Shown: positions 1-64,000 of the stretch, one piece after another | Numbering within the stretch: position 1 is the stretch's first letter | How the letters are laid out: each line of letters begins with the position of its first letter | Source of the DNA: Spirochaeta lutea | GTDB lineage: Bacteria > Spirochaetota > Spirochaetia > DSM-27196 > Salinispiraceae | Assembly (NCBI RefSeq): GCF_000758165.1 | Contig: NZ_JNUP01000031.1 | Location: 1-64,000 of the forward strand | Reading direction: 5' to 3' | Length of the DNA stretch: 64,000 nucleotides | Notes under the pieces: generated by a model | Told to the model about the DNA's origin: nothing | Databases searched by the model: none | The model's input: the letters and a program-made list of their open reading frames with translations, nothing else | Made by a program: the position numbers and the translations under genes

Positions 1-203
1 GCCGGGGTGATACCCGCACCCGGGCCGAACACATGGGCCTGAGCCGGGAGCGCTTGGCGGAGATCCTTCAAAGCCTATGGGGCCGGCGGCCGTTTCGGGG
101 TAAGCTATCTCTCTGGACGGAGGAGCTGAAGACCTGGAATATGAAGTGGCGCAATCCCGGGGTGGACTTCGGGACCTACGTGCCGAAGTACATTTCGGCG
201 TGA
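1..203 (+). CDS. C-terminal fragment of an unrecognised protein (5' end outside window)
   Basis: An open frame enters from the left edge (first full codon at base 3) and ends at TGA 201-203, giving 66 residues. The fragment is basic and aromatic-rich, with WGRRPF, LSLWTEELKTW and MKWRNPGVDFGTYVPKY. I do not recognise the family. The frame is open to the window edge and its codon use resembles the neighbours, so I read it as the real end of an upstream gene. A relic of the 105-bp inverted-repeat element follows at about 244-264. Confidence 0.5.
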   Translation, partial: RGDTRTRAEHMGLSRERLAEILQSLWGRRPFRGKLSLWTEELKTWNMKWRNPGVDFGTYVPKYISA

Positions 204-243
204 TGAGGCGGGTGTGCTCTGGGGGTTTCTGAGGCACAAAAAA

Positions 244-264
244 GTTACAGGCTTTTGCGCACTT
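244..264. repeat. Relic of one terminus of the 105-bp inverted-repeat element
   Basis: The 21 bases resemble the right-hand end of the repeat family (consensus TTACAACCTTTTGCGCACTA) with about three mismatches. No left terminus or body is recognisable upstream. It lies between the end of the partial gene and the M20 amidohydrolase. Confidence 0.4.
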
Positions 265-311
265 GGCAAGGATTAGGGCACCGGGTGTTGGCCAGTTCAG
301 TCTATTCGGGG

Positions 312-317
312 TATCCT
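312..317 (+). promoter_or_regulatory. -10-like element positioned for a leaderless start
   Basis: TATCCT ends exactly 6 nt before ATG 324. No Shine-Dalgarno is evident. A clear -35 is not seen; the nearest candidate, TTGGCC, would need a 19-nt spacer. It fits the leaderless pattern seen at other genes in this window. Confidence 0.4.
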
Positions 318-323
318 GCAGGT

Positions 324-1526
324 ATGGATTTCGGAACAGAAATACGGCGCAAGGCTGCGGAATTGGCGGCCAAGGCGGTTGCCCGACGACGGCATATGCA
401 TCAAAACCCAGAGCTCAGTTTCCAGGAACAACGGACAAGCGCTTGGATCATGAGCCAGCTTCAGGAGATGGGTATTCCCGCTCAACCCGGGATCGGGGGA
501 AACGGGATACGGGCAGTTATCCACGGAGAGAAACCCGGACCGGTCATCGCTCTTCGGGCTGATTTTGACGCCCTGCCCATTACCGAACTCAATGAAATCC
601 CCTTTAAAAGCTGCAATCCCGGGGTTATGCATGCCTGCGGGCACGATGCCCATACGGCTATCCTGCTGACCGCCGGAGAGATTCTCTGGTCCCTGCGCCG
701 GGACCTAGGCGGTACCGTGGTGTTGATTTTTCAGCCCGGAGAGGAAAAAACCCCCGGCGGAGCCCAGGGGATGATCGCCCAGGGGGTACTGGAGAATCCG
801 GATGTTCAGCGCATTCTCGGTGAGCATATCAACCCCTCCTTGGAGGCTGGTACGGTGGGTTTCCGGCCAGGGCTCATGATGGCCAGTGCCGACGAACTCT
901 ACCTCACCGTGAAGGGCCGGGGCGGCCATGCGGCGAGTCCCCACATGGTTGTAGATCCCATCAGTATAGCTAGCCAGATTATTGTGGGTCTTCAGCAGGT
1001 GGTCAGCCGGAATGCCAACCCGGAAATTCCCAGCGTTCTCAGTTTCGGCCGGATTTTAGGGGATGGCGCGATGAATGTGATCCCCGATCAGGTGGTTATT
1101 GCCGGCACCTTCAGGACCGTAGACGAAACCTGGCGGGCGGATGCCCTGGAGCGGATACAGACCATGGCGGTGCAGACCGCCCGGGCTATGGGAGCGGATT
1201 GTGAGGTTCATATCGATCACGGATATCCGGTGGTGCACAATGACGAGGCCCTGACCCGGCGTGCCCGGGCTGCCGCCGAGGAGTACCTCGGTCCGGAACA
1301 TGTGGTTGATCTGCCCCTGGTCATGTGGGCCGAGGATTTCGCGTATTTTGGCCGGAGGGTTCCGGGATGTTTTTACAATCTGGGAGTAGCCAATACCCAG
1401 AAGGGCTGGAACAGCCCCCTTCACAGCCCCACCCTCATGATTGATGAGCGGGCCCTGGAAACCGGTGCGGGGCTCATGGCCTTTCTTGCCGTACAGGAAC
1501 TGAGGGATGCCCATGAGTCTCAATGA
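324..1526 (+). CDS. M20-family amidohydrolase (N-acyl amino acid / peptide deacylase type)
   Basis: A 400-residue protein of the M20D metallopeptidase family (IAA-amino acid hydrolase, N-acetylcysteine deacetylase, aminoacylase relatives), usual length about 390. The zinc-site motifs are clear: RADFDALP near residues 78-85, MHACGHDAH at about 102-110, and FQPGEE near 134. The reaction would be hydrolysis of an N-acylated amino acid or a similar amide in the cytoplasm; the substrate cannot be read from sequence. I chose ATG 324 over earlier in-frame starts because the family homology begins just after it and a -10-like TATCCT sits 6 nt upstream. The 3' end overlaps the next gene by 14 bp, so the two are probably cotranscribed. 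Confidence 0.85.
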   Translation: MDFGTEIRRKAAELAAKAVARRRHMHQNPELSFQEQRTSAWIMSQLQEMGIPAQPGIGGNGIRAVIHGEKPGPVIALRADFDALPITELNEIPFKSCNPGVMHACGHDAHTAILLTAGEILWSLRRDLGGTVVLIFQPGEEKTPGGAQGMIAQGVLENPDVQRILGEHINPSLEAGTVGFRPGLMMASADELYLTVKGRGGHAASPHMVVDPISIASQIIVGLQQVVSRNANPEIPSVLSFGRILGDGAMNVIPDQVVIAGTFRTVDETWRADALERIQTMAVQTARAMGADCEVHIDHGYPVVHNDEALTRRARAAAEEYLGPEHVVDLPLVMWAEDFAYFGRRVPGCFYNLGVANTQKGWNSPLHSPTLMIDERALETGAGLMAFLAVQELRDAHESQ

Positions 1527-2268
1527 GGATCAATTTGAACGATTCAAGGTCTGGTTTCTCCGAGGCGAGCAGGACCAACAGCGGGTCCGAAGGGCAATTT
1601 CAGAGCTGGAGTCCCGGACATCAGCGGAGGTTCTCCCCCTGGTGGTGTATCAGAGCAGCTCCTACCGGTTTGCGTACTGGCGGGCGGTAGTTGCTATCCT
1701 GGTCCTAACTCTGCTGTTGAGCATCGTCTTGGTTATCGTGACCCCCCCGGCAGAAACGCTCTTCAATATTGTGGGCCGCATAATCCTGGTGTTGGTTGTA
1801 AGCAATCCTATCTTGATTCTCCTGCTCCATGTGTTTCCCACCATACGCTTAATCTTTACGACCCAGGCGGAGCGCAGGGATATCGTCCGGGATTCAGCCA
1901 TGGCCTGCTTCTACCGGTTCGGGCTTGCCGATACCAGAGATAACTCAGGGGTGCTCCTCTATATTTCCGCCCTGGAGCGGGAGGTTCGCATCCTGGTGGA
2001 CCAGGGGGTAGCTCAGAAGGTATCCCGGAACCGCTGGGATGCCCTGGCAGAGAGAACCCAAAAACTCCTTAACACCGGCAAGGGCGTCTATACCGTCATT
2101 GAAGCCATTGAGTGTATGTCCGCAATCCTGGGTGATAGCCTGCCCCGCAGGCCGGATGATGAGAACGAGCTTCCCGATCTCCTGGTATGCCGCATGCCCC
2201 TGGAATGGAACCCCTCCGAGGAGGATCTAGTGGTAAGGGAGCATCTCCGGGGTTTTACCAGTACATAA
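1513..2268 (+). CDS. TPM-domain membrane protein
   Basis: A 251-residue protein with a short charged N-terminus, two hydrophobic segments at about residues 55-80 and 88-110, and a C-terminal TPM-like (formerly DUF477) region with the pattern GVLLYISALEREVRILVD followed by a conserved Trp. The family is membrane-associated, and some members are acid phosphatases or photosystem repair factors. The function here is unknown. Start ATG 1513 is preferred over ATG 1507 because GAGGG lies 6 nt upstream of it. It overlaps the end of the M20 gene, which suggests translational coupling. Its 3' flank is filled with copies of the 105-bp repeat. Confidence 0.7.
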   Translation: MSLNEDQFERFKVWFLRGEQDQQRVRRAISELESRTSAEVLPLVVYQSSSYRFAYWRAVVAILVLTLLLSIVLVIVTPPAETLFNIVGRIILVLVVSNPILILLLHVFPTIRLIFTTQAERRDIVRDSAMACFYRFGLADTRDNSGVLLYISALEREVRILVDQGVAQKVSRNRWDALAERTQKLLNTGKGVYTVIEAIECMSAILGDSLPRRPDDENELPDLLVCRMPLEWNPSEEDLVVREHLRGFTST

Positions 2269-2276
2269 GATTCACC

Positions 2277-2297
2277 TAGTGGGCAAAGGGTTGTAAC
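2277..2297 (+). repeat. Isolated left-terminus stub of the 105-bp repeat family
   Basis: TAGTGGGCAAAGGGTTGTAA matches the 20-bp terminal repeat with two substitutions. Another left terminus follows 28 bp later, so this looks like an eroded or truncated first insertion in a cluster. Confidence 0.5.
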
Positions 2298-2304
2298 CCT
2301 TCTG

Positions 2305-2387
2305 TAATGCGCAAACGGTTGTAACGATTCACTCCGGCAACACCATCCCTGGGCCGGTTCCCGAACCATGCCGCTGTGTCCGGTTTG
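2305..2387 (+). repeat. Degenerate copy of the 105-bp repeat, right end replaced by another copy
   Basis: It begins TAATGCGCAAACGGTTGTAA and its body aligns with the intact copy next to it (shared CCATCCCTGGG core and CCGC near the right side). The right terminal repeat is missing where the intact copy begins at 2388. This suggests a nested or adjacent insertion. Confidence 0.6.
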
Positions 2388-2492
2388 TAGTGCGCAAAAG
2401 GTTGTAACTTTAGGCCTCCGCGACACTATCCCTGGGTTAGCTTTCGGAACGCGCCGCCATATCTGGTGTAGTTTACAACCTTTTGCGCACTA
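2388..2492 (+). repeat. Intact 105-bp inverted-repeat element (MITE-like), copy A
   Basis: The element has a 20-bp perfect terminal inverted repeat, TAGTGCGCAAAAGGTTGTAA and its complement. The body differs from the copy at 28894-28998 at only about three positions. It occupies the convergent intergenic space between the TPM gene and cmoB. No coding capacity is visible. TA at both outer ends would fit a TA target duplication. Confidence 0.85.
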
Positions 2493-2558
2493 GGTATCCG
2501 GTTAAAGTACCTTGGGGTTCGTTCAAAAGACGGCTGCAATGGGTTCAACCGTCTACTA

Positions 2559-3584
2559 CTAATTACGTTCCGCCCGTAAACTGGCGCGCAGCGGCGCCGG
2601 GTATCCCTCGACGGTTCGACTGGGATCCTGGGGGTCCAGAAAGTCCTCCAGACTCTCGAAGGTCATCCAGGGGGTCGATCGCTGTTCCTGGAGGGTGGTA
2701 GGAGTAATATCCAGTACTGCCTCCCGTACAAATCCTGCCCGGCGGACCCAATGGAGTAATTCATCCAGGCTGGGAATAAACCACACGTTACGCATCTTGG
2801 CATACCGATCCCGGGGAACAAGTATCTGCCCGTATTCCTGGGGGATAATCAGGGTTTCCAATACTAGTTCCCCCTGGGGAGCCAGAGCAGCCTTGAGCTG
2901 GAATAAATGATCAAAGGGACTTCGCTGGTGGTATAAAACCCCCATGGAAAATACGGTATCAAAACACTGACTATTGGGGGGCAGCTCCTCCAGGGTCAGG
3001 GGGAGAACCCCGACCCGGGGCGGCGGTGATCCCACTAAGCCCCGGCAGAGGTAAAACTGGGCTGTACTGACCAGGAAGGGTTCTACACCCACCCCAAGAT
3101 CAGCACCCTCCAACAGCATCCGCCACAAATGGTATCCGCTCCCGCAACCAACATCTAGAACCCGGCGACCCGCTAGGGGCGCGATCTGGCCGGCAATCCG
3201 ATCCCATTTCCAATCAGACCGCCACTCGGTGTCCACATATACATCGCCGAACATAAAGGGGCCCTTCCGCCATGGTTTAAGGCCTGTCAGGATGTCCCGG
3301 GCTGCCGGAGGGAAGGCCAGGGCCCCGGAAGCCTTCAGATGCGGGAGACCTGGGGCAGTAGAATCCCCTTCAAAACTCGCCGCCCCAGAATTCCCCTGGG
3401 GTCCCGCCGCCTGCCGGGCACCCAGGAGCTGCTCCATCTGAGCCAGCAGGGCGTGTCCGCTTTGCCGCATCCCATCCAGGAGCTGACAGCTCCGGGCAAT
3501 CGCCCCGTCCCCAAAGGCCTGGGGCAACCCTTTACTCAACCAGGGCTCGCTACCCAGCTCCCGGAGAACCTCGGTTAAGATCAC
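2559..3584 (-). CDS. cmoB: tRNA U34 carboxymethyltransferase CmoB
   Basis: A 341-residue SAM-fold protein (E. coli CmoB is about 323). It transfers a carboxymethyl group from carboxy-SAM to 5-hydroxyuridine 34 of tRNA, giving cmo5U. Seen here: the CmoB-type LKPWRKGPF region and DTEWRSDWKW before the SAM loop (VLDVGCGSGYHLWRM), VEPFLVSTAQF after it, then VFSMGVLYHQRSP, all typical of the family. The GTG at 3584 is preferred because it directly follows the cmoA stop and has GAGG upstream; an ATG at 3635 would force a 49-bp overlap with cmoA. cmoA lies immediately upstream and makes the cofactor CmoB uses. Confidence 0.88.
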   Translation of the reverse strand: MILTEVLRELGSEPWLSKGLPQAFGDGAIARSCQLLDGMRQSGHALLAQMEQLLGARQAAGPQGNSGAASFEGDSTAPGLPHLKASGALAFPPAARDILTGLKPWRKGPFMFGDVYVDTEWRSDWKWDRIAGQIAPLAGRRVLDVGCGSGYHLWRMLLEGADLGVGVEPFLVSTAQFYLCRGLVGSPPPRVGVLPLTLEELPPNSQCFDTVFSMGVLYHQRSPFDHLFQLKAALAPQGELVLETLIIPQEYGQILVPRDRYAKMRNVWFIPSLDELLHWVRRAGFVREAVLDITPTTLQEQRSTPWMTFESLEDFLDPQDPSRTVEGYPAPLRASLRAERN

Positions 3585-3586
3585 AT

Positions 3587-4312
3587 CTACCGCCTCTGGG
3601 CCAAGAAGCTGACGAACTGAAACCAGCCATACCATTGGGTAACAAAGCCGAAGCCTGCCTCAGCCAGGGCGTCCCGGTGTTCCTGGGCAGTCCAGGGAAC
3701 CAACACGTTTTCTAGGGCCTGTCGCTTCTGGGCAATCTCAAGGTCCGAGTAGCCGTTTCGGCGTTTAAAATCGACATGCAAATCCGTGATCATCTGCTGC
3801 TCTTCGGGATCGGAGAATCCGATTTTTTCTGAAAGAATCAATACCCCCCCGGGCACGAGGGCACTACGAATCCGCCCTAGGAGCTCCGGCCGGTCCTGAG
3901 GGGCGACGAACTGAAGGGTAAAATTGAGTACCACCACCGAAGCATTCCCCAAGGGAGTGTCCTGGATGTTCTCCCTCCGGACCTCCACGGGAGCAAGGGA
4001 AGGATCTCCGTCCATCACCCGCCGACACCGCTCGACCATAGCCGGGGAGTTATCCACCGCCACGATGCTTGCATCCTTGGCTAACAAATTATGTCGAATC
4101 GCCAGAGTACTGGCACCGAGACTGCAACCCAGGTCGTAACACCGGGTACCATCCTGGGCAAACCGCCGGGTAAACTGACCAATCGACTCTAGAATACTCT
4201 CGTATCCCGGCACGGAGCGCTTGATCATATCCGGGAAAACCCGGGCGACCCGGTCATCGAAGCGAAATGGTTCGGGCGGTCCCTCTGCCCGGGCGTAAAT
4301 TCTGTCCTTCAT
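3587..4312 (-). CDS. cmoA: carboxy-SAM synthase CmoA
   Basis: A 241-residue class I methyltransferase-fold protein (E. coli CmoA 247) that converts SAM and prephenate to carboxy-SAM for CmoB. Seen here: FRFDDRVARVFPDMIKRSVPGYE near the N-terminus, the SAM motif YDLGCSLGASTLAIR, and a conserved NFTLQF segment followed by LSEKIGF. ATG 4312 is chosen because TACAGT ends 6 nt upstream, with TG before it as in an extended -10. A Shine-Dalgarno is absent. It is divergent from the alpha-galactosidase, with only 38 bp between the two start codons. Confidence 0.9.
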   Translation of the reverse strand: MKDRIYARAEGPPEPFRFDDRVARVFPDMIKRSVPGYESILESIGQFTRRFAQDGTRCYDLGCSLGASTLAIRHNLLAKDASIVAVDNSPAMVERCRRVMDGDPSLAPVEVRRENIQDTPLGNASVVVLNFTLQFVAPQDRPELLGRIRSALVPGGVLILSEKIGFSDPEEQQMITDLHVDFKRRNGYSDLEIAQKRQALENVLVPWTAQEHRDALAEAGFGFVTQWYGWFQFVSFLAQRR

Positions 4313-4318
4313 AATCCC

Positions 4319-4324
4319 ACTGTA
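4319..4324 (-). promoter_or_regulatory. Leaderless-type extended -10 for cmoA
   Basis: On the minus strand, TGCTACAGT (an extended -10 pattern, TGN-TACAGT) ends 6 nt before ATG of cmoA. It lies within the 38-bp region shared with the divergent galactosidase start. Confidence 0.5.
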
Positions 4325-4337
4325 GCATAAAACCTGG

Positions 4338-4343
4338 TACAAT
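4338..4343 (+). promoter_or_regulatory. Leaderless-type extended -10 for the alpha-galactosidase
   Basis: TGGTACAAT (extended -10) ends 7 nt before ATG 4351. No -35 resembling TTGACA is found at 16-18 nt, which the TGN extension could compensate for. The two divergent -10 elements are separated by 13 bp, so simultaneous occupation by two polymerases looks impossible. Confidence 0.5.
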
Positions 4344-4350
4344 AGCAGCC

Positions 4351-6675
4351 ATGATACAACTGCATGATCGCCAGGCCATTATCCACGCCGGTCCCCTCAC
4401 CTACAGTCTCGGCGCAACTCCGGAGGGTTTCCTGCTCCAAGGCTTTGCAGGCTACCTTGGATCAGGGGTTCATTCTTTTCAGGGTGATTCTAACGCCTCA
4501 GCCTCGGAAGCATCCCCGGACCCCTCGGGTCAGAACCTGCCGTTCCAGTATCTCGGCCCGAGTGCCAGAAAAGCCTACCACCCCCCCCGGCCTAACAGCT
4601 GTGCAGGCCAGATCTACGCCCCTGACATAGAGCCGGCCCAGGCCCTCATGCCCCCTGATCTCGGCCCCGACAGCGAGCTCTGGGAATTTCCGGCCCCGGG
4701 TATCGGAGACTTCCGGAATCCCGGCATCGAAATCCGCACCGGGGAAGGCCATACCACCTGTGATCTACGGGTTCGAAGTATGAGACTCCTGGATGAAAAG
4801 CCTGCCATCAAGGGATTACCCAGCGTCCGGCAGAACCCCCTGGAGGGAGACCGGACCCTGGAGATACTCTTGGAAGACCGGGTACTATCCCTAGAGATCC
4901 GGCTGCTCTACACCAGCCTGCCGGAGTACGGGGTCATTGCCCGATCTGCCCGGGTGCACAATAAGGGGTCCCGGGTACTGCATTTGGGTCATCTAGCCAG
5001 CCTCAACCTTGATCTGCCCATCCACGACTACTATTTCGGTCAACTCAGCGGTACCTGGGCCCGGGAACGACATCCCCTGTTCCGTCCCCTGCAACCCGGC
5101 CTCACCGAGGTGCATAGCCGCCGGGGGCAAAGCGGTCCTGAGACGAGCCCCCAGATATTCCTCGCCGCCCCCGGAACCACCGAAACCACTGGAGAGGTAT
5201 TTTCTGCAGGTCTTGTTTACAGTGGAAATTTTTCCGGATCTGCGGAGGTCAATGGATTCGGTGCGACTCGTCTTCAAATAGGTATCAATCCCCGGGGATT
5301 CGACTGGCCCCTTGCGCCGGGAGAGAGCTTCCAGGCACCGGAGGCCTGGCTGGGATATAGCAACCGGGGATTCGGGCCCCTATCCCGCAATCTCCACCGC
5401 CTTATCCGGGAGAGGCTCTGCATCAGCCCCTGGAGCAGCCGGGAACGTCCGATTCTACTGAATAACTGGGAGGCAACCTACTTCGATTTTTCCCATAAGG
5501 ATCTGGTCACCCTCGCTAAGGCCGGAGCAAAGGCGGGGATCGAACTATTCGTGCTGGATGACGGTTGGTTCGGAGAGCGGAGGAACGACAGTTCTTCCCT
5601 GGGGGATTGGGAGGTGAACCCTCAAAAATTGCCCCGGGGGCTTGAGGGACTTGCAGGAGATATCCGGGCCCTGGGATTGGAATTCGGTCTTTGGATTGAG
5701 CCCGAGATGGTCAGCCCGGACAGTCAGCTGTACCGCCGACATCCCGACTGGTGTATCCACATTCCCGGCCGGAACAGGACGCTGGGACGGAATCAGCTGG
5801 TACTCGACTTAGCCCGCCGGGAGGTTCAGGACTGGATAATTCACACCGTGGAGGGCCTGGTATCCAAGGCTCCCATAACCTACATCAAGTGGGATATGAA
5901 CCGCCCCATCACCGAATCCAGCCCGGCTCACAGCCACAGCTACATGCTCGGACTTTACCGGATCCTGGAACATCTCACCCTCGGCCACCCCGAGGTACTC
6001 TTTGAGGGTTGTTCCGCCGGGGGAGGCCGCTTTGATCTGGGGATGCTGGCCTATTATCCCCAGTTTTGGACCAGCGACGACACCGACGCCATCGAACGCC
6101 TGCCGATCCAGTGGGGTACCAGCCTCGGCTATCCCACCAGTGCCATGGCAAGTCATATCAGCGCCGTACCCAACCACCAGGTAGGCCGGACCACCCCCCT
6201 GGACACCCGGGCTGTCACTGCCTTCTGGGGGGTTTTCGGGTACGAACTGAACCTCAGCCGGAGCAAGGATGAGGAACTCACCCAACTGAATACCCTAAGC
6301 GGATGGTATAAAAAGCTCCGGACTCTACTCCAGTTCGGAGATCTCTATCGCCTGGAGGGCCCCACAGCCAGGCCTTTGGGCTGCAGCAGTCCAGGAGCCC
6401 TGGATCGATGGTCTTGGATGATGACCTCCCGGGATAGGGGCCGGGCACTGGTCTGCAGCGTACAGGTACTATCCCAACCGAATCCGACCGTCCCCCGGTT
6501 TTTGCGCCTGGAAGGCTTGAATGCCAAAACAATGTACCGGGTATGGGCTGTAAGTCCCCGGGGACAAGAGGATCTCGGTTTGGTTCCCGGGGAGGTGGCG
6601 CTGTACCGGGGTATCGCACTACCCTACAGGCCTGGAGACTTCCAATCAGCGATGCTCTATCTTGAGGAATCCTAG
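4351..6675 (+). CDS. alpha-galactosidase, glycoside hydrolase family 36
   Basis: A 774-residue GH36 enzyme (family usually 700-750) that hydrolyses alpha-1,6-galactosides such as melibiose and raffinose. Seen here: the conserved VLDDGWFG segment, nucleophile region YIKWDMNR with the likely catalytic Asp near residue 515, the FEGCSAGGGRFD loop, and acid/base region WTSDDTDA near 576. No signal peptide is visible, so it is probably cytoplasmic. There is no sugar transporter next to it. The N-terminal domain carries a Pro/Ser-rich stretch around residues 45-95 that looks like an insertion. Its 3' end abuts an unusual direct-repeat cluster. Confidence 0.92.
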   Translation: MIQLHDRQAIIHAGPLTYSLGATPEGFLLQGFAGYLGSGVHSFQGDSNASASEASPDPSGQNLPFQYLGPSARKAYHPPRPNSCAGQIYAPDIEPAQALMPPDLGPDSELWEFPAPGIGDFRNPGIEIRTGEGHTTCDLRVRSMRLLDEKPAIKGLPSVRQNPLEGDRTLEILLEDRVLSLEIRLLYTSLPEYGVIARSARVHNKGSRVLHLGHLASLNLDLPIHDYYFGQLSGTWARERHPLFRPLQPGLTEVHSRRGQSGPETSPQIFLAAPGTTETTGEVFSAGLVYSGNFSGSAEVNGFGATRLQIGINPRGFDWPLAPGESFQAPEAWLGYSNRGFGPLSRNLHRLIRERLCISPWSSRERPILLNNWEATYFDFSHKDLVTLAKAGAKAGIELFVLDDGWFGERRNDSSSLGDWEVNPQKLPRGLEGLAGDIRALGLEFGLWIEPEMVSPDSQLYRRHPDWCIHIPGRNRTLGRNQLVLDLARREVQDWIIHTVEGLVSKAPITYIKWDMNRPITESSPAHSHSYMLGLYRILEHLTLGHPEVLFEGCSAGGGRFDLGMLAYYPQFWTSDDTDAIERLPIQWGTSLGYPTSAMASHISAVPNHQVGRTTPLDTRAVTAFWGVFGYELNLSRSKDEELTQLNTLSGWYKKLRTLLQFGDLYRLEGPTARPLGCSSPGALDRWSWMMTSRDRGRALVCSVQVLSQPNPTVPRFLRLEGLNAKTMYRVWAVSPRGQEDLGLVPGEVALYRGIALPYRPGDFQSAMLYLEES

Positions 6676-6819
6676 CAGGCCGCGTCCACGGCAAATCACA
6701 TTCTTAAACTGATTCAGCCGCGGCCACCCGACTCCCAGGCCGGGTGCACGGCGTATCACGATAGATAATCGCTGCCGCCGTTGACGCCACGCTATAAGGC
6801 CGCGTCCACGGCAAATCAC
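6676..6819. repeat. Three 24-bp direct repeats at exact 60-bp period
   Basis: The core (consensus starting AGGCCGCGTCCACGG) occurs at 6676-6699, 6736-6759 and 6796-6819, so starts are exactly 60 bp apart with two 36-bp intervals. Copies 1 and 3 differ only at the first base; the middle copy has four substitutions, but the GCCG and CGGC flanking a 6-nt loop are kept in all three. The intervals are much less similar to each other than the cores, though not fully unrelated (about 16 of 36 positions match). It fills the convergent space between the galactosidase and the hemolysin III homologue. No cas gene is in the window. Confidence 0.75.
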
Positions 6820-6852
6820 GGGCAGGGGGACACACAGGCGAGGTAAACGCCG

Positions 6853-7509
6853 CTACCGCGCCACGTACATGGCATAGCCCAGGTAGAAGGAAACGCTCCC
6901 GGCCAATACAAAGAGGTGCCAGATAACATGGGCGAATCGCAGGGAACGCCATGCATAAAAGATGAACCCCAGGGAGTAGCTCAGTCCCCCGATGACCGCC
7001 CAGAGGATGAACCCCGGGGGTGATTGTCGAAGAAAGGGCCCAAGGACAAAGACGATCAACCAGCCCATGGGCAGATAGAGGGCATCAACAATGAGGGGCA
7101 ACTTCTTCATGACGAAGAGTTTCATACACAAACCGATAATCGCAATTGCCCACACCACGCCGAAGAGCCACCAGCCCGCCGCACCCCGAAGGATCACCAA
7201 ACTGAGGGGTGTGTAGGTACCGGCAATGAGCAGGTAAATCGCCCCATGGTCCAGACGTTCAAGACGCTGGCGGATCCTGGGAAAATCAGCGAAGCCATGG
7301 AGGAGAGCCGATGATAGATAGAGGATTATCTGGGTTGTCCCATAGATACTGAAGCTTACATACTTCCAGGGGTCAGGGTTTTCTCCGGTGACAATGAGGA
7401 GAACAACCAAGCCGGCGATGGAAAGACCCGCGCCAATTGCGTGGGTTAGACTGTTGAAGATTTCTTCCATGGCTGAAAGGCCGTCGGGGGTTGATGCGGT
7501 ACGGTTCAT
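6853..7509 (-). CDS. hemolysin III / YqfA family membrane protein
   Basis: A 218-residue protein with about seven hydrophobic segments, the usual size and topology of the HlyIII/PAQR-related family. The family N-terminal signature is present (EEIFNSLTHAIGAG near residues 14-28), as are LDHGAIYLLIAGTYTP and the C-terminal HVIWHLFVLAGS. The conserved Asp and His residues match the proposed metal site. The true role of bacterial members is poorly known. ATG 7509 is used; a -10-like TATCCT lies 9 nt upstream with ATGACA 17 nt before that. Confidence 0.88.
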   Translation of the reverse strand: MNRTASTPDGLSAMEEIFNSLTHAIGAGLSIAGLVVLLIVTGENPDPWKYVSFSIYGTTQIILYLSSALLHGFADFPRIRQRLERLDHGAIYLLIAGTYTPLSLVILRGAAGWWLFGVVWAIAIIGLCMKLFVMKKLPLIVDALYLPMGWLIVFVLGPFLRQSPPGFILWAVIGGLSYSLGFIFYAWRSLRFAHVIWHLFVLAGSVSFYLGYAMYVAR

Positions 7510-7571
7510 AGGATGCCAAGGATACCTGAAAAACCGAGGTTTGTCATTCAGGGAGAAAACAACCTAGGACG

Positions 7572-7608
7572 AAAAAATAGGGGAGTGCAGCCTGCCGCCC
7601 CACTCCCC
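7572..7608 (-). terminator. Rho-independent terminator of the ABC export operon
   Basis: On the minus strand an 8-bp stem (GGGGAGTG / CACTCCCC) with a GC-rich 13-nt loop is followed by TATTTTTT. It begins 8 nt after the stop of the 41-residue membrane protein, so that small gene lies inside the transcription unit. Confidence 0.85.
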
Positions 7609-7615
7609 CGCGCTT

Positions 7616-7741
7616 CTACTCGTCCTCGGGCTCTTCTTCCTGTGTCTTCCGTTTATTCATTATAGAACCCAGAACCTTCAATTTTAGGTACCCTAAAAAG
7701 ACTACCCCGAGTGCTATAAGCACCCACCAATACCATGCCAT
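7616..7741 (-). CDS. 41-residue membrane protein at the end of the ABC operon
   Basis: The small frame begins with ATG at 7741, preceded by AAAGGAG with a 6-7 nt gap, and ends at TAG 7616. The product starts MAWYWWVLIALGVVFLGYL, a single membrane helix, followed by a basic patch (NKRKTQ) and an acidic tail (EEEPEDE). It lies 25 bp after the ABC-2 permease and directly before a strong terminator, so it is very probably the last gene of the TetR-ABC operon. No family is recognised; an accessory subunit or stabiliser of the exporter is a reasonable guess. Confidence 0.7.
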   Translation of the reverse strand: MAWYWWVLIALGVVFLGYLKLKVLGSIMNKRKTQEEEPEDE

Positions 7742-7766
7742 ATCTAGCTCCTTTCCACCGCCCCAA

Positions 7767-8786
7767 TCACCGGGGGCGGAGTTTTTTTCCTATAGTCAGG
7801 GCGATGATTCCCATGGAACCCAAGCCCATGAGGGTATTAATCCCCGCACTGATCCAGAATGAACCATTCCCGCGAAATCCGAGGTACAGATCCTCGAAGG
7901 TACGGAACATCCAGTAGTTAGGGAAGATGTAAAACAGGGGATGCCAATCCGCCGAAATGAATATCGTAATCATGGGCACCGTTAAATAGAGAAGCATCAC
8001 CACCTTGAGAACCGCCACCGCCTGAATCTGATTCTTAGCCAAGCCTCCGACGATCATCGCTATGGCCAATGGCATTGCCGCCGATGAAACCAGAGCCACC
8101 AAAAACAGCCCCAGGGGCACTTCAAACCCCGCCATAATCAGATGTCCGGCCAGGGCGACCCCGGCCCCGATAATCAGGGCGAGTCCCCCCCGGGCGGTAA
8201 AATACTGCCAGGGCCGCAGGGGAGTAACGGCAAACGCCCGGCTCACCCCCTGCTCCTTCTCATCGATCATCCCGAAGGCAACCGCCAGTCCGCCTATCAA
8301 CACGGCCATCATAACCAGCATAACCGCTGCGTAGGGTCCCAGCAGAGAGGGCTTGCTCGCCTGGGAAACCTGGTACTCGCCCTCAAATCCCCCCCGACTC
8401 ACCACATCTATCACGGACTGAAGGATAACCCGGGAGTTGCCGTCCTCGTTTCCCTCCAGGATTATCTGCCAATCTCCATCGTCCTGCCGGATCAAGCCGC
8501 CCACGTCATCGGTACCCAGCACCCGCTTTTTCACATCCCGGGCATGGGCGAACTCCTCAATTCGGGCGAACTGAGACAGCTCTTCCGCAAAGCCCTGGGC
8601 TTGGGCACGGCCCGGACCATCCTGAGGCACCTCCACTGCCAGGGAGATAACCGCGGTTTCCAAACTTGGCAGGAAGATTTTCACCCCACCGGCCAGGAGG
8701 ATGGGTGCGATAAGCAGGTAGATAATCAGGCTGTCCCGTATAGAATTGGTGGTATCAAATTTCATGAGTGAGAGTATCTTTTTCAT
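7767..8786 (-). CDS. ABC-2 type transporter permease
   Basis: A 339-residue ABC-2 permease. It has an N-terminal helix, a long extracytoplasmic domain (about residues 45-150), then five or six hydrophobic segments including the family pattern MIDEKEQGVSRAFAVTPLRP near 175-195. It would form the membrane channel with the adjacent permease and ATPase for export of a drug, lipid or peptide. ATG 8786 lies one base after the stop of the upstream permease, with GGGGGG upstream. It differs from the other permease enough that the pair is probably a heterodimer. Confidence 0.85.
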   Translation of the reverse strand: MKKILSLMKFDTTNSIRDSLIIYLLIAPILLAGGVKIFLPSLETAVISLAVEVPQDGPGRAQAQGFAEELSQFARIEEFAHARDVKKRVLGTDDVGGLIRQDDGDWQIILEGNEDGNSRVILQSVIDVVSRGGFEGEYQVSQASKPSLLGPYAAVMLVMMAVLIGGLAVAFGMIDEKEQGVSRAFAVTPLRPWQYFTARGGLALIIGAGVALAGHLIMAGFEVPLGLFLVALVSSAAMPLAIAMIVGGLAKNQIQAVAVLKVVMLLYLTVPMITIFISADWHPLFYIFPNYWMFRTFEDLYLGFRGNGSFWISAGINTLMGLGSMGIIALTIGKKLRPR

Positions 8787-8787
8787 C

Positions 8788-9834
8788 TCAGCCCCCCTTC
8801 AATAGTTTTTTTTGCACCGACCAGGCGGCGAATCCGGCTGCTCCAGCGGTCCAGAGCAATCCCCAGAGCAGGGTCTGGGTTATCAGTTCACCGTCCCCCG
8901 AGGGGAACAGGACCTCACGGAGGGCGTATACCAGGTTGTAACTGGGAATCACCTGAATCCACGAGGGATTGAATACCGGGTAGATGTAGCTGAAGAAGGG
9001 CAGCATATTCAGGATCAGCAGGGCCAGGCCAGGGAAAAACCAGTGGCTCAGGTTGCGGAACCACGCAGAGAATCCCAGTCCGAAGAGCGTCATAAACATA
9101 CTTCCATACACAATCAGACCAAGGAGTCCGGGGGCATTAAAATCACCCCCAAACCCGAGGACCACCACACCGAAACCGTATACCAACCCGAGAAGGGTAA
9201 ACACCAAGGCCTTGGACAGGATATAGGGCCATAATCCTCCCGGAGTGACCCGGTAGGCCCGGATGGTGCCTTCTTGTTTTTCCTGAAAGATAAACACCGC
9301 GACCAGGAGGAATCCGAGAATTCCCACCTCAAAGGCGAGGAAAATGGGAACTCCCGAGAGATTCAGGGGTATGGGTTCGCTTTGGGGGCGCAAATAGGTC
9401 ACCGGGCGATTCAGTCCGGAATTATCCGGTTCAGGGCTGTTGAGTCGGGATACTACCACATCCACAGAAGCCTTCAGGAGATTTACCGTCTTCTCGGGAA
9501 CCGGACGGGCAAGCTCGATGTGTACCACCGGATTCTCCAGAGTCCCAGAGACCACCATGCCAATGGCATCGGGATTCTCCGTCAGTACGGCTTCCAGCTG
9601 CTCGGGACTGTCGACTATTGCCTCGGATCGAGCGCCGCTATCCAAAAGGGCGGTCTTCAGGGGCGTGCCGGGCAAGGTATCCAGGATGTACTCCCCCGGG
9701 CCGGATGTTAGCTCAGCGGGTAAAAAGAGAATCATGGCCGCCATCACTACCATGATGACCCCGATGACCAGTATATGCCCATTACGCCAGGCAAGTACGA
9801 GATCCTGTTTTAGCAGGGTGAGAAGGGTTTTCAC
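8788..9834 (-). CDS. ABC-2 type transporter permease
   Basis: A 348-residue ABC-2 permease with an N-terminal helix at about residues 18-38, a large extracytoplasmic loop to about residue 165, and a C-terminal membrane domain containing FQEKQEGTIRAYRVTPGG, the family signature. It starts at GTG 9834, overlapping the TGA of the ATPase gene (GTGA), with GGGGG upstream. Tight overlap supports a three-gene exporter made with the ATPase and the second permease. Confidence 0.85.
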   Translation of the reverse strand: MKTLLTLLKQDLVLAWRNGHILVIGVIMVVMAAMILFLPAELTSGPGEYILDTLPGTPLKTALLDSGARSEAIVDSPEQLEAVLTENPDAIGMVVSGTLENPVVHIELARPVPEKTVNLLKASVDVVVSRLNSPEPDNSGLNRPVTYLRPQSEPIPLNLSGVPIFLAFEVGILGFLLVAVFIFQEKQEGTIRAYRVTPGGLWPYILSKALVFTLLGLVYGFGVVVLGFGGDFNAPGLLGLIVYGSMFMTLFGLGFSAWFRNLSHWFFPGLALLILNMLPFFSYIYPVFNPSWIQVIPSYNLVYALREVLFPSGDGELITQTLLWGLLWTAGAAGFAAWSVQKKLLKGG

Positions 9835-10826
9835 GACAGCCCCCTTCCGGTGAGTTTAATAAAAATCTGCTCCAGGCTCGCCTCCTGGCTATGCATGGTC
9901 TCAATGAGTCCCGAACCCAGAAGTTCAGCCACCCTCCGGGTGTCAGCGGGGTTTTGGGGGAAGAGAACCTCCCGCTGGACGGCTGGGGTGTGGGAGGAGG
10001 GATCCGTGGATGGTTCCCTTCCGCTTCCTTCTGCCTGATCCCCGGATGCCTGATCTCCAGATGCCTGATCTCCAGATGCCTGATCTCCAGATGCCTGATC
10101 CCCGGAGGATTTCGCGGCCCGGGTCGGGTCTTGACGGTATTCTACTACCAGAGATTTTTCCCCGTACTGGAGTTTGAGATTCCTAGGGGCATCCATGGCT
10201 ACAATGGCGCCGTCGTATAGAAACGCTACGGTATCGCAGAGATCGTCGGCGATCTGCATGTTATGGGTAGTCAAAAAAACCGTACACCCTTCATCTCGCT
10301 TATCCCGGATGATCTGTTTTATCCGCTCCGCAGTTGCCGGGTCCAGACCGCTGGTAGGTTCATCCAGGAATAGGATCCTGGGATTATTAACCAGGGCCCG
10401 GGCAAACACCAGACGCTGTTTCATCCCCTTTGAGTAGGCGCTGGTCCGCTTATGGGCTGCATCGGTGAGTCCTACTGCATCCAGGAGAGCCCGGGGGTCG
10501 GCTGTTCCCCCGGAAAACAGTCCTGCGAAGTAGGTTAGGTTTTCAAGGCCCGTCAGTTTTCCATAGAGATTCGGATGTTCGAAGCTCATGCCAATTTGGT
10601 TGTAAAAATCCTGATGTTGTTTTTGAATCGGCGTCCCATCATAGAGCACCTGGCCCTGTTGGATCCGCAGCAATCCGGTCATAAGGGCCTGGGTCGTGCT
10701 TTTACCAGCTCCACTCGGCCCGAGAAACCCGAAAATGGTTCCTTCGGGGATCTGAAAGCTCACATCCTTTACCGAAGCATTGCCCTTCCCCTCATAATCA
10801 TGGGTTAGATTGTGTACAGTAATCAT
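9831..10826 (-). CDS. ABC transporter ATP-binding protein with a repeat-bearing C-terminal extension
   Basis: A 331-residue ATPase of the drug/lipid exporter type. Seen: Walker A GPSGAGKST near residues 36-44, signature YSKGMKQRLVFARAL, Walker B ILFLDEPTSGLD and the switch His in LTTHNMQ. After residue 225 the usual C-terminal region is interrupted by five GDQAS units (10032-10106) and then resumes with a typical EASLEQIFIKLTGR end. ATG 10826 is chosen because GGAGG lies 5-6 nt upstream. It is the first transporter gene after the TetR regulator. Confidence 0.9.
   Translation of the reverse strand: MITVHNLTHDYEGKGNASVKDVSFQIPEGTIFGFLGPSGAGKSTTQALMTGLLRIQQGQVLYDGTPIQKQHQDFYNQIGMSFEHPNLYGKLTGLENLTYFAGLFSGGTADPRALLDAVGLTDAAHKRTSAYSKGMKQRLVFARALVNNPRILFLDEPTSGLDPATAERIKQIIRDKRDEGCTVFLTTHNMQIADDLCDTVAFLYDGAIVAMDAPRNLKLQYGEKSLVVEYRQDPTRAAKSSGDQASGDQASGDQASGDQASGDQAEGSGREPSTDPSSHTPAVQREVLFPQNPADTRRVAELLGSGLIETMHSQEASLEQIFIKLTGRGLS
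10032..10106. repeat. Five 15-bp tandem units encoding GDQAS
   Basis: Units of 15 bp follow one another without gaps; the three central ones are identical (TGCCTGATCTCCAGA) and the outer two share CCCGG in place of TCCAG. They encode Gly-Asp-Gln-Ala-Ser in the ATPase on the minus strand. Copy-number change would not shift the frame. Confidence 0.9.
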
Positions 10827-10897
10827 TCGTTCCTCCGTAAGAATAGGTTGTACCACCCAGGGGCTGATGGTTTGCTCCCGGGCTCAAAGTTCAAGGG

Positions 10898-11581
10898 TTA
10901 TGACTGGCCGGTCACAACCCGGATAATCGATTCATCCACCAGTCCAAGGCTTCCGGGCTCCGCCCCGATGATGCGCTCCACCGCCTGGTTATACATGTTC
11001 AGATGCCGGAGCACACCCGCTACACCCTCGGTATCTTCCGGATCAAGGGGGAGCTGCTTCGCAATGCCTTCTACCAGGCTTGCGCCGATGCGCAGGATGA
11101 ATACTGCGGTTTCCTCGGGGTAATCCACAGACATACTGCCCTGGGCATTTCCCTGATGCAGAATCTCGGCAATGACCGGAGACAGCACCTGGAGGTTATG
11201 TTCCAATAGGCGGTACCGCAGGATGAGGTTTGTATCGCTGTAGAAAACCTGCAACAGGGTCATAACCAGGTCTCGATTCTCGGCTTTATAGGCGTTTGTC
11301 GTGGTAAAGATGGCATTCAGCCGCTCAATAGCACTCAAAGCCGGATCCTGTAAAATGGAGTGGATAGCAACCATTGCTTGGTCGGTAGCCCGGGCGGACA
11401 GCTGATCCAGCAGATCCTCTTTAGTTTTGAAGTAGTGGTAAAACGCTCCCTTAGACACACCTACCGCTTGAATAATGGCTGCCACACTGGTTTGCTCATA
11501 CCCCTGGGTCATAAATAACCCCATGGCGGTATCCAAAAACTCATTCTTTCGCTCGTCGTATTCCTTCACAATGTGAACCAT
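10898..11581 (-). CDS. TetR-family transcriptional regulator
   Basis: A 227-residue TetR protein. The N-terminal helix-turn-helix is typical: TSVAAIIQAVGVSKGAFYHYF at about residues 28-48, followed by KTKEDLLDQLSARA. The C-terminal ligand domain shows no recognisable specificity. ATG 11581 is used, since the more upstream starts would lie inside the operator. It is the first gene of the operon ahead of the ABC exporter. A near-perfect 32-bp palindrome lies between its -10 and start codon, so autorepression and repression of the exporter is the likely regulation. Confidence 0.9.
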   Translation of the reverse strand: MVHIVKEYDERKNEFLDTAMGLFMTQGYEQTSVAAIIQAVGVSKGAFYHYFKTKEDLLDQLSARATDQAMVAIHSILQDPALSAIERLNAIFTTTNAYKAENRDLVMTLLQVFYSDTNLILRYRLLEHNLQVLSPVIAEILHQGNAQGSMSVDYPEETAVFILRIGASLVEGIAKQLPLDPEDTEGVAGVLRHLNMYNQAVERIIGAEPGSLGLVDESIIRVVTGQS

Positions 11582-11596
11582 GGCTTCCTTCCTTAT

Positions 11597-11628
11597 GACC
11601 GACGGTTGGTACATACCGACCGTCGGTC
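11597..11628. promoter_or_regulatory. Probable TetR operator, 32-bp palindrome
   Basis: GACCGACGGT and its complement ACCGTCGGTC flank a 12-bp centre that is itself nearly palindromic. It lies just downstream of the -10 element, between it and the tetR start, an ideal place for autorepression. TetR-family operators often have this ACCGNC-type dyad. Confidence 0.8.
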
Positions 11629-11637
11629 TGTATTCAA

Positions 11638-11666
11638 ATACTACATCCTCACACACACCCTGTCAA
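11638..11666 (-). promoter_or_regulatory. Promoter of the tetR-ABC operon
   Basis: A perfect -35 TTGACA (11661-11666 on the minus strand) and -10 TAGTAT (11638-11643) are separated by 17 nt. The predicted start of transcription falls at the edge of the palindromic operator. Confidence 0.8.
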
Positions 11667-11693
11667 GTTTTTCCTGCAAAAAACCCATCCCCC

Positions 11694-11722
11694 TTGCCCT
11701 CCCAGAGCCCCTAGGATACCCT
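11694..11722 (+). promoter_or_regulatory. Promoter of the XPB helicase gene
   Basis: TTGCCC, 17-nt spacer, TACCCT. The -10 ends 8 nt before ATG 11731 and no Shine-Dalgarno is present, so the message is probably leaderless or nearly so. Confidence 0.5.
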
Positions 11723-11730
11723 ATGAGACA

Positions 11731-13500
11731 ATGTTCAACCCGACCAACAAGCCCCTAATTGTTCAAAGTGATTCTACCGTCCTGCTGGACGTTCATGATC
11801 CCGGTGCAGAAGAAGCCCGGCGAAGCCTCTCCCAATTTGCCGAGCTGGAAAAAAGCCCGGAACATATCCATACCTACCGGATAACCAACCTATCCCTCTG
11901 GAACGCTGCCGCTGCAGGATTCAGCCCTGAGGAACTCCTAGGCAGTCTGCAGGACTTCAGCCGGTTTCCCCTGCCGGACAGCCTCGGCATCTCCATGAAG
12001 GAAACCATGAACCGCTTCGGAGCCCTCCAACTCTTCCCGACCTCGGAGGATAAGGTGTTGTACCTCGGCACAAGGCAGAAGGCCATTTATGCAGAACTGG
12101 AGGCTCATCCGCGGCTTAAAAAACTGCTCATTCCCTATGACCCCCAATCCGCCAGGGGTATCCAGACCGAGCCGGCTGTGCCGCCCCTGGGGTTTCTGGT
12201 GCAGCTGCTTCACCGGGGCACCATTAAACAACAGCTCATCAATCTCGGCTATCCAGTGGAAGATATGGCCCCCCTCAGGGAAGGCAGCCCCCTGGATATC
12301 ACCCTCCAGGACCGCACCCCCAACGGCCAACCCTTTGAAATCCGGGATTACCAGACCCAATCCGTACAGGCCTTCCTGGGAGAAAAACGTCCGGGCACGG
12401 GGTTTGGCACCATCGTACTGCCCTGCGGGGCCGGTAAAACCATCGTAGGGTTAGCCGCCATGGCTGAGCTCGGCCAGGAAACCCTGATTCTCACCACCAA
12501 TTCATCGGCGGTTCATCAATGGATCCGGGAGCTTCGCGAAAAAACCACCCTGGAAGAGGACCAGATTGGGGAATACACCGGGTCAAAAAAACAGATCCGA
12601 CCCGTCACGGTAGCTACCTACCAGATCCTGGTTTGGCGCCCGGATAAAGAATCGGATTTTCCCCATTTCGATCTGCTCCGAAGCCGTAATTGGGGGCTGG
12701 TCATCTACGATGAGGTTCATCTCCTGCCAGCCCCGATGTTCCGGGTTACAGCGGAGCTGCAGGCCCTGCGGCGCCTAGGACTCACTGCCACCCTGGTCCG
12801 GGAGGACGGCCTGGAACGAGAGGTGTTCAGCCTGGTAGGTCCAAAACGCTTTGATATTCCCTGGAAGGATCTTGAGGGCCGCGGCTGGATTGCCCAGGCA
12901 TTCTGTGTGGAATACCGGTGTGACCTTCCCGAAGCCCGCAAAATCCCCTACGCCACCGCAGACCGCCGTCAGAAATACCGGATTGCTTCGGAAAACCCCA
13001 TAAAATACGATATCGCAGAATACCTCATCGCCAAACACCGGGGTGAAAGCATTCTGGTTATCGGTCAATACCTGGATCAGCTCCGCACCATTTCCAAGGA
13101 ACTAGGGGCCCCCCTGCTCACCGGCGAAACACCCCAAACCGAGCGGGATGTGCTGTACAGTAAATTCCGGGAAGGCAGCATCAAGGTACTGGTGGTAAGC
13201 AAGGTTGCGAATTTTGCTATTGATCTCCCGGATGCATCGGTCGCCATCCAGATTTCCGGAAGCTTCGGCAGCCGACAGGAGGAGGCCCAGCGCCTGGGGC
13301 GCATCCTACGACCTAAAAAGCAGCACAGCTTTTTCTACACCATCATCAGCCGCAATACCAGTGAAGAGGAGTTCTCCCTCAATCGCCAAAAATTCCTAAC
13401 CGAGCAGGGATACCGGTATTCCATTGAGATCTGGGATGGAGATCCCCGGACCGATCCCGCCCCCCACACCCGGAGCAGCGGAGAGAAAACCGAGGCGTAA
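11731..13500 (+). CDS. XPB/Ssl2-type DNA helicase
   Basis: A 589-residue superfamily 2 helicase of the bacterial XPB type. The N-terminal 200 residues form the damage-recognition-like region; the first RecA domain has Walker A CGAGKTIVGLA near 231-242, the DEVH box (VIYDEVHLL), and GLTATLVRED containing the XPB RED motif; the second has RQEEAQRLGRILRPKK. XPB proteins unwind or translocate on DNA in repair. The next gene is the family's usual bacterial neighbour, as in mycobacteria. The operon begins with a promoter placed for a leaderless message. Confidence 0.92.
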   Translation: MFNPTNKPLIVQSDSTVLLDVHDPGAEEARRSLSQFAELEKSPEHIHTYRITNLSLWNAAAAGFSPEELLGSLQDFSRFPLPDSLGISMKETMNRFGALQLFPTSEDKVLYLGTRQKAIYAELEAHPRLKKLLIPYDPQSARGIQTEPAVPPLGFLVQLLHRGTIKQQLINLGYPVEDMAPLREGSPLDITLQDRTPNGQPFEIRDYQTQSVQAFLGEKRPGTGFGTIVLPCGAGKTIVGLAAMAELGQETLILTTNSSAVHQWIRELREKTTLEEDQIGEYTGSKKQIRPVTVATYQILVWRPDKESDFPHFDLLRSRNWGLVIYDEVHLLPAPMFRVTAELQALRRLGLTATLVREDGLEREVFSLVGPKRFDIPWKDLEGRGWIAQAFCVEYRCDLPEARKIPYATADRRQKYRIASENPIKYDIAEYLIAKHRGESILVIGQYLDQLRTISKELGAPLLTGETPQTERDVLYSKFREGSIKVLVVSKVANFAIDLPDASVAIQISGSFGSRQEEAQRLGRILRPKKQHSFFYTIISRNTSEEEFSLNRQKFLTEQGYRYSIEIWDGDPRTDPAPHTRSSGEKTEA

Positions 13501-13524
13501 CCCAACCCGTCTCTAGGGCAAACA

Positions 13525-13553
13525 TTGCCACTCAACGGCCCAGAGGATACAAT
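13525..13553 (+). promoter_or_regulatory. Promoter of the helicase partner gene, leaderless type
   Basis: TTGCCA (13525-13530), 17-nt spacer, TACAAT (13548-13553), then 7 nt to ATG 13561. It lies just after the XPB stop codon, so the partner gene may have its own start of transcription. Confidence 0.6.
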
Positions 13554-13560
13554 AGTCCGG

Positions 13561-15678
13561 ATGAACACCATAACTCCGGACAACCAGGATACCCAAGAAT
13601 GGAAAAGCGCGCTCATGAAACTCCCCGACCGGAGTTTCTTTGATATTCTCCGCAACTACCTCGGCCCGGTAAAGACTCCATACAACAAACACACCCTCAT
13701 TACCCGGCTGACCGCCTTCATCACAAAACCGGACATCGTGCAGCGTATCTCATCCCTCATTACCCCGGGAGAAGAGCAAATCCTCAGTGCCCTGGATATT
13801 CTCGCTCCCGTTACCCGGGCCCACCTTCTGGACTTTCTCCAAGATCAGGGTTCCGCTGCATCGCATGTCCAGCTTCTCCGTAACCTTGAAGACCGGTTGC
13901 TGATATTCACCGACAGCGAGGGCTGTCTGGCTCTCAACCCCTACCTTGCTCCCCATCTGCGCTCCCACCATGTTCACCGAAAGCTGCTCATCCCCTCAAG
14001 CCCAAGGCCACCCGAGGACCGCTCCGGGATGCCCATCCCCTGGCTCAATGAGGCCCTGATACTATCGATCCTTCTCATAATCCAGGAAGGTAATCCGGTG
14101 TATAAACAAGACGGCAAGGTACGGAAAAAGTTCCACCAGGATCTGCTGGAGCGCATCACCGTCTTTCTCGGAAGCTCCCAGGATGCGGATCTTGCCGTGG
14201 AGGTCATGCTCCGCCTCGGTCTTATTCGTCGGGACGGCCGCGGTTTGGTGATCAACCGCCGACGCCTCGATTCCTTCGGCTCCCTCACCTCCCAACAGCG
14301 ACACTTCTACCTCTGGGCGGGAGCGCTAACCCAGGAAGAACCCCAGCATGACCCCCAGACCGACCTGCCGGATTATTCGGATTACTTTTTTTTAGGATCC
14401 TTGAACCGCCGGGCGGAGGAACTAGCGTTACTCATTCAAAGCCTTGATCCCGATCAATGGTACAGCACCGCGTCGGTACCACGATTATGGGCCCTTCGCA
14501 TCCAGAACCGTATGGGAACCCACACCTCGGTAAGCGAACTCTCCAAGGCCATCCGGATCCTCACCGCCGTGGGCGTCTTGAATGCCCAGACGTCATCCCA
14601 ATCCCTGGGCATAAACCCGAATATTCTCAATCTCGATTCGGATCATTCCCAACTCATCCGTCCCGGAGGTCTTATTCTTCAGAGTGATTTTACTGCTACC
14701 CTTCAGCCATGGATGCCGCTGAACAAGGTACTCCCCCTCTCTCCCCTCTTCCGGCTTACCAAGGCAGATTACCTGCTCCATTTTAAACTTGACCAGGGAG
14801 GTGCCGAAAGCCTGTTCATGGTGGGATACTCCCACGAAACCCTCATCCAAGCCATTCAGGAACTAACCCAATCACCCATTCCTCAGAATATTCTAGTGAG
14901 TATCGGAGAATGGTATCGACGCTTCTCCGCAGTATCGGCTCAAAAGGGTATTCTGCTCAGGATTGAGCCGGAATACCGGGCTATGCTCTCCGATCCCCAG
15001 GTACAATCCCTGGGAATAATTGAAGTCATCCCCGGGTGTTATTTCCTGCCAGAACCCCTGGATCCCCAATGGCGGCAGACCCTCAATCAGGCAGGCCTAC
15101 CCACCCTTGGACTACCGTCCTTTGAGGATTCCCGGGAACCCGGTCTGCCCCCCTTCCAAACCATCCGAATACCCCGACCGCTCCACCATCTCCAACAAGA
15201 CCTGGAATTGGAACATTCCCCCTCTACCACCCCCACCTCTGAGAACTCCACGCCTACCCCCGAACGTTCCCAGCACATCCAAAAGCTGAAACACCATCTT
15301 GCCTCCATGGAGCTCGGACAGGATACCCGGTTGGAGCTCACCATGAGGATTGAACGGGGATTAATTCTTATTCCTGACCAGTTACGCCCAGAGGTCATCC
15401 GGAAGGAACAAACCGAAGCAGGGGCCTTAGACCACACTGCCAAAATCCGCCTGATAGAGCAGGCTATCCAGCTGAAGGATTACCTGGAGCTCACCTTAAG
15501 CAAGGACTCCGGGCAAACCTACCGGCTGCTTGTTAACCCCCTATCCATAAAGCATCCCCACCAGGACACCATGCTTCTGGGTGAAACCATTCCGGAATAT
15601 AAGGAACTGAGCATAACCGTGAGCAGGATCCAGCACATGCGCCGTATCAGGGGGCCTCTCTTCCCACAACCCTCCTGA
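13561..15678 (+). CDS. XPB-associated protein with Helicase_C_3-like region
   Basis: A 705-residue protein that follows the XPB gene. Its middle part contains QSDFTATL and, after residue about 440, NILVSIGEWYRRFSAV followed by a hydrophobic pair of segments, matching the helicase-associated (Helicase_C_3, PF13625-like) region of proteins encoded beside XPB in actinobacteria. The N-terminal 150 residues are helical and may be a winged-helix array. No ATPase or nuclease motif is visible. A linker rich in Thr, Pro and Ser lies near residues 560-580. ATG 13561 is preferred over TTG 13525, which coincides with the -35. Confidence 0.75.
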   Translation: MNTITPDNQDTQEWKSALMKLPDRSFFDILRNYLGPVKTPYNKHTLITRLTAFITKPDIVQRISSLITPGEEQILSALDILAPVTRAHLLDFLQDQGSAASHVQLLRNLEDRLLIFTDSEGCLALNPYLAPHLRSHHVHRKLLIPSSPRPPEDRSGMPIPWLNEALILSILLIIQEGNPVYKQDGKVRKKFHQDLLERITVFLGSSQDADLAVEVMLRLGLIRRDGRGLVINRRRLDSFGSLTSQQRHFYLWAGALTQEEPQHDPQTDLPDYSDYFFLGSLNRRAEELALLIQSLDPDQWYSTASVPRLWALRIQNRMGTHTSVSELSKAIRILTAVGVLNAQTSSQSLGINPNILNLDSDHSQLIRPGGLILQSDFTATLQPWMPLNKVLPLSPLFRLTKADYLLHFKLDQGGAESLFMVGYSHETLIQAIQELTQSPIPQNILVSIGEWYRRFSAVSAQKGILLRIEPEYRAMLSDPQVQSLGIIEVIPGCYFLPEPLDPQWRQTLNQAGLPTLGLPSFEDSREPGLPPFQTIRIPRPLHHLQQDLELEHSPSTTPTSENSTPTPERSQHIQKLKHHLASMELGQDTRLELTMRIERGLILIPDQLRPEVIRKEQTEAGALDHTAKIRLIEQAIQLKDYLELTLSKDSGQTYRLLVNPLSIKHPHQDTMLLGETIPEYKELSITVSRIQHMRRIRGPLFPQPS

Positions 15679-15754
15679 TTCTCCGGGGTATCCCGAAACC
15701 TCCCGAAGACAGATGTCGCGGAGGTAGGCTCCTGGGATTCCTGAGGGATTCCTG

Positions 15755-15832
15755 AAGCGCGCACCCGACCCGTGGGTGGACTTATAGATTGCTCCCCTTT
15801 ATCTGGTGCTGTTTACAACCTTTTGCGCACCA
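15755..15832 (+). repeat. Truncated copy of the 105-bp repeat, right end only
   Basis: The right terminus TTACAACCTTTTGCGCAC and the preceding body (TAGATTGCTC, ATCTGGTG) match the copy at 47652-47756. The left terminal repeat is absent. It lies between the convergent ends of the helicase partner and aroDE. Confidence 0.65.
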
Positions 15833-15840
15833 TGGTCCGG

Positions 15841-17397
15841 TTACCGGTTTCCGGATAGCTGATTCATGAACAACCGGGATTGTATCGCTGCTTGGCCTAT
15901 GAACATGGGCCAGCCGTTGATAACCTCACACCCCGCCTTCTCCGCCCGCTGCAGAAACCGCGTTTTCGCCGGGGAATAGATGATGTCATAGACCACCTGG
16001 CCTTTCCTGAAGGCATATCCCGGAAGAGGATCTTCGTTGATCCGGGGACTCATGCCAAGGGATGTGGTTTGCACCACCAACTGAGCCTCAAGGCCTTCGG
16101 GCTCGTCGGTAATCGCTAATTCAGTCCCCCTTGGGACATATGCCTTGAGGGTCTTAACCAGCTCTTCAGCTCGCCGGCGGGTTCGATTCACTATATGCAC
16201 CGAGATCCCCCGGGTAACCAGGGCATACACACAGGCCCGGGCTGCTCCCCCGGCCCCCACAACCAGGGCAGACCCTACATTCCGGTCAAGGCGCGAGGCG
16301 ATGGGGGCCAAGAACCCTGGGGCATCGGTATTGGTTCCCCGCCACCCCCGGGGTTCCCGCAGGATGGTATTACAGGCGCCGATGGCTTGTACGCTCTCAT
16401 CCATGGAATCAAGATAGGGGAATATGGTCTGCTTATGGGGAACGGTTACCGACAATCCGCGGATAGTCAGGGTTTCAGCCAGGATAAAAAAATCCTCCAG
16501 ATCGTTCACCAGGAAGGGTAGGTACACCCCGGGAATACCATGCTCCCTGAATTGCCGGTTATGGTACTCCGGTGACTTACTATGACCGATAGGACTCCCG
16601 ATAATTCCGAACACATCCTCGGAACCCCTTAACCCGGAGAACCCGTACACAGACTCCAGTTCATGAGGATCTATTTGCCCCGGGGCTGCAGCCTCCCCTC
16701 CGGCTACCACCGGTGATGCAAAACTCAGGGAACTGCCAATCCGGGCGGATAGAACTCGGGTCGAAAACCCCTCCTCCCCCATCCCGAGGAGGATGTAGGG
16801 ACAGGATACCCCTCCGGTACCCAGCAGCCTTCCTGCCTGGAAAATTTCTGCGGTATCCGCCAGGTTTTTTGGCATTACCGCAGCCTTCACCATAAGCCGG
16901 TCTACCCCCATCTCCCGGGTTGCTGTCTCCAGGGTGGTCATACGGGCAACCAAATCACCGGGCACCCCGGAAAAATCATGAAAACTCCGAATTATTCCTA
17001 ACCCGAAGGATGCTGCGCGGGATATACAAGCTTCCATTTTTGACAAAAGAGGACTCCAATCCTCGATGTCGATCCAAATTCTCTGGATGGGAATCTCACG
17101 ATTTGATGTTCCAAGTAAGGCAATAACCTCGCCCAGGACCTTCAGCCGAGCTTTTTCATCCTCATCGGGCCACTGCCCGCCGTCCCGGCGGGCGCGGATG
17201 GTGAGAATTACTTCCAGCTCAGTGTTGGCAAAGATCCATCCTAGGAGGGTCTCAAGACCATTCAGGGTCTTCCAGAAATCCAGCCTGACCTCTACCACCT
17301 GGCTGACAGACCTGGTTTGTTCAATTAATTTCTGTGCTGCTCCGGCGTTATCCGCCGTCACACAGGTACATAGCTTAGATGCTCCAGGACCTTCCAT
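15841..17397 (-). CDS. aroDE: bifunctional 3-dehydroquinate dehydratase / shikimate dehydrogenase
   Basis: A 518-residue fusion. Residues 1 to about 235 are a type I dehydroquinate dehydratase, with VEVRLDFW near the start, IIRSFHDF in the middle and VDRLMVKAAV carrying the Schiff-base Lys. Residues about 255-518 are shikimate dehydrogenase: GIIGSPIGHSKSPEYHN, LSVTVPHKQTIFPYLD with the catalytic Lys, and the NADP loop VVGAGGAARA. It carries out steps three and four of chorismate synthesis. The same fusion order occurs in plants and chlamydiae. Its ATG overlaps the TAA of the upstream gene by one base, indicating coupling. Confidence 0.93.
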   Translation of the reverse strand: MEGPGASKLCTCVTADNAGAAQKLIEQTRSVSQVVEVRLDFWKTLNGLETLLGWIFANTELEVILTIRARRDGGQWPDEDEKARLKVLGEVIALLGTSNREIPIQRIWIDIEDWSPLLSKMEACISRAASFGLGIIRSFHDFSGVPGDLVARMTTLETATREMGVDRLMVKAAVMPKNLADTAEIFQAGRLLGTGGVSCPYILLGMGEEGFSTRVLSARIGSSLSFASPVVAGGEAAAPGQIDPHELESVYGFSGLRGSEDVFGIIGSPIGHSKSPEYHNRQFREHGIPGVYLPFLVNDLEDFFILAETLTIRGLSVTVPHKQTIFPYLDSMDESVQAIGACNTILREPRGWRGTNTDAPGFLAPIASRLDRNVGSALVVGAGGAARACVYALVTRGISVHIVNRTRRRAEELVKTLKAYVPRGTELAITDEPEGLEAQLVVQTTSLGMSPRINEDPLPGYAFRKGQVVYDIIYSPAKTRFLQRAEKAGCEVINGWPMFIGQAAIQSRLFMNQLSGNR

Positions 17398-17921
17398 TAA
17401 AACTCACTCCTATATACATAGGCATCTTCCAACCCCTGCTCACCAAAGAGTAACCGTAACCGTATGGGAAAGCCGCGCTCCGCCAGGCGGTACAGAAGTT
17501 CATCCTCTGCCTGAAACACCGGCTCCCCCAAGGTAGTCCTTACACTAGCAAGGTCCTGACCCATACGTACCCCGAAAATAGGATCGGGATGGCGGTGATC
17601 AAAACGCACCTGCCAGACCCGATCATTATTCCAGTAGATATAGCTGAAATCATTGTAAAAAAAGACAATATCATCCTGCCAGGGCTCGTCTCCACGCTGA
17701 ACATACATCCTAAGGGGCATACCGTACTGTTCAAAGACCTGAAACAGCACCATCCCCAGGGCGTCCGCTTCTTGGCCGTTAATCACAGCCTGGGCCGTCC
17801 CGGAGAACCCCGAACCGATTGCCCCGTATACCAAAACCCCAAGGATGAACCCACCCAGCCGGGCGGTCGGATGAGTCCGTTTTATTCTTTTTTCTCCGGG
17901 AAATAAGCCTACCATGTGCAT
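17397..17921 (-). CDS. exported protein of unknown function
   Basis: About 174 residues. A basic N-terminus (KRIKR) is followed by a hydrophobic stretch from LGGFILGVLVYG to an AQA-type cleavage site near residue 40. The mature part is rich in aromatic and acidic residues (FFYNDFSYIYWNNDRVWQV) and ends with a predicted beta-rich segment. It resembles the small periplasmic proteins often seen in spirochaetes but I cannot assign a family. The start is uncertain: ATG 17921 suits the signal peptide; ATG 17966 and 17915 are also in frame. It overlaps aroDE, which lies downstream. Confidence 0.6.
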   Translation of the reverse strand: MHMVGLFPGEKRIKRTHPTARLGGFILGVLVYGAIGSGFSGTAQAVINGQEADALGMVLFQVFEQYGMPLRMYVQRGDEPWQDDIVFFYNDFSYIYWNNDRVWQVRFDHRHPDPIFGVRMGQDLASVRTTLGEPVFQAEDELLYRLAERGFPIRLRLLFGEQGLEDAYVYRSEF

Positions 17922-18032
17922 TCTACGTGTATCCCTCTCGGGGTGCCAGGCCCCGTATGCAATCATCTATTCGAACACCGACTCTTGGGCATACTGGTGA
18001 CACCCATCGTCCCAGGCTATCCCGCTTCCCCA

Positions 18033-18049
18033 GGGCCCTTCAAGGGCCC
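18033..18049. other. Short perfect hairpin after the EAL gene
   Basis: GGGCCCTT-C-AAGGGCCC forms an 8-bp palindrome with a 1-nt centre, 28 bp after the stop of the EAL-domain gene. No T-run follows, so a classical terminator is not indicated. Confidence 0.4.
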
Positions 18050-18076
18050 GATCCATGGAATCCGGGAACCCGGCGC

Positions 18077-19720
18077 TTAGGAAAGGGGAAGCACCCCGCC
18101 GGTAGAGAGATAACTCTGAAACGTATCAGCGTCTACCGGGGGCGAGAAGTAGTACCCCTGAATATACTCTGCCCCCTCCGCCTCTAAGAAATCGAGTTGT
18201 GGTTTATACTCTACCCCTTCCGCGATGGTCTCAATCTTCAGACTATGGGCTAAAGAAATAATGGCCCGCACAATCTCCTGGTTGTCTTGGCTGGAGACCA
18301 CATCATCAATAAAGGATTTATCAATCTTGAGGGTATTTACCGGAAGTTTCCTCAGGTAATTCAGGGAGCTGTAGCCGGTTCCAAAATCATCAATACTTAA
18401 CCTGATGCCGGCATTTCTCAGGGCGGACATTTTTTCAATGGATTCATTGGGATTACTCATAATAGTCCCCTCCGTCAGCTCCAGCTTGATATGCCTTCCC
18501 CCCAGACCGTTAGCCTTCAGGATATTTAACACCGAGTCTACCAGATCCTTCTGACTAAATTGAACGGGGCTCAGGTTTACCGATAGGTACAAATCCTCCA
18601 TTCCTTCCTTGATCCACCGGGAAAGCTGCCGACATGCCTGATACAGGATCCACCGGCCAATAAGCCGAATAGACCCGTTCGCCTCAGCAATGGGTATGAA
18701 GAGCCCCGGACTGACATCCCCGAGATTTGGATGGCGCCAACGCACCAGAACCTCTGCCCCTACAATCTTGCCGGAGATTCGACAAAAGGGCTGAAACACA
18801 AGATGAAACTGATCAAAGCCGCCCTGAATAGCATTATGCAGTTCAGTCTCAACCTGACGACGGTAGCGGAATTTACGCCCGATTTCATCAGTATACAGCC
18901 GATAGCGTTTCCCGTTATGCTCAGCCTCGTTTAGCGCTACCTCAAGGTTTATTAAAAGGGATTCTGATGTCTCTCCATCGTCGGGGTACAGTGTCGCAGC
19001 TCCCAAAGCACTGAATCGAATATCCTCCGCGGGGGGATCGTGAGGCTGGGCCACCGCCTGAATCAAGGACTCTAAAAGTTTCTCCACGCGTTTTGCTGAA
19101 GGCGCCTGGGGATAGAGGATATAAAACTCATCAAGTCGGTCAGATTGATACAAACAACCCTGGTCCAATTTCATCTTCAGCCGCAGGGTACTCTTGTACA
19201 ATAGGGCCTTTGTCCGGTCTCTGCTGTTTTTTATCCGTCCGTAGGCATCATCCAGCCGGATGACCATGAGACAAAATCTCTGGGGTACCAAATCCGATAG
19301 CTCAAACTCGCCAGCGCATCCCGATGCGTCGCTGAGCTTGAGTTGTTCCGGAATTTGCTCGTCATGATAATGAGGCCCATCCGCATCAATTCCGGTATCC
19401 TGAATTTCTCTGGTGATCTCGCTGAGAATCTCCCGGCTATCTTCGGAGGGAAGCGACTCTGCCGATGGGTCCTCCGCATGGGTTCCCGATCCAGTCAACA
19501 TATCAAGATCCTGTAATAAGTACCGGTAGATGGGTAGACCGGTATCAGGATGTACCTTCAGAAGGTTTTCCGCCTCGTGACGCCTCCGGCGTTCCCTGCG
19601 GACCATCTCCTGAAGTTTCCGGTAATTCGGTAGTATTCTCCTCAGCAGCAGCTCTAAGCGCTGGGCACGTTGTTGAGGGTCGGTGGGCAATACTGTGGTT
19701 GACGATTCTTCCTTGGGCAT
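18077..19720 (-). CDS. cyclic-di-GMP phosphodiesterase with degenerate GGDEF domain
   Basis: A 547-residue cytoplasmic protein with no membrane segment. Residues about 145-290 are GGDEF-like, but the signature is DRLDEF rather than GGDEF, so cyclase activity is unlikely. Residues about 295-540 are an EAL domain: the motif reads EVLVRW instead of EALLRW, while the other metal and catalytic segments are intact (LSVNLSP, KLELTEG, SIDDFGTGYSS, LKIDKSF, AEGVE, QGYYFSPP). It should degrade c-di-GMP, perhaps tuned by the degenerate domain. The N-terminus has a charged helical region. A good promoter lies directly upstream. Confidence 0.9.
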   Translation of the reverse strand: MPKEESSTTVLPTDPQQRAQRLELLLRRILPNYRKLQEMVRRERRRRHEAENLLKVHPDTGLPIYRYLLQDLDMLTGSGTHAEDPSAESLPSEDSREILSEITREIQDTGIDADGPHYHDEQIPEQLKLSDASGCAGEFELSDLVPQRFCLMVIRLDDAYGRIKNSRDRTKALLYKSTLRLKMKLDQGCLYQSDRLDEFYILYPQAPSAKRVEKLLESLIQAVAQPHDPPAEDIRFSALGAATLYPDDGETSESLLINLEVALNEAEHNGKRYRLYTDEIGRKFRYRRQVETELHNAIQGGFDQFHLVFQPFCRISGKIVGAEVLVRWRHPNLGDVSPGLFIPIAEANGSIRLIGRWILYQACRQLSRWIKEGMEDLYLSVNLSPVQFSQKDLVDSVLNILKANGLGGRHIKLELTEGTIMSNPNESIEKMSALRNAGIRLSIDDFGTGYSSLNYLRKLPVNTLKIDKSFIDDVVSSQDNQEIVRAIISLAHSLKIETIAEGVEYKPQLDFLEAEGAEYIQGYYFSPPVDADTFQSYLSTGGVLPLS

Positions 19721-19736
19721 AGAGTACCTAAATGCA

Positions 19737-19765
19737 ATTCTACTCTATTAGGATGCTAATAACAA
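19737..19765 (-). promoter_or_regulatory. Promoter of the EAL-domain gene
   Basis: On the minus strand TTGTTA, 17-nt spacer, TAGAAT. The predicted leader is only about ten bases and contains AGG before ATG 19720. Confidence 0.65.
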
Positions 19766-19816
19766 TTGAGGTTCTGTAAAACCCCCGCATTACCCTGCCC
19801 TGCCGGGCGCACCGAT

Positions 19817-19853
19817 AAAAAAAAAGCCGCCGGAAGCAATGTCCCGGCGGCTT
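19817..19853 (-). terminator. Terminator of the hydrogenase operon
   Basis: On the minus strand a 10-bp stem (AAGCCGCCGG / CCGGCGGCTT) is followed by nine T residues. It begins 20 nt after the hydA stop. Confidence 0.92.
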
Positions 19854-19873
19854 GTTGGCTGCTATTGCAACCT

Positions 19874-21625
19874 CTATCGCTGATATATAGGCCTATCCAC
19901 ATACTTGGTATGAAGTAGTTCATGAGCCTTATGGCTCCCTGGCTTTTCCAGGAACTCATCATACAAGGCCTTGATGTAGGGGTTCTGATGACTACATCGA
20001 ATCTTCTGACCCTCATCATCTTTGTAGATACCGGCAATACGTTTTTTCCGGCGCTCGTCTGTGGCACCGTAGGGCTGTCCCCCTCCAGCTATACACCCGC
20101 CGCGGCAGGCCATAACCTCAATGAAGTGGAATGGCACCTCTTCACCGGCCTTCTGAGCTGCCTGAATCTGCTTGAGAACCGTCTCAATATTGCCCATCTG
20201 ATGGGCCACGGCAACCTTGACCTTCGTTCCTTTGATGTCAATCTCCGCCGCCTTGATGCCCTCAAGGCCCCGAACCTGTTCGAACTCAACAGTGCCGAGC
20301 TCCTCTCCGGTCACCATGTTGTAGGCAGTCCGCAGGGCGGCTTCCATCACTCCACCGGTTGCACCGAAGATAGTCCCGGCTCCGGAGTACATTCCCAGGG
20401 GATTATCGGGCTCTTCATCCGACAGGTTAAGAAAATCGATCCCCGCCTGCTTGATCATCCTGCTAAATTCCCGGGTGGTTATCGAGACATCGAGGTCCTG
20501 CTGACCGGTGCTGAACATGTGCTCATCCCTGGTGATCTCATACTTCTTTGAGGTGCAGGGCATGATGGATATGGAGAAAATATCCTTAGGATCAATACCC
20601 TTCTTCTGGGCGTAGTAGGTCTTGATCATGGAAGCCATCATCATCTGGGGGCTTTTTGCCGTAGAGAAGTGGGGAATCATATCTCCAAAGTACTTCTCCA
20701 GGTAATCCACCCAACTTGGACAACAGCTGGTAATCAGGGGCAGCTCCTCACCCTTTGTAAAGCGGTGAACAAATTCCGTAGCCTCCTCCATAATGGTCAA
20801 GTCGGCTGCAAAATTCGTATCAAAAATGGCATCAAATCCTAGACGCCGCAGGGCTGCATAGATTTTTCCCGTTACAATAGTACCGGGCTCAAGACCGAAG
20901 GCCTCACCCAAGGCTACCCGAACGGCAGGGGCTATCTGAACAACCACATGTTTCTTCGGATCCTGAAGGGCATTCCAGACCTTTTTAGTATCGTCCTTCT
21001 CGTATATTGCACCCACAGGACAATGGGCGGAGCACTGACCGCATTTGATACAGGGGGTATCAGCGAGTTCTATGTCACCGGCGCCTGCGATCCGCGTTTG
21101 ATCACCCCGGCCGATAAATTCCAGTGCCCAAACATCTTGCATACCCTGACATACCTTGGCACAGCGGCCGCAGAGTACACATTTCTCCGGGTCAAGCACG
21201 ATGGATGGGGTTGAGTCATCCACAGGCAGTTGACGAACATCCTTCTCGTAGGGCTGCTCCCGGATACCGAACTCAGCAGCAAGACGCTGTAGCTCACAGT
21301 TCCCGTTCCGGGGGCAGTACAGACAGTCATCGGGATGATTCGAAAGAATCAGCTCCACAACGCTCCTTCGGACCTCAACGATCTCCGGGTCGTGGGTGAT
21401 GACATTCTGCCCCTCCATTATGGGAGTAGCGCAGGCTCGTACGAGCTTAGGACTCCCCTCAATTTTAACCACACAAATCCCGCAAGCCGCCCAGGCCGGC
21501 AGGTCGGGGTGGTAACAGAGCACAGGGATTTTTACACCCATTTTTTCCGCGGCCGCAAGGATACTGGTCCCTTGGTCCACGGTCAGCTCATTTCCGTTTA
21601 TTTTCACCGTTATTTGCTTAGCCAT
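19874..21625 (-). CDS. hydA: [FeFe] hydrogenase catalytic subunit HydA
   Basis: A 583-residue group A hydrogenase. In order: a plant-type [2Fe-2S] domain (CYHPDLPAWAACGIC), a His-Cys3 cluster (HPDDCLYCPRNGNC), two [4Fe-4S] motifs (CVLCGRCAKVC and CIKCGQCSAHCP), then the H-cluster domain with TSCCPSW near 298, MPCTSKKYE near 355 and MACRGGCIAGGGQP near 500. It reduces protons or oxidises H2. With HydB and HydC it forms the electron-bifurcating type of enzyme that uses ferredoxin and NADH. GGAGG precedes ATG 21625. It is the last gene of the operon, before a strong terminator. Confidence 0.95.
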   Translation of the reverse strand: MAKQITVKINGNELTVDQGTSILAAAEKMGVKIPVLCYHPDLPAWAACGICVVKIEGSPKLVRACATPIMEGQNVITHDPEIVEVRRSVVELILSNHPDDCLYCPRNGNCELQRLAAEFGIREQPYEKDVRQLPVDDSTPSIVLDPEKCVLCGRCAKVCQGMQDVWALEFIGRGDQTRIAGAGDIELADTPCIKCGQCSAHCPVGAIYEKDDTKKVWNALQDPKKHVVVQIAPAVRVALGEAFGLEPGTIVTGKIYAALRRLGFDAIFDTNFAADLTIMEEATEFVHRFTKGEELPLITSCCPSWVDYLEKYFGDMIPHFSTAKSPQMMMASMIKTYYAQKKGIDPKDIFSISIMPCTSKKYEITRDEHMFSTGQQDLDVSITTREFSRMIKQAGIDFLNLSDEEPDNPLGMYSGAGTIFGATGGVMEAALRTAYNMVTGEELGTVEFEQVRGLEGIKAAEIDIKGTKVKVAVAHQMGNIETVLKQIQAAQKAGEEVPFHFIEVMACRGGCIAGGGQPYGATDERRKKRIAGIYKDDEGQKIRCSHQNPYIKALYDEFLEKPGSHKAHELLHTKYVDRPIYQR

Positions 21626-21643
21626 GATTATTCCTCCAGAAAT

Positions 21644-23431
21644 CTACTTGCGCAAAATCGCGTCAAACTTACATGCGTTAAAGCACTCACCACACTTGAT
21701 GCACTTATCTTGATCAATGAAGTGGGGTTGACGCTTTTCACCGCTGATACAGCTGACCGGGCACTTCCGAGCACAGAGTCCGCAGCCAATACACTTATCC
21801 TCTATGACGGTGTACCGTACCAAGTCGGTACAAACCCCGGCGGGACAATTCTTGTCTTCAATATGTGCCCTGTATTCATCTGCAAAATAGTGCATGGAAG
21901 AAAGGGCAGGGTTCGGAGCCGTCTGGCCCAATCCGCAAAGACTGGCGCGCTTCATGGCGTGGCCGATGCTCTGAATCTTCTCCAGATCTTCGGCAGTTCC
22001 CTTACCTTTGGAAATCTTGTCCAGGATATTGTAGAGCTTGCGCCCGCCGATCCGGCAGGGGGCACATTTCCCACAACTCTCCTCAACGGTGAACTCCAGG
22101 TAGAACTTGGCCACATCAACAATACAATCATCTTCATCCATGACGATCATACCGCCTGAACCCATAATGGACCCAAGTTCCTGAAGGTGTTCAAAATCGA
22201 TGGGAACATCAATGTTATCCGCGGTGATCACACCACCGGACGGTCCTCCGGTTTGAACGGCCTTGAACTTCCTTCCGTTGGGGATTCCACCGCCAATATT
22301 GTAGACAATATCCCGGAGGGGAGTTCCCATGGGAACCTCAACCAGACCTGAGTTATTGATTTTACCCGTCAGGGCAAATACCTTGGTTCCCTTACTGGAC
22401 TCGGTACCGATGCCTGCAAACCACTCCCCGCCCTTGGTCAGAATTACGGGGATATTCGCCCAGGTCTCAACATTGTTGATAACCGTAGGTTTGTCCCACA
22501 ACCCCTTGGTTGCCGGGAAGGGAGGCCGCGGCTTCGGCATTCCCCGCTCACCCTCAATAGATGCCAACAATGCCGTCTCTTCACCACATACAAAGGCGCC
22601 TGCACCCAGCCGAATTTCGATATCAAAGCTAAATTCACTTCCGAGAATGGAATCCCCGAGAAGCCCCAGCTCTCTCGCCTGAGCGATAGCGATTTTTAGG
22701 CGGTTAATCGCCAAGGGATATTCGGCCCGAATATAAATAAATCCCTTGCTTGCACCAACGGTGTACCCTGCGATTGCCATGGCCTCCAAAACCGAATGGG
22801 GATCGCCTTCCAGAACTGAACGGTCCATATAAGCACCGGGGTCGCCCTCGTCAGCATTACATACCACGTATTTCTGGTCCGCATCCTCCACTTGTTTGGT
22901 AAACAACCATTTCCGCCAGGTCGGGAATCCCGCACCACCCCGGCCCCGGAGGCCCGATGTTTTCAGTTCCTCGATAACATCATCGGGGGACATGGAGAAC
23001 AGAGCCTTTTCCAGGGCTGCATAGCCATCCCGGGCGATGTACTCGTTAATATCCTCAGGATTAATAAATCCGCAGTTGCGCAACACAACCCGCACCTGCT
23101 TCTGGTAGAAACTTATATTCTCAATTCCGGCGTTTTCTTTCCCTGCCTCACGGTATTGTAACCGAGAAACCGGCCGTCCTTTTACAATATGCTCCCCGAT
23201 AATCTCTTCTGCGTCCTCGGGTTTAACCTCAACGTAGAAACTTTCCTCGGGAAGAACCTTCACTATGGGTCCCTTCTCACAGAACCCGAAACAGCCGGTT
23301 TTTACAATTTGGACATCCTTTTCAATGTTATGTCCCTCGGCTGCCGCCTTTAAATTTTTATAGATTTTGTCAGCGTTACTCGACTCACAGCCGGTTCCGC
23401 CGCAAACCAGAATGTAATGGTTAAAAGCCAT
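21644..23431 (-). CDS. hydB: [FeFe] hydrogenase NADH-binding subunit HydB (NuoF-like)
   Basis: A 595-residue NuoF-type flavoprotein. An N-terminal thioredoxin-like [2Fe-2S] domain (CGGTGCESS, then TGCFGFCEKGP) is followed by the FMN/NAD region (GRGGAGFPTWRKW, NADEGDPGAYMDRS), an SLBB-like part, the cluster motif ESCGKCAPCRIGGRK, and two C-terminal [4Fe-4S] motifs (CIGCGLCARKCP, CIKCGECFNACK). It transfers electrons between NADH and HydA. ATG 23431 with GGAGG five bases upstream is chosen over the longer frame, which would overlap the preceding gene. Confidence 0.94.
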   Translation of the reverse strand: MAFNHYILVCGGTGCESSNADKIYKNLKAAAEGHNIEKDVQIVKTGCFGFCEKGPIVKVLPEESFYVEVKPEDAEEIIGEHIVKGRPVSRLQYREAGKENAGIENISFYQKQVRVVLRNCGFINPEDINEYIARDGYAALEKALFSMSPDDVIEELKTSGLRGRGGAGFPTWRKWLFTKQVEDADQKYVVCNADEGDPGAYMDRSVLEGDPHSVLEAMAIAGYTVGASKGFIYIRAEYPLAINRLKIAIAQARELGLLGDSILGSEFSFDIEIRLGAGAFVCGEETALLASIEGERGMPKPRPPFPATKGLWDKPTVINNVETWANIPVILTKGGEWFAGIGTESSKGTKVFALTGKINNSGLVEVPMGTPLRDIVYNIGGGIPNGRKFKAVQTGGPSGGVITADNIDVPIDFEHLQELGSIMGSGGMIVMDEDDCIVDVAKFYLEFTVEESCGKCAPCRIGGRKLYNILDKISKGKGTAEDLEKIQSIGHAMKRASLCGLGQTAPNPALSSMHYFADEYRAHIEDKNCPAGVCTDLVRYTVIEDKCIGCGLCARKCPVSCISGEKRQPHFIDQDKCIKCGECFNACKFDAILRK

Positions 23432-23447
23432 GGTATCCTCCGTTCGC

Positions 23448-23840
23448 TTAGTCCTGGACAATGTCCCGAGCCGGCCGGTCAAACACATGTTCGTTCAGTA
23501 GTTCCTTACCGATGATGTGCTGCTCAATGATCTGTTCTGCTACCTTAGGATCGACCTTCCCGTAGATAATGTCGGGCATCCCGGGCATTCTCACCTCGAC
23601 AACCGGTTCAGCATGGTCCAATCCAATACTTCCAGCCTGGCGAAGACTCACCTGGGTAAGATTTCTCTCCCGTAACAAATCGGTAAAAGCCTTTAAGGTC
23701 TGTTTTGCACCAGCGGCTATCCCGCTGGTACCCATTCCGATAATAATCTGAATGGTCTTGTTTTCTGTGTCTCTAATTTCCAGGGCCTGCTTGTTTTCTT
23801 CCCGTAGTTTTCGCAGTGCCTCAAGATTTAACTTAGCCAT
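23448..23840 (-). CDS. ferredoxin-fold protein lacking the cluster cysteines
   Basis: 130 residues with the fold of the thioredoxin-like [2Fe-2S] proteins encoded in this position of many hydrogenase operons (IIIGMGTSGIAAGAKQTL, then RQAGSIGLDHAEPVVEV). In the family these segments usually carry the cluster cysteines (GTCGIA and CIG-C); here they are Ser, Ser and Asp, and the whole protein has no cysteine. It therefore cannot bind the usual cluster. It may be structural or regulatory. ATG 23840 has AGGAGG upstream and overlaps the end of the ATPase gene by 8 bp. Confidence 0.8.
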   Translation of the reverse strand: MAKLNLEALRKLREENKQALEIRDTENKTIQIIIGMGTSGIAAGAKQTLKAFTDLLRERNLTQVSLRQAGSIGLDHAEPVVEVRMPGMPDIIYGKVDPKVAEQIIEQHIIGKELLNEHVFDRPARDIVQD

Positions 23841-24378
23841 CTATTTCCTCCTGTGATTTGAAAAACGCCTCTGCCAGTCCCAAGGCTTCTGGATCATCCA
23901 TACCGCCCAGTGCCTCATGCAGTTCCCTCCGGCTAACCCGGTAGGCTACTCCCCTGGTGCTATTGCTCCGGTGAAGAACGAACTCATGATCCCCGGGAAA
24001 GCTCATCATCTGAACCATGGTAAAGACCAGATCTCCCATGGGAGGGGTATCAATATTCGCCAGATTAAACCGAAACCGAACCGTCGTACCCACTCCGGGG
24101 GTGCTGTCTAGGGAAAATTCCCCACCGGTGGAATCAAGGAGCTGAACCAAAAAGGGAAGGCCTAGGCCAAGGGACCGCCCGGGATGCTTTTGCCCATCGC
24201 TGTAAAAGGGGTTCATGGCCTGACGAATTACCTCTTCAGCCATGCCTTTTCCGTTATCAGCAACGCAGCAATCCAAGCAATCCTCCTCCTGATCCAACCG
24301 AAGTTCGATTTGGCCCGCCCCGCTCTCTACGGCATTTTGGAAGATGTCCATTAAGAAGTCGCATAGTTCGTAGTGCAT
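23833..24378 (-). CDS. stand-alone GHKL ATPase domain protein of the hydrogenase operon
   Basis: 181 residues consisting mainly of a histidine-kinase-like ATPase domain: N box DIFQNAVESGA, G1 DNGKGM, G2 RSLGLGLPFL. There is no dimerisation-phosphoacceptor region, so it is not a complete kinase; an anti-sigma or protein-kinase role of RsbW type is possible. About 70 extra residues follow, including FTMVQMMSFPGDHEFVLHR. Such a protein occurs between hydC and hydB in hydrogenase operons of many anaerobes; its function is not established. It lies 32 bp after hydC. Confidence 0.8.
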   Translation of the reverse strand: MHYELCDFLMDIFQNAVESGAGQIELRLDQEEDCLDCCVADNGKGMAEEVIRQAMNPFYSDGQKHPGRSLGLGLPFLVQLLDSTGGEFSLDSTPGVGTTVRFRFNLANIDTPPMGDLVFTMVQMMSFPGDHEFVLHRSNSTRGVAYRVSRRELHEALGGMDDPEALGLAEAFFKSQEEIDG

Positions 24379-24410
24379 GGGTAGACCGGCAATAGGGTGC
24401 TAACCGGAAC

Positions 24411-24902
24411 CTAAGAAGCAGTAGACCGGTGCTTGGCAAGAATCTCGGCAAGTTGATCGGTTTTAACCTTACCGTACACCTCACCGTTAACGGTAAGAAC
24501 CGGAGCCAAGCCACAGCATCCGACGCAGCGCACCGATTCAATTGAGAACTCACCATCGTCGGTGGTGCAGTTCACACCGATTCCCAGCAGATTCTCGAGC
24601 TCTGAGATAAGATCTCCGCCACCCTTCAAATAACAGGCGGTTCCCATACAGACCTGAACCTGATTGCGGCCGGGTTTTTCCAGCTTGAAGAAATGATAGA
24701 AGGTAATGACCCCATAGATTTTTGCCAGGGGTACGTCAATCATTTTGGCCAGCTTTTTCGCGATTTCCCGGGGAATAAATCCGTACTCCTGCTGAGTCCG
24801 GTGAAGGATCATAATGAGATTCCCAGGTTTATCCTTCCATTCCTCGACAAACTGCTTAAGTCCGTCAGTTACTTTCAACTCTTCCGTCGTTACCTCAGGC
24901 AT
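24411..24902 (-). CDS. hydC: [FeFe] hydrogenase subunit HydC (NuoE-like)
   Basis: A 163-residue NuoE-type protein with a helical N-terminus (LIMILHRTQQEYGFIP, VPLAKIYGVITFYHFF) and a thioredoxin-like [2Fe-2S] domain whose ligands are visible as CMGTACYLKGG and CVGCCGLAP. It passes electrons within the HydABC complex. AAGGAGG lies 4 nt before ATG 24902. It is the first gene of the operon; the regulatory region toward rex is AT-rich and has a strong promoter. Confidence 0.94.
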   Translation of the reverse strand: MPEVTTEELKVTDGLKQFVEEWKDKPGNLIMILHRTQQEYGFIPREIAKKLAKMIDVPLAKIYGVITFYHFFKLEKPGRNQVQVCMGTACYLKGGGDLISELENLLGIGVNCTTDDGEFSIESVRCVGCCGLAPVLTVNGEVYGKVKTDQLAEILAKHRSTAS

Positions 24903-24978
24903 GAGCCCTCCTTAGATTTGAAGGGCCCCATCTGGTACATGAAGCCCTTACAGTGGTCGTGGTTTTTGGTACAATTTC

Positions 24979-25007
24979 ATTCTACTTGCTCTCTTTATTA
25001 GTGACAA
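24979..25007 (-). promoter_or_regulatory. Promoter of the hydrogenase operon
   Basis: On the minus strand TTGTCA (25002-25007), 17-nt spacer, TAGAAT (24979-24984). It lies about 80 bp before hydC. A TTGGTACAA dyad at 24966-24974, just downstream of the -10, is a possible half-match to a Rex site. Confidence 0.7.
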
Positions 25008-25046
25008 GTTCTTTCAAATAAAAGTGTGTAAGTTTATTAAAAAAAC

Positions 25047-25075
25047 TTGTAGCAATATTTAATTCCAGATAGTAT
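25047..25075 (+). promoter_or_regulatory. Candidate promoter of the rex operon
   Basis: TTGTAG, 17-nt spacer, TAGTAT. The region is much richer in A and T than the surroundings. Alternative -10 hexamers overlap, so the exact position is uncertain. Confidence 0.45.
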
Positions 25076-25102
25076 TGTATTAAGTATAGGCAAGTTGATA
25101 TA

Positions 25103-25120
25103 TTGTGAAAAAAGGTACAA
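25103..25120. promoter_or_regulatory. Candidate Rex operator at the rex start
   Basis: TTGTGAAAAAAGGTACAA is 18 bp, the length of the Rex consensus TTGTGAANNNNTTCACAA. The left arm is perfect; the right arm keeps ACAA but has three mismatches. It overlaps the ribosome binding site of rex, so binding would block translation start or elongation by polymerase. Binding is inferred. Confidence 0.5.
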
Positions 25121-25122
25121 TA

Positions 25123-25800
25123 ATGGGGCAAGGATTAAATAAGAGTTTGGTACTGCGTTTGGTGCGGTATTTGCGTGTTCTGAAGAAGCTGAAGAGCCTC
25201 GGAATCGTTAATGTGTTCTCCAACAACCTGGGAGATGCCGTCGGGGTTACTCCTGCGGTGGTCCGGAAGGACTTTTCACTGATTAATATCCAGGGCAATA
25301 AGCGGGGTGGCTACAATATTGATACCCTCATGGCTGAGCTTGGAAATATTCTGGGAAAACAGGAAGGACAGGATGTGATCATCGTGGGATGCGGGCGTAT
25401 CGGAACCGCATTGATGAATTACAAGGAATTCGACAAGGAAGGAATCCGTGTGGTAGCCGGATTTGATTCCGATCCGGTCAAACAAAACACAGAATTAGCC
25501 ATCCCTATCTATCCCATCGAAACCATGCGGGAGTACGTCAAAGAACGAGGCATCGAGGTAGGAATCTTGGCTGTGCCGGAGAGCGCAGCAAACCGGGTGT
25601 TCGACGAAATGGTAGGCGCCGGCATACGGGGCTTTTTAAACTTTACCAGTGTGGAGCTGAAGTGCGAGGGAAAATGTGAGCGTACATCCTGCCCCAGAAA
25701 CTGCACCGTCCACAATGTTAACATCGGGCTGGAACTGGAGAACCTTTTCTACCTGATAAACATGGATAAAATTAAAGAAACCTCCCAGGAGAATGCATGA
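25123..25800 (+). CDS. rex: redox-sensing transcriptional repressor Rex
   Basis: A 225-residue Rex protein. The winged-helix N-terminus (RLVRYLRVLKKLKSLG, VTPAVVRKDFSLI) is followed by a Rossmann domain with VGCGRIGTALMNY and FDSDPVKQN. Rex senses the NADH/NAD+ ratio and represses fermentative and hydrogenase genes. ATG 25123 has AAGG upstream; the GTG at 25105 is also in frame but falls inside the candidate operator. It is divergent from the hydrogenase operon, which it very likely controls, and begins an operon with four accessory genes. Confidence 0.92.
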   Translation: MGQGLNKSLVLRLVRYLRVLKKLKSLGIVNVFSNNLGDAVGVTPAVVRKDFSLINIQGNKRGGYNIDTLMAELGNILGKQEGQDVIIVGCGRIGTALMNYKEFDKEGIRVVAGFDSDPVKQNTELAIPIYPIETMREYVKERGIEVGILAVPESAANRVFDEMVGAGIRGFLNFTSVELKCEGKCERTSCPRNCTVHNVNIGLELENLFYLINMDKIKETSQENA

Positions 25801-26153
25801 CCTACCAAACCATTCTCCGCAGCCTTGAGGCGGAGCTACATAACACCTGTACCACCTACCAGGAAGCTGATATTACAAACTTCGTTGCCAGCGATCTGAT
25901 GAGCGACGTCCTGGTGGTGGAAGACGAGGAGTTTCTGTTGATCACCTCCTTGAGCACCGAGCAAGCCGTCCGCACCGCAGATATTGTGGGAGCCAGAGGA
26001 ATTCTCCTGGTGAATGGAAAACGTCCCCAGCCCGGAATGCTCACCCTGGCCAAGGAGCTGAACAAAACCCTCATCACCACCCCTTATCGGATGTTCAAGA
26101 CATGTACAATCCTCGGTGATATCCTGGCCAAAGAAGGGCATCCCGTACAATGA
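25797..26153 (+). CDS. DRTGG-like domain protein
   Basis: 118 residues resembling the DRTGG domain: an N-terminal helix, the SDLMSDVLVVEDEEFLLIT segment, a central VGARGILLVNG strand-loop, and a C-terminal FKTCTILGDIL helix. It aligns in pattern with the second DRTGG protein of this operon at 27113-27448 (SDLLSDVM, then NIALYRTE). DRTGG domains are also found beside CBS domains and in phosphotransacetylase; no biochemical role is known. It overlaps the end of rex (ATGA) and the following gene in the same way, so translation is coupled. Confidence 0.7.
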   Translation: MTYQTILRSLEAELHNTCTTYQEADITNFVASDLMSDVLVVEDEEFLLITSLSTEQAVRTADIVGARGILLVNGKRPQPGMLTLAKELNKTLITTPYRMFKTCTILGDILAKEGHPVQ

Positions 26154-27082
26154 CCCCGGATAACAGCGGCTTTCGTATTCTCGGAGACAATACCCCGAGT
26201 TTTATCATCGAACTCATGTACCGTATGAAGGTTCGGGATGTTATGAGTCGACGGTTAATCACCGCCGGTAAACAGGACCCCCTGGAACACCTTCAAAACC
26301 TCATGCGGCAAAACCAGATTACCGGCATACCCGTGGTGGATGGCAAACGACTTTTGGGCATCATCAGCATGGATGATATTATCCACGCCCTGGAAGAGAA
26401 TTGTATGCACTGCCCCGCTGAAAGCCGCATGACCCGGAACGTGATCGTCCTGGAAGATGACATGCCCCTGAGTTTTGCGATTTCCTACATGGAAAAATAC
26501 CATTTCGGCCGGTTTCCGGTACTCACAAAAACCGGGGAGCTGGCGGGAATCCTGACCAGCCGGGATATTATTGTGCATTTACTCCTTGCCATGAATAAAG
26601 AATTGGAAGCTATGGAAAAAAACCTGGTAACCCGGGAAAACTACGAAGAGGGCGGAACCCTGTTCCGTGAATACACCACCCGAAAATTTGACTTCGAGAA
26701 TGCCGGCAAGGCATCCACGGAAATAAAAAAGGTACTCACCGACCGGGGCCTCGGCCCCAAATTAGCCCGGCGGGTAGCAGTGGCAAGCTACGAATTGGAA
26801 ATGAACCAGGTCGTACATTCCCTGGGGGGAACCATCAGCTTCACCCTTACCAAAGACTGGGTAGAGATCCTCGCCCGGGACCAGGGTCCCGGAATTGAAG
26901 ATGTAGAAGCAGCCCTCACCGAGGGGTGGTCAACCGCCAACGAATGGGTGCGCTCCCTGGGGTTCGGCGCCGGAATGGGCCTTCCTAATACCAAACGAGT
27001 GAGTGATGAGTTTTCCATCAGCTCCTCCCCGAACGGAACCCGGGTACAAACCCGGTTTTTTATAAAACAAACCCAGGAGTAG
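26150..27082 (+). CDS. CBS-pair protein with C-terminal RsbW-like ATPase domain
   Basis: 310 residues. Two CBS domains occupy about 25-150 (VRDVMSRRLITAG, GIPVVDGKRLLGIISMDDII, then FGRFPVLTKTGELAGILTS). The C-terminal 120 residues form a GHKL ATPase: N box SYELEMNQVVHSLGG, G1 DQGPGIED, G2 GFGAGMGLPNTKRV. This is the arrangement of an adenine-nucleotide-sensing anti-sigma-type switch. A CMHC pair near residue 85 might be redox-active or metal-binding. Its partner is not in the window. It is coupled to the DRTGG gene by a 4-bp overlap. Confidence 0.85.
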   Translation: MTPDNSGFRILGDNTPSFIIELMYRMKVRDVMSRRLITAGKQDPLEHLQNLMRQNQITGIPVVDGKRLLGIISMDDIIHALEENCMHCPAESRMTRNVIVLEDDMPLSFAISYMEKYHFGRFPVLTKTGELAGILTSRDIIVHLLLAMNKELEAMEKNLVTRENYEEGGTLFREYTTRKFDFENAGKASTEIKKVLTDRGLGPKLARRVAVASYELEMNQVVHSLGGTISFTLTKDWVEILARDQGPGIEDVEAALTEGWSTANEWVRSLGFGAGMGLPNTKRVSDEFSISSSPNGTRVQTRFFIKQTQE

Positions 27083-27112
27083 CCTGGGGTAATTGCCCAT
27101 AGGGAGTACTAC

Positions 27113-27448
27113 ATGACCGTAGAAAAAGCAGCCAAGGAACTCAATCTTGAAGAAGTTCTCACCCCGCCGGAACATACTGAGCTTCAGGGAGGCTATACCA
27201 GCGATCTTCTGAGCGACGTGATGGGGAATGCCTCGGAGGGCGAGGCCCTGATCACCATCCAGGCCCATAAAAACACCGTGGCCGTCGCCACTCTGGTGGG
27301 ATCTCCCGCCATAATCATCTGTAACGCCAGGCAAATTCCCGAAGACATGATCCAGGCGGCCGCCCAAGAAAACATTGCACTGTACCGCACCGAGGAAAAC
27401 CAGTTCACCGTCTCGGGAAAACTCTTCCGTCTTCTCAACAGCAAGTAA
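27113..27448 (+). CDS. DRTGG domain protein
   Basis: 111 residues with a clear DRTGG-type pattern: GGYTSDLLSDVMGNASEGEA, ITIQAHKNTVAVATLVGSPA, IIIC, and IALYRTEENQFTVSGKLFRLL. The domain's biochemical role is unknown. GGGAG lies 6 nt before ATG 27113. Together with the gene at 25797 it gives two DRTGG proteins flanking the CBS-ATPase protein. A heteromeric complex is a reasonable guess. Confidence 0.8.
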   Translation: MTVEKAAKELNLEEVLTPPEHTELQGGYTSDLLSDVMGNASEGEALITIQAHKNTVAVATLVGSPAIIICNARQIPEDMIQAAAQENIALYRTEENQFTVSGKLFRLLNSK

Positions 27449-27457
27449 GGACCCGCC

Positions 27458-28219
27458 ATGCCCGAAGGCCTGCCAACCCGAGAAACCACGCTGCTCGCCG
27501 ATCTCCATATCCACTCCTGTCTAAGCCCCTGCGCGGATATCGATGTAAGCCCGGCGACCCTTGCCCGCCGGGGTGCGGAGCTCGGCCTCAATATGATGGC
27601 CCTGACGGATCACAATTCATCCCTGAACTGCCCTGCCTTTGCACTCTGCTGCGAACGCTGGGGCATTATCCCGGTATTCGGCATGGAGCTTACTACCGCC
27701 GAGGAGGTGCATCTTCTCTGTCTATTTGGGGATTTGAACGCCAGCATGGAATTCCACCACCGGGTTCACCGGAGCTTTCCACACATTCCTCTCAACGAAG
27801 ATATGTGGAATCCCCAGTACGTGGTGGACGATCAGGAAAATGTCATTGACCAGGTACCCTACCTATTAACATCGGCAAGCACCCTGAGTCTGACCGAAGC
27901 AGTTCAGCAGGTACATTCCCTGGATGGGTTGGCGATTCCCGCCCACATCGATCGGTCCAGCTTTTCCCTATACAGTCAATTGGGCTTCATGACCAACGAC
28001 CCTTTTGACGGCGTAGAAATCACCCTAACCCCAGATGAAAGCGAATTACGAATCTCCCGGGGTTCCATGCCCTGCATTGCCGATTCAGACTGCCACCAGC
28101 TTTCCGACCTCGCCCAACGCCATACCCGGCTGTCCTCAGTAACCGGGGATTTCTCAGGACTGCAGCAGGCATTGAAAAACCGGCTGACCTCCCCGGTGTT
28201 TACCTATCCCGGGGGATGA
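27458..28219 (+). CDS. PHP-domain metal-dependent phosphoesterase
   Basis: A 253-residue PHP protein. The metal ligands are seen as ADLHIHSCLSPCADID near residues 14-29, LTDHNSS, the Glu in FGMELTTAEEVHLL, PAHIDRSS and ADSDCHQ. PHP enzymes of this type act as phosphatases or as trans-acting phosphoesterases on nucleotides. AAGGA precedes ATG 27458. The same gene is found next to DRTGG and ATPase genes in hydrogenase loci of other anaerobes; its substrate is unknown. Confidence 0.85.
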   Translation: MPEGLPTRETTLLADLHIHSCLSPCADIDVSPATLARRGAELGLNMMALTDHNSSLNCPAFALCCERWGIIPVFGMELTTAEEVHLLCLFGDLNASMEFHHRVHRSFPHIPLNEDMWNPQYVVDDQENVIDQVPYLLTSASTLSLTEAVQQVHSLDGLAIPAHIDRSSFSLYSQLGFMTNDPFDGVEITLTPDESELRISRGSMPCIADSDCHQLSDLAQRHTRLSSVTGDFSGLQQALKNRLTSPVFTYPGG

Positions 28220-28284
28220 TTTCAGTAGCCTATCTCCAGAGAACCTTGCTATACTACGAAGAACCGAGGAAGAAGGAGCACTGT

Positions 28285-28833
28285 ATGAAAAAACGCGCCG
28301 TACTAATGCTTCTCAGCATCCTGGTGCTCGGAGCAGCCGGGGCTGAGAGTGTATCCCTTCGCGCAGCCACTGGGGCGGTTTTGGGCACCGGTGATGTTTT
28401 CCGCGGTCTTGGCATTGAGCTGCACGGACAGTACAATGTTTTAGGCACCGGAATACACCTTGGAATCTGGTCAAACATTCATGCAGACTTCTGGACGGAA
28501 CAAATTGCCATTCCCCTGGGACTGACCCTGGGATTCGGAAAAAATGTGTACATTCTCGCCGGTACCACCCTGGGGAGCACCCCGGTTTTCGATCTCCTCA
28601 AGTCCCCGGAAACGGTGGTCACGGATATCCTCAATACCTACGGCTTAGGCGTGCACCTTCCCCTTCTCCCTCTGGGGGATTCCATGGTTTTCGGCAGCCT
28701 GAATGAAATAGTATTTACCCTTCCACGCCTGAATCCCGATGACCAGGATACAGTAAACCCCTTCGCATCCCTGGAGGCCTTCGCCATGGGATTAAAGGGG
28801 TATGTCATGGTTAGTTTTGAGATAAGTCACTAG
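28285..28833 (+). CDS. exported beta-rich protein, probable small outer-membrane barrel
   Basis: 182 residues. It starts MKKRAVLMLLSILVLGAAGA, a clear signal peptide with likely cleavage after AGA. The mature part alternates hydrophobic and polar residues with many Gly (LGTGIHLGIWSNIHADFW, IPLGLTLGFGKNVYILAG), as in small outer-membrane barrels, and ends ...GYVMVSFEISH. ATG 28285 has AGAAGGAG upstream. I do not recognise a family. It follows the PHP gene by 65 bp and may or may not be cotranscribed. Confidence 0.65.
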   Translation: MKKRAVLMLLSILVLGAAGAESVSLRAATGAVLGTGDVFRGLGIELHGQYNVLGTGIHLGIWSNIHADFWTEQIAIPLGLTLGFGKNVYILAGTTLGSTPVFDLLKSPETVVTDILNTYGLGVHLPLLPLGDSMVFGSLNEIVFTLPRLNPDDQDTVNPFASLEAFAMGLKGYVMVSFEISH

Positions 28834-28893
28834 ACAGGTTTCGGGCCAGCCCCGTGGGACTCCCAAAACCCGCCCGCGGTTTTCGGAGGATCT

Positions 28894-28998
28894 TAGTGCG
28901 GAAAAGGTTGTAACTTTAGGCCTCCGCGACACTATCCCTGGGTTAGCTTTCGGAACGTGCCGCCATATCTGGTGCAGTTTACAACCTTTTGCGCACTA
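28894..28998 (+). repeat. Intact 105-bp inverted-repeat element, copy B
   Basis: Same length and orientation as copy A, with about three differences (a G in the left terminus, and two inner bases). It fills the convergent gap between the barrel gene and ftsK. Confidence 0.85.
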
Positions 28999-29013
28999 TG
29001 AAAGGAGTATACC

Positions 29014-31746
29014 CTAGATAACCCGTTCCGGGCTCCGGAGGATCTCCCGGGGTTTCGAGCCGTTCTGCGGTCCAACAATACCCATGTCCTCTAGCATCTC
29101 AACCATCCGTGCCGCCCGGTTGTAACCGACCTTCAAACGCCGCTGGAGATAGCTGGCCGAGGCCTTCCCCGCAGTGGTAACGACCTCGATAGCCTTCTCC
29201 ATCAAGGGATCCTCCAGATCATCCTGGTAGAATGGCTCGTCCTCATCCTCAATAAAAATTTCCTCATCGATGTAGTCCGGCTCACCGAGGGTTCGCACAT
29301 GTTCTACCACCCGCTCCACCTCCTCCTCCGAGAGGAAGGCACCCTGCATCCGGAAGGGGAAGGGATCCCAGGCGCTGGTAAAGAGCATATCCCCTCTGCC
29401 CAGGAGTTTTTCCGCCCCCTGCGCATCTAAGATGATTCGGCTGTCCACCTTACTTGCCACCATAAAGGCAATCCTGCTGGGAATATTGGCCTTGATGAGC
29501 CCGGTAATAACATCCGTACTGGGACGCTGGGTAGCTAATACCAGGTGAATTCCCACCGCCCGGCTCATGGCTGCCAGCCGCGCAAGGGTTGATTCTAACT
29601 CCTTCCCCGTAGTTGCCATCAAATCCGCAAACTCGTCCACAACCACCACAATATACGGCAACGGTGTGGTAGCAATATTCTTCGCCTTTATCTTCTTGTT
29701 GTAGCTGCGGATGTCCCGTACGGCCATCGCATCCAAAAGGCTGTATCTCCGCTCCATTTCATAAAGGCACCACTGCAGGGCTTGAAAGGCCTTTTTGGGA
29801 TCGGTGATAACAGGGGTTAGGAGATGGGGAATATCGTTGTAGAACTTCAATTCAACAATCTTCGGATCAATGAGCACCATCTTGACCTCTTCGGGACTAC
29901 GCCGGTAAAGCACTGAGCAGATCAGACTGTTTACACAGACGGACTTACCGCTCCCCGTTGCACCGGCAATCAGGAGATGGGGAGTCTTGGCCAGATCAAC
30001 AATCTGGGCATCCCCGGTGATATCCTTGCCCAGGGCCACTGGAATTTCATGCCGGGGGTCATTGAACTGGGGATCCTGAAGCAGTTCCGCAAAGCTGACC
30101 AGGTGACGGTTCTTGTTTGGAATCTCTATTCCCACAGCGTGTTTCCCCGGTATGGGTGCAACGATCCGAACGCTTTGGGCAGCCAGGCGCAGGGCGATGT
30201 TATCCGCTAAATTAACAATCCTGGTAAGCTTCACTCCGGGCGCAGGGAGAATCTCGAACATGGTGATGACCGGCCCCTTACGGATCCCCGTCACATCCGC
30301 TTGGATCCCGAATTCTTGGAGGGTGGTCCTCAAAACCTCAGCAGCATCGGTGGTTCCCTTATCAATTCGCCAATAATCGCCATTCTCACGGATATCTAAA
30401 ATTCCACGGATGGGTACATCATAGGGGCCGGTAAATTTTGCCGGTTCCACCGGGGGCAATACGGATTCATCCACGGGCTCATCCCCAACGGAATCTCCGG
30501 ATTCCTCAAGAATCAGATCCTCCTCACCTTCATCCATTTCAACGATTATTTCATCCGAATCCTGGGGTTCCTCCGGTTCAACAACCACCCCATCCTCAGG
30601 CTCCTCCTGAAAATCTTCCAGGATCCAGCTTCTTTGGGATTGTTCAGCATCATCATCCAGGGGGTCTGTGGAGATTCTTCCCCGGGTAAAAAACACCTGG
30701 AGTGGCTCCTCCTCCCCGGAGGATTCACGGTCCGTTTCTTCCACCTCTCCCGATGGGTGAATATTAGCCTGGGTTACAGCATGGGATTCCGGTTCTCGGG
30801 TGTATTCATCCGGCGAACCGGGCTCTTCCAAACCGGCATCCAATAAAAAGTCGTAGGCGTCATCCACAGATTCGAGGAATGGCGGATCATGTTCTTCGGT
30901 GTTTTCCACGTCTCCGTCCTGGTTCAGATCCTCAGGCGATAGAGCTTCAGCAGCTTCCATCTTTGCTTCAAAATCCTGCTCTGTCGCAGAATCAATTACC
31001 GGGTCCGGCCCACCTACTGCATCTGACACGGGAGCAGGCTGCTCCAGACGATCCATCTCTTCCCCGGATTCCCCGGATTCCCCGGATTCCCCGGATTCCT
31101 CGGAATCACCGTAGAACCAACTATCCTGGCGCATCAGGGATGCCTCCCGGGGATCAACCTCGGGTAACCCTTCAATATCCTGATGAAGATCCCCAGTATG
31201 CTCGGAGCGGTCGTCATACTGAGAGGGTTTATGGAGTTTCTCGTCTCGACTGGGAAAATCAACCAGGGAACCACTCCCCCTCTTCCGACGTTGATACCAT
31301 CCCCCGCTATTAACCATCATGAGCATAGAAATGGCGGTAAGAAGACCGAATACCGCTGCAGCTCCCTCCCTGGACATTGCGTCGGCCGCAAACCGGGTTA
31401 CAGGACTGAGCCGGTAGGTTTCAGAAAAAAGTATCCGCAGGGTAACCGCCAAGGAAAGCGACGGAACAATGCCTGCCAGAGAACCGAACCAGAGACCATG
31501 GGGAAATATGCTTTGTCCGGCACACCAGGCTTGTACAAATAAAAAAATGGGAATATAGGCGGCTGCCCAATGAACAGCCTCAAAGAGCCCCTTCATGGGC
31601 CACCCGATAAGCCGGAGAAGGTACGGCCCCGGGTTATCGGGATATACCATGTCGTAAATCCCCGCAGCCACCAGTGAAACGGCAGTAATTCCGGCTAATC
31701 CATAAAGAAGTATTGATAGTGCAACATTTTGACCCTGGTTCTTCAC
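29014..31746 (-). CDS. ftsK: DNA translocase FtsK/SpoIIIE
   Basis: About 910 residues. Four hydrophobic segments lie within the first 150 residues, followed by a long acidic, low-complexity linker to about residue 430, then the motor: alpha domain, GATGSGKSV near 593, VVVVDEFADLMATTGK and the RPSTDVITGLIK segment. The C-terminal gamma domain (EKAIEVVTTAGKASAS, RAARMVEMLEDMGIV) recognises KOPS-like sequences in other bacteria. It pumps chromosomal DNA at the septum. GTG 31746 is preferred, with GGAGG five bases upstream; ATG 31764 is an alternative. Confidence 0.93.
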   Translation of the reverse strand: MKNQGQNVALSILLYGLAGITAVSLVAAGIYDMVYPDNPGPYLLRLIGWPMKGLFEAVHWAAAYIPIFLFVQAWCAGQSIFPHGLWFGSLAGIVPSLSLAVTLRILFSETYRLSPVTRFAADAMSREGAAAVFGLLTAISMLMMVNSGGWYQRRKRGSGSLVDFPSRDEKLHKPSQYDDRSEHTGDLHQDIEGLPEVDPREASLMRQDSWFYGDSEESGESGESGESGEEMDRLEQPAPVSDAVGGPDPVIDSATEQDFEAKMEAAEALSPEDLNQDGDVENTEEHDPPFLESVDDAYDFLLDAGLEEPGSPDEYTREPESHAVTQANIHPSGEVEETDRESSGEEEPLQVFFTRGRISTDPLDDDAEQSQRSWILEDFQEEPEDGVVVEPEEPQDSDEIIVEMDEGEEDLILEESGDSVGDEPVDESVLPPVEPAKFTGPYDVPIRGILDIRENGDYWRIDKGTTDAAEVLRTTLQEFGIQADVTGIRKGPVITMFEILPAPGVKLTRIVNLADNIALRLAAQSVRIVAPIPGKHAVGIEIPNKNRHLVSFAELLQDPQFNDPRHEIPVALGKDITGDAQIVDLAKTPHLLIAGATGSGKSVCVNSLICSVLYRRSPEEVKMVLIDPKIVELKFYNDIPHLLTPVITDPKKAFQALQWCLYEMERRYSLLDAMAVRDIRSYNKKIKAKNIATTPLPYIVVVVDEFADLMATTGKELESTLARLAAMSRAVGIHLVLATQRPSTDVITGLIKANIPSRIAFMVASKVDSRIILDAQGAEKLLGRGDMLFTSAWDPFPFRMQGAFLSEEEVERVVEHVRTLGEPDYIDEEIFIEDEDEPFYQDDLEDPLMEKAIEVVTTAGKASASYLQRRLKVGYNRAARMVEMLEDMGIVGPQNGSKPREILRSPERVI
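31061..31096. repeat. 9-bp tandem repeat in the ftsK linker
   Basis: Four perfect copies of TCCCCGGAT, with diverged flanking units, encode repeated Ser-Gly-Glu in the FtsK linker. Copy-number change would keep the frame. Confidence 0.85.
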
Positions 31747-31941
31747 AACTGCCTCCGGCCTCATTATCGGACGAAGGGGTCCGCATAATTAGACCGGGGT
31801 CAGTTTTTTTCTCCGGTGTTAGGGTCTACACAGCCCCCAGAGAACTAAACAACCTACCCTTCCGGGCCATCGACCCTGCCCCCTCGAGGCAGTTCATCAA
31901 AATCCACACCCCATCCGGAGGGCTGTGCATGGTGGTTCGCA

Positions 31942-32739
31942 TTAGGAAAGAAATAGTAACCCAGAAATACCCAGGGGAATCAGGTACAGGGCAAACCAGC
32001 CGAGTTTTCCCGCCCGTACAACCTTCATGAGGAGTACCAGAGAAACAAGCCCCACAAGAAAACTCGATATCGACCCTGCAACCAAGGGCGCCAGTGCTAC
32101 CTGTGAACCTAACTCAGCCGCATCCTTCAGGGTCAATACCAATGCCCCAAGGATGGCGGGTATGGATAGTAAAAAACTGAATTCACCGGCAGTTTGCCGG
32201 TCCATCCCCCGGAATAGTCCTGCGGAAATGGTAATTCCCGCCCGGCTGATTCCCGGAAACACCCCCAACCCCTGGGCAATACCGCATACTACCCCATCAA
32301 TCCAGGTCAGCTCCCCGTAGCTTTTTTCTCCTCCGAACCGTTGGGACACCAGAAGAATCCCGGCAGTCACCAAAAACAACACAGAAACCACCGGTATCGC
32401 AAAGCCCTCGGCAAAATCCTTCACCGCAAAGCCGATGCCGGCTGTAATAGCGGTCGCAATCACTAGGATTCCTGCAGCGCGAACCTGGCCAAAATCCTCT
32501 TCATCGCCCCGCCGTCTTACCCACCGGTACATACCCGTTACCATTCGGCCGATCCGGGCTCTAAACACAAGGAGCACAGCCACCAGGCTTGCACCGTGGA
32601 GCAGCACATCAAACAGCAAGCCGATATCCTGCAGCCCCATGGTGTGCTTAAGAACAGCCAGGTGTCCGGAACTTGAAACCGGTAGGAACTCAGTAACCCC
32701 CTGAAGAGCCCCGAGTAATACCGCCTGTAATACACTCAT
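31942..32739 (-). CDS. uppP: undecaprenyl-diphosphatase UppP (BacA)
   Basis: A 265-residue integral membrane protein with about eight hydrophobic segments. The two catalytic motifs are present: GVTEFLPVSSSGHL at residues 14-27 and FPGISRAGITIS in the second half. It dephosphorylates undecaprenyl diphosphate to recycle the carrier for peptidoglycan synthesis. AAAGGA lies 9 nt before ATG 32739. It is 42 bp downstream of the lytic transglycosylase gene, so both may share a transcript. Confidence 0.94.
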   Translation of the reverse strand: MSVLQAVLLGALQGVTEFLPVSSSGHLAVLKHTMGLQDIGLLFDVLLHGASLVAVLLVFRARIGRMVTGMYRWVRRRGDEEDFGQVRAAGILVIATAITAGIGFAVKDFAEGFAIPVVSVLFLVTAGILLVSQRFGGEKSYGELTWIDGVVCGIAQGLGVFPGISRAGITISAGLFRGMDRQTAGEFSFLLSIPAILGALVLTLKDAAELGSQVALAPLVAGSISSFLVGLVSLVLLMKVVRAGKLGWFALYLIPLGISGLLFLS

Positions 32740-32781
32740 AATTATGATTCCTTTCTATTCACATACTCTGCCGGTTTCCGG

Positions 32782-35286
32782 CTACATTTCTCCATAAACG
32801 GTTCCTAGATCAAATAACTGCTCGAGAAAGTTCCGGTCCGGATCTTCTTGGTACTGGAGTTCATAGTAGAAGGTCGCAGTAATAATCCGTCGAATGTATC
32901 CCCTGGTCTCCTGAAAGGGTACCCGTTCGGCCCAAAGCGGCCCCCGGGAAATCTCCCAGGCTGCATACCAGTCCCTGGCCCGGCCATAGCCGGCATTATA
33001 TCCCGTCAATACAGGAATCCAACCGGGAAGTCGCCGGGCGAGGTACTGGAGATAGAAAAAGGAGATTCTCATGTTGGTTTCAGGATCGTTGAGGTCTATA
33101 TCTCCGAATTCAAGTCCCATTCGTCCCGCCATTTCCCGGGCGGTGGCAGGCATGAGCTGACCCAACCCCATGGCGCCCACCCAAGAGGTAGCTGCAGCAT
33201 CAAACAGGCTTTCACTGCGAATCAGCCCCCAGAAAAGACTCTCCAGGCCGGTGGTTCCGACTATTTCAGAAACTATCTCACGGTAAGCCCGGGGGAAAAC
33301 AGCCATCAGAAACTCAGTTTCCAGAACCGAACCTGGCTCAGCCGCCTTCAGCCCCTCCTGTGAGACCCGGATAGCTGCAGGATACCGACCCCGGTCGAGC
33401 AGCCACTCACTCACCTCTCGGAGCAATTCCAGTCCACCGGAAACCCGGCCCACCTCAGCCGGCCACCGGGGCACCACACTGCTACCGTACTCGGTTCCCC
33501 GGAGTACCCGGTTTAGTGTCAGGTTGTTTTCTAAAAATGATTTAAGGGCCTCGGATGAAAATACCTGGTGAGCCAATCGTTCTTCAATACCCGGCACATC
33601 GCTCCGGAACTCCCCAAGTCCGGATTCATCGCTCCCAGCCTCACCCCCTGCCTGAAGACTATCCCGATACCATGCGGTCAGCTCGGAGCGTCCCAACGCA
33701 CCATCCTGCAAACCGGCCCTGTTTGTGAGAATCCGATAGTAGATTGACCGGGAATTACCCTGGATTTGACGGATCCTATCAGAGATCACCCGCTCATCAC
33801 CCTCGGTAAACCCCGGCACACTACCCTCAGCAACTCCGGCCTGCAAGGCAAGCGAAAGCTGGCCCCGGACCAACCAAGACAGATGGTCCCAAGAATCCTT
33901 GAGCAACAAGAACAGATTATTCCAATCAGACTGTTCTATGGATGCCGCAACGTAGGGCTCCAGCAGATCTTCGAAATACTCAGGGTCGTGAACATGACCG
34001 AGCATCCGCACTACTCCTGCATGGGTATCCGAACGTCCCTGCTGTAATAGCGATCGAAGAGCCCACCAAAGAAGTCGCTGAGCAGTCAAGCCTGTTCGGT
34101 TAGGCAGGCCCTCGAATCCCCGCAAAAAAACCCTTTGGGCATTCTCATACCTCCGGTCGTTATAAGCGGCCCTGCCCGCGAACTCTAACAGCAAAGCCAC
34201 CTGCTGGGCATCCAATCCGCTGATCTCCGCCAGGCTCTCAAAGCCTCGGCTTCGCTGGGCCATGGTTGTGCCAAATCCCGCCACAGGTACCTGGTCATCG
34301 GATCTCAGCAGAAACTCCGCGAAAATCTGACGGTCGCCATGGGTAATGACTACTTCCGGATCCATATCCTGCCGGGAGAGTATCCGGGCCTTCACATCCT
34401 CCGGAAGGGCGGTTATTCTCTGTTCAATACCCTGGCGCGTCCCAGGGGAAAGCCCTTGGATTTTCCACACGAGCAGGGGCGCCCAATCCCCAAGAAATGC
34501 CAGTAATGCCCTGGTTTCAGGGTGATGTTCCTGACCCCGGATCCGTGCAAGAAGCAGCCCCAGCACATCTCCATGGCCGTTTCTCGGCGAGACCCTGGTT
34601 ACGTATCCGCCGATGGCCTGGGTTAACTCCTCATAGTCCTGGGATACCATGGCCGCAAGCCGGGCCCAGTAGTACCAGTAGCTGTCATGAACCGCCTCCC
34701 GGGGCAACCCAAGGCTTTTCATGGTTGCCATGACCCGGGTAATCTCTTCAAAGGCTGCCACAGACCGGTCCTGGGCGATCAGAGCCTCCAAGCGGTGGGC
34801 TGTGTACCAGGGGAAGAGCAGGATTACACCCGTATCAAGGGTTTCCGAATCCGAGAGGTTTAAGGCCGGAGCGGTTTCCAGGATGTCTTCGTACCGGCCT
34901 TCGGCTAAAAACCCCCGTAAGAGCCTCTCCATGCTGCGCCAATACCACACCTGTCCCGGTCCTGCCGAGAGTTCTGTCCGGTATAATTGTTCTACTACAG
35001 TGCCCGCAGCCGAGATATCGTAACCCCGATCGACGATCTCCTCCCCGGGGAGAGCAGCGATCATTTCTGCGGATTCAAATCCGGCTCCGGGTGAAATGCG
35101 GAGGATGTCCCCGGCCCGGAAGCTTCCGGTTTCTTCTGCCTGGAGAAGGACCTCCAACAATCCTATGGAATCCTCCTCCCGTATCAAGGAGAGTATACGA
35201 TCAGAATCCACCCCAAAGATGGAACCCGTCGAACAGGAGAACAGAGAAACAAGAAGCGAGAACAAGAGAAGAAGGATCCGTATCAT
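32782..35286 (-). CDS. lytic transglycosylase lipoprotein, SLT family
   Basis: 834 residues. The start MIRILLLLFSLLVSLFSCS is a lipoprotein signal with a lipobox cysteine near residue 18. A long helical-repeat region is followed by a C-terminal SLT domain: IRSESLFDAAATSW with the catalytic Glu near 690, GAMGLGQLMPATA, and LTGYNAGYGRARDW. The layout matches Slt70-type enzymes, which cleave the glycan strand of peptidoglycan to 1,6-anhydro ends. It lies 16 bp after the upstream gene. The ribosome binding site is weak, so coupling to that gene is likely. Confidence 0.9.
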   Translation of the reverse strand: MIRILLLLFSLLVSLFSCSTGSIFGVDSDRILSLIREEDSIGLLEVLLQAEETGSFRAGDILRISPGAGFESAEMIAALPGEEIVDRGYDISAAGTVVEQLYRTELSAGPGQVWYWRSMERLLRGFLAEGRYEDILETAPALNLSDSETLDTGVILLFPWYTAHRLEALIAQDRSVAAFEEITRVMATMKSLGLPREAVHDSYWYYWARLAAMVSQDYEELTQAIGGYVTRVSPRNGHGDVLGLLLARIRGQEHHPETRALLAFLGDWAPLLVWKIQGLSPGTRQGIEQRITALPEDVKARILSRQDMDPEVVITHGDRQIFAEFLLRSDDQVPVAGFGTTMAQRSRGFESLAEISGLDAQQVALLLEFAGRAAYNDRRYENAQRVFLRGFEGLPNRTGLTAQRLLWWALRSLLQQGRSDTHAGVVRMLGHVHDPEYFEDLLEPYVAASIEQSDWNNLFLLLKDSWDHLSWLVRGQLSLALQAGVAEGSVPGFTEGDERVISDRIRQIQGNSRSIYYRILTNRAGLQDGALGRSELTAWYRDSLQAGGEAGSDESGLGEFRSDVPGIEERLAHQVFSSEALKSFLENNLTLNRVLRGTEYGSSVVPRWPAEVGRVSGGLELLREVSEWLLDRGRYPAAIRVSQEGLKAAEPGSVLETEFLMAVFPRAYREIVSEIVGTTGLESLFWGLIRSESLFDAAATSWVGAMGLGQLMPATAREMAGRMGLEFGDIDLNDPETNMRISFFYLQYLARRLPGWIPVLTGYNAGYGRARDWYAAWEISRGPLWAERVPFQETRGYIRRIITATFYYELQYQEDPDRNFLEQLFDLGTVYGEM

Positions 35287-35302
35287 GGGGCACCGCTCTG
35301 GC

Positions 35303-36334
35303 TTACAGAAGACCCGGGGGGGGCTCTTCAGACACGCTCACTACACCGGCGGGGGGAGAAAAAGCTACCTTATCCAAGGGCGGATATTCCGGTCCCTTCA
35401 ACCCGATAAATACCAGATAACTGAGTCCTAATAACGCTGCCAGGGCGGCAAGAAGGAATCCAAGAAAAACCAGGGGCCTGAAGGGTCTCTGGGAGGGTGG
35501 AGTATCCGAATCCTCATCCGTCCACTCCGATTCTAAATCAGCCTCAAGATCATCAGTCAGCTCGCTGGGGGTACGCCAGATGGCTGAATCGTCATCTGCA
35601 GACAGCTCATCCTGCCCCTCCAGAGGATTTTCAGCCAGGGCTTCTTCCAAATCCTGGGAAAAATCAATATCTTCCTCGTCCTCCAGTCCATCCTCGTAGA
35701 GATCATCCGGGAAGGCAAGATCATCCATGACGGCCTCACCCCCTTGATCACCCGGGCTGGTAGCATCCACCTGGATCTGGTCCAATTCCTGCTCCAGGCT
35801 TTCATCGAATTCCAGCCCGTCGAGGCTCTCATCCTCCAAAAACATCCCGGTGTCCTGATCACCACCGGCAATCTCTGGTTCCGGGAAGTCTGATTCATCA
35901 TCAGCCTCCGGCTCTTGGGAGGACAGGCCTTGGAGCAAATCGGATTTAAAATCACCCGGATCTTCATCGCTGAGATCCACTCCGGTATCCGGATCCGTAT
36001 CGGTTTGGGGTTCCTCCGCCCGGGCTCTGGCCTTATCTGGATCGAACTGGGCGCTCTCGTAATGCCCCGAAGAGGGATCGGACAGGGTTGCTGAAAACCC
36101 GCTCCCATCAGGAGAGGGGTGCATCTCCAGGGTCAGCTCATCCCCTTGGGTCTCCATGGTTATGGTTCCTACCAATAGCGCATCAGCAAAGTCCTCCCTT
36201 TCGGCGGCGTAACAGCCGAGGCGAACCAGATGCTTCTCTGGCCGAGCGGGGGTTATAATTATCTTCCGTCCCCCCGCACTCTGAGAATCTAAAACAGGAA
36301 AGAAGCTTCCGTCAGCAAGTCGTATACCAATCAC
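35303..36334 (-). CDS. membrane protein with an Hsp70-substrate-domain-like N-terminus
   Basis: 343 residues. The N-terminal ~110 residues follow the pattern of the Hsp70 substrate-binding beta-sandwich: HLVRLGCYAAER, LLVGTITME, DELTLEMH, DGSGFSATLSDPSSG, compared with the YxGER, LLGxFxL, IEVTFxID and NGILxVxAxDxxTG of DnaK. There is no Hsp70 ATPase domain. A very acidic linker of about 160 residues and one membrane helix (VFLGFLLAALAALLGLSYLV) follow, with a short C-terminal tail. GGAGG lies 6 nt before GTG 36334. The relationship to Hsp70 is my inference from pattern. Confidence 0.6.
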   Translation of the reverse strand: MIGIRLADGSFFPVLDSQSAGGRKIIITPARPEKHLVRLGCYAAEREDFADALLVGTITMETQGDELTLEMHPSPDGSGFSATLSDPSSGHYESAQFDPDKARARAEEPQTDTDPDTGVDLSDEDPGDFKSDLLQGLSSQEPEADDESDFPEPEIAGGDQDTGMFLEDESLDGLEFDESLEQELDQIQVDATSPGDQGGEAVMDDLAFPDDLYEDGLEDEEDIDFSQDLEEALAENPLEGQDELSADDDSAIWRTPSELTDDLEADLESEWTDEDSDTPPSQRPFRPLVFLGFLLAALAALLGLSYLVFIGLKGPEYPPLDKVAFSPPAGVVSVSEEPPPGLL

Positions 36335-36351
36335 CCTGGGCCTCCGTGATT

Positions 36352-36380
36352 ATTGTAGTTCTCATAACCTTCCTTGACAA
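36352..36380 (-). promoter_or_regulatory. Promoter of the Hsp70-like membrane protein gene
   Basis: On the minus strand TTGTCA, 17-nt spacer, TACAAT. Its -35 overlaps the -35 of the divergent TPR gene by five bases. Confidence 0.65.
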
Positions 36381-36403
36381 GGATATTGGAGGTAACAAAT
36401 AAT
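36374..36403 (+). promoter_or_regulatory. Leaderless-type promoter of the TPR gene
   Basis: A perfect TTGACA (36374-36379), 18-nt spacer, AATAAT (36398-36403), then exactly 6 nt to ATG 36410. A GGAGG lies 17 nt before the ATG, too far to be its Shine-Dalgarno, and inside the promoter spacer. Confidence 0.65.
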
Positions 36404-36409
36404 AGGGCT

Positions 36410-37777
36410 ATGACCTTTACCCTCCCCCTTCTTATCGTGGGAACCGTAATCCTTGTTGGACTCCTGATTGCTGTCGTCCTATTTACCCGCAGGTCCGATG
36501 GAGATAAGAAGGAGGACGCTCCCAAAAAGAAGCGCCCCCGGGATAGAACCCAGGTGCTCAAGGAAGCAAACCGTAGGTTGGCCCAGAATCCCAAGGATAC
36601 AGAAGCCCTCCTGAATCTGGCAGATATATACTACAACGATAAGGATTGGGAGAAGGCCCACAAAACCTATAGTCTCCTGGTAGATATGTGCTCAAGCCAC
36701 AGCGAAATCGATGAGTTTCAGGTTACTCTACGCCAGGCACTGGCCGCCCTAAACCTGAAACTCTATGAAGAGGCTTATAAGGGGCTCATGATTGCCCGGA
36801 CCTTTAACTCCGATGTATTCGAAATCAATTACAATCTTGGATATCTGGAGTACCGGCGGAAAAACTACGACCGCGCTGCAGCCAGCCTTACCGCAGCCCT
36901 CCGTCTGCAGCCTGACCACCTTCAGAGCCTTAAGTACCTCGGTATGAGCCAGTACCGAATCAAACGGTACCGAGAAGCCATAGCGAGTCTTAAACAGGTG
37001 ATTGATCAGCGGGCTGACGATAAGGAGGCCATCTACTTCCAAGCCCAGGCGTATTACGAGAACGGTCAAAATGATATGGCGATTCAGCTCTTCACCCATC
37101 TGAGACCCGATCCGGCCTTCGGCCCCCAAGCCGCCCTGATGGCCGGCTCCCTGCACATGAAATCCAAACAGTGGGATTTAGCTCAACTGGATTTTGAGCT
37201 AGGATTACGCCACCAAAATATCCGGACGGAGATAGAATTAGAGCTCAAGTACCGCCTAGCCGCCACCCTCATGAAGCTACAGGATGTCAGTTCCGCCATG
37301 GGCCTGCTGCGGCAGATTCATGGAGTGAACCCCCAGTACAAGGATGTGGAAGCCCAGCTTCGGAAGAACTCGGAGCTCTCCAGAAACCAGCATCTTCAGA
37401 CCTTCCTCCTATCCCCGGAATCGGACTTCGTAAGTCTCTGCCGGAGGATGTCCGAATCCTTTTTCCGCCGTGCTCATACGAAAATCACCGACATCCAGGT
37501 GCGCAAGGGCGAATACTGCGACATTCTTGCCGAGGTCGAAACTACCTCCTGGGCGGACATCGTACTCTTTCGTTTCGTCCGCACCACCGGGCAGGTGGGA
37601 GAATTTGTTCTTCGAGATCTGCATTCCAGAATAAAGGATGTGAAGGCGGGCCGCGGATTCTGTGTCTGCGCAGGAACCTTTTCAGAGGGTGCCCAGGCCT
37701 TCGTAGAAGCCAGGTTTATCGACCTCATAGACAAGCCTGAGCTGCTAAAGGCCCTCAATAAGCTGGGCTCGTTTTAA
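36410..37777 (+). CDS. membrane-anchored TPR protein
   Basis: 455 residues. An N-terminal helix (LPLLIVGTVILVGLLIAVVLF) is followed by a basic segment (KKKRPRDRTQ) and TPR repeats from about residue 50 to 330 (for example DTEALLNLADIYYNDKDW and AAASLTAALRLQPDHLQSLK). The C-terminal 130 residues form a separate domain (TKITDIQVRKGEYCDILAEV). TPR repeats bind other proteins; the partner is unknown. ATG 36410 is chosen from the promoter geometry. It is divergent from the Hsp70-like membrane protein with shared -35 bases, suggesting joint regulation. Its stop overlaps the stop of rsmG on the opposite strand. Confidence 0.85.
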   Translation: MTFTLPLLIVGTVILVGLLIAVVLFTRRSDGDKKEDAPKKKRPRDRTQVLKEANRRLAQNPKDTEALLNLADIYYNDKDWEKAHKTYSLLVDMCSSHSEIDEFQVTLRQALAALNLKLYEEAYKGLMIARTFNSDVFEINYNLGYLEYRRKNYDRAAASLTAALRLQPDHLQSLKYLGMSQYRIKRYREAIASLKQVIDQRADDKEAIYFQAQAYYENGQNDMAIQLFTHLRPDPAFGPQAALMAGSLHMKSKQWDLAQLDFELGLRHQNIRTEIELELKYRLAATLMKLQDVSSAMGLLRQIHGVNPQYKDVEAQLRKNSELSRNQHLQTFLLSPESDFVSLCRRMSESFFRRAHTKITDIQVRKGEYCDILAEVETTSWADIVLFRFVRTTGQVGEFVLRDLHSRIKDVKAGRGFCVCAGTFSEGAQAFVEARFIDLIDKPELLKALNKLGSF

Positions 37778-38571
37778 TCGCCGGGGTTTTTCCAGAGCAG
37801 AATATGCCGTTCACCCCCCATGCTATTGAGGTTCCAGACGGTAAAATCACCCTGAACCCTCAAATTCTCACCAAGATCAGAGACACCCTTGCCCAGAAGA
37901 CCTACTTCTTGATTGATGGATTCTCTTCGGGCCTTATACAGGGCAAGAAAGCCCCCGGGTTTGAGCAGGGCAGACTGAGCCCTAAAGCTATCCGGGGTCA
38001 GGGGACTGAAGGCACGGTTGGTCAGAATATCAGCACTCCGAAGGGCCTGGTCCTCCAGTGACTCCTGACGAATCTCAAATGAAACACCTGAACCGGGTTT
38101 TGCCAGGAGGGCCTGACAGTTGCGCAGAAATCCGCAACGCCGTCCGCTGCGTTCCACTAGAACTACCTTCAGACCGGGTTGCTTGCCTAAAAAAATGGCC
38201 AGGGGTATACCCGGGAATCCGGCTCCGGAGCCAACATCCATGAGGACTATCTCAGCACTTGGGGAGACATCTTCCGAACCAGGCCTTCCAGGATCAAACT
38301 GCAATCCGGCAGTAGCCTGTCGACGGTCTTCAATAAGGCGCTGCACCAAGGGCAACCCAAGAAGGCTGTCCAGGACATGGCGCTCTAACAGCTCTGACAT
38401 CATCTCGTTCCGACTGCTGCCCCGAAGTTCAACCAAGCCGAGCTTGGGGTTCCACATGAGGATTTCGCTGCAATAGAGAGCTAACTGGGCAGTCTGCTGA
38501 CGAGAATAATCCACCCCGAGGGTATCTAACCCCTGGGAAATTAAGGCCTCCAGGCTAGCTTCCCTTCCCAC
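37774..38571 (-). CDS. rsmG: 16S rRNA (guanine527-N7)-methyltransferase RsmG
   Basis: 265 residues, slightly longer than most RsmG (about 210-240). The SAM motif DVGSGAGFPGIPLAIF is preceded by a low-complexity insertion around residues 85-105, and followed by VVLVERSGRRCGFLRNC and DILTNRAFSPL. It methylates G527 of 16S rRNA. The gene starts at GTG 38571, three bases after the mnmG stop, with AGGG upstream, so it is coupled to mnmG as in many bacteria. Confidence 0.93.
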   Translation of the reverse strand: MGREASLEALISQGLDTLGVDYSRQQTAQLALYCSEILMWNPKLGLVELRGSSRNEMMSELLERHVLDSLLGLPLVQRLIEDRRQATAGLQFDPGRPGSEDVSPSAEIVLMDVGSGAGFPGIPLAIFLGKQPGLKVVLVERSGRRCGFLRNCQALLAKPGSGVSFEIRQESLEDQALRSADILTNRAFSPLTPDSFRAQSALLKPGGFLALYKARRESINQEVGLLGKGVSDLGENLRVQGDFTVWNLNSMGGERHILLWKNPGD

Positions 38572-38574
38572 GAT

Positions 38575-40509
38575 CTATCCCTGAACCTTGGATGCAGACA
38601 GCATTTCTTCGCTGATACTCCGGTCTTCGGGTTTCTGACCGGGTCTTCGGGCAACGGCAACCATGAGAACGGCTACATCCGAGGTTCGTACGCCGCTGAT
38701 ACGCCCTGCTTGGCCGATAGAAAGGGGCTGTATTTTTTTAAGCTTCTCCCTGGATTCATTGCTGATCCCATGAATGCCATCGTAGTCGAAGTCCCGGGGA
38801 ATCTTCATCTGTTCCATCTTATTGAAACGGAGAATCTCCTGTTCCTGACGGGCGACATACCCCTCATACTTCACATCCAGCTCCACCTGCCGCAGCCACT
38901 CCAGGGGGCGGTCTCGGCCGATGGAGGGTTCCAGCTGAACCAGCTGCTCCAGATTGACCGCAGGGTTCTTCAGCAGCTGCATGAAGCTACGTCCCTTTGC
39001 CTTATCAAGATTGATTTCCTCCCGAGGGAACACCTCCCCGGCCCGTGAAAGCTCCCGTTCCCCTAGGAACCGCTGGTCCAGCAGTTCCTTAATCTCGTCA
39101 ATACCCCGCTGTTTGGTCAAAAACTCCTGGTACCGCTCCTGGCTATGCATTCCTGCTTCGAAGGCCTTGCTGAAGAGCCGCATATCCGAGCTATCATGGC
39201 GGAGACTGATTCGATGTTCGGCCCTGCTGGTAAACATTCTATAAGGCTCCTTGGTGCCTAGGGTAACAAGATCGTCAATCAAAACACCGATATACGCCTC
39301 AGCCCTGGTTAGGATAAAGGGCGGGGCGCCATCCATGGCGAGGGCTGCGTTGACTCCGGCAACCAATCCCTGGGCCGCTGCTTCCTCATAGCCGCTGGTA
39401 CCGTTGGTCTGACCGGCCACATAGAGACCCTGAACAAGTTTCGTCTCCAAGGTGGGAAAGAGCTGACTCGGATCAATGTAGTCATACTCCACGGCGTACC
39501 CCGGCCGCATGATATAGGCATGCTCCAATCCCGGCAGGGTGTGAATGAAGTTCTCCTGAACATCCTCCGGCAGAGAACTAGATATGCCGTTGAGGTACAT
39601 TTCCTTGGTTTCCAACCCCTCGGGCTCTACAAAAATTTGATGCCGATCCTTGTCGGGAAACTTGACCACCTTATCTTCGATGCTCGGACAGTACCGCGGC
39701 CCGATGCCCTCAATCAGCCCGGAGTACAGGGGTGAACGGTGCATATTATCCCGTATGATTTGATGGGTCGTATCGCTGGTATAGGTGATATAACAGGGGA
39801 TATTGGGACGCTGGGGCGTATTCGGACTAAAACTGAAGGGGAGAATATCTTCATCGCCGTACTGCACCTCCATCTTATCCAGATCGAGGCTATCCTTATG
39901 AACCCGGGCTGGGGTGCCGGTTTTCATCCTGCCCATGGCAAATCCGAGGCGTTTGAGGGGTGTTTCCAGTCCCTCGGCATTGGGTTCGCCGAGCCGCCCG
40001 CTCGGGAGGATTACATCACCGATATACACCTTTCCGTTCAGAAAGGTACCGGTGGTCAAGACAACCTTCCGGGCGGTAAATCTACGTTTACGCTGGGTCA
40101 CAACCCCCTGGATTTCGCGTTCCGCCGTGTCCAGAATAAAATCAGTTACCGTATCTTGAAATAGAAAGAGGTTTGGCTGGTTCTCCAGAATCATTTTTGC
40201 TTCTATGGCGTAGCGCTGTTTATCCGCCTGGGCGCGGGGAGCTTGAACCGCAGGCCCCTTCCTTCGGTTGAGCACCCTGAACTGAATCATGGTGGAGTCA
40301 ATAAGGCGCCCCATCTGCCCTCCGAGGGCGTCGATCTCCCGGACCATATTACCCTTAGCCAATCCCCCCACTGCGGGATTACAGCTCAACCGTCCGATGG
40401 TATCCAAACTCTGGGTTATCAGAAGGGTTCTCTTCTGTAATCGTGCAAGTGCCAAACCGGCTTCAATTCCGGCATGCCCGCCGCCTATAACGATAGCATC
40501 AAAATCCAT
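38575..40509 (-). CDS. mnmG: tRNA uridine 5-carboxymethylaminomethyl modification enzyme MnmG (GidA)
   Basis: A 644-residue FAD protein of normal length. Seen: [16 protein letters not shown] at residues 8-23, [23 protein letters not shown], and the family signature [12 protein letters not shown]. The C-terminal helical region binds MnmE ([22 protein letters not shown]). With MnmE it forms the cmnm5 group at U34 of certain tRNAs. AGGGG lies 6 nt before ATG 40509. It is 131 bp downstream of mnmE and directly upstream of rsmG. Confidence 0.96.
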
Positions 40510-40640
40510 ATATTTACCCCTATGAGTCCTTGCGGCATCCTTTGTAGTACGTAAACCTAGGTTCGGTGGGATTGCTCTGTACCGTTACCATCGTTTACGG
40601 GTTAAAAAGTTCCTTACGGTGGACTCCAATAAAAAGGGAC

Positions 40641-42017
40641 TTACTTCCCTACACAAAATCCGCTGAACATCCGATCCAGAACATCCTCCCGGGTAACCTC
40701 ACCGGTGATCTCTCCCAGGCTATTCAGCGCGCCCTGGACATCCAGAGCAATTACATCCAGTGGCATCTGATCGGCGATTCCCTGCTCCACATGGCCCAAG
40801 AACTCGGCACATTCTTCCAGCAGTCGGTGCTGCCGGGCGGAGTCGATAACCGCATCGCCCCCATCCCCGGCGGAACCAATCTGGCCTCCGGTGATTCGGT
40901 GATACATAACCTGTTGGAGTTCCATGATCCCCTGGCCCCGCTGGGTGCTGAGCTGGATGAATTCCTCGGGAGGGGGATTATAATCCTTTTTGTCACATTT
41001 ATTCCACACCCCAACCCAGGATGTCCCCCGGCTCTTCATGCCCTCTATATGCTGGAGATCCTCCTCCTCCAGTCCAACCGAACCATCCACCACGTACACT
41101 ACCAGGTCTGCGGACTCGACCACTCTGGTGGTACGCCGGATGCCCTCACTTTCAATGAGCTCATCGATCCGCCGCAGCCCTGCGGTATCCACCAACCGGA
41201 TGGGTATGCCCTGGAGGGATAGGGGAGCCTCAATGTAATCCCGGGTAGTTCCGTGGATCTCGGATACGATTGAGCGGTCCTCCCGTAAAAAGGCATTAAA
41301 CAGGGATGATTTTCCCGCATTGGTCCGACCGGCCAGGGCAACCAGGGCTCCCTGCTGAAACAAACGCCCCGTAAGATAGGTACTCGAGAGCTCGCGTATC
41401 TGGGTTATCAGATTTCGGATGGTCTGTTCCGGTATGGGCTGGCTTTCCACCTCATCCTCGGGATAATCAAGCTGAACGGATACGGCAGCCATTACCCCGG
41501 TAAGCTCGGATTTCCAGGTATTGATCCGTTCCTCGATGGTTCCGGATAGCCGTGCCATGGCCATGCTCTGGGCCTTTTTGGTTCTTGCCGAGACGATCTC
41601 ATGCACGGCTTCAGCCCGGGTTAGATCCATTTTACCGTTCAGAAATGCCCTGAGGGTAAACTCACCCCCCTCCGCCTGACGGAATCCATGGCTGAATAAG
41701 AGTTCCAGAATCGCCTGCACGCCGGGAATACTGCCATGGCAGGATATTTCCACGCCATCCTCGCCGGTGTAGCTATGGGGCGCCCGAAAAACAGAGAACA
41801 GAACCTGGTCAATGATTGACCCCTGGGGATCTTGAATATGACCGTAGAGGATTGTATTGCCGGCGGCCCGGGATAGTTTCTCCGGGCGGTCGCAGAGCTG
41901 GGCGAGTTTTTCAATGGAGCCCGCTCCGGATGTCCGGATTATTGCTAAGGCGCTTTCTCCCAGGGGGGTTGCCAGGGCGGCGATACAATCGTTTTGGAGT
42001 CCTAGGGCATGCTGCAT
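40641..42017 (-). CDS. mnmE: tRNA modification GTPase MnmE (TrmE)
   Basis: 458 residues. The N-terminal folate-binding domain (IAALATPLGESALAIIRTSG) is followed by helices and an inserted G domain: GRTNAGKSSLFN, GTTRDYIEA, DTAGLRR, NKCD. The C-terminus ends FCVGK, the conserved [C]xGK of MnmE. With MnmG it modifies U34. Start ATG 42017 has TACCAT ending 6 nt upstream and no Shine-Dalgarno, so a leaderless message is likely. It is divergent from the coiled-coil gene at 42138. Confidence 0.95.
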   Translation of the reverse strand: MQHALGLQNDCIAALATPLGESALAIIRTSGAGSIEKLAQLCDRPEKLSRAAGNTILYGHIQDPQGSIIDQVLFSVFRAPHSYTGEDGVEISCHGSIPGVQAILELLFSHGFRQAEGGEFTLRAFLNGKMDLTRAEAVHEIVSARTKKAQSMAMARLSGTIEERINTWKSELTGVMAAVSVQLDYPEDEVESQPIPEQTIRNLITQIRELSSTYLTGRLFQQGALVALAGRTNAGKSSLFNAFLREDRSIVSEIHGTTRDYIEAPLSLQGIPIRLVDTAGLRRIDELIESEGIRRTTRVVESADLVVYVVDGSVGLEEEDLQHIEGMKSRGTSWVGVWNKCDKKDYNPPPEEFIQLSTQRGQGIMELQQVMYHRITGGQIGSAGDGGDAVIDSARQHRLLEECAEFLGHVEQGIADQMPLDVIALDVQGALNSLGEITGEVTREDVLDRMFSGFCVGK

Positions 42018-42023
42018 GCTGCC

Positions 42024-42029
42024 ATGGTA
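42024..42029 (-). promoter_or_regulatory. Leaderless-type -10 of mnmE
   Basis: TACCAT on the minus strand ends 6 nt before ATG 42017. A weak -35 (TGGCAA) lies 17 nt upstream. Confidence 0.45.
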
Positions 42030-42125
42030 TCCGAAATTCCCAGGGTTTGCCAGGGAGGTTCGAGATCCAGAGACAGTGGAATCACCCTAGAACACCCAAG
42101 ACTGGACGCTCTACCAAAGCTGGGC

Positions 42126-42131
42126 TATCCT
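42126..42131 (+). promoter_or_regulatory. Leaderless-type -10 of the coiled-coil gene
   Basis: TATCCT ends 6 nt before ATG 42138, with TGGACG 17 nt upstream as a possible -35. Confidence 0.45.
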
Positions 42132-42137
42132 CATGGT

Positions 42138-42818
42138 ATGGAAACCGAAGATACGAACCCCTTCGAGGGATTGACCCTGGAAGAACTCAGAGACCAGCTT
42201 GCCCAGTATTTATTGACCGAAAAGAACCTGAACCGGTCAATTACCCAGTGTATTACCGATTATGAGACCTGGAAGAACCGCCTGAATCTCGCCCGGGAAC
42301 AGGGCCAGGAAGAGTTGGTGCAGAACGCCCAGGAGGAGTTGGGACATTTCGCACAGCGGTTAGGGGCTCTCAAGGCTGAGTCCGACAGTCTTACCGGGGA
42401 GATTCAGCGGGTTAAAAGCCAGATCAGCCAGGCGTTCTCCCGCCGGAAGAACCGTCCCTCGGGTACCGACCCGAATCAGCTGCTCCAGGCCCTGCAATCC
42501 ATGGCCGGAAAATCCGCCGATGAAACGGCCTTGGAACGTACTCTCAAGGATCAGGAAGCGGATAGCGAGCTTGCCGCATTAAAACAGCGCCTCGCCCAGG
42601 GGAAGGCCGGGCAGCCGAACTCCCCGAATTCCCAGGACGCCCCGAATTCCCCTGACCTACAGGACGCCCCGAATTCCCCTGACCTACAGGACGCCCCGAA
42701 CTCCCCAAATTCCCAGGACGCCCCGAATTCCCCTGACCTACAGGACGCCCCGAACACGCAGAATTCCCCGGACTCCCCGGACTCCCCTGACCTACAGGAC
42801 TCCCAGGACCAGGATTGA
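42138..42818 (+). CDS. coiled-coil protein with a repeat-bearing tail
   Basis: 226 residues. Residues about 10-150 are almost entirely helical and charged, with heptad-like Leu spacing (LRDQLAQYLLTEKNL, ELGHFAQRLGALKAESDSL). The tail from about residue 160 consists of five nine-residue units of the type PNSPDLQDA or PNSPNSQDA, followed by Ser/Asp-rich sequence. No signal peptide or membrane segment is present. No family recognised. Its stop overlaps the start of the glycerophosphodiesterase gene, so the two are coupled. The start is supported by promoter geometry only. Confidence 0.65.
   Translation: METEDTNPFEGLTLEELRDQLAQYLLTEKNLNRSITQCITDYETWKNRLNLAREQGQEELVQNAQEELGHFAQRLGALKAESDSLTGEIQRVKSQISQAFSRRKNRPSGTDPNQLLQALQSMAGKSADETALERTLKDQEADSELAALKQRLAQGKAGQPNSPNSQDAPNSPDLQDAPNSPDLQDAPNSPNSQDAPNSPDLQDAPNTQNSPDSPDSPDLQDSQDQD
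42615..42749. repeat. Five 27-bp tandem units in the coiled-coil gene
   Basis: The units encode PNSPNSQDA or PNSPDLQDA. The long open frames on the opposite strand in this region are a by-product of the repeat. Confidence 0.88.
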
Positions 42819-43588
42819 TGATGCGGTTCAACAAGGGTCAGGAACCGGTCATCTTCGGCCACCGTGGCTACTCAGCCATCGCCCCCGAAAATACCCTCGC
42901 AGCTTTGAAGTCCCTGAAGGATGCCGGTTTCCGGGCGGTGGAATTTGACGTCCGGGTATGCAGAAGCGGCGAGATCGTAGTCAGTCACGATCCGGATCTT
43001 CTCCGGGTATCGGGTGAAGGGCTCATCATCAGGGATCAGGATTACTCAACCCTCGCCGGGGTGGATATCGGCAGCTGGTTCAATCCGGCGTTCCGGGGTG
43101 AACGGCTGCCCCTATGTTCCCAATTTATCGAGACCGCCGGAGAGGAGTTCATGTTTGATATTGAGCTCAAGGAAGAGCAAACCTCCAACAGCGCCCTGGT
43201 AGAAGGTGTGGGCAGCCTTATTTATCGCCACGGCATAGAGGACCGCTGCCTGGTATCCAGCTTCAATCCCCTGATTCTCCGACATTTCGCCCGACGTTGG
43301 CCGGGTATTTCCCGAGCAATCATCTACTCTCACCACTCCGATGTCCCATGGTTCTTGCGCCGGGGGTTTGGTCGCTACCTGGGCCGCACGACCGTTGAAA
43401 AGCCCCATGTTCCCCAGGCCTTGGCGATGGTAACAAGAAAGAATCCCCCGGCCCGTCCGATTATTGCCTGGACGGTAAATTCCTACGAGGATGCGGTTGC
43501 CCTGAGCAATGCGGGGGTTTGGGGAATGATCGGGGATGATCCTGGGGTAATAAAAAAAGCGGTTCTGGATTCAACCAAAACCGCTTGA
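42818..43588 (+). CDS. glycerophosphodiester phosphodiesterase
   Basis: A 256-residue GDPD-family enzyme. Seen: FGHRGYSAIAPENTLAAL with the catalytic His and Glu near the N-terminus, the Glu-Asp pair in VEFDVRV, VSHDPDLLRVSG, and IELKEEQ with a metal-binding Glu. The C-terminus has the typical IIAWTVN motif. It hydrolyses glycerophosphodiesters to glycerol 3-phosphate and an alcohol; no signal peptide is visible, so it acts in the cytoplasm (UgpQ type). Its ATG overlaps the TGA of the preceding gene; ATG 42821 is an equal alternative. The last codons form part of a terminator for the opposite strand. Confidence 0.9.
   Translation: MMRFNKGQEPVIFGHRGYSAIAPENTLAALKSLKDAGFRAVEFDVRVCRSGEIVVSHDPDLLRVSGEGLIIRDQDYSTLAGVDIGSWFNPAFRGERLPLCSQFIETAGEEFMFDIELKEEQTSNSALVEGVGSLIYRHGIEDRCLVSSFNPLILRHFARRWPGISRAIIYSHHSDVPWFLRRGFGRYLGRTTVEKPHVPQALAMVTRKNPPARPIIAWTVNSYEDAVALSNAGVWGMIGDDPGVIKKAVLDSTKTA
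43552..43586 (-). terminator. Terminator of the lipoprotein cluster, inside the end of the GDPD gene
   Basis: On the minus strand AAGCGGTT pairs with AACCGCTT around a 14-nt loop, followed by a run of seven T. It lies 26 bp after the stop of the 501-residue lipoprotein gene. The same bases are the last codons of the GDPD gene on the plus strand. Confidence 0.75.
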
Positions 43589-43611
43589 GTTTCCAGCTTA
43601 CATAAGTGACT

Positions 43612-45117
43612 TCAGGGCAATTGACTGACCATCAATGCCCCAAAATCCCGTCCCAGGGCTGTGAACGCTGAACTTATCGCCCGGGCACTAGATGCTCCCT
43701 GGCTGTTTTTTATGCCCGACCGGCTGTACAGCAGCTCTCCGGAACGACGGTCGTAAACCTCTACGGTTCCCGAAACCTGGACTAAAAAACCGTCCCGCTG
43801 TTCAACACTCACCAGGGACGCAGTACCAATAACCAATCGCTGTACGGCTGCACTCCCTTGACTTTCCACCGTGGCATTCACCACCTGAAATTCTGGCGAT
43901 ACCTCCCGGGGATCCAACCCCAGGAGCCGTACAGAAAAGCCGGCTCCGGACAGCTCTTGAATGATGCCCTGGGCCGTTGCCCGCTGGTCTTCAATGGCAT
44001 TTCCAGCAACATCGGTATCTATCACATAGACCCCCAGGGGTATCTCCCGGGCCAGACTTATCACCTCGTAGGGAACCTGAATGATTTTACCGGCAGCCGC
44101 ATCAAGCAGGGCATCAACCATCCCTTGCTTTTCCCGGGGTACCGATTCCAGGGGTCTGAGTAGGGGGGCAATATCCAGTTGAACCGAAATCTCCTGCCTG
44201 CCTACCAGGGTAGGAGGAGGCAATTGAACACCCACACGCCCATCCTGGTTGGTCTTGACCTGTATCGATTGAATCCGTGCCCGCCCGGAATTACGAGCCT
44301 CCCGGAAACTGACCCGGAGATCCACCCCGGACACCGGTTGTTCACCCACGTACGCGCCCAAGCTAAATTGGGCTTGGTTCTGCTGGTTTACCACCAACTG
44401 TTCCGGTACCTCCAGGATCCGAAGTTCCAGTTCCTGTATGACCTGGGTCAACTTGGTAATGATACGTTCAAACTTCACATCTGCATTTCTAATATCCGAA
44501 CCGAGGGCGGCGGCGGCGGCCTCGGCAAAACTCACCGCTGCCTGGTAATACCGGCCCTGTGCCAGGGCATCGTCCCCCTTCTCTTCGGGAACAGAAACAG
44601 CATCCTCTTTTTCTTCCAACAATGCCTGGCGTTTCTGACGTTCCTTTTCCAGTTCTAACCGGTCATAGGCTGCAAGAATAAAAACGGTAATACCATTCGC
44701 ATTTTCGAGAACATACCGGTCCTCAATACGCAGACCGGTGACCAGTCCCGTAGCATGCAAGGTTATGGTATTTTTTATCTCCGTTTCATAGGCGTCGATG
44801 GAGCCTCTGCCCTCGCTGGTTGCGACCTGGGTTATATCTACCCCGAGGTACTGATTAATTTCACTCAACAGGGCAGCAGACGCTGCCTCCTCTGCTTCCG
44901 TCAGATTGCCCTGGGGATTGTTTCCGCTCACGACGAAGATCTCTTGGCCATCCCCGCCCTGGGGCGTGGAAAGTACCCACTCAGGCACCTGTTGGGTTAC
45001 CCTGCCGCTTGCACAGCCGATCATCAGCAATCCAAGCCCCAGTATAACCAACCCGCTACCCCAAGAAGGCAACCCTTCACCGCGCATTTTTCGCTTCCGC
45101 CTTACAAATACTCCCAT
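43612..45117 (-). CDS. LPP20-like lipoprotein
   Basis: 501 residues. A basic N-terminus and hydrophobic stretch end in LLMIGCAS, a lipobox. The mature part starts with an LPP20-like region (VPEWVLSTPQ, then VSGNNPQGNLTEAEEAASAAL). A helical charged segment (ERQKRQALLEEKEDA) and two beta-rich regions follow; the C-terminal one (about 390-501) resembles the alpha/beta domain of CsgG or LPP20 relatives. It should be attached to the outer membrane. ATG 45117 has GGGAG seven bases upstream. It is the last gene of a cluster of secreted proteins. Confidence 0.7.
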   Translation of the reverse strand: MGVFVRRKRKMRGEGLPSWGSGLVILGLGLLMIGCASGRVTQQVPEWVLSTPQGGDGQEIFVVSGNNPQGNLTEAEEAASAALLSEINQYLGVDITQVATSEGRGSIDAYETEIKNTITLHATGLVTGLRIEDRYVLENANGITVFILAAYDRLELEKERQKRQALLEEKEDAVSVPEEKGDDALAQGRYYQAAVSFAEAAAAALGSDIRNADVKFERIITKLTQVIQELELRILEVPEQLVVNQQNQAQFSLGAYVGEQPVSGVDLRVSFREARNSGRARIQSIQVKTNQDGRVGVQLPPPTLVGRQEISVQLDIAPLLRPLESVPREKQGMVDALLDAAAGKIIQVPYEVISLAREIPLGVYVIDTDVAGNAIEDQRATAQGIIQELSGAGFSVRLLGLDPREVSPEFQVVNATVESQGSAAVQRLVIGTASLVSVEQRDGFLVQVSGTVEVYDRRSGELLYSRSGIKNSQGASSARAISSAFTALGRDFGALMVSQLP

Positions 45118-45461
45118 ATCTACTCTCCCAACCAAGCTTCTGAACCTACCTTCATAATGGACTCACGGGTACACCATGGTTTACAGTCCCAGCGCAGCAG
45201 TACTAGACACCCCTATCGCTGGAGGGCTCTCGAACCACGTGATAGCAGGAAAAAGCGCGCAACCTACACCGGATAGACCGGGGTTCACTGTGGTCCGCCC
45301 CGGGTAGCACCGCCAATGGATATTGCTACAACGGTCTGCGCACAACCTCGCGGCGGGTATCCCCACTGTCCCGGTCAAGCCGAAGACTTGGAAGGAACAT
45401 GGATCTACCCGCCACAAAAGAACACCGGCCCCAGTACATGAACCGTACGAGGGCGATTATG
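45118..45461. other. Intergenic region, 344 bp, without recognised gene
   Basis: It separates two lipoprotein genes on the minus strand. The short open frames here lack ribosome sites and family resemblance. No terminator, tRNA or copy of the 105-bp repeat is seen. A possible promoter for the downstream gene is expected but I cannot point to a convincing one. Confidence 0.4.
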
Positions 45462-46061
45462 TTACAGCCCCTCGGCGAATATCTCCCGAACCCGTTCCTG
45501 GGCGGTCTTTTCTTCCTCGGTATCTGCTTCCTGGCCGTTGATCGCATCCCGGATGAGCTGATCCACCCGACTTTGATCAATGGTGTACAGGGTGTAATAG
45601 GCGTACTGTTCCTCACCGGACTCCTTATTTATGCGAAATACCCAGAAGTCGCCGTACTTCCGAAGCCCCTGAATCCGTGCATCGGTTAGTATCTTCACAG
45701 TATTCTCAAAGTAACTCTCTACCAGGTTATTATCTCCAACCTGAGCACCGGCAAACTTCTGCTGTACCCGGGTTTCGATCATCCTGGCAACCTCGGAATT
45801 AACATCGAAGAGATTGGCTTGGGTTTTTGCTCCGGTAAGATCCCGTCCAAAGGCTTCAAGCTTAAATACGTAGGATTCTTCAAACTCCCGTTCCCGTTCA
45901 AGCTCCCCTGTGGACTTGGTTACCCAGGTTGGAATGTCACCGCCAAGCTGGAGATTCTGATGATCAACTACAGTCCATGGAGACCGAGGCCCCCCTGCAC
46001 ATCCTGCTATCAATACAAGCAGTACTAATACCGACCCTAGAGTAATTGCTGTTTTCTTCAC
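45462..46061 (-). CDS. small LPP20-like lipoprotein
   Basis: 199 residues. It starts with GTG 46061 (AGGAGG six bases upstream), reading VKKTAITLGSVLVLLVLIAGC, a classical lipoprotein signal. The mature part (DIPTWVTKSTGELEREREFE, then LFDVNSEVARMIETRVQQ) resembles the LPP20 fold of its neighbours, suggesting the cluster arose by duplication and divergence. Its function is unknown. A hairpin lies just upstream of the ribosome site. Confidence 0.72.
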   Translation of the reverse strand: MKKTAITLGSVLVLLVLIAGCAGGPRSPWTVVDHQNLQLGGDIPTWVTKSTGELEREREFEESYVFKLEAFGRDLTGAKTQANLFDVNSEVARMIETRVQQKFAGAQVGDNNLVESYFENTVKILTDARIQGLRKYGDFWVFRINKESGEEQYAYYTLYTIDQSRVDQLIRDAINGQEADTEEEKTAQERVREIFAEGL

Positions 46062-46081
46062 ATTGTCCTCCTGACTAACCT

Positions 46082-46097
46082 CCCCTGCTTTCAGGGG
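46082..46097. other. Hairpin immediately upstream of the small lipoprotein gene
   Basis: CCCCTG-CTTT-CAGGGG. On the plus strand it is followed by TTTTG; on the minus strand it lies about 20 nt before the GTG start and has no T-run. It could influence mRNA processing or translation; a terminator role for the minus strand is not supported. Confidence 0.4.
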
Positions 46098-46278
46098 TTT
46101 TGTATTATGACTATATCCCAAACGGGGATTTTTTCAGCCCTGAAGATCCTTCAACGCACGGCTTCTTCGTACCATAAAACACTAAGGATTCAGCTCTCCG
46201 GAATCTCCAGACGACCATCCATCGCCATGGCAGTAGATACCTGCTGCCGACCCGGGATTACCCTCAACGTCCCCCGCC

Positions 46279-47583
46279 TTACAAGCCCGTATCGAAGGTT
46301 AGGGTCTTCCCCCGGGTAAGAACAAGATCCAAGTTCTGTAAGCCCGGAATCAGATCGGCGGTGTCGTACATCATGTCTTCCAATTCATCCACCCGCCCGT
46401 AGAAGTGAATTACATACCGGGTTTCCTCGGCCGTCTGAGCTACCGTTTCTACATCCGTAACCTTACGCCGCAGAGCTCTGCGCAGGTCGCTCATGAGCCG
46501 GGAATCCGGCGTGTTAATCAGCACAACCTCGTACCGGATCCCCATCTCGAACTGCTTAGCCAGCACCGTTGTGCTCTGGTTTACCGCATGGGGCATGGCC
46601 TGGTAAACCGAGGACTGCAGGGCATTGGAAACGGCATCAAACTCATCAACCCTACTGAGGGTTCTCGGACTGGTATAGGGAACCGAACCCAGAAGCTGTC
46701 CCGTAGAGGTTTCAAAAATATTCAGGGTAATAATCGCCTGTCCGTAGTAGTTTGAGCCGTTGGTTGATGAGGTCGTAGAACCGTCAATTTCGATGTACAC
46801 ATCGGCATTGAGGCGTTGGGCTATATACTGCATCAGCGAACGCGCTTGCCCGGTCTGCTCTTCATAGGCAATCCGGGCGTCCTCCTTCAAGGTTTCGATC
46901 TGTTCCGGAAAAATAACGGTGTATCCCTGACTTGCAAGGTAGCCGTTTGCCTGGGTTAAGGCAGCCTTTATCAAGAATGGATCTGCAATAGCCTCTTCAT
47001 TGTAGTACACCATGTAGGTCATGGTTTGCAGATAGCGCTGCAAAAACTGGCGCTGTTGAGCCGTCGGTTCTTGAAATACCGGTTCTTCAGCCTGCGCCTC
47101 AGATTGGCTTGCGGTTTGGGGGGGATTCGAATCCGCTGCCGCACCACCCTGGAGTCCCCGACCGCCGGCATCGCCGGAAATACCGTTTACCTCCAGAATC
47201 TGGCGTACTTTCGGCACATTCACCCGGATACGCAGGTCATAAATCATATCCATCTCATCAACGGTCCCGAGGTTTTCCCTCCGAAGGGTCTCCATGGACT
47301 CGGCATATACAAACTGGTTCGGATTCGTCGTACTGTAGAGGATTTCGTTCAGAAGCTCGCGGTTAGAAGCCTCCGCAGATTCTCCGATCAAATCGATCAC
47401 CGCATTTCGGACCGCATCCATCTTTGCAGCAGACATGGCGGGGCCCAACCCTCCGGCTCGACCGGTACCGAGATAATAATCCCGGGTATCCGCCGGCTGG
47501 GGTGTAGACGCGCATCCCATCACCAGAATCAACACCAACCCAAAAAGCCAATACTTATGCAGCCTATTCACAAATCCCTCCAT
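46279..47583 (-). CDS. lipoprotein with LPP20/CsgG-like domain
   Basis: 434 residues. The signal FGLVLILVMGCAS carries a lipobox. The next region (LGTGRAGGLGPAMSAAKMDAVRNAV) matches the LPP20 pattern, and the part after residue 190 (LMQYIAQRLNADVYIEIDGS, then ITLNIFETSTGQLLGSVPY) matches CsgG-like domains involved in outer-membrane secretion or assembly. ATG 47583 has AGGA upstream; the earlier in-frame start would place the signal too far inside. It shares the cluster with three similar proteins. Exact role unknown. Confidence 0.72.
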   Translation of the reverse strand: MEGFVNRLHKYWLFGLVLILVMGCASTPQPADTRDYYLGTGRAGGLGPAMSAAKMDAVRNAVIDLIGESAEASNRELLNEILYSTTNPNQFVYAESMETLRRENLGTVDEMDMIYDLRIRVNVPKVRQILEVNGISGDAGGRGLQGGAAADSNPPQTASQSEAQAEEPVFQEPTAQQRQFLQRYLQTMTYMVYYNEEAIADPFLIKAALTQANGYLASQGYTVIFPEQIETLKEDARIAYEEQTGQARSLMQYIAQRLNADVYIEIDGSTTSSTNGSNYYGQAIITLNIFETSTGQLLGSVPYTSPRTLSRVDEFDAVSNALQSSVYQAMPHAVNQSTTVLAKQFEMGIRYEVVLINTPDSRLMSDLRRALRRKVTDVETVAQTAEETRYVIHFYGRVDELEDMMYDTADLIPGLQNLDLVLTRGKTLTFDTGL

Positions 47584-47651
47584 ACATCTTCCTGAAGACC
47601 CGTGAGGTTCCAGCAAACACCCGTTTTTCCGAACCCCCAGCATTCCTTACA

Positions 47652-47756
47652 TAGTGCGCAAAAGGTTGTAACTATTCACCCCGGCGACACCACCCAAGGG
47701 TAGATTGCTCGGTTACACCGCTATATCTGGTGTGGTTTACAACCTTTTGCGCACTA
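47652..47756 (+). repeat. Intact 105-bp inverted-repeat element, copy C
   Basis: Same length and termini as copies A and B (perfect 20-bp inverted repeat). The body is more diverged (TAGATTGCTC segment) and resembles the relic at 15755-15832. It sits between two minus-strand genes. Confidence 0.85.
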
Positions 47757-47764
47757 CGCATTAC

Positions 47765-49150
47765 TTACTTTAACAGCACCGAAAGCCCGGCAAGAATCCC
47801 GCCGAAGCTCCCGTAACTCCCGAAGGATAGATTATGAACATAGCCCCCCTCGGCAATGATTTCCACGCTGTCTGTGACCAAAAACCCTACCCGGGCCTTG
47901 AGATTCAAATAAAGGTGGCTCAGGAGGGGATCGGATTCACCGGTGGGGTCAAAAAATCCGGTTACCCCTACCCCGGCGCTGATGTGGGGACGCAGCCGTC
48001 CCAGATAGAGGCTGTATTCTCCACCCGCCCATAGGCTCCCCATCAAACCGCGTATACTTCCCACATTACCCAGTACAAACTCCAACCCCGCTGCAGGTCT
48101 CAGACCGAAGAATCCCCGGGAAATTGCCGTACGAAGCCCTACAAAACCCAAGAACCCATCTTCCGTCGGAGATGCAACCACCACATTGAAGTAGGGCTCC
48201 AGGGTCACACCCATTCGGGGAATCTCTCGCAGCTGATCCCCAGGAACCAGGGGTGTCTTCGCATAGATGATTTTCGCCCCGGAAAAATTTTCCTGGATCT
48301 CTTCAATAACCAACAAAGCGACAGGATCCTCGGCATTGTATCCCGCCACATCCCTGTACCGCAGAACCCGGTACTCATCACCGAGCTGCAATCCCATATT
48401 CCTCCCGAATTCCAGATAGACCCTGCCGCCTAACACCTCAATGATGGCGGTTTTAATCTGAAACTCAGGAACCGAACGGATCTGAAACTCCAGTTGTCCG
48501 GGAATAGAATCCACCGCGCTTTTCATGGAATCGAAGGCATTTTCATCGTAGCCCGTGGTCTCTATGGTGAAGCTTGCGAAATTCTTATATTCCTGTACAT
48601 TGATGAAGGAGAAGGAGGTGGAAATACTCGTCTTATAGTCTCCGTCCTCTTCCAAGATTTGGCTGTATTGGGTTACCGAGGGAATCACAACAATGAAACT
48701 CCCTACCAAGCGGTTGAACTGAGCCTCCGTAAAGGCTACCTGGCCCAATCGAACCTCTTCCGGAATCTCAGTATTTGATTCTTTAATCTCCTGAATTCCG
48801 TCAATGAAGGCCTGGACATCCGATGAGGATAGCCGCTGGGGCAACCCGATGACATTGAAGCGCCCAAGCTCAATAAACACTTCCCGGAGACTCGCATCGA
48901 TTGAACCCACAGCCTGTTGAAAAATGCGGTCGGTCTGCTCCGAGCCGCTTCCCTTCAATTCAAGACTGAAGCTACCACCCTTTCCCTCGCTCTTAATGGA
49001 AAGACTGGGAACATCGTTGGAAACCGGAGCCCCATAGTAGTTAAGATTGAAGATCGCCAGGTCCTGCTTTTCAGAAAACTCTTGTGCCCAGACCATGGCA
49101 CCTGAGATCAACAATAAACAACTCAACAGGCCAACTAGTGTGTTCCGCAT
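47765..49150 (-). CDS. exported protein with periplasmic domain and outer-membrane-barrel-like C-terminus
   Basis: 461 residues. A signal peptide (LVGLLSCLLLISGAMVWA) precedes a mixed alpha/beta region and a FlgT- or CsgG-like middle segment (VYLEFGRNMGLQLGDEYRVL). The C-terminal 140 residues alternate as in beta strands (FVGLRTAISRGFFGLRPAA, HISAGVGVTGFF) and end in AGLSVLLK. AAGGAG lies 5 nt before ATG 49150, and a good promoter lies 70 bp upstream. It is the first gene of the cluster of secreted proteins after the 668-residue lipoprotein. Confidence 0.72.
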   Translation of the reverse strand: MRNTLVGLLSCLLLISGAMVWAQEFSEKQDLAIFNLNYYGAPVSNDVPSLSIKSEGKGGSFSLELKGSGSEQTDRIFQQAVGSIDASLREVFIELGRFNVIGLPQRLSSSDVQAFIDGIQEIKESNTEIPEEVRLGQVAFTEAQFNRLVGSFIVVIPSVTQYSQILEEDGDYKTSISTSFSFINVQEYKNFASFTIETTGYDENAFDSMKSAVDSIPGQLEFQIRSVPEFQIKTAIIEVLGGRVYLEFGRNMGLQLGDEYRVLRYRDVAGYNAEDPVALLVIEEIQENFSGAKIIYAKTPLVPGDQLREIPRMGVTLEPYFNVVVASPTEDGFLGFVGLRTAISRGFFGLRPAAGLEFVLGNVGSIRGLMGSLWAGGEYSLYLGRLRPHISAGVGVTGFFDPTGESDPLLSHLYLNLKARVGFLVTDSVEIIAEGGYVHNLSFGSYGSFGGILAGLSVLLK

Positions 49151-49221
49151 ACCCGCTCCTTACAATTCTCCCGGCACACCATCCTCGTTTGTTCAGCCGG
49201 GCGTATTCTGCATGATACCTC

Positions 49222-49250
49222 ATTTTATGCAAGAATGTGGTCAATTGCAA
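49222..49250 (-). promoter_or_regulatory. Promoter of the exported barrel-like protein gene
   Basis: On the minus strand TTGCAA, 17-nt spacer, TAAAAT; predicted leader about 65 nt with a strong Shine-Dalgarno. Confidence 0.65.
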
Positions 49251-49385
49251 AAGCCTTTTTTTCGGTAATGCGTAGAAGAATGTACCATTGCCCATCTCCA
49301 TCGCTATCCCTATCCCCTCCCTTCCCAGCACCACACCGAAAACAGTGCCGAGGCACTGCCTCCGGCATGGAAGGTTAGGAGTTCT

Positions 49386-49490
49386 TAGTGCGCAAAAGGT
49401 TGTAAACTACCCTACAAATAGCGGAACCATCCGGGTTTTTATCCACTGGTAGCGTGGCTAAGGCGAAACGTTACAACCTTTTGTGCACTA
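49386..49490 (-). repeat. Intact 105-bp inverted-repeat element, copy D, opposite orientation
   Basis: Exactly 105 bp, with a terminal repeat of 20 bp (one mismatch between ends). Its body aligns with copies A-C only when reversed (GGGTAGTTTACAACC side), so it is inserted in the other orientation. It lies in the 420-bp gap between the barrel-like gene and the 668-residue lipoprotein. Confidence 0.8.
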
Positions 49491-49570
49491 TATAGGTGTA
49501 TTGAGTACCATGCAGCCTCCTCGGCGCTTATGAGGGGTGTATGCGGGAATGCTCTAGGATTGTACCCGAT

Positions 49571-51577
49571 CTACTGAAGGGATTGTATAATATCCTGAAT
49601 TATGGGTCGTCCGTTGCGGACAGCCAGGAGATTTTGCAGAGAAAGATCACCCTCTGCCTCCTGAACCCGTTCGATCTTAAAGGAAAGGGATTGAATTGGC
49701 GTCTCACCCAGGGAGATCCGAAGGGGCTCTTCCTCCGAACCCAGCAGCAATGCACCATCCACGGCAGAAACGTTCAGACTTAACCCTGCGGGGGAAATCC
49801 CCTGTTCCAGGTACCCGAGCACAGTGGTACTCGAATCCCGTGTTACCACAGTAGTCCCATCGAAAGCAACCTGGACCAGCGTATCAGGATCATCATTCCA
49901 ATGGATCTCGAGCCGGTTCTGCCCCGGATCCTCCATGGGCAGGGAAGCTAGTGCAAAGGTCATTGCCTTGCTCTCAAATGTGGATTTTGGAAGGGTGATC
50001 CAGGTGCCCGGTGGTAGAATTAGGGCCCCGGGTTCCACATGTACACCGTCTGAAACCGTTAACCCCTGGGGAATGCGGCCAGCTTCAAACCCCATGGCAT
50101 ATTCCAAGGAGTCCCCGTAGGTTTTCTCCATATACCGCGTAAATAACCCGTCCGCCACAACACCCACGGCATCCCCGCGCTTGAAGGAGATTCCCAGTTC
50201 GTCGAGAATTCCCGAGAGATTTTTCCCAATGACGGTGGTCCCCGGGATTGTACCTGCTCCCAGGTTGGGAACTTGTATTTCACCGCTGGCGTAGATCACT
50301 CCGTTCACGAGGAGAAGAATTCCATAGCGGGATGGCTCTAGAGCGTACACAGAAATACCGATTTGAGCCAACTCCGATTCTTGGATTACTCCCCCCGGGG
50401 TGAATACCCCCTGGGAACCCCCTGGAGTTATGAACTCAAGCCCCAAGGCTCCCTGGGGAGTAATCTCCACCCGGTACTCCAGCCCCGTCCCCGCCGTCCT
50501 GGTCGAGAAGACCTCTACGCCTCGTTCCAGGGGTAAAAAATCTAATACCAGATCAGCCAGGAAGGTGTGGTTGTGGAGAGCACCCTCGGAATTCACCGGC
50601 AATAAGAACTCAGCCAGCTCAATCCATCTATCCGGAAGGAATTCATACCCGAAGGTCTGGTTCCGGAGCCCCGGCAAGAGCTCCTTGGTGGAGGAGATCT
50701 CCGGTGACCGGTCCCCGATAATGTCCAGGGTGCCACTGAATGGCAGGAGAAATAGGAAATCCTGGGAATCGTGAACACCCTCTGTAACAGCCGCCGAACT
50801 GCTTACCACAACCTCAACCTGCTGGGTGATGGGTGCCGAAAAACTGAATCCACCCTCATCGGGAGGAACCATAGGAAACACCTCCACCTGGGCGGAATAG
50901 ATGCCCGATTTATCCGGGGAGCGTACGGTTATAACCTGTTGGAATCCCTGCTCAATCGGCACTCCCGTACCCTCGCCAAGCACCTCGCCATCCTGGGTCC
51001 AGCGGAAGTAGGGCCTAAAGTCGTCGGGATAGGTTTCGGGCAGGGTAACCCGGGCCTCAAGCATGCCCATGCCGCCGGCGATGAAGGCCGACGGATAGGA
51101 CGACACCGATGAGATGATCGGAAGCTGATCCTGGGAGAGGGAGAAAAAGGTCAGATATCCGGTGCGGAAGGGCTCTAAATCCCCCTCATCCTGAAAGAGT
51201 GAATACTCTACCAGATACATTCCAGGACTCAGCAGGGGGGGAAGAACGATCTCCTGGCTTCCCAGGGTCTCTTCCAAAACACCCTCCAGGGTTTTTAACT
51301 CCTCCAAAGCCTGCATCTGGTCATCCAAGAGCAAGAACTCTGCCCGGCGGATTCTGGTATCCTGATCCCCGGGGTTGCGGAGGGAGAGCTGAAGCCGACT
51401 ATTCGCCCCCAAGACCGCGCCATCCCGTACCTGAACCCCGGCAAGGGAGAATACTACCCCCTGCTCGACGCCCCGGGAAATACGCGGCAACAACCCGGCG
51501 GGATCGCTGCAAGCCCCGAGAAAAACGAGAATACTTGTAATAAAAAGGACCCCTAAGAGGGGTTTTCGGGTAATCAT
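49571..51577 (-). CDS. large lipoprotein with LamG-like domain
   Basis: 668 residues. The N-terminus (LLGVLFITSILVFLGACS) is a lipoprotein signal. The first 250 residues are beta-rich, Ig-like in pattern (LQLSLRNPGDQDTRIRRAEF, LPETYPDDFRPYFRWTQDG). The middle and C-terminal parts (FADLVLDFL-type strands, LLLVNGVIYASGEI, ILDELGISFKRGD) resemble concanavalin-like LamG folds that bind carbohydrate or protein. It is expected at the cell surface or in the periplasm. ATG 51577 is used; a TATATT lies 12 nt upstream. Function unknown. Confidence 0.7.
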   Translation of the reverse strand: MITRKPLLGVLFITSILVFLGACSDPAGLLPRISRGVEQGVVFSLAGVQVRDGAVLGANSRLQLSLRNPGDQDTRIRRAEFLLLDDQMQALEELKTLEGVLEETLGSQEIVLPPLLSPGMYLVEYSLFQDEGDLEPFRTGYLTFFSLSQDQLPIISSVSSYPSAFIAGGMGMLEARVTLPETYPDDFRPYFRWTQDGEVLGEGTGVPIEQGFQQVITVRSPDKSGIYSAQVEVFPMVPPDEGGFSFSAPITQQVEVVVSSSAAVTEGVHDSQDFLFLLPFSGTLDIIGDRSPEISSTKELLPGLRNQTFGYEFLPDRWIELAEFLLPVNSEGALHNHTFLADLVLDFLPLERGVEVFSTRTAGTGLEYRVEITPQGALGLEFITPGGSQGVFTPGGVIQESELAQIGISVYALEPSRYGILLLVNGVIYASGEIQVPNLGAGTIPGTTVIGKNLSGILDELGISFKRGDAVGVVADGLFTRYMEKTYGDSLEYAMGFEAGRIPQGLTVSDGVHVEPGALILPPGTWITLPKSTFESKAMTFALASLPMEDPGQNRLEIHWNDDPDTLVQVAFDGTTVVTRDSSTTVLGYLEQGISPAGLSLNVSAVDGALLLGSEEEPLRISLGETPIQSLSFKIERVQEAEGDLSLQNLLAVRNGRPIIQDIIQSLQ

Positions 51578-51720
51578 AGTCCTACTACCAATATACCATG
51601 TCCCTTGGCAGGACTCCAAATTCCTGGGGGTACTTTTATACCCTCTCAGTGTAACAAAACTTTTAACCCTAAGGCGCTGGAGAGGGGTGTACCCAATTGT
51701 ATACGCCCGCATTCCTGGGA

Positions 51721-51726
51721 TACTAT
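51721..51726 (+). promoter_or_regulatory. Leaderless-type -10 of alr
   Basis: TACTAT ends 6 nt before ATG 51733; TTGTAT lies 18 nt upstream. No Shine-Dalgarno. Confidence 0.5.
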
Positions 51727-51732
51727 AGCAGT

Positions 51733-52890
51733 ATGCAGGGAACCCATGCCGTTATTTATCTACCGAATCTTAGACACAATTTGGATATAGTAAAAAAATT
51801 ACACCCAATAGACACAGCAATTTGCCTCGCTGTTAAGGCCGATGCCTACGGTCATGGAGCGGTAGCCGTTGCCCGGGAGGCGGAATCCTGGGGAGTGGAC
51901 TGCCTGGGTGTAGCCCGGGTATCCGAGGCACGGATTCTCCGAGAGGCGGGGATTGGCATACCGATTCTATTGTACAGCCTGCCCATGCCTGATGAACTGG
52001 AGGAGGCCCTGCTCCTGAACCTCGACCTCTTTCTGGGTGATTCTGAGCTCATCAAGTCTACCGCCCGTAAACTCACTGACCTGAAAGCACGACACCCCGA
52101 TATGGCTGCAAACCACCGGGCAAATGTCCACCTGAAGGTTGACACTGGTATGGGGCGCATCGGTTGCCAGCCCCAGGAGGCCTTGGCACTTGCCCGGTCA
52201 ATTGAAGAGACCCCGGAACTCAGTCTCCGGGGCATCGCGACCCACCTGCCGGTTGCGGATGGAAATACCCAAGAGCACCGGGATTTTACCCGGAACCAAC
52301 TCGTGCTGTTTGATCAGGTTGTGAACCGTCTTTCTGATGAGGGGATTCGACCGCCCCTGGTTCATGGGCTGAACTCTGCGGGTATTCTGGAATACCCGGA
52401 GTTCCGGTGTACCATGGTTCGACCGGGGATCATGGCCTACGGTTACCCTCCAGGGAAACATCAGCAACACCTGGCAAATCTCCTGCCGGTCATGGAACTG
52501 CGAACCTCAGTGTCTTATATAAAGGAGGTGCCCCCGGGTAGGGGCCTATCCTACGGCCACACCTATGTGACCCCGGACCTCAGAAGGATCGCGACCCTGC
52601 CGGTGGGTTACGCCGACGGATTGTTCCGCGGGCTCAGCAACCGGATCCAGATGACCACCTCCCAGGGTGCCGCTGCCCAGGTGGGTACCATCTGCATGGA
52701 TCAATGTCTCCTAGATCTGGGCCCCGGGGGATCGGGGGAACACCCGGGGGTAAATCGGTATGATCAGGTCGTTATTTTCGGGCCTAAGGCATTCGAATCT
52801 GCCCAAACCCTCGCCGAAAAGCTCGACACCATCCCCTATGAGATAACCTGCGCGATAAGCAAGAGGGTTCCCCGGGTGTACAGAGACTAA
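51733..52890 (+). CDS. alr: alanine racemase
   Basis: A 385-residue fold-type III PLP enzyme. The cofactor Lys lies in AVKADAYGHGA (residue 35), the second catalytic base in LPVGYADGLFRG near 292, and the conserved VGTICMDQ follows. It interconverts L- and D-alanine for peptidoglycan. ATG 51733 follows a -10-like TACTAT at 6 nt. Downstream, 62 bp after its last codons, a sequence resembling its 3' end (GCGTACAAAGTCTAAG) appears, which may be a decayed duplication. Confidence 0.94.
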   Translation: MQGTHAVIYLPNLRHNLDIVKKLHPIDTAICLAVKADAYGHGAVAVAREAESWGVDCLGVARVSEARILREAGIGIPILLYSLPMPDELEEALLLNLDLFLGDSELIKSTARKLTDLKARHPDMAANHRANVHLKVDTGMGRIGCQPQEALALARSIEETPELSLRGIATHLPVADGNTQEHRDFTRNQLVLFDQVVNRLSDEGIRPPLVHGLNSAGILEYPEFRCTMVRPGIMAYGYPPGKHQQHLANLLPVMELRTSVSYIKEVPPGRGLSYGHTYVTPDLRRIATLPVGYADGLFRGLSNRIQMTTSQGAAAQVGTICMDQCLLDLGPGGSGEHPGVNRYDQVVIFGPKAFESAQTLAEKLDTIPYEITCAISKRVPRVYRD

Positions 52891-53155
52891 GACAGATGGA
52901 CCGCTCTGAGCAGCTTCGAAACAAAGGTGCCGGGGCGTACAAAGTCTAAGCAAATCTCCCAGGGCAGCCGATACCCTCCCGGTAGAAGCCCTGGCCGACC
53001 CGGGGAGAGCTCCTGGTGTATGTATCCGGAGCCGGGAATCCCCGGGAGGCTGAGGGTTTGCTTCCTTTGTAGTATCCCCCGGTAAATGTAGCCAATGCCC
53101 GGCGTCCCAGGGCAGGCTGCCTGGGGACGGTTTACCGTTCTCCGCCCGCGATTTC

Positions 53156-53245
53156 TCAGTCTTCAGGTTCTCAGTCTTCAGGTTCTCAATCTTCAGGTTC
53201 TCAGTCTTCGGGTTCTCAGTCTTCGGGTTCTCAGTCTTCGGGTTC
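53156..53245. repeat. Six 15-bp tandem units each carrying an in-frame stop, at the end of pepT
   Basis: On the minus strand the unit is GAACCCGAAGACTGA, encoding Glu-Pro-Glu-Asp-stop in the pepT frame. pepT ends at the stop of the first unit it meets; five more follow. The units differ only at third codon positions (CCC/CCT and GAC/GAT). Before and after the array the frame reads EIAGGE and EIAGGER, then TAA. Confidence 0.88.
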
Positions 53246-54541
53246 TCCGCCGGCGATTTCTCCGCCCGCAGCCCAAATACAGCTCAGATTGACCACGACC
53301 TGGGCGGCCCGGACCATGGCGCGCAGACCTATCCACTCAAACCGGCTATGAAAATTATGCCCCCCGGCGAAAATGTTGGGGGTCGGAATACCCAGTTCGG
53401 ACAGCCGGGCGCCGTCGGTTCCTCCTCGAATAAGCTCTGGAACAGCCGGAATACCCGTGGCTTCAATCGCCTTGACTAGGTTGGCGATGACCTCGGGATG
53501 AGGTTCAATGTACTCTTTTATATTTAGGTATTGTTTGTCGATGGAAAGCTCCACCTTGCCCCCGGGGAACCCAGCTTCAACGGTTTTAGCCAGTAATTTG
53601 AGATACTCCAGACGGCGGTCAATCTCTTCCCGGCGGAAATCCCGGATAAACAATCGGAAAAACGCCTGCTCCATGGAGCCGGACATCTCCTGGGGACAAT
53701 AGAACCCGTATTCACCGTCGGTGGCTTCCGGGCTTTCCGAGCGAGGCAATCCGGCGATAAAGGCCCCTGCCATGGTTACTGCATTTGCCATGATCCCCCG
53801 GGCATCTCCCGGGTGGATCATGCGGCCCGTGAAGGTAACGCCGATGGTGTAGCCGGTGAAACACTGGGCGTTGTAGGTACCTTCGGCGCTGCCGTCCAGG
53901 GTGTAGGCGAAGGTACTTTTCAGGGATTTCACGGGGAGTTTTGCTACACCCTTTCCGACCTCCTCATCGGGTGTAAATAGTATCTCCAAGGGCCCGTGAG
54001 AGAATTCGGGGTGTTCGGTTAGAAATGCCAGGGCAGCCATGATTTCCGCAATGCCCGCCTTATCATCAGCACCGAGGAGGGTTGTGCCGTCGCTGGTAAT
54101 CAAGGTTTCATTGCGGTAGTCCAGGAGAGCGGGGTTATCCCGGGGGTCGAGTATCCAACCGGGAGAAAGCTCTAAGGGCGTACCGTCATAGGACTCCCAA
54201 ACCTTGGGCTTTACATTCTGTCCGGAAAAATCAGGGGCGGTATCAAGGTGGGCGAGGAATCCGATGGGGGTTGCTGTTTCGTAACCGGGACTAGGGGGAA
54301 TCCGGGCGATGACGTAACAGAAATCAGTGAGGGTGACGTCTGTGATTCCCAACTCCTCTAGTTCCTGAATAAGAATTCGGGCCAGCTGCCATTGATTGTC
54401 ACTGGTGGGATGGGTATCACTGTGAGGATCCGAGGTTGTGAAAATCTGAACATAGCGTAGAAAACGTCTGAGGGTCTGGGATTCGAACCAATCCCGGTAA
54501 TCCGAGTTGGTTAGCAGTTGGGTTGATGGAATTGAACTCAT
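53231..54541 (-). CDS. pepT: tripeptidase T (peptidase T)
   Basis: A 436-residue M20B aminotripeptidase (E. coli PepT 408). Seen: FLAHLDTAPDFSG with the first metal-binding His and Asp, LGADDKAGIAEIM, and FTPDEEVGKG with the catalytic Glu; a late metal site is in FAGGHNFHSRFE. It removes N-terminal residues from tripeptides in the cytoplasm. ATG 54541 has a perfect TATAAT ending 6 nt upstream. The C-terminus (EIAGGEPED) extends beyond the family and lies in the first unit of the 15-bp tandem array, so it may vary. Confidence 0.92.
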   Translation of the reverse strand: MSSIPSTQLLTNSDYRDWFESQTLRRFLRYVQIFTTSDPHSDTHPTSDNQWQLARILIQELEELGITDVTLTDFCYVIARIPPSPGYETATPIGFLAHLDTAPDFSGQNVKPKVWESYDGTPLELSPGWILDPRDNPALLDYRNETLITSDGTTLLGADDKAGIAEIMAALAFLTEHPEFSHGPLEILFTPDEEVGKGVAKLPVKSLKSTFAYTLDGSAEGTYNAQCFTGYTIGVTFTGRMIHPGDARGIMANAVTMAGAFIAGLPRSESPEATDGEYGFYCPQEMSGSMEQAFFRLFIRDFRREEIDRRLEYLKLLAKTVEAGFPGGKVELSIDKQYLNIKEYIEPHPEVIANLVKAIEATGIPAVPELIRGGTDGARLSELGIPTPNIFAGGHNFHSRFEWIGLRAMVRAAQVVVNLSCIWAAGGEIAGGEPED

Positions 54542-54547
54542 GGTTGG

Positions 54548-54576
54548 ATTATACGTCCCCGGACAGGGATACACAA
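54548..54576 (-). promoter_or_regulatory. Leaderless-type promoter of pepT
   Basis: On the minus strand TTGTGT, 17-nt spacer, TATAAT (perfect), then 6 nt to ATG. It is the clearest of the leaderless promoters in the window. Confidence 0.7.
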
Positions 54577-54680
54577 TGCCCAACACTGATCAGGGTCTGC
54601 CTGACTGATGGGGATACCCGCCGCCTGCTATCAGCGTATGTGGCTATGCCGTTTACAATGGGCTTTTGTAATGGGCTCAC

Positions 54681-54708
54681 TTGTCTTTGAGGGATTTTTT
54701 CGTATATT
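54681..54708 (+). promoter_or_regulatory. Leaderless-type promoter of the DUF2156 gene
   Basis: TTGTCT, 16-nt spacer, TATATT, then 6 nt to ATG 54715. Confidence 0.55.
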
Positions 54709-54714
54709 AGGATC

Positions 54715-55641
54715 ATGTCAATTTCAACGTACCCAGAATTTACACCTGTTTCCCTGGAGCTGCAAACCGAACTACAGCCGAAGTTTAATCGACTTTCAGA
54801 GGGAATCTCGGAATTTACCTTCGCCGGAATCTATTTATTCCGCAACACATACCAGTATGAAATCGCCTATCTCGATGCGGAAACCCTGATCCTCAAGGGA
54901 ACGAAGGACGGCAAGGTCTTCTATGCCCTGCCCATGGGCTTCCCGAAGGACCGGGGTCTGGCCAAACAACTCCTCGAAGAGGTTGATTATGTGAAGGGAC
55001 TCAGTGAACCCCATGCGGATGACCAGCGTGTTTGGCTGGAACAGCATGGATACGAGGTCTGCGAGGACCGGGATAACTTCGACTATCTATACCATCGGGA
55101 GGATCTGGCAACCCTCAAGGGTAAGAAATACCATAAGAAACGAAACCAGGTGAATGCATTCTTGAATAATTACGAATACGAAGAACAGTGTTTATCCCCA
55201 GAAAACATTGAGGATGCCTACCAAATTTTAGAGGACTGGCGGGCGGAACGGGATGACCCGGGGGATTACTCCTCCGCCAAGGAGGCCCTTGATCTCCATG
55301 AAACCCTTGGACTGACGGGATACATCATCTATGTGGACGGCCGCCCTGCAGCGTATTGTATGGGTGAAGAGATAGCCCTGGGCAGCACCTACGTTATCCA
55401 CATCGAAAAGGCAATCGGTTCCTACAAGGGCATCTACCAGTTTATCAATCAAGCCTTTGCGGCCGTGCTACCCCAGGATATTCATTTTATTAATCGAGAA
55501 CAGGATCTCGGGGATCCGGGATTGCGCCAGGCTAAGATGACATACCGGCCTGCTGGCTTTGTAAAAAAATACCGGGTCTGCCCCACGGGGACTGTATCCG
55601 TGCCCTTCCATACCCTTTGTACCCAGGATCAGCAGGGCTGA
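54715..55641 (+). CDS. DUF2156 / phosphatidylglycerol lysyltransferase C-terminal-domain protein
   Basis: A 308-residue soluble protein of the GNAT-like aminoacyl transfer fold (the C-terminal domain of MprF). Seen: YLYHREDLATLKGKKYHKKRN, EDWRAERDDP and FINREQDLGDPGLRQAK, all typical of the stand-alone DUF2156 family. There is no membrane domain, unlike full MprF. It might transfer an amino acid from tRNA to a lipid or to another acceptor. Its substrate is unknown. The gene starts 6 nt after a TATATT and has no neighbouring operon genes. Confidence 0.85.
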   Translation: MSISTYPEFTPVSLELQTELQPKFNRLSEGISEFTFAGIYLFRNTYQYEIAYLDAETLILKGTKDGKVFYALPMGFPKDRGLAKQLLEEVDYVKGLSEPHADDQRVWLEQHGYEVCEDRDNFDYLYHREDLATLKGKKYHKKRNQVNAFLNNYEYEEQCLSPENIEDAYQILEDWRAERDDPGDYSSAKEALDLHETLGLTGYIIYVDGRPAAYCMGEEIALGSTYVIHIEKAIGSYKGIYQFINQAFAAVLPQDIHFINREQDLGDPGLRQAKMTYRPAGFVKKYRVCPTGTVSVPFHTLCTQDQQG

Positions 55642-55771
55642 CGGGAACCGGACTCATACCCGGGGTCAGGGTAACCTAGGTCATCCCGGCTTCTGGGGTA
55701 CTCCATTCAACCCGGAGGTCATCCCGACATGGATGATGCTGTTCGGCTCCCGGATTATCTCGAATACCGCT

Positions 55772-55799
55772 TTGGAATAGGTTGAATTACCTTTATACT
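55772..55799 (+). promoter_or_regulatory. Leaderless-type promoter of glnE
   Basis: TTGGAA, 16-nt spacer, TATACT, then 6 nt to ATG 55806. Confidence 0.5.
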
Positions 55800-55805
55800 G
55801 GGGTT

Positions 55806-58800
55806 ATGAAGCCCCATGATTACATCGAAGCACTTGCAGGCGTCCTAGACAAGACGATTTCCCGGGATTGGATTTCCCAGATTATTTCCGCCGTACCAGA
55901 ACAAAAACTGGACACCCTCTCGGTGCAAAAACTCTCCAGGATCATTCCCGGGTTAGTTGCCCTTTCCCGAAGCCAAGGGCCGGATACCGGATCGCCTGGG
56001 TTCTACCTGTTCGAGGATATGCAGAACGACCCGAGGATCGAGATTACGGTCATTGCTCGGGACTATCCCGGGCTCTTTTCTACCCTCTCGGGCCTTCTTA
56101 GTGCCAGTGGCTTTGAAATCACCCTAGGCCATGTAGTAACTACCCGGGCTGTATCAGGCCAGCGGTTAATCATTGATACCTTTTCGGGAACCCTGGCAGC
56201 GGATCAGGATCCGGCGCTTTGGGTTGATGAGCTCAAGGGAACCTTGGGCAGAATCCTTCCCTACTATCAGAACCCTGAACAACCCGCTGTTCAACAGAGC
56301 AAATACAGTCCGGCCACCCAGGGTGCCCAAGGACCGGAATCTTCGGGACCCCATACATCGGGGAGAGCCCTGGTGAAACGTCTGGTTATTGAAGAGGTTG
56401 CAGCAGCGCTCTCGCGCACCGAAATTCAACCGGGGAAAATACTGGCTCCAATGACCATCACCGAAGAGAACGCCCCCGGAGTAACCCGCTTTAGCATTTC
56501 AAGCACCGACACGCCGTTTTTTCTCTTTAGCATCAGTTCGGCCTTGGCCCTTCATGAGGTTTCCATAGAAGCCATAGACATTCAGACCGAGGACGAGCGA
56601 GTTCTGGATATTCTTGATCTGGTGGATTCCCATGGCAATCCCATAACAAACCCCCTCATCCTAAACCGGATAAAGCTCTCGATTCTTCTTTCGAAGCAGT
56701 TCACCTATTTCATAGACCGGGCACCGAATCCCCTCATGGCGTTGGAGCGTTTTGACAGCCTTATCCAGGATATCGGAGAGGTGAGAGACGAGGAGGATAT
56801 CCGGCGGTTTCTCGCCAGCCCCCAGTTCCAGCAGGAACTGGCCGCCCTCCTGGGGACATCGGATTTCCTGTGGGAGGACTTTATCCGGGTACAGCATGAA
56901 AACATCCTCCCGATGATAAAGAATATCGACGAAGATCATCTTCTCTCCACCCCTCCCGAGGACGTCGAGGCAGCCCTGGCGAGCCACCTCCAGGCCGCGG
57001 AAAAAGCCTCGTTGAACGGCCGCGGCGCGGTTGCAGCCATGGATCCCTTGGCGAGGCTTCAACAGAAAATAGCAGCCCAGACGAAGGCCCTGAATGAGTT
57101 TAAGAACCGCGAAAGCTTCCTGGTGGACCTGGACCATATTCTGGTAAAAAACCTGGACTTCTTTTTTCTAAGCCGGCGCCTGACGGCTCTGGCAGAGGCG
57201 GTGGTCAAGGCGGCCTTGCACATAGCCTGGCAGGAGGTGGTTCCCCGTCACGGGCTGCCCCGCACTGCCGCAGGGGTGGAAGCCGAATGGGCGGTATTTG
57301 GATTGGGAAAACTGGGCGGCAGCGCCCTGGGATACGCCTCGGATATTGAGCTGCTTTTTTTATTCGCCGACAACGGCAGCACCGACGGTCCCGAAAAGAT
57401 TGCAAACCGGGATTTCTTTGAGAAGTTCTTTCGCAGCGCTGCAGCAAAAATCACGGCCCGCCGAGAGGGTATCTTTAAGGTTGACCTCCGGCTCCGACCC
57501 CACGGCATTGATGGACCGGTCGCAGTAAAACTCCAGAGTTTTATCGACTACTTCTCCAAATCCGGCCAGGCCCATAGCGCCGAACGCCTCGCCCTGGTCC
57601 GGCTACGGTACATCGGAGGCTCCAAAACCTTGGGCGATCAGGTGACCCGAATTCGGAATCAGATTATTTACCAGGAAGATTCCATTGATATTGCAGAGCT
57701 TCGGTCCCTGCGTAAACGTCAGATCAGGACCAAGGATGTCGCCGACCAAATCAATACAAAATTCTCACCCGGGACCCTGGTGGATCTGGAATACAATGTG
57801 CAGATTCTCCAGGTCATCCACGGAAGGCAACACGAGGGGCTCCGGGTTCCCGGTATCCATGAAGCCCTGCGACAGCTCTCCCAGCTGGGAACCATCGAAC
57901 CTGAGGAAGCCCAGGCCATGACCCTTGCCTATCAATTCTTCCGCAAATTGATTAACGGGCTACGGATGCTCCGGGGTAATGCACGGGATCTGTTCTTGCC
58001 GGAAGAGAACAACATGGAATACCGCTATCTTGCCAGACGGATAGGCTACCAGCGCAAGGAGGAGCAGACCGAATCGGAACAGCTGCGCATCGACTTCGAA
58101 ACCCACTCAGCCCGGGTGCGAAGTTTTGTGGAACGTCATCTAGGACGGGAGGCGATCCCCGGGGAAACCTCCGGCTCAGTGGTGGATCTGGTACTATCCG
58201 ATAGCCTTTCCGAGGATTTGATTGCCCGGGTTTTACAGGAGGGTGGAATTCAGAACATCCAACGCGGTCTTGTAAACCTGCAAAGCCTGGCCGGATCCGG
58301 ATCCCAGCGGGATACCTTTGCCCAGGTGATTGTCCTGGCATGGGACCAGATTAAAACCTCCACCGATCCCGACATGGCCCTGAACAACTGGGAGCAGTTT
58401 GTCCGGCGGCTTGAACACCCCGAGGTTCACTACAACCAGCTTCTCAGCCAGCCAAAACGCCTTGAACTGCTCATGCGGCTCTTCGCTTCCAGCCAGTTTC
58501 TCTCGGATACACTCATCCAAAACCCGGGATTTTTCCGGTGGATTACCGATCCTAGGGTGGTTGTGAAAGCCCGGGATCAAATCCGCATGGAAGAAGACCT
58601 GCGCATGGAGGCCGCAGAGGCGGAGAACCGAACTGACTGGCTGAACCGCCTGCGCCGGTTCCGGAAACGGGAAATCTTGCGCATCGGACTTCGTGACATC
58701 GGCCTGGGGGTAAAAATCGAGGAAATTATGGGAGAAATCAGCTTCCTGGCCCGGGCCTGCTGCGAAGTCAGCCTGGAGCAGGTATGGAAACGCCTGTCCC

Positions 58801-59684
58801 TGCCACAGGGGCCTGAGCCCTCCCGCTTCGTTGTCTGTGCCTACGGAAAACTCGGGGGCTGGGAGTTGAACTACAGCTCCGATATCGATTTAGTGGGAAT
58901 CTACGAGCCCCAGGCGGACCGGAGGACCGAGGAAGAGGAGCAAGGCTACACCAAGGTATTCAGGACCCTCGTCCAAGACCTGACTGATTTTACCCAGGAA
59001 GGCCAGGCATACCGGGTTGATCTCCGTCTGCGGCCCCATGGAGCCAGTGGACCTATCGTTTCCACCCTGCCCAGTTTCATTGACTACTACCGCCATCAGG
59101 GTGACCTCTGGGAGCACCAAGCCCTGATAAAAATGAAACCCATCGCCGGCAATCTGAGCATCGGCGAAATCGCCCTGGACAAGATCCGCCCCGACTATAT
59201 GAGCCGCTGGTCGGTTCAGGAAATCAAAGCCTCCATTGCCACCATGCGAGAAAAGGGTGTGACCGAGCATACCAAACACCGGCCCGGTCAAATTGATATT
59301 AAAAACGGCATTGGTGGTATCCGGGATATCGAATTCTTGGTCCAGGGAATGCAGCTTACCTCCTGCCACCGGGTTCCCGAAATCCTCACGGGGAATACCC
59401 TGAAGGGTCTGATCCTGCTTTTGCAGGCGGGGTTTCTTTCCCAGGGGGATTTTAATGCCCTGCGCCAGGAGTACACCCTCTTCCGAAGGATTGAACACTA
59501 CCTGCAGGTTGCAGAGGACCGTCAGCGCCATAGCCTCCCGGAAAGCAGTTTCGAACGAATCAAGCTTGCCCGGTGTATCGCCCCCCAGGTCGACTCCCAG
59601 GAGTTCTACAAATCCTTAGAACACACCATGCAGGGGGTCCGCCAACGCTATGCAGCCTTTCTTTCCAAGGATAGCTCAGGCTAA
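55806..59684 (+). CDS. glnE: GlnE-type adenylyltransferase with N-terminal ACT-like domains
   Basis: 1292 residues; most GlnE are about 950. Two nucleotidyltransferase domains are clear: GLGKLGGSALGYASDIEL near 499 and AYGKLGGWELNYSSDIDL near 1012, each followed by VDLRLRPHG. This is the adenylyl-removase/adenylyltransferase pair that controls glutamine synthetase. The extra N-terminal 350 residues contain two ACT-like patterns (IEITVIARDYPGLFSTLSGL near 77 and FFLFSISSALALHEVSIEAI near 240), as seen at the C-terminus of GlnD. It may therefore sense an amino acid, probably glutamine, without a separate PII step. No glnA, glnB or glnD is in the window. Confidence 0.88.
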   Translation: MKPHDYIEALAGVLDKTISRDWISQIISAVPEQKLDTLSVQKLSRIIPGLVALSRSQGPDTGSPGFYLFEDMQNDPRIEITVIARDYPGLFSTLSGLLSASGFEITLGHVVTTRAVSGQRLIIDTFSGTLAADQDPALWVDELKGTLGRILPYYQNPEQPAVQQSKYSPATQGAQGPESSGPHTSGRALVKRLVIEEVAAALSRTEIQPGKILAPMTITEENAPGVTRFSISSTDTPFFLFSISSALALHEVSIEAIDIQTEDERVLDILDLVDSHGNPITNPLILNRIKLSILLSKQFTYFIDRAPNPLMALERFDSLIQDIGEVRDEEDIRRFLASPQFQQELAALLGTSDFLWEDFIRVQHENILPMIKNIDEDHLLSTPPEDVEAALASHLQAAEKASLNGRGAVAAMDPLARLQQKIAAQTKALNEFKNRESFLVDLDHILVKNLDFFFLSRRLTALAEAVVKAALHIAWQEVVPRHGLPRTAAGVEAEWAVFGLGKLGGSALGYASDIELLFLFADNGSTDGPEKIANRDFFEKFFRSAAAKITARREGIFKVDLRLRPHGIDGPVAVKLQSFIDYFSKSGQAHSAERLALVRLRYIGGSKTLGDQVTRIRNQIIYQEDSIDIAELRSLRKRQIRTKDVADQINTKFSPGTLVDLEYNVQILQVIHGRQHEGLRVPGIHEALRQLSQLGTIEPEEAQAMTLAYQFFRKLINGLRMLRGNARDLFLPEENNMEYRYLARRIGYQRKEEQTESEQLRIDFETHSARVRSFVERHLGREAIPGETSGSVVDLVLSDSLSEDLIARVLQEGGIQNIQRGLVNLQSLAGSGSQRDTFAQVIVLAWDQIKTSTDPDMALNNWEQFVRRLEHPEVHYNQLLSQPKRLELLMRLFASSQFLSDTLIQNPGFFRWITDPRVVVKARDQIRMEEDLRMEAAEAENRTDWLNRLRRFRKREILRIGLRDIGLGVKIEEIMGEISFLARACCEVSLEQVWKRLSLPQGPEPSRFVVCAYGKLGGWELNYSSDIDLVGIYEPQADRRTEEEEQGYTKVFRTLVQDLTDFTQEGQAYRVDLRLRPHGASGPIVSTLPSFIDYYRHQGDLWEHQALIKMKPIAGNLSIGEIALDKIRPDYMSRWSVQEIKASIATMREKGVTEHTKHRPGQIDIKNGIGGIRDIEFLVQGMQLTSCHRVPEILTGNTLKGLILLLQAGFLSQGDFNALRQEYTLFRRIEHYLQVAEDRQRHSLPESSFERIKLARCIAPQVDSQEFYKSLEHTMQGVRQRYAAFLSKDSSG

Positions 59685-59714
59685 CCTGAAGCATCCCCGG
59701 GCCGCAACGCATCC

Positions 59715-60356
59715 CTATCGGACCAGCAGGATTGCCTCTCTTAAATGACGAGAAATACCGTCCCAATCCTGTGATGCCACCAGGGATTTCGGCACCATCC
59801 AAGAACCGGCGCATGCCAGAACATTGGGGAGGGACAGATACTCCAGGAGATTACCCGGTCCAATTCCACCGGTGGGCACAAAGCGTACGCCGGGATAGGG
59901 GCCGGAAAGGGCCTGGAGCATGGAGGGACCGCCAAGTACTCCAGCAGGGAACAGCTTCAACCGGGTTAACCCCATACGGATACCGTACTCCACCTCGGTG
60001 GGCGTCGCCACCCCAGGCAGCACAGCGGCTCCCTGATCCAGACAAAACCGCACAAGGTCAGCATTGAAACCCGGACTCACTACCAGCTCTGCACCTGCAT
60101 CCAGGGCAGCCCGGGCATCCTCGATATGCAATACCGTTCCTGCACATATCAGGAGCTCGGGATGGACTTCCTTGACAGCCCGTATAACCTCGGCTGCACC
60201 GGCGACCCGGAAGGTGAATTCCAGAACCTTGAATCCAGCACTCCTGGCGCGGTCTGCGAGGGTTATGGCCATCAGGCTGTTCTCAATACTCGCTAAGGGA
60301 ATGAGCCGTTCGAGGGAGAGCAGGGTAAATACTTCCTGAGGTGATCGTTTATTCAT
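59715..60356 (-). CDS. eda: 2-dehydro-3-deoxyphosphogluconate / 4-hydroxy-2-oxoglutarate aldolase
   Basis: A 213-residue KDPG aldolase. The catalytic Glu lies in LEFTFR near 46, the Schiff-base Lys in LKLFPAGVLGG near 135, and the phosphate loop in VPTGGIGPGNL. It cleaves KDPG to pyruvate and glyceraldehyde 3-phosphate, or acts on related keto acids. No Entner-Doudoroff dehydratase gene is nearby, so a role in uronate or hydroxyproline-type degradation is possible. ATG 60356 is preferred to the upstream frame because the family starts there. Confidence 0.9.
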   Translation of the reverse strand: MNKRSPQEVFTLLSLERLIPLASIENSLMAITLADRARSAGFKVLEFTFRVAGAAEVIRAVKEVHPELLICAGTVLHIEDARAALDAGAELVVSPGFNADLVRFCLDQGAAVLPGVATPTEVEYGIRMGLTRLKLFPAGVLGGPSMLQALSGPYPGVRFVPTGGIGPGNLLEYLSLPNVLACAGSWMVPKSLVASQDWDGISRHLREAILLVR

Positions 60357-60745
60357 ACCACCTAGTATCGGGAAGTTACATACAATGGGTAAGTACAACT
60401 CAAATACGGGAAACCTTGTCCTGGGGAATCTGAAGATGGCATAATAATGTGCTACCTTGGTAGCCTGCTGCTCTTTGGAGATACTTGGTCATGAAGGAGT
60501 AAGGATGCCGTCGGCACTGCATGACCGTACCATCGGTAGAGCGGGTAATACGATGCAGACCTCCCCGTGGGCGGCACTCCCCCTACTCTCCCCCTGGGCC
60601 TGGTTTCGGGGAACCCCGGTGTATTCGGCGCACGGTTCATGCAAAGCGGCGTTTTGAATGAACCTCAGAGCGTAGTAAAATAAAGAAACAATTGTCAGCC
60701 CGTACTTTGTTGTACTGTTATGAAAGACGGGTGAGGAGCGTTCCG
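60357..60745. other. Intergenic region of 389 bp between divergent genes
   Basis: It lies between the aldolase gene (minus) and the sigma factor gene (plus). Short open frames lack ribosome sites. A TTGTCA at 60693-60698 with TACTGT 15 nt later is a weak promoter candidate for the sigma operon. A GGAAC near 60609, with 17 nt before ACGGTT, could be an ECF-type element; both are speculative. Confidence 0.35.
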
Positions 60746-61228
60746 GTGCAGATTAATATTGATGACCTTTACCGAACCTACGGAGCCATGGTCTTCCGGC
60801 GGTGTCTTTCCATTCTCAAGGATGAGGATGCTGCCCTTGATATCATGCAGGAGGTTTTTGTCGTGCTGTTACGAAAACAAAAGACCTTAGATTCCCGTGG
60901 TCCCTCAAGCTTGCTGTACACCATGGCAACCAATTTGAGTATTAACGAATTACACCGCCGCCAAAACCAGCAAAAGCGCATTGAGCAAACCAGAGAAGAT
61001 TTTGAGATCCAGTCCCAGGATAACGCGGACGAACTGGTGCTGACCCGGCACTTTCTTGACCGTATTTTCACCCGGGAGGATGAGACCACAAAAACCATCG
61101 CCTGGTATCACTATGTAGAGGGCTACACCCTGGAAGAAACCGCTCATTTAGTAGGAATGTCCATGTCCGGGATACGCAAGCGCCTGAGAAAACTACGGGA
61201 ACGGGGCCTGGCCCTGAAGGAGGTGTAA
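60746..61228 (+). CDS. ECF-type RNA polymerase sigma factor
   Basis: 160 residues with sigma-70 regions 2 (INIDDLYRTYGAMVFRRCLS, DALDIMQEVFVVLL-type helix) and 4 (YVEGYTLEETAHLVGMSMSG, then IRKRLRKLRERG). Regions 1 and 3 are missing, as in ECF factors. GTG 60746 is chosen because GAGGAG lies seven bases upstream. It begins an operon with a membrane protein and a secreted caspase-like protein; that order suggests a sigma factor controlled by a membrane anti-sigma factor, with the caspase in its regulon or signalling path. Confidence 0.9.
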   Translation: MQINIDDLYRTYGAMVFRRCLSILKDEDAALDIMQEVFVVLLRKQKTLDSRGPSSLLYTMATNLSINELHRRQNQQKRIEQTREDFEIQSQDNADELVLTRHFLDRIFTREDETTKTIAWYHYVEGYTLEETAHLVGMSMSGIRKRLRKLRERGLALKEV

Positions 61229-61230
61229 GA

Positions 61231-62031
61231 ATGAGCTCTCGGAAACTTTATTATTCAGATGGAAGCAGAGTCTCGGACCTCACCGTGGAACAGGCGGTCT
61301 TGGGCGAGCTGGATCCTGAGAGGCTGGCCGAACTCAGAAAAATTCCGGGGTTTGATCAGGAGGTCCGGCGAAGGCGGGCAGAAGATCAGCAGTTTTTCGA
61401 AACCCACCCCCCTAAGACCATGATCGAGCAGATTGAAGCTCGGGCATCTGAATCACCTCGAAAAACCACTATTCTCCCCTTTCCAATCATGGGCGGCGTC
61501 GCTGCTGCTGCAGTCCTGGTAGTTCTACTGGCCGCAGGTCCTCTATCTGCACTGTTTACCAACCCGGGCGCACCTACTGACCAGGGGATCCGGTCCAAGG
61601 GCCTTGAACCGAGTCTGCACATTTTCCATCCCGACGAAACCACCCCCCAGGGGGTCCGTGAATTAGAGGATCGAAGCCTCGTCTCGGCCTTCGACACCCT
61701 GCAGATCAGTTATAATGCCGCAGGAAGGCGGTTCGGGGCGATCATTTCCATCGACGGCCGGCAGGTGGTGACCCTTCACCACCCTGAGCATTACAACGCC
61801 ACCCCGGAACTGACCCCCAGCGGCGAGGTCCTATTACCCTACGCGTACCAAATCGATGACGCCCCGGACCTGGAGCGGTTTTACCTTATTACTGCAGCCG
61901 AAGGCTTTGACCTTGCCGGGCTCTTAGATCGAGTGAAGCGGCAGGCTGCCACCCAGTCCTGGTTGATCACCGGGGAGCTTGAATTGGGGGAAGATTACCA
62001 GGTTGAGATGATCACCCTGAGGAAGGAGTAA
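61231..62031 (+). CDS. membrane protein, probable anti-sigma factor
   Basis: 266 residues starting two bases after the sigma gene, with AAGGAGG before ATG 61231. A 75-residue cytoplasmic, charged N-terminus (LTVEQAVLGELDPERLAELR) leads to one membrane helix (GGVAAAAVLVVLLAAGPLSALF at about 88-110) and an extracytoplasmic domain of about 150 residues with beta-rich pattern (RFGAIISIDGRQVVTLHH). There is no zinc-binding HxxxCxxC. The position and topology are those of an anti-sigma factor; the sequence itself does not place it in a known family. Confidence 0.65.
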   Translation: MSSRKLYYSDGSRVSDLTVEQAVLGELDPERLAELRKIPGFDQEVRRRRAEDQQFFETHPPKTMIEQIEARASESPRKTTILPFPIMGGVAAAAVLVVLLAAGPLSALFTNPGAPTDQGIRSKGLEPSLHIFHPDETTPQGVRELEDRSLVSAFDTLQISYNAAGRRFGAIISIDGRQVVTLHHPEHYNATPELTPSGEVLLPYAYQIDDAPDLERFYLITAAEGFDLAGLLDRVKRQAATQSWLITGELELGEDYQVEMITLRKE

Positions 62032-62033
62032 CC

Positions 62034-64000
62034 ATGAAACACGTAAAACCGGGGGTCGTATTCCTCTTTTTGCTTTTTGTTCCTACCCTCTATCTCGGCG
62101 GCCAGAGCGATCTTTCACCGGTCCGCCGCTTCGGGATTTTTATCGGCGCCAATGATGGCGGGCCTCAGCGGGAAACCCTGCGATGGGCCGTGTCTGACGC
62201 CAAGAGTATGCAATCGGTTCTCTCGGAATACGGGGGTATCCATCCCCGGGATACCCTGCTCCTGGAGGATCCCGGGCTGGCAATGGTTACCCAGCGGTTT
62301 CGAGAGTTAAGTTCGCTTTTACAGGAGGCCAAGTCCAGTTCCAGACGGGTGGAGCTCCTGGTGTATTACTCCGGTCACTCGGATGAGCAGGGCTTGATGC
62401 TGGGAAGTGAGCACCTGGAGTACCGGCAACTGCGGAATCTCATAGGCCAGGCCCAGGCCGATGTATCCATCGCGATCCTTGATTCCTGCGCCTCCGGAGC
62501 CTTTACCCGGACCAAGGGCGGGGTTCGTATTGCGCCGTTTTTGGTGGATGATTCCGCCGATATGTCCGGTCATGCCTATCTCACCAGCGCTTCGGAAACC
62601 GAGGCGGCCCAGGAATCCGACCGGATCGGTGCCAGTTTCTTTACCCATTTTATGGTTACCGGGTTGCGCGGAGCGGCTGATCATTCCAATGACGGCCGGG
62701 TAACCCTCAACGAGGCATATGAATATGCCTTCTCGGAGACCTTGAACCAGACCCAGAGCACCTATGCCGGGCCCCAGCATCCTAGTTACGATATTCAACT
62801 CAACGGCAGCGGCGATCTGGTTTTAAGTGATTTGACTGCAGCTAGTTCCGCCCTGACCCTGCCCCGGGACCTGGAAGGCCGGGTATACATTCGAACAGCC
62901 GAACACCGCCTGATCGCCGAGGTGGCGAAGGCTCCGGGCAGACCGGTTACCATCGGACTTGCTCCGGGAATATACACCATTTCCGTTACGAACCCCGATG
63001 GACTGTTGAGCACCTCCACCCGGGTTGGGATGTCCGGCCCCACCATGCTGCTCCGGGAGGATTTCCGTACGGGGCCCCTGGAGTACGCCCGGGTGCGCGG
63101 AGAGGTTCAACGCTCTCTGGACCCGAGCCTTCCCTCGGTACCGGGTGAACCGGTGTATCTGCCGGTCTACCCCAGCATTTGGCCGGGATTCTCCCTTTTC
63201 GGGCTGCATGATCCGGTAGTGACAAGCTTCTCAATCAGCCCGCTCTTGGCTGATGCATCCCAGGTGGCAGGGCTGCAGGTAGGGGGAATCGCCGGCTTCA
63301 CCGGAACCCTCTACGGTCTCCAGGTGGGAGGCATCTTCGCCCAGGGCAAGACCATCAATGGCCTCCAGATCGGTGGAATATTCGCCACGGCGGACCAGGT
63401 GAACGGCAGCCAGATCGGGGGGATTTTTACCCGGGCCGAGGACGTTAAGGGCGTGCAGATTGCGGGTATTACTGCAGTTTCCCGGGGAGATGTACGCGGG
63501 GCTCAGATTTCCCCCGTCAATGTCGCCCAAGGCACGGTCTACGGTTCACAGATCGGGGTAGTGAATATTGCCCATGATATGTACGGACTGCCCATTGGAC
63601 TATTCAGCTGGATAAAGAACGGAATTCATGACATTGCCTTCTGGTTCACCGGCGAGGAGGAGGGATGGGTTGGTTTCTTAAACGGGAGCCGGAACTTTTA
63701 TACGAGTTTCGCCGCAGGCGTCCAGACCGAACCGGGGATTGCCGAGCTTGAGGGCCTGACGGTGAGTGCTTCGGTAGGATACCGGGCAAGCCTGGGCAGC
63801 CTCTTCTTCATCGATGCTGAATTAGGGCTGAAACGCCTCGGTACCGGAGCCACGGCTGGAGAACGCTTGGCAGGCATCTTTACCGGCCCGGGTTCTAATA
63901 CCTTCCCGAATGCCCGCCTTCGGGCAGGCATCAGCCTGGGGAGTCTCAAGGGGTTTGTAGGCTTGGACGTGGACGGCTACATCCAGGGGTACACCAATCC
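62034..64000 (+). CDS. secreted caspase-fold protein with surface repeats (3' end outside window)
   Basis: At least 655 residues, open to the edge. A signal peptide (VVFLFLLFVPTLYLGG) precedes a caspase/C14-type domain: VYYSGHSDEQG with the catalytic His at about 115, and ILDSCASGAF with the catalytic Cys at about 152. A linker of about 200 residues follows. Then, from about 413 to 519, eight repeats of 15-17 residues occur with the pattern G-x-Q-[IV]-G-G-I (GLQVGGIFAQGKTIN, GLQIGGIFATADQVN), as in spirochaete surface-repeat proteins. The rest is beta-rich, perhaps a barrel. GGAAGGAG lies five bases before ATG. It is the third gene of the sigma operon. Confidence 0.82.
   Translation, partial: MKHVKPGVVFLFLLFVPTLYLGGQSDLSPVRRFGIFIGANDGGPQRETLRWAVSDAKSMQSVLSEYGGIHPRDTLLLEDPGLAMVTQRFRELSSLLQEAKSSSRRVELLVYYSGHSDEQGLMLGSEHLEYRQLRNLIGQAQADVSIAILDSCASGAFTRTKGGVRIAPFLVDDSADMSGHAYLTSASETEAAQESDRIGASFFTHFMVTGLRGAADHSNDGRVTLNEAYEYAFSETLNQTQSTYAGPQHPSYDIQLNGSGDLVLSDLTAASSALTLPRDLEGRVYIRTAEHRLIAEVAKAPGRPVTIGLAPGIYTISVTNPDGLLSTSTRVGMSGPTMLLREDFRTGPLEYARVRGEVQRSLDPSLPSVPGEPVYLPVYPSIWPGFSLFGLHDPVVTSFSISPLLADASQVAGLQVGGIAGFTGTLYGLQVGGIFAQGKTINGLQIGGIFATADQVNGSQIGGIFTRAEDVKGVQIAGITAVSRGDVRGAQISPVNVAQGTVYGSQIGVVNIAHDMYGLPIGLFSWIKNGIHDIAFWFTGEEEGWVGFLNGSRNFYTSFAAGVQTEPGIAELEGLTVSASVGYRASLGSLFFIDAELGLKRLGTGATAGERLAGIFTGPGSNTFPNARLRAGISLGSLKGFVGLDVDGYIQGYTN

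Follow-up and report, generated by a model that had tools for sequence, protein, structure and literature searches.

A conserved operon that joins a metacaspase to a sigma-70 factor has been reported from Myxococcus xanthus and others (Asplund-Samuelsson et al. 2012, PMC3501461). As at the locus described here, a prokaryotic caspase homologue is encoded with a sigma-70 factor in a conserved operon, and we infer that the 2012 operons most likely belong to the same broad family as our delta-phylum members. The passage of that paper dealing with the operon gives the association only; it mentions no anti-sigma factor and says nothing of export, a barrel, a shared cut motif, a promoter or a mechanism, and the genera that it lists for this operon do not include spirochaetes (PMC3501461). 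In type III-E CRISPR, Csx29, a caspase relative of the CHAT type, cuts Csx30, which inhibits an ECF sigma factor (PMC10028731). The Csx29-Csx30-CASP-sigma system thus resembles the present one in setting a caspase-superfamily protease against the inhibitor of such a sigma factor, which for Csx29 has been demonstrated experimentally, but there the protease is a cytosolic, RNA-activated TPR-CHAT protein and the inhibitor is soluble, with no export, barrel or membrane step (PMC10028731). The DegS-RseA-sigmaE cascade, in which sigmaE responds to outer-membrane protein folding, offers a further likeness in its anti-sigma factor, which spans the membrane once and is cut first on its periplasmic side, then by a site-2 protease; the site-1 proteases covered by the review (DegS, DegP, SipS/SipT and Prc) are all serine proteases, with no caspase and no outer-membrane barrel among them (PMC7593790). 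EACC1-caspase two-gene systems also place a gene for a single-TM protein next to a caspase gene, but that protein has short extensions on either side of the TM, and the paper mentions neither a sigma nor an anti-sigma factor (PMC7159879). The C14B metacaspases, such as Arabidopsis metacaspase-4, share with the caspase analysed here their fold, catalytic dyad, acidic S1 residues and predicted Arg/Lys specificity, whereas our protein comes from a bacterium, is exported, continues into a beta-sandwich and a predicted barrel, and is encoded in a sigma operon. To our knowledge, what bacterial caspase homologues do is largely unknown, and they are often discussed in terms of cell death.

The locus lies at the end of the window (the whole 64,000-nt stretch of Spirochaeta lutea DNA that was analysed) and consists of three plus-strand genes preceded by a putative promoter:

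60685..60711, + strand: putative ECF promoter, GAAAC-N18-TGTT (resembles the consensus upstream of relatives' sigma genes)
60746..61228, + strand: ECF sigma factor, 160 aa, GTG start (Pfam Sigma70_r2, TIGR02937, homologue upstream in 37 loci)
61231..62031, + strand: membrane protein, inferred anti-sigma factor, 266 aa (AlphaFold2 model; family matches of homologues)
62034..64000, continuing to 64085 outside the window, + strand: exported caspase-barrel protein, 684 aa in full (contig sequence, Pfam, AlphaFold2 model)

Both gaps are 2 nt, as the first-pass annotation had described. Sequence beyond position 64000 was obtained from the contig (110,280 bases) and shows that the caspase gene, starting at 62034, stops at 64085, which leaves the last 85 nt of the operon (60746-64085) outside the window. 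We think it fairly probable that the three genes form an ECF sigma system that regulates itself and relies on the caspase as its site-1 protease, with the anti-sigma factor cut after K/R. The first-pass annotation had held that such a system was undescribed; this is right only in part, because the passage of the 2012 paper already reports the pairing of a metacaspase with a sigma-70 factor in one operon (PMC3501461). Our search was confined to open-licence literature, and the operon could already figure among the groups of the 2021 ECF reclassification.

The order sigma factor, membrane protein, caspase was maintained in 37 of 38 distinct homologous loci (Spirochaetota, Aminicenantes/Acidobacteria and one delta MAG), and the arrangement is therefore not due to chance; loss of this order in relatives, which would have refuted the original proposal, was not seen, and it is conserved across phyla. 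It recurs widely in the phylum of the delta MAG, probably Myxococcota. The caspase follows the anti-sigma gene in all but one of 30 loci, the exception lying at a contig edge, and pairwise distances of the three proteins correlate at 0.81-0.86, a level reached in 0 of 500 permutations.

The first gene product matches Pfam Sigma70_r2 (E 1.6e-11), with a weak match to region 4, and scores above the TIGR02937 cut-off (NCBIfam). It meets the ECF criterion of regions 2 and 4 without regions 1 and 3, and these matches bear out the initial call of an ECF sigma factor. Ahead of relatives' sigma genes the consensus is GTAACA-N17-(G)TGTTA, and an ECF-type promoter motif was found upstream of the sigma gene in 34 of 64 loci, the window included, compared with 0.33 (maximum 3) in shuffles. 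Within the whole 64-kb window the motif was matched once (0.56 expected). Autoregulation through the operon's own promoter is inferred from this conserved motif, in the absence of expression data.

In the AlphaFold2 model of the second gene product (pLDDT 86.7), a cytosolic helical part (16-73) is followed by a TM segment (89-109), a disordered linker (110-122) and a periplasmic beta domain (128-265). The first-pass annotation had placed a single-span protein in the anti-sigma position. The single TM is confirmed, and 18 of 37 homologues match the anti-sigma factor model NF052375 (best E 8.2e-9), but the window's own protein gave no anti-sigma family match in Pfam and NCBIfam searches. The one homologue match to NF052375 shown with its score falls below the cut-off. 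That the protein is an anti-sigma factor is thus inferred from its homologues, without binding or inhibition data. A structure search with the periplasmic domain returned general beta-sandwich matches only (best Z 9.5, to an S-layer domain), and a functional call from this fold was dropped for that reason. The missing family match, together with DUF4384 hits in 17 of the 37 homologues, leaves room for the protein being a DUF4384-like periplasmic partner of the caspase and not an anti-sigma factor, with the sigma factor merely driving both. We regard this as very improbable given the NF052375 matches, the PRK13920 anti-sigmaE matches of 11 of 37 homologues, the cytosolic helical part with its single TM, and the sigma gene directly upstream in 37 loci; moreover, the sole anti-sigma match shown with a range lies on the N-terminal 100 residues.

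The third gene product is divided as follows:

62034..62102, + strand: signal peptide, about residues 1-23 (read from the sequence; the model has a helix at 6-21; hydrophobic N-termini across the family)
62115..62804, + strand: caspase-fold peptidase domain, residues 28-257 (PF00656; VIA match to metacaspase-4)
62376..62378, + strand: catalytic His115 in YYSGHSDE (111/111 pairs)
62487..62489, + strand: catalytic Cys152 in DSCASG, where D150 is a predicted S1 residue (111/111 pairs)
62820..63074, + strand: beta-sandwich domain, residues 263-347 (AlphaFold2 model)
63216..64000 (to 64085), + strand: predicted outer-membrane beta-barrel, residues 395-684 (model strands, Foldseek matches, family C-termini)

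Peptidase_C14 (PF00656) was matched with an E value of 3.3e-7 (30.7 bits, cut-off 21.4), and the C14-type peptidase with His preceding Cys that had been read from the sequence is upheld. Absence of a caspase fold from residues 30-250 would have counted as refutation; the AlphaFold2 model has one at residues 28-269, and its VIA comparison with Arabidopsis metacaspase-4 gave Z 20.3 over 208 residues (rmsd 2.8). The best PDB sequence matches are also metacaspases. H115, C152, D55, E190 and E194 are invariant (D55 in 116/116), and D150 is present in 115 of 116. D55 and D150 align with the S1 acidic residues of TbMCA2 (Asp95, Asp211) and MALT1 (Asp365, Asp462), enzymes that cut after Arg/Lys (PMC4357240); the equivalence was placed by sequence alignment and not by superposed coordinates. 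On this basis a metacaspase-like Arg/Lys specificity is predicted, in the absence of an activity assay. Membership of the EACC1 systems was rejected on the score to the EACC1-associated caspase model NF047832 (65 bits, cut-off 140), and CRISPR or phage-defence membership was rejected with no convincing PADLOC match.

About 17 long strands, most of 12-15 residues and joined by tight turns, make up the barrel region in the model. Its Foldseek matches were OmpA, PagL, OmpX, NspA, FadL and porins, at E 0.004 and weaker, and C-termini across the family resemble outer-membrane signals (for example FFTGLRF and WFIGVRI). The caspase is thus apparently built onto an outer-membrane barrel, in line with the earlier guess of anchoring there, although location and barrel closure are inferred. 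A search for the LA_2272-type repeat exceeded its cut-off (LA_2272_repeat, NF047436; 34.7 bits, cut-off 25), and these 15-residue repeats form the first half of the predicted barrel. Of the eight G-x-Q-[IV]-G-G repeats originally counted, four are exact and about four others degenerate, in a 15-residue period.

New here is a motif, x-x-[K/R]-G, common to the anti-sigma factor and its caspase:

61591..61602, + strand: R121-S-K123-G124, predicted cleavage site in the anti-sigma factor (conservation among 129 distinct homologues)
62508..62522, + strand: R159-T-K161-G-G, predicted autoprocessing site of the caspase at the start of a disordered inter-subunit loop, 162-172 (conservation; loop pLDDT <50)

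The anti-sigma stretch lies around DQGIRSKGLEPS, where K and G are each present in 128 of 129 distinct homologues and R in 108 of 129. The caspase copy is located directly behind the catalytic Cys (K161 in 111/111 and G162 in 110/111 pairs). In both partners x-x-K-G is near-invariant with a variable P2, and both models have a low-confidence loop beside it. This motif lends new support to the suggestion of protease-linked signalling or self-cleavage, cleavage itself being inferred. In a diverged subfamily, 15 of 17 pairs have R at P1 in both partners; the R-type partner loci were collected with a profile scan and the R-type caspase relatives with a single-protein query. On the tree the K/R switch is essentially one event, with two changes in each partner, and the 15 pairs are not 15 events. 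Co-variation at P3 (R) gave a Fisher p of 1e-4 when the tree was ignored, was not significant in independent pairs and was not used. Diverged caspases without a detected adjacent membrane partner still keep RG behind the Cys, and the caspase half may therefore serve autoprocessing in general.

One group of Myxococcota-type operons has a third gene that encodes the barrel part only, without a caspase, and the anti-sigma factor there keeps TRSKG or TRIKG; this retention counts against our main reading. Those genomes carry additional copies of the system, and caspase action in trans is possible but has not been shown. The same retention speaks for a reading in which the caspase is an output: the sigma and anti-sigma factors would answer some other input through ordinary site-1 proteases, the caspase-barrel would be a co-regulated envelope effector, and the anti-sigma K-G would be kept for periplasmic folding. 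Operon position and autoregulation fit a regulon member equally well, and K123-G124, just outside the membrane, is only four residues ahead of the first strand of the periplasmic domain in the model. Yet K and G top the conservation of the linker, at 4.25 bits against about 1 nearby (no more than 1.25 at positions 110-119), next to a segment modelled with low confidence, and a role in folding gives no reason for the anti-sigma lysine to become arginine where the caspase's own loop has arginine. We consider this explanation unlikely, while keeping it in contention. More doubtful still is that the linker is a pseudo-substrate whose K/R occupies the S1 pocket and keeps the caspase inactive, so that the membrane protein restrains both sigma factor and protease, its release frees both, and the true targets lie elsewhere. 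The K/R-G motif in both partners and the acidic S1 residues suit such a role, as does a clan CD precedent for an inhibitory S1 residue, Arg126 of the gingipain RgpB prodomain (PMC4357240), but the motif sits in a flexible membrane-side stretch, as for a cleaved site, and no clamp domain is evident.

For the preferred reading, with the caspase as site-1 protease, gene order, co-inheritance, catalytic residues, predicted fold, common motif and promoter motif were established computationally; all the cleavages, the sequence of events and the triggering signal are inferred, and there are no cleavage data. At rest, the cytosolic N-terminus of the membrane protein would hold the sigma factor. An envelope signal would activate the exported caspase, which probably cleaves itself after K161 of its loop in the process; once active, it would act on the short exposed linker just outside the inner membrane and cut the anti-sigma factor there, after K123. 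What remains of the anti-sigma factor could then undergo an intramembrane cut by the site-2 protease present in the genome (PF02163) and be degraded, and the freed sigma factor would drive transcription of its operon, starting at the 60685 promoter, along with other targets. Since the spirochaete caspase has a C-terminal outer-membrane barrel, the simplest signal, though speculative, would be failed or disturbed barrel assembly, so that the caspase stays unanchored in the periplasm, close to its substrate. It is tempting, but only tentative, to see the barrel-caspase as both sensor and site-1 protease, with assembly separating the caspase from its substrate and failed assembly permitting a cut at a K/R-G site like the one at which it activates itself. 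Such a system would be the caspase equivalent of DegS-RseA, present in several phyla. How a caspase anchored in the outer membrane would get to a site so near the inner membrane is unexplained.

If the proposal is true, a large, multi-phylum group of caspases could be assigned a specific role in signalling, with a particular substrate and a predicted bond, and a class of cysteine proteases would join the serine site-1 proteases of sigma cascades. It would also suggest that caspase-type proteolysis is used in bacterial transcriptional signalling, and that surface signals may reach the genes by way of a caspase.

Three genes on the plus strand, each separated from the next by 2 nt as the first-pass annotation had described, encode an ECF sigma factor, a single-span membrane protein and an exported Peptidase_C14 caspase. 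The stop codon of the caspase gene lies at 64085, in the contig beyond the window, giving a full length of 684 aa. The gene downstream, judged by eye to encode an alpha-amylase-like protein, is in the opposite orientation, and the operon thus consists of three genes.

60685-60711, + strand: putative ECF promoter, 35 nt before the sigma start codon
60746-61228, + strand: sigma factor gene, first of three
61231-62031, + strand: membrane protein gene, second of three
62034-64085, + strand, end outside the window: caspase gene, third of three

The sigma factor is of the ordinary ECF type. The motif G[any][A/G]AC-N18-TGTT was found upstream of the sigma gene in 34 of 64 relatives, compared with 0.33 expected from shuffles, typically in the form aaaGTAACA-N17-GTGTTA, and the segment at 60685-60711 is its only match in the 64-kb window. 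On sequence grounds, both the location of this motif and its make-up are those of an ECF promoter. Autoregulation of the sigma factor would be the natural reading, although it is inferred from what is known of ECF systems.

The genome (3.5 Mb, 69 contigs) contains one further Peptidase_C14 gene, with no sigma factor beside it (L004:5673-6617). Its 314 aa product has a hydrophobic N-terminal stretch and a Cys and lacks the K-G motif present in the loop behind the catalytic Cys152 of the window caspase (K161-G162); a 212-aa exported-looking protein is encoded directly upstream.

The window caspase is organized as follows.

N terminus: signal peptide
Residues 28-257: caspase domain
Residues 263-347: beta-sandwich
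From residue 395: approximately 17 strands, most of 12-15 residues, with tight turns between them (structure model)

The structure model bore out the caspase fold proposed in the first-pass annotation: VIA-align matched 208 residues to Arabidopsis metacaspase-4 at Z 20.3, and animal caspases scored Z 19. Legumains headed the Foldseek list, and the best PDB sequence matches were metacaspases. After the caspase-fold matches, nearly all Foldseek hits were outer-membrane barrels (OmpA, PagL, Ail, OmpX, NspA, FadL and porins), all of them weak (E 0.004 or worse). In the window protein, the first strands of the predicted barrel are made of the LA_2272-type repeats, and C-termini within the family (FFTGLRF, WFIGVRI, FFGGIQF) look like outer-membrane protein assembly signals.

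The 266-aa membrane protein is modeled as a helical cytosolic part (16-73), one transmembrane helix (89-109), an extracytoplasmic linker of low confidence (110-122) and a confidently predicted beta domain (128-265). Among 37 homologues, 18 matched an NCBIfam anti-sigma model, 11 the PRK13920 anti-sigmaE model and 17 DUF4384; the single anti-sigma match with a range shown falls on the N-terminal 100 residues. The window's own protein matched neither anti-sigma model, being too diverged, so the designation rests on homologues, topology and position.

Conservation of gene order had been proposed as a check, and it held: searching 60 relatives and the genome contig collection yielded 38 distinct loci, 37 of which have the order sigma factor, membrane protein, caspase, with most neighboring genes overlapping or separated by only a few bases. 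The sole exception (L048) is an interrupted fragment close to a contig end. With the membrane protein as query, its family was detected in 49 of 296 Spirochaetota genomes, and the caspase lay downstream in the 30 loci drawn, save where the contig ends. The family was present in 90 of 117 genomes, often in multiple copies, from the phylum of a 'Deltaproteobacteria' MAG, probably Myxococcota (here, the delta phylum), where most loci read contain the same three genes; it is rare in the phylum of an Aminicenantes MAG (5/149 genomes). Pairwise distances of the three proteins correlate at 0.81-0.86 (101 loci), which argues that the genes travel together.

In four genomes of one family and genus group (G253, G286, G325, G338), the anti-sigma profile match spans one in-frame TAA, which may be either an upstream stop within an extended match or a true break. 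Peptidase_C14 is unusually expanded in one spirochaete genome (G105), with ten matches. Spirochaetota also contain a separate caspase family (L203-L216) whose active site reads DCC, with KGG close by, and which has no adjoining sigma factor.

The linker of the membrane protein terminates in R-x-K-G (K in 128/129, G in 128/129 and R in 108/129 distinct proteins), while conservation at linker residues 110-119 does not exceed 1.25 bits. The same motif opens a disordered loop behind the catalytic Cys in the partner caspases (K 111/111, G 110/111, R 94/111), and this loop is where caspases and metacaspases self-cleave. The signature is mostly absent from non-operon C14 proteins, some of which retain KGG or RG nearby. 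A diverged delta-phylum subfamily provides a natural test of the pairing: its caspase loops read GARG, TARG, RPRG and the like, and the adjoining membrane proteins GARG, TARG or RARG, with 15 of 17 pairs R/R, one K/R and one R/K. Over all pairs, 112 were K/K, 15 R/R and three mixed. Since the tree shows essentially one K/R switch, this is a striking but single event. Co-variation at P3, the R of the motif, was lost under tree control.

Diverged operons with R replacing K (L249-L252, L261-L268, L273) encode a membrane protein with a conserved F shortly before the motif, and some of their caspases have C-terminal transmembrane helices, not a barrel. A third caspase group (DACDSYFFVHSRG; L270, L271, L275, L276, L278-L285, L287-L289) keeps RG behind the Cys; no transmembrane partner was found upstream.

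In clan CD, preference for a basic P1 residue is tied to acidic residues at two places, on helix alpha1 and immediately ahead of the catalytic Cys, such as Asp95 and Asp211 of TbMCA2 and Asp365 and Asp462 of MALT1 (PMC4357240). The matching residues are kept in the window caspase family (D55 in 116/116 sequences, D150 in 115/116), so these enzymes are predicted to cut after Lys or Arg.

We propose that the anti-sigma factor would hold the sigma factor until the exported caspase becomes active and cuts the linker between K123 and G124; a site-2 protease and cytosolic proteases would complete the breakdown, and the freed sigma factor would raise transcription of its own operon. One PF02163 (site-2 protease) gene exists in the genome. 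Some twelve residues separate the predicted cut site from the membrane, the usual distance for site-1 cuts. Since an assembled outer-membrane barrel would keep the caspase far from this site, it is possible to speculate that the barrel is the sensor and that failed assembly frees the caspase. Six delta-phylum loci (L181-L184, L187, L189) encode a sigma factor, an anti-sigma factor that retains R-x-K-G and a third protein of about 200 aa, whose match to the caspase profile is confined to the C-terminal barrel part (positions 576-723), with no caspase within the operon. These suggest a role for the barrel in its own right, and they weaken the claim that a neighboring caspase cuts each anti-sigma factor.

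Sigma-70 factors have been reported in four Myxococcus xanthus metacaspase operons, with the same association in Anaeromyxobacter, Haliangium, Sorangium, Ralstonia and Fibrobacter; the passage concerned gives no mechanism (Asplund-Samuelsson et al. 2012, PMC3501461). Cleavage of Csx30 by Csx29 shows that an ECF sigma factor can be released by a relative of caspases (PMC10028731), and a review of regulated proteolysis names only serine site-1 proteases, with caspases unmentioned (PMC7593790). We found no description in the open-licence literature of an exported, barrel-fused caspase acting as a sigma/anti-sigma protease. The operon is a real, widespread signaling module, probably of a proteolytic kind, its cleavage step being inferred, and it offers an unusually sharp test.
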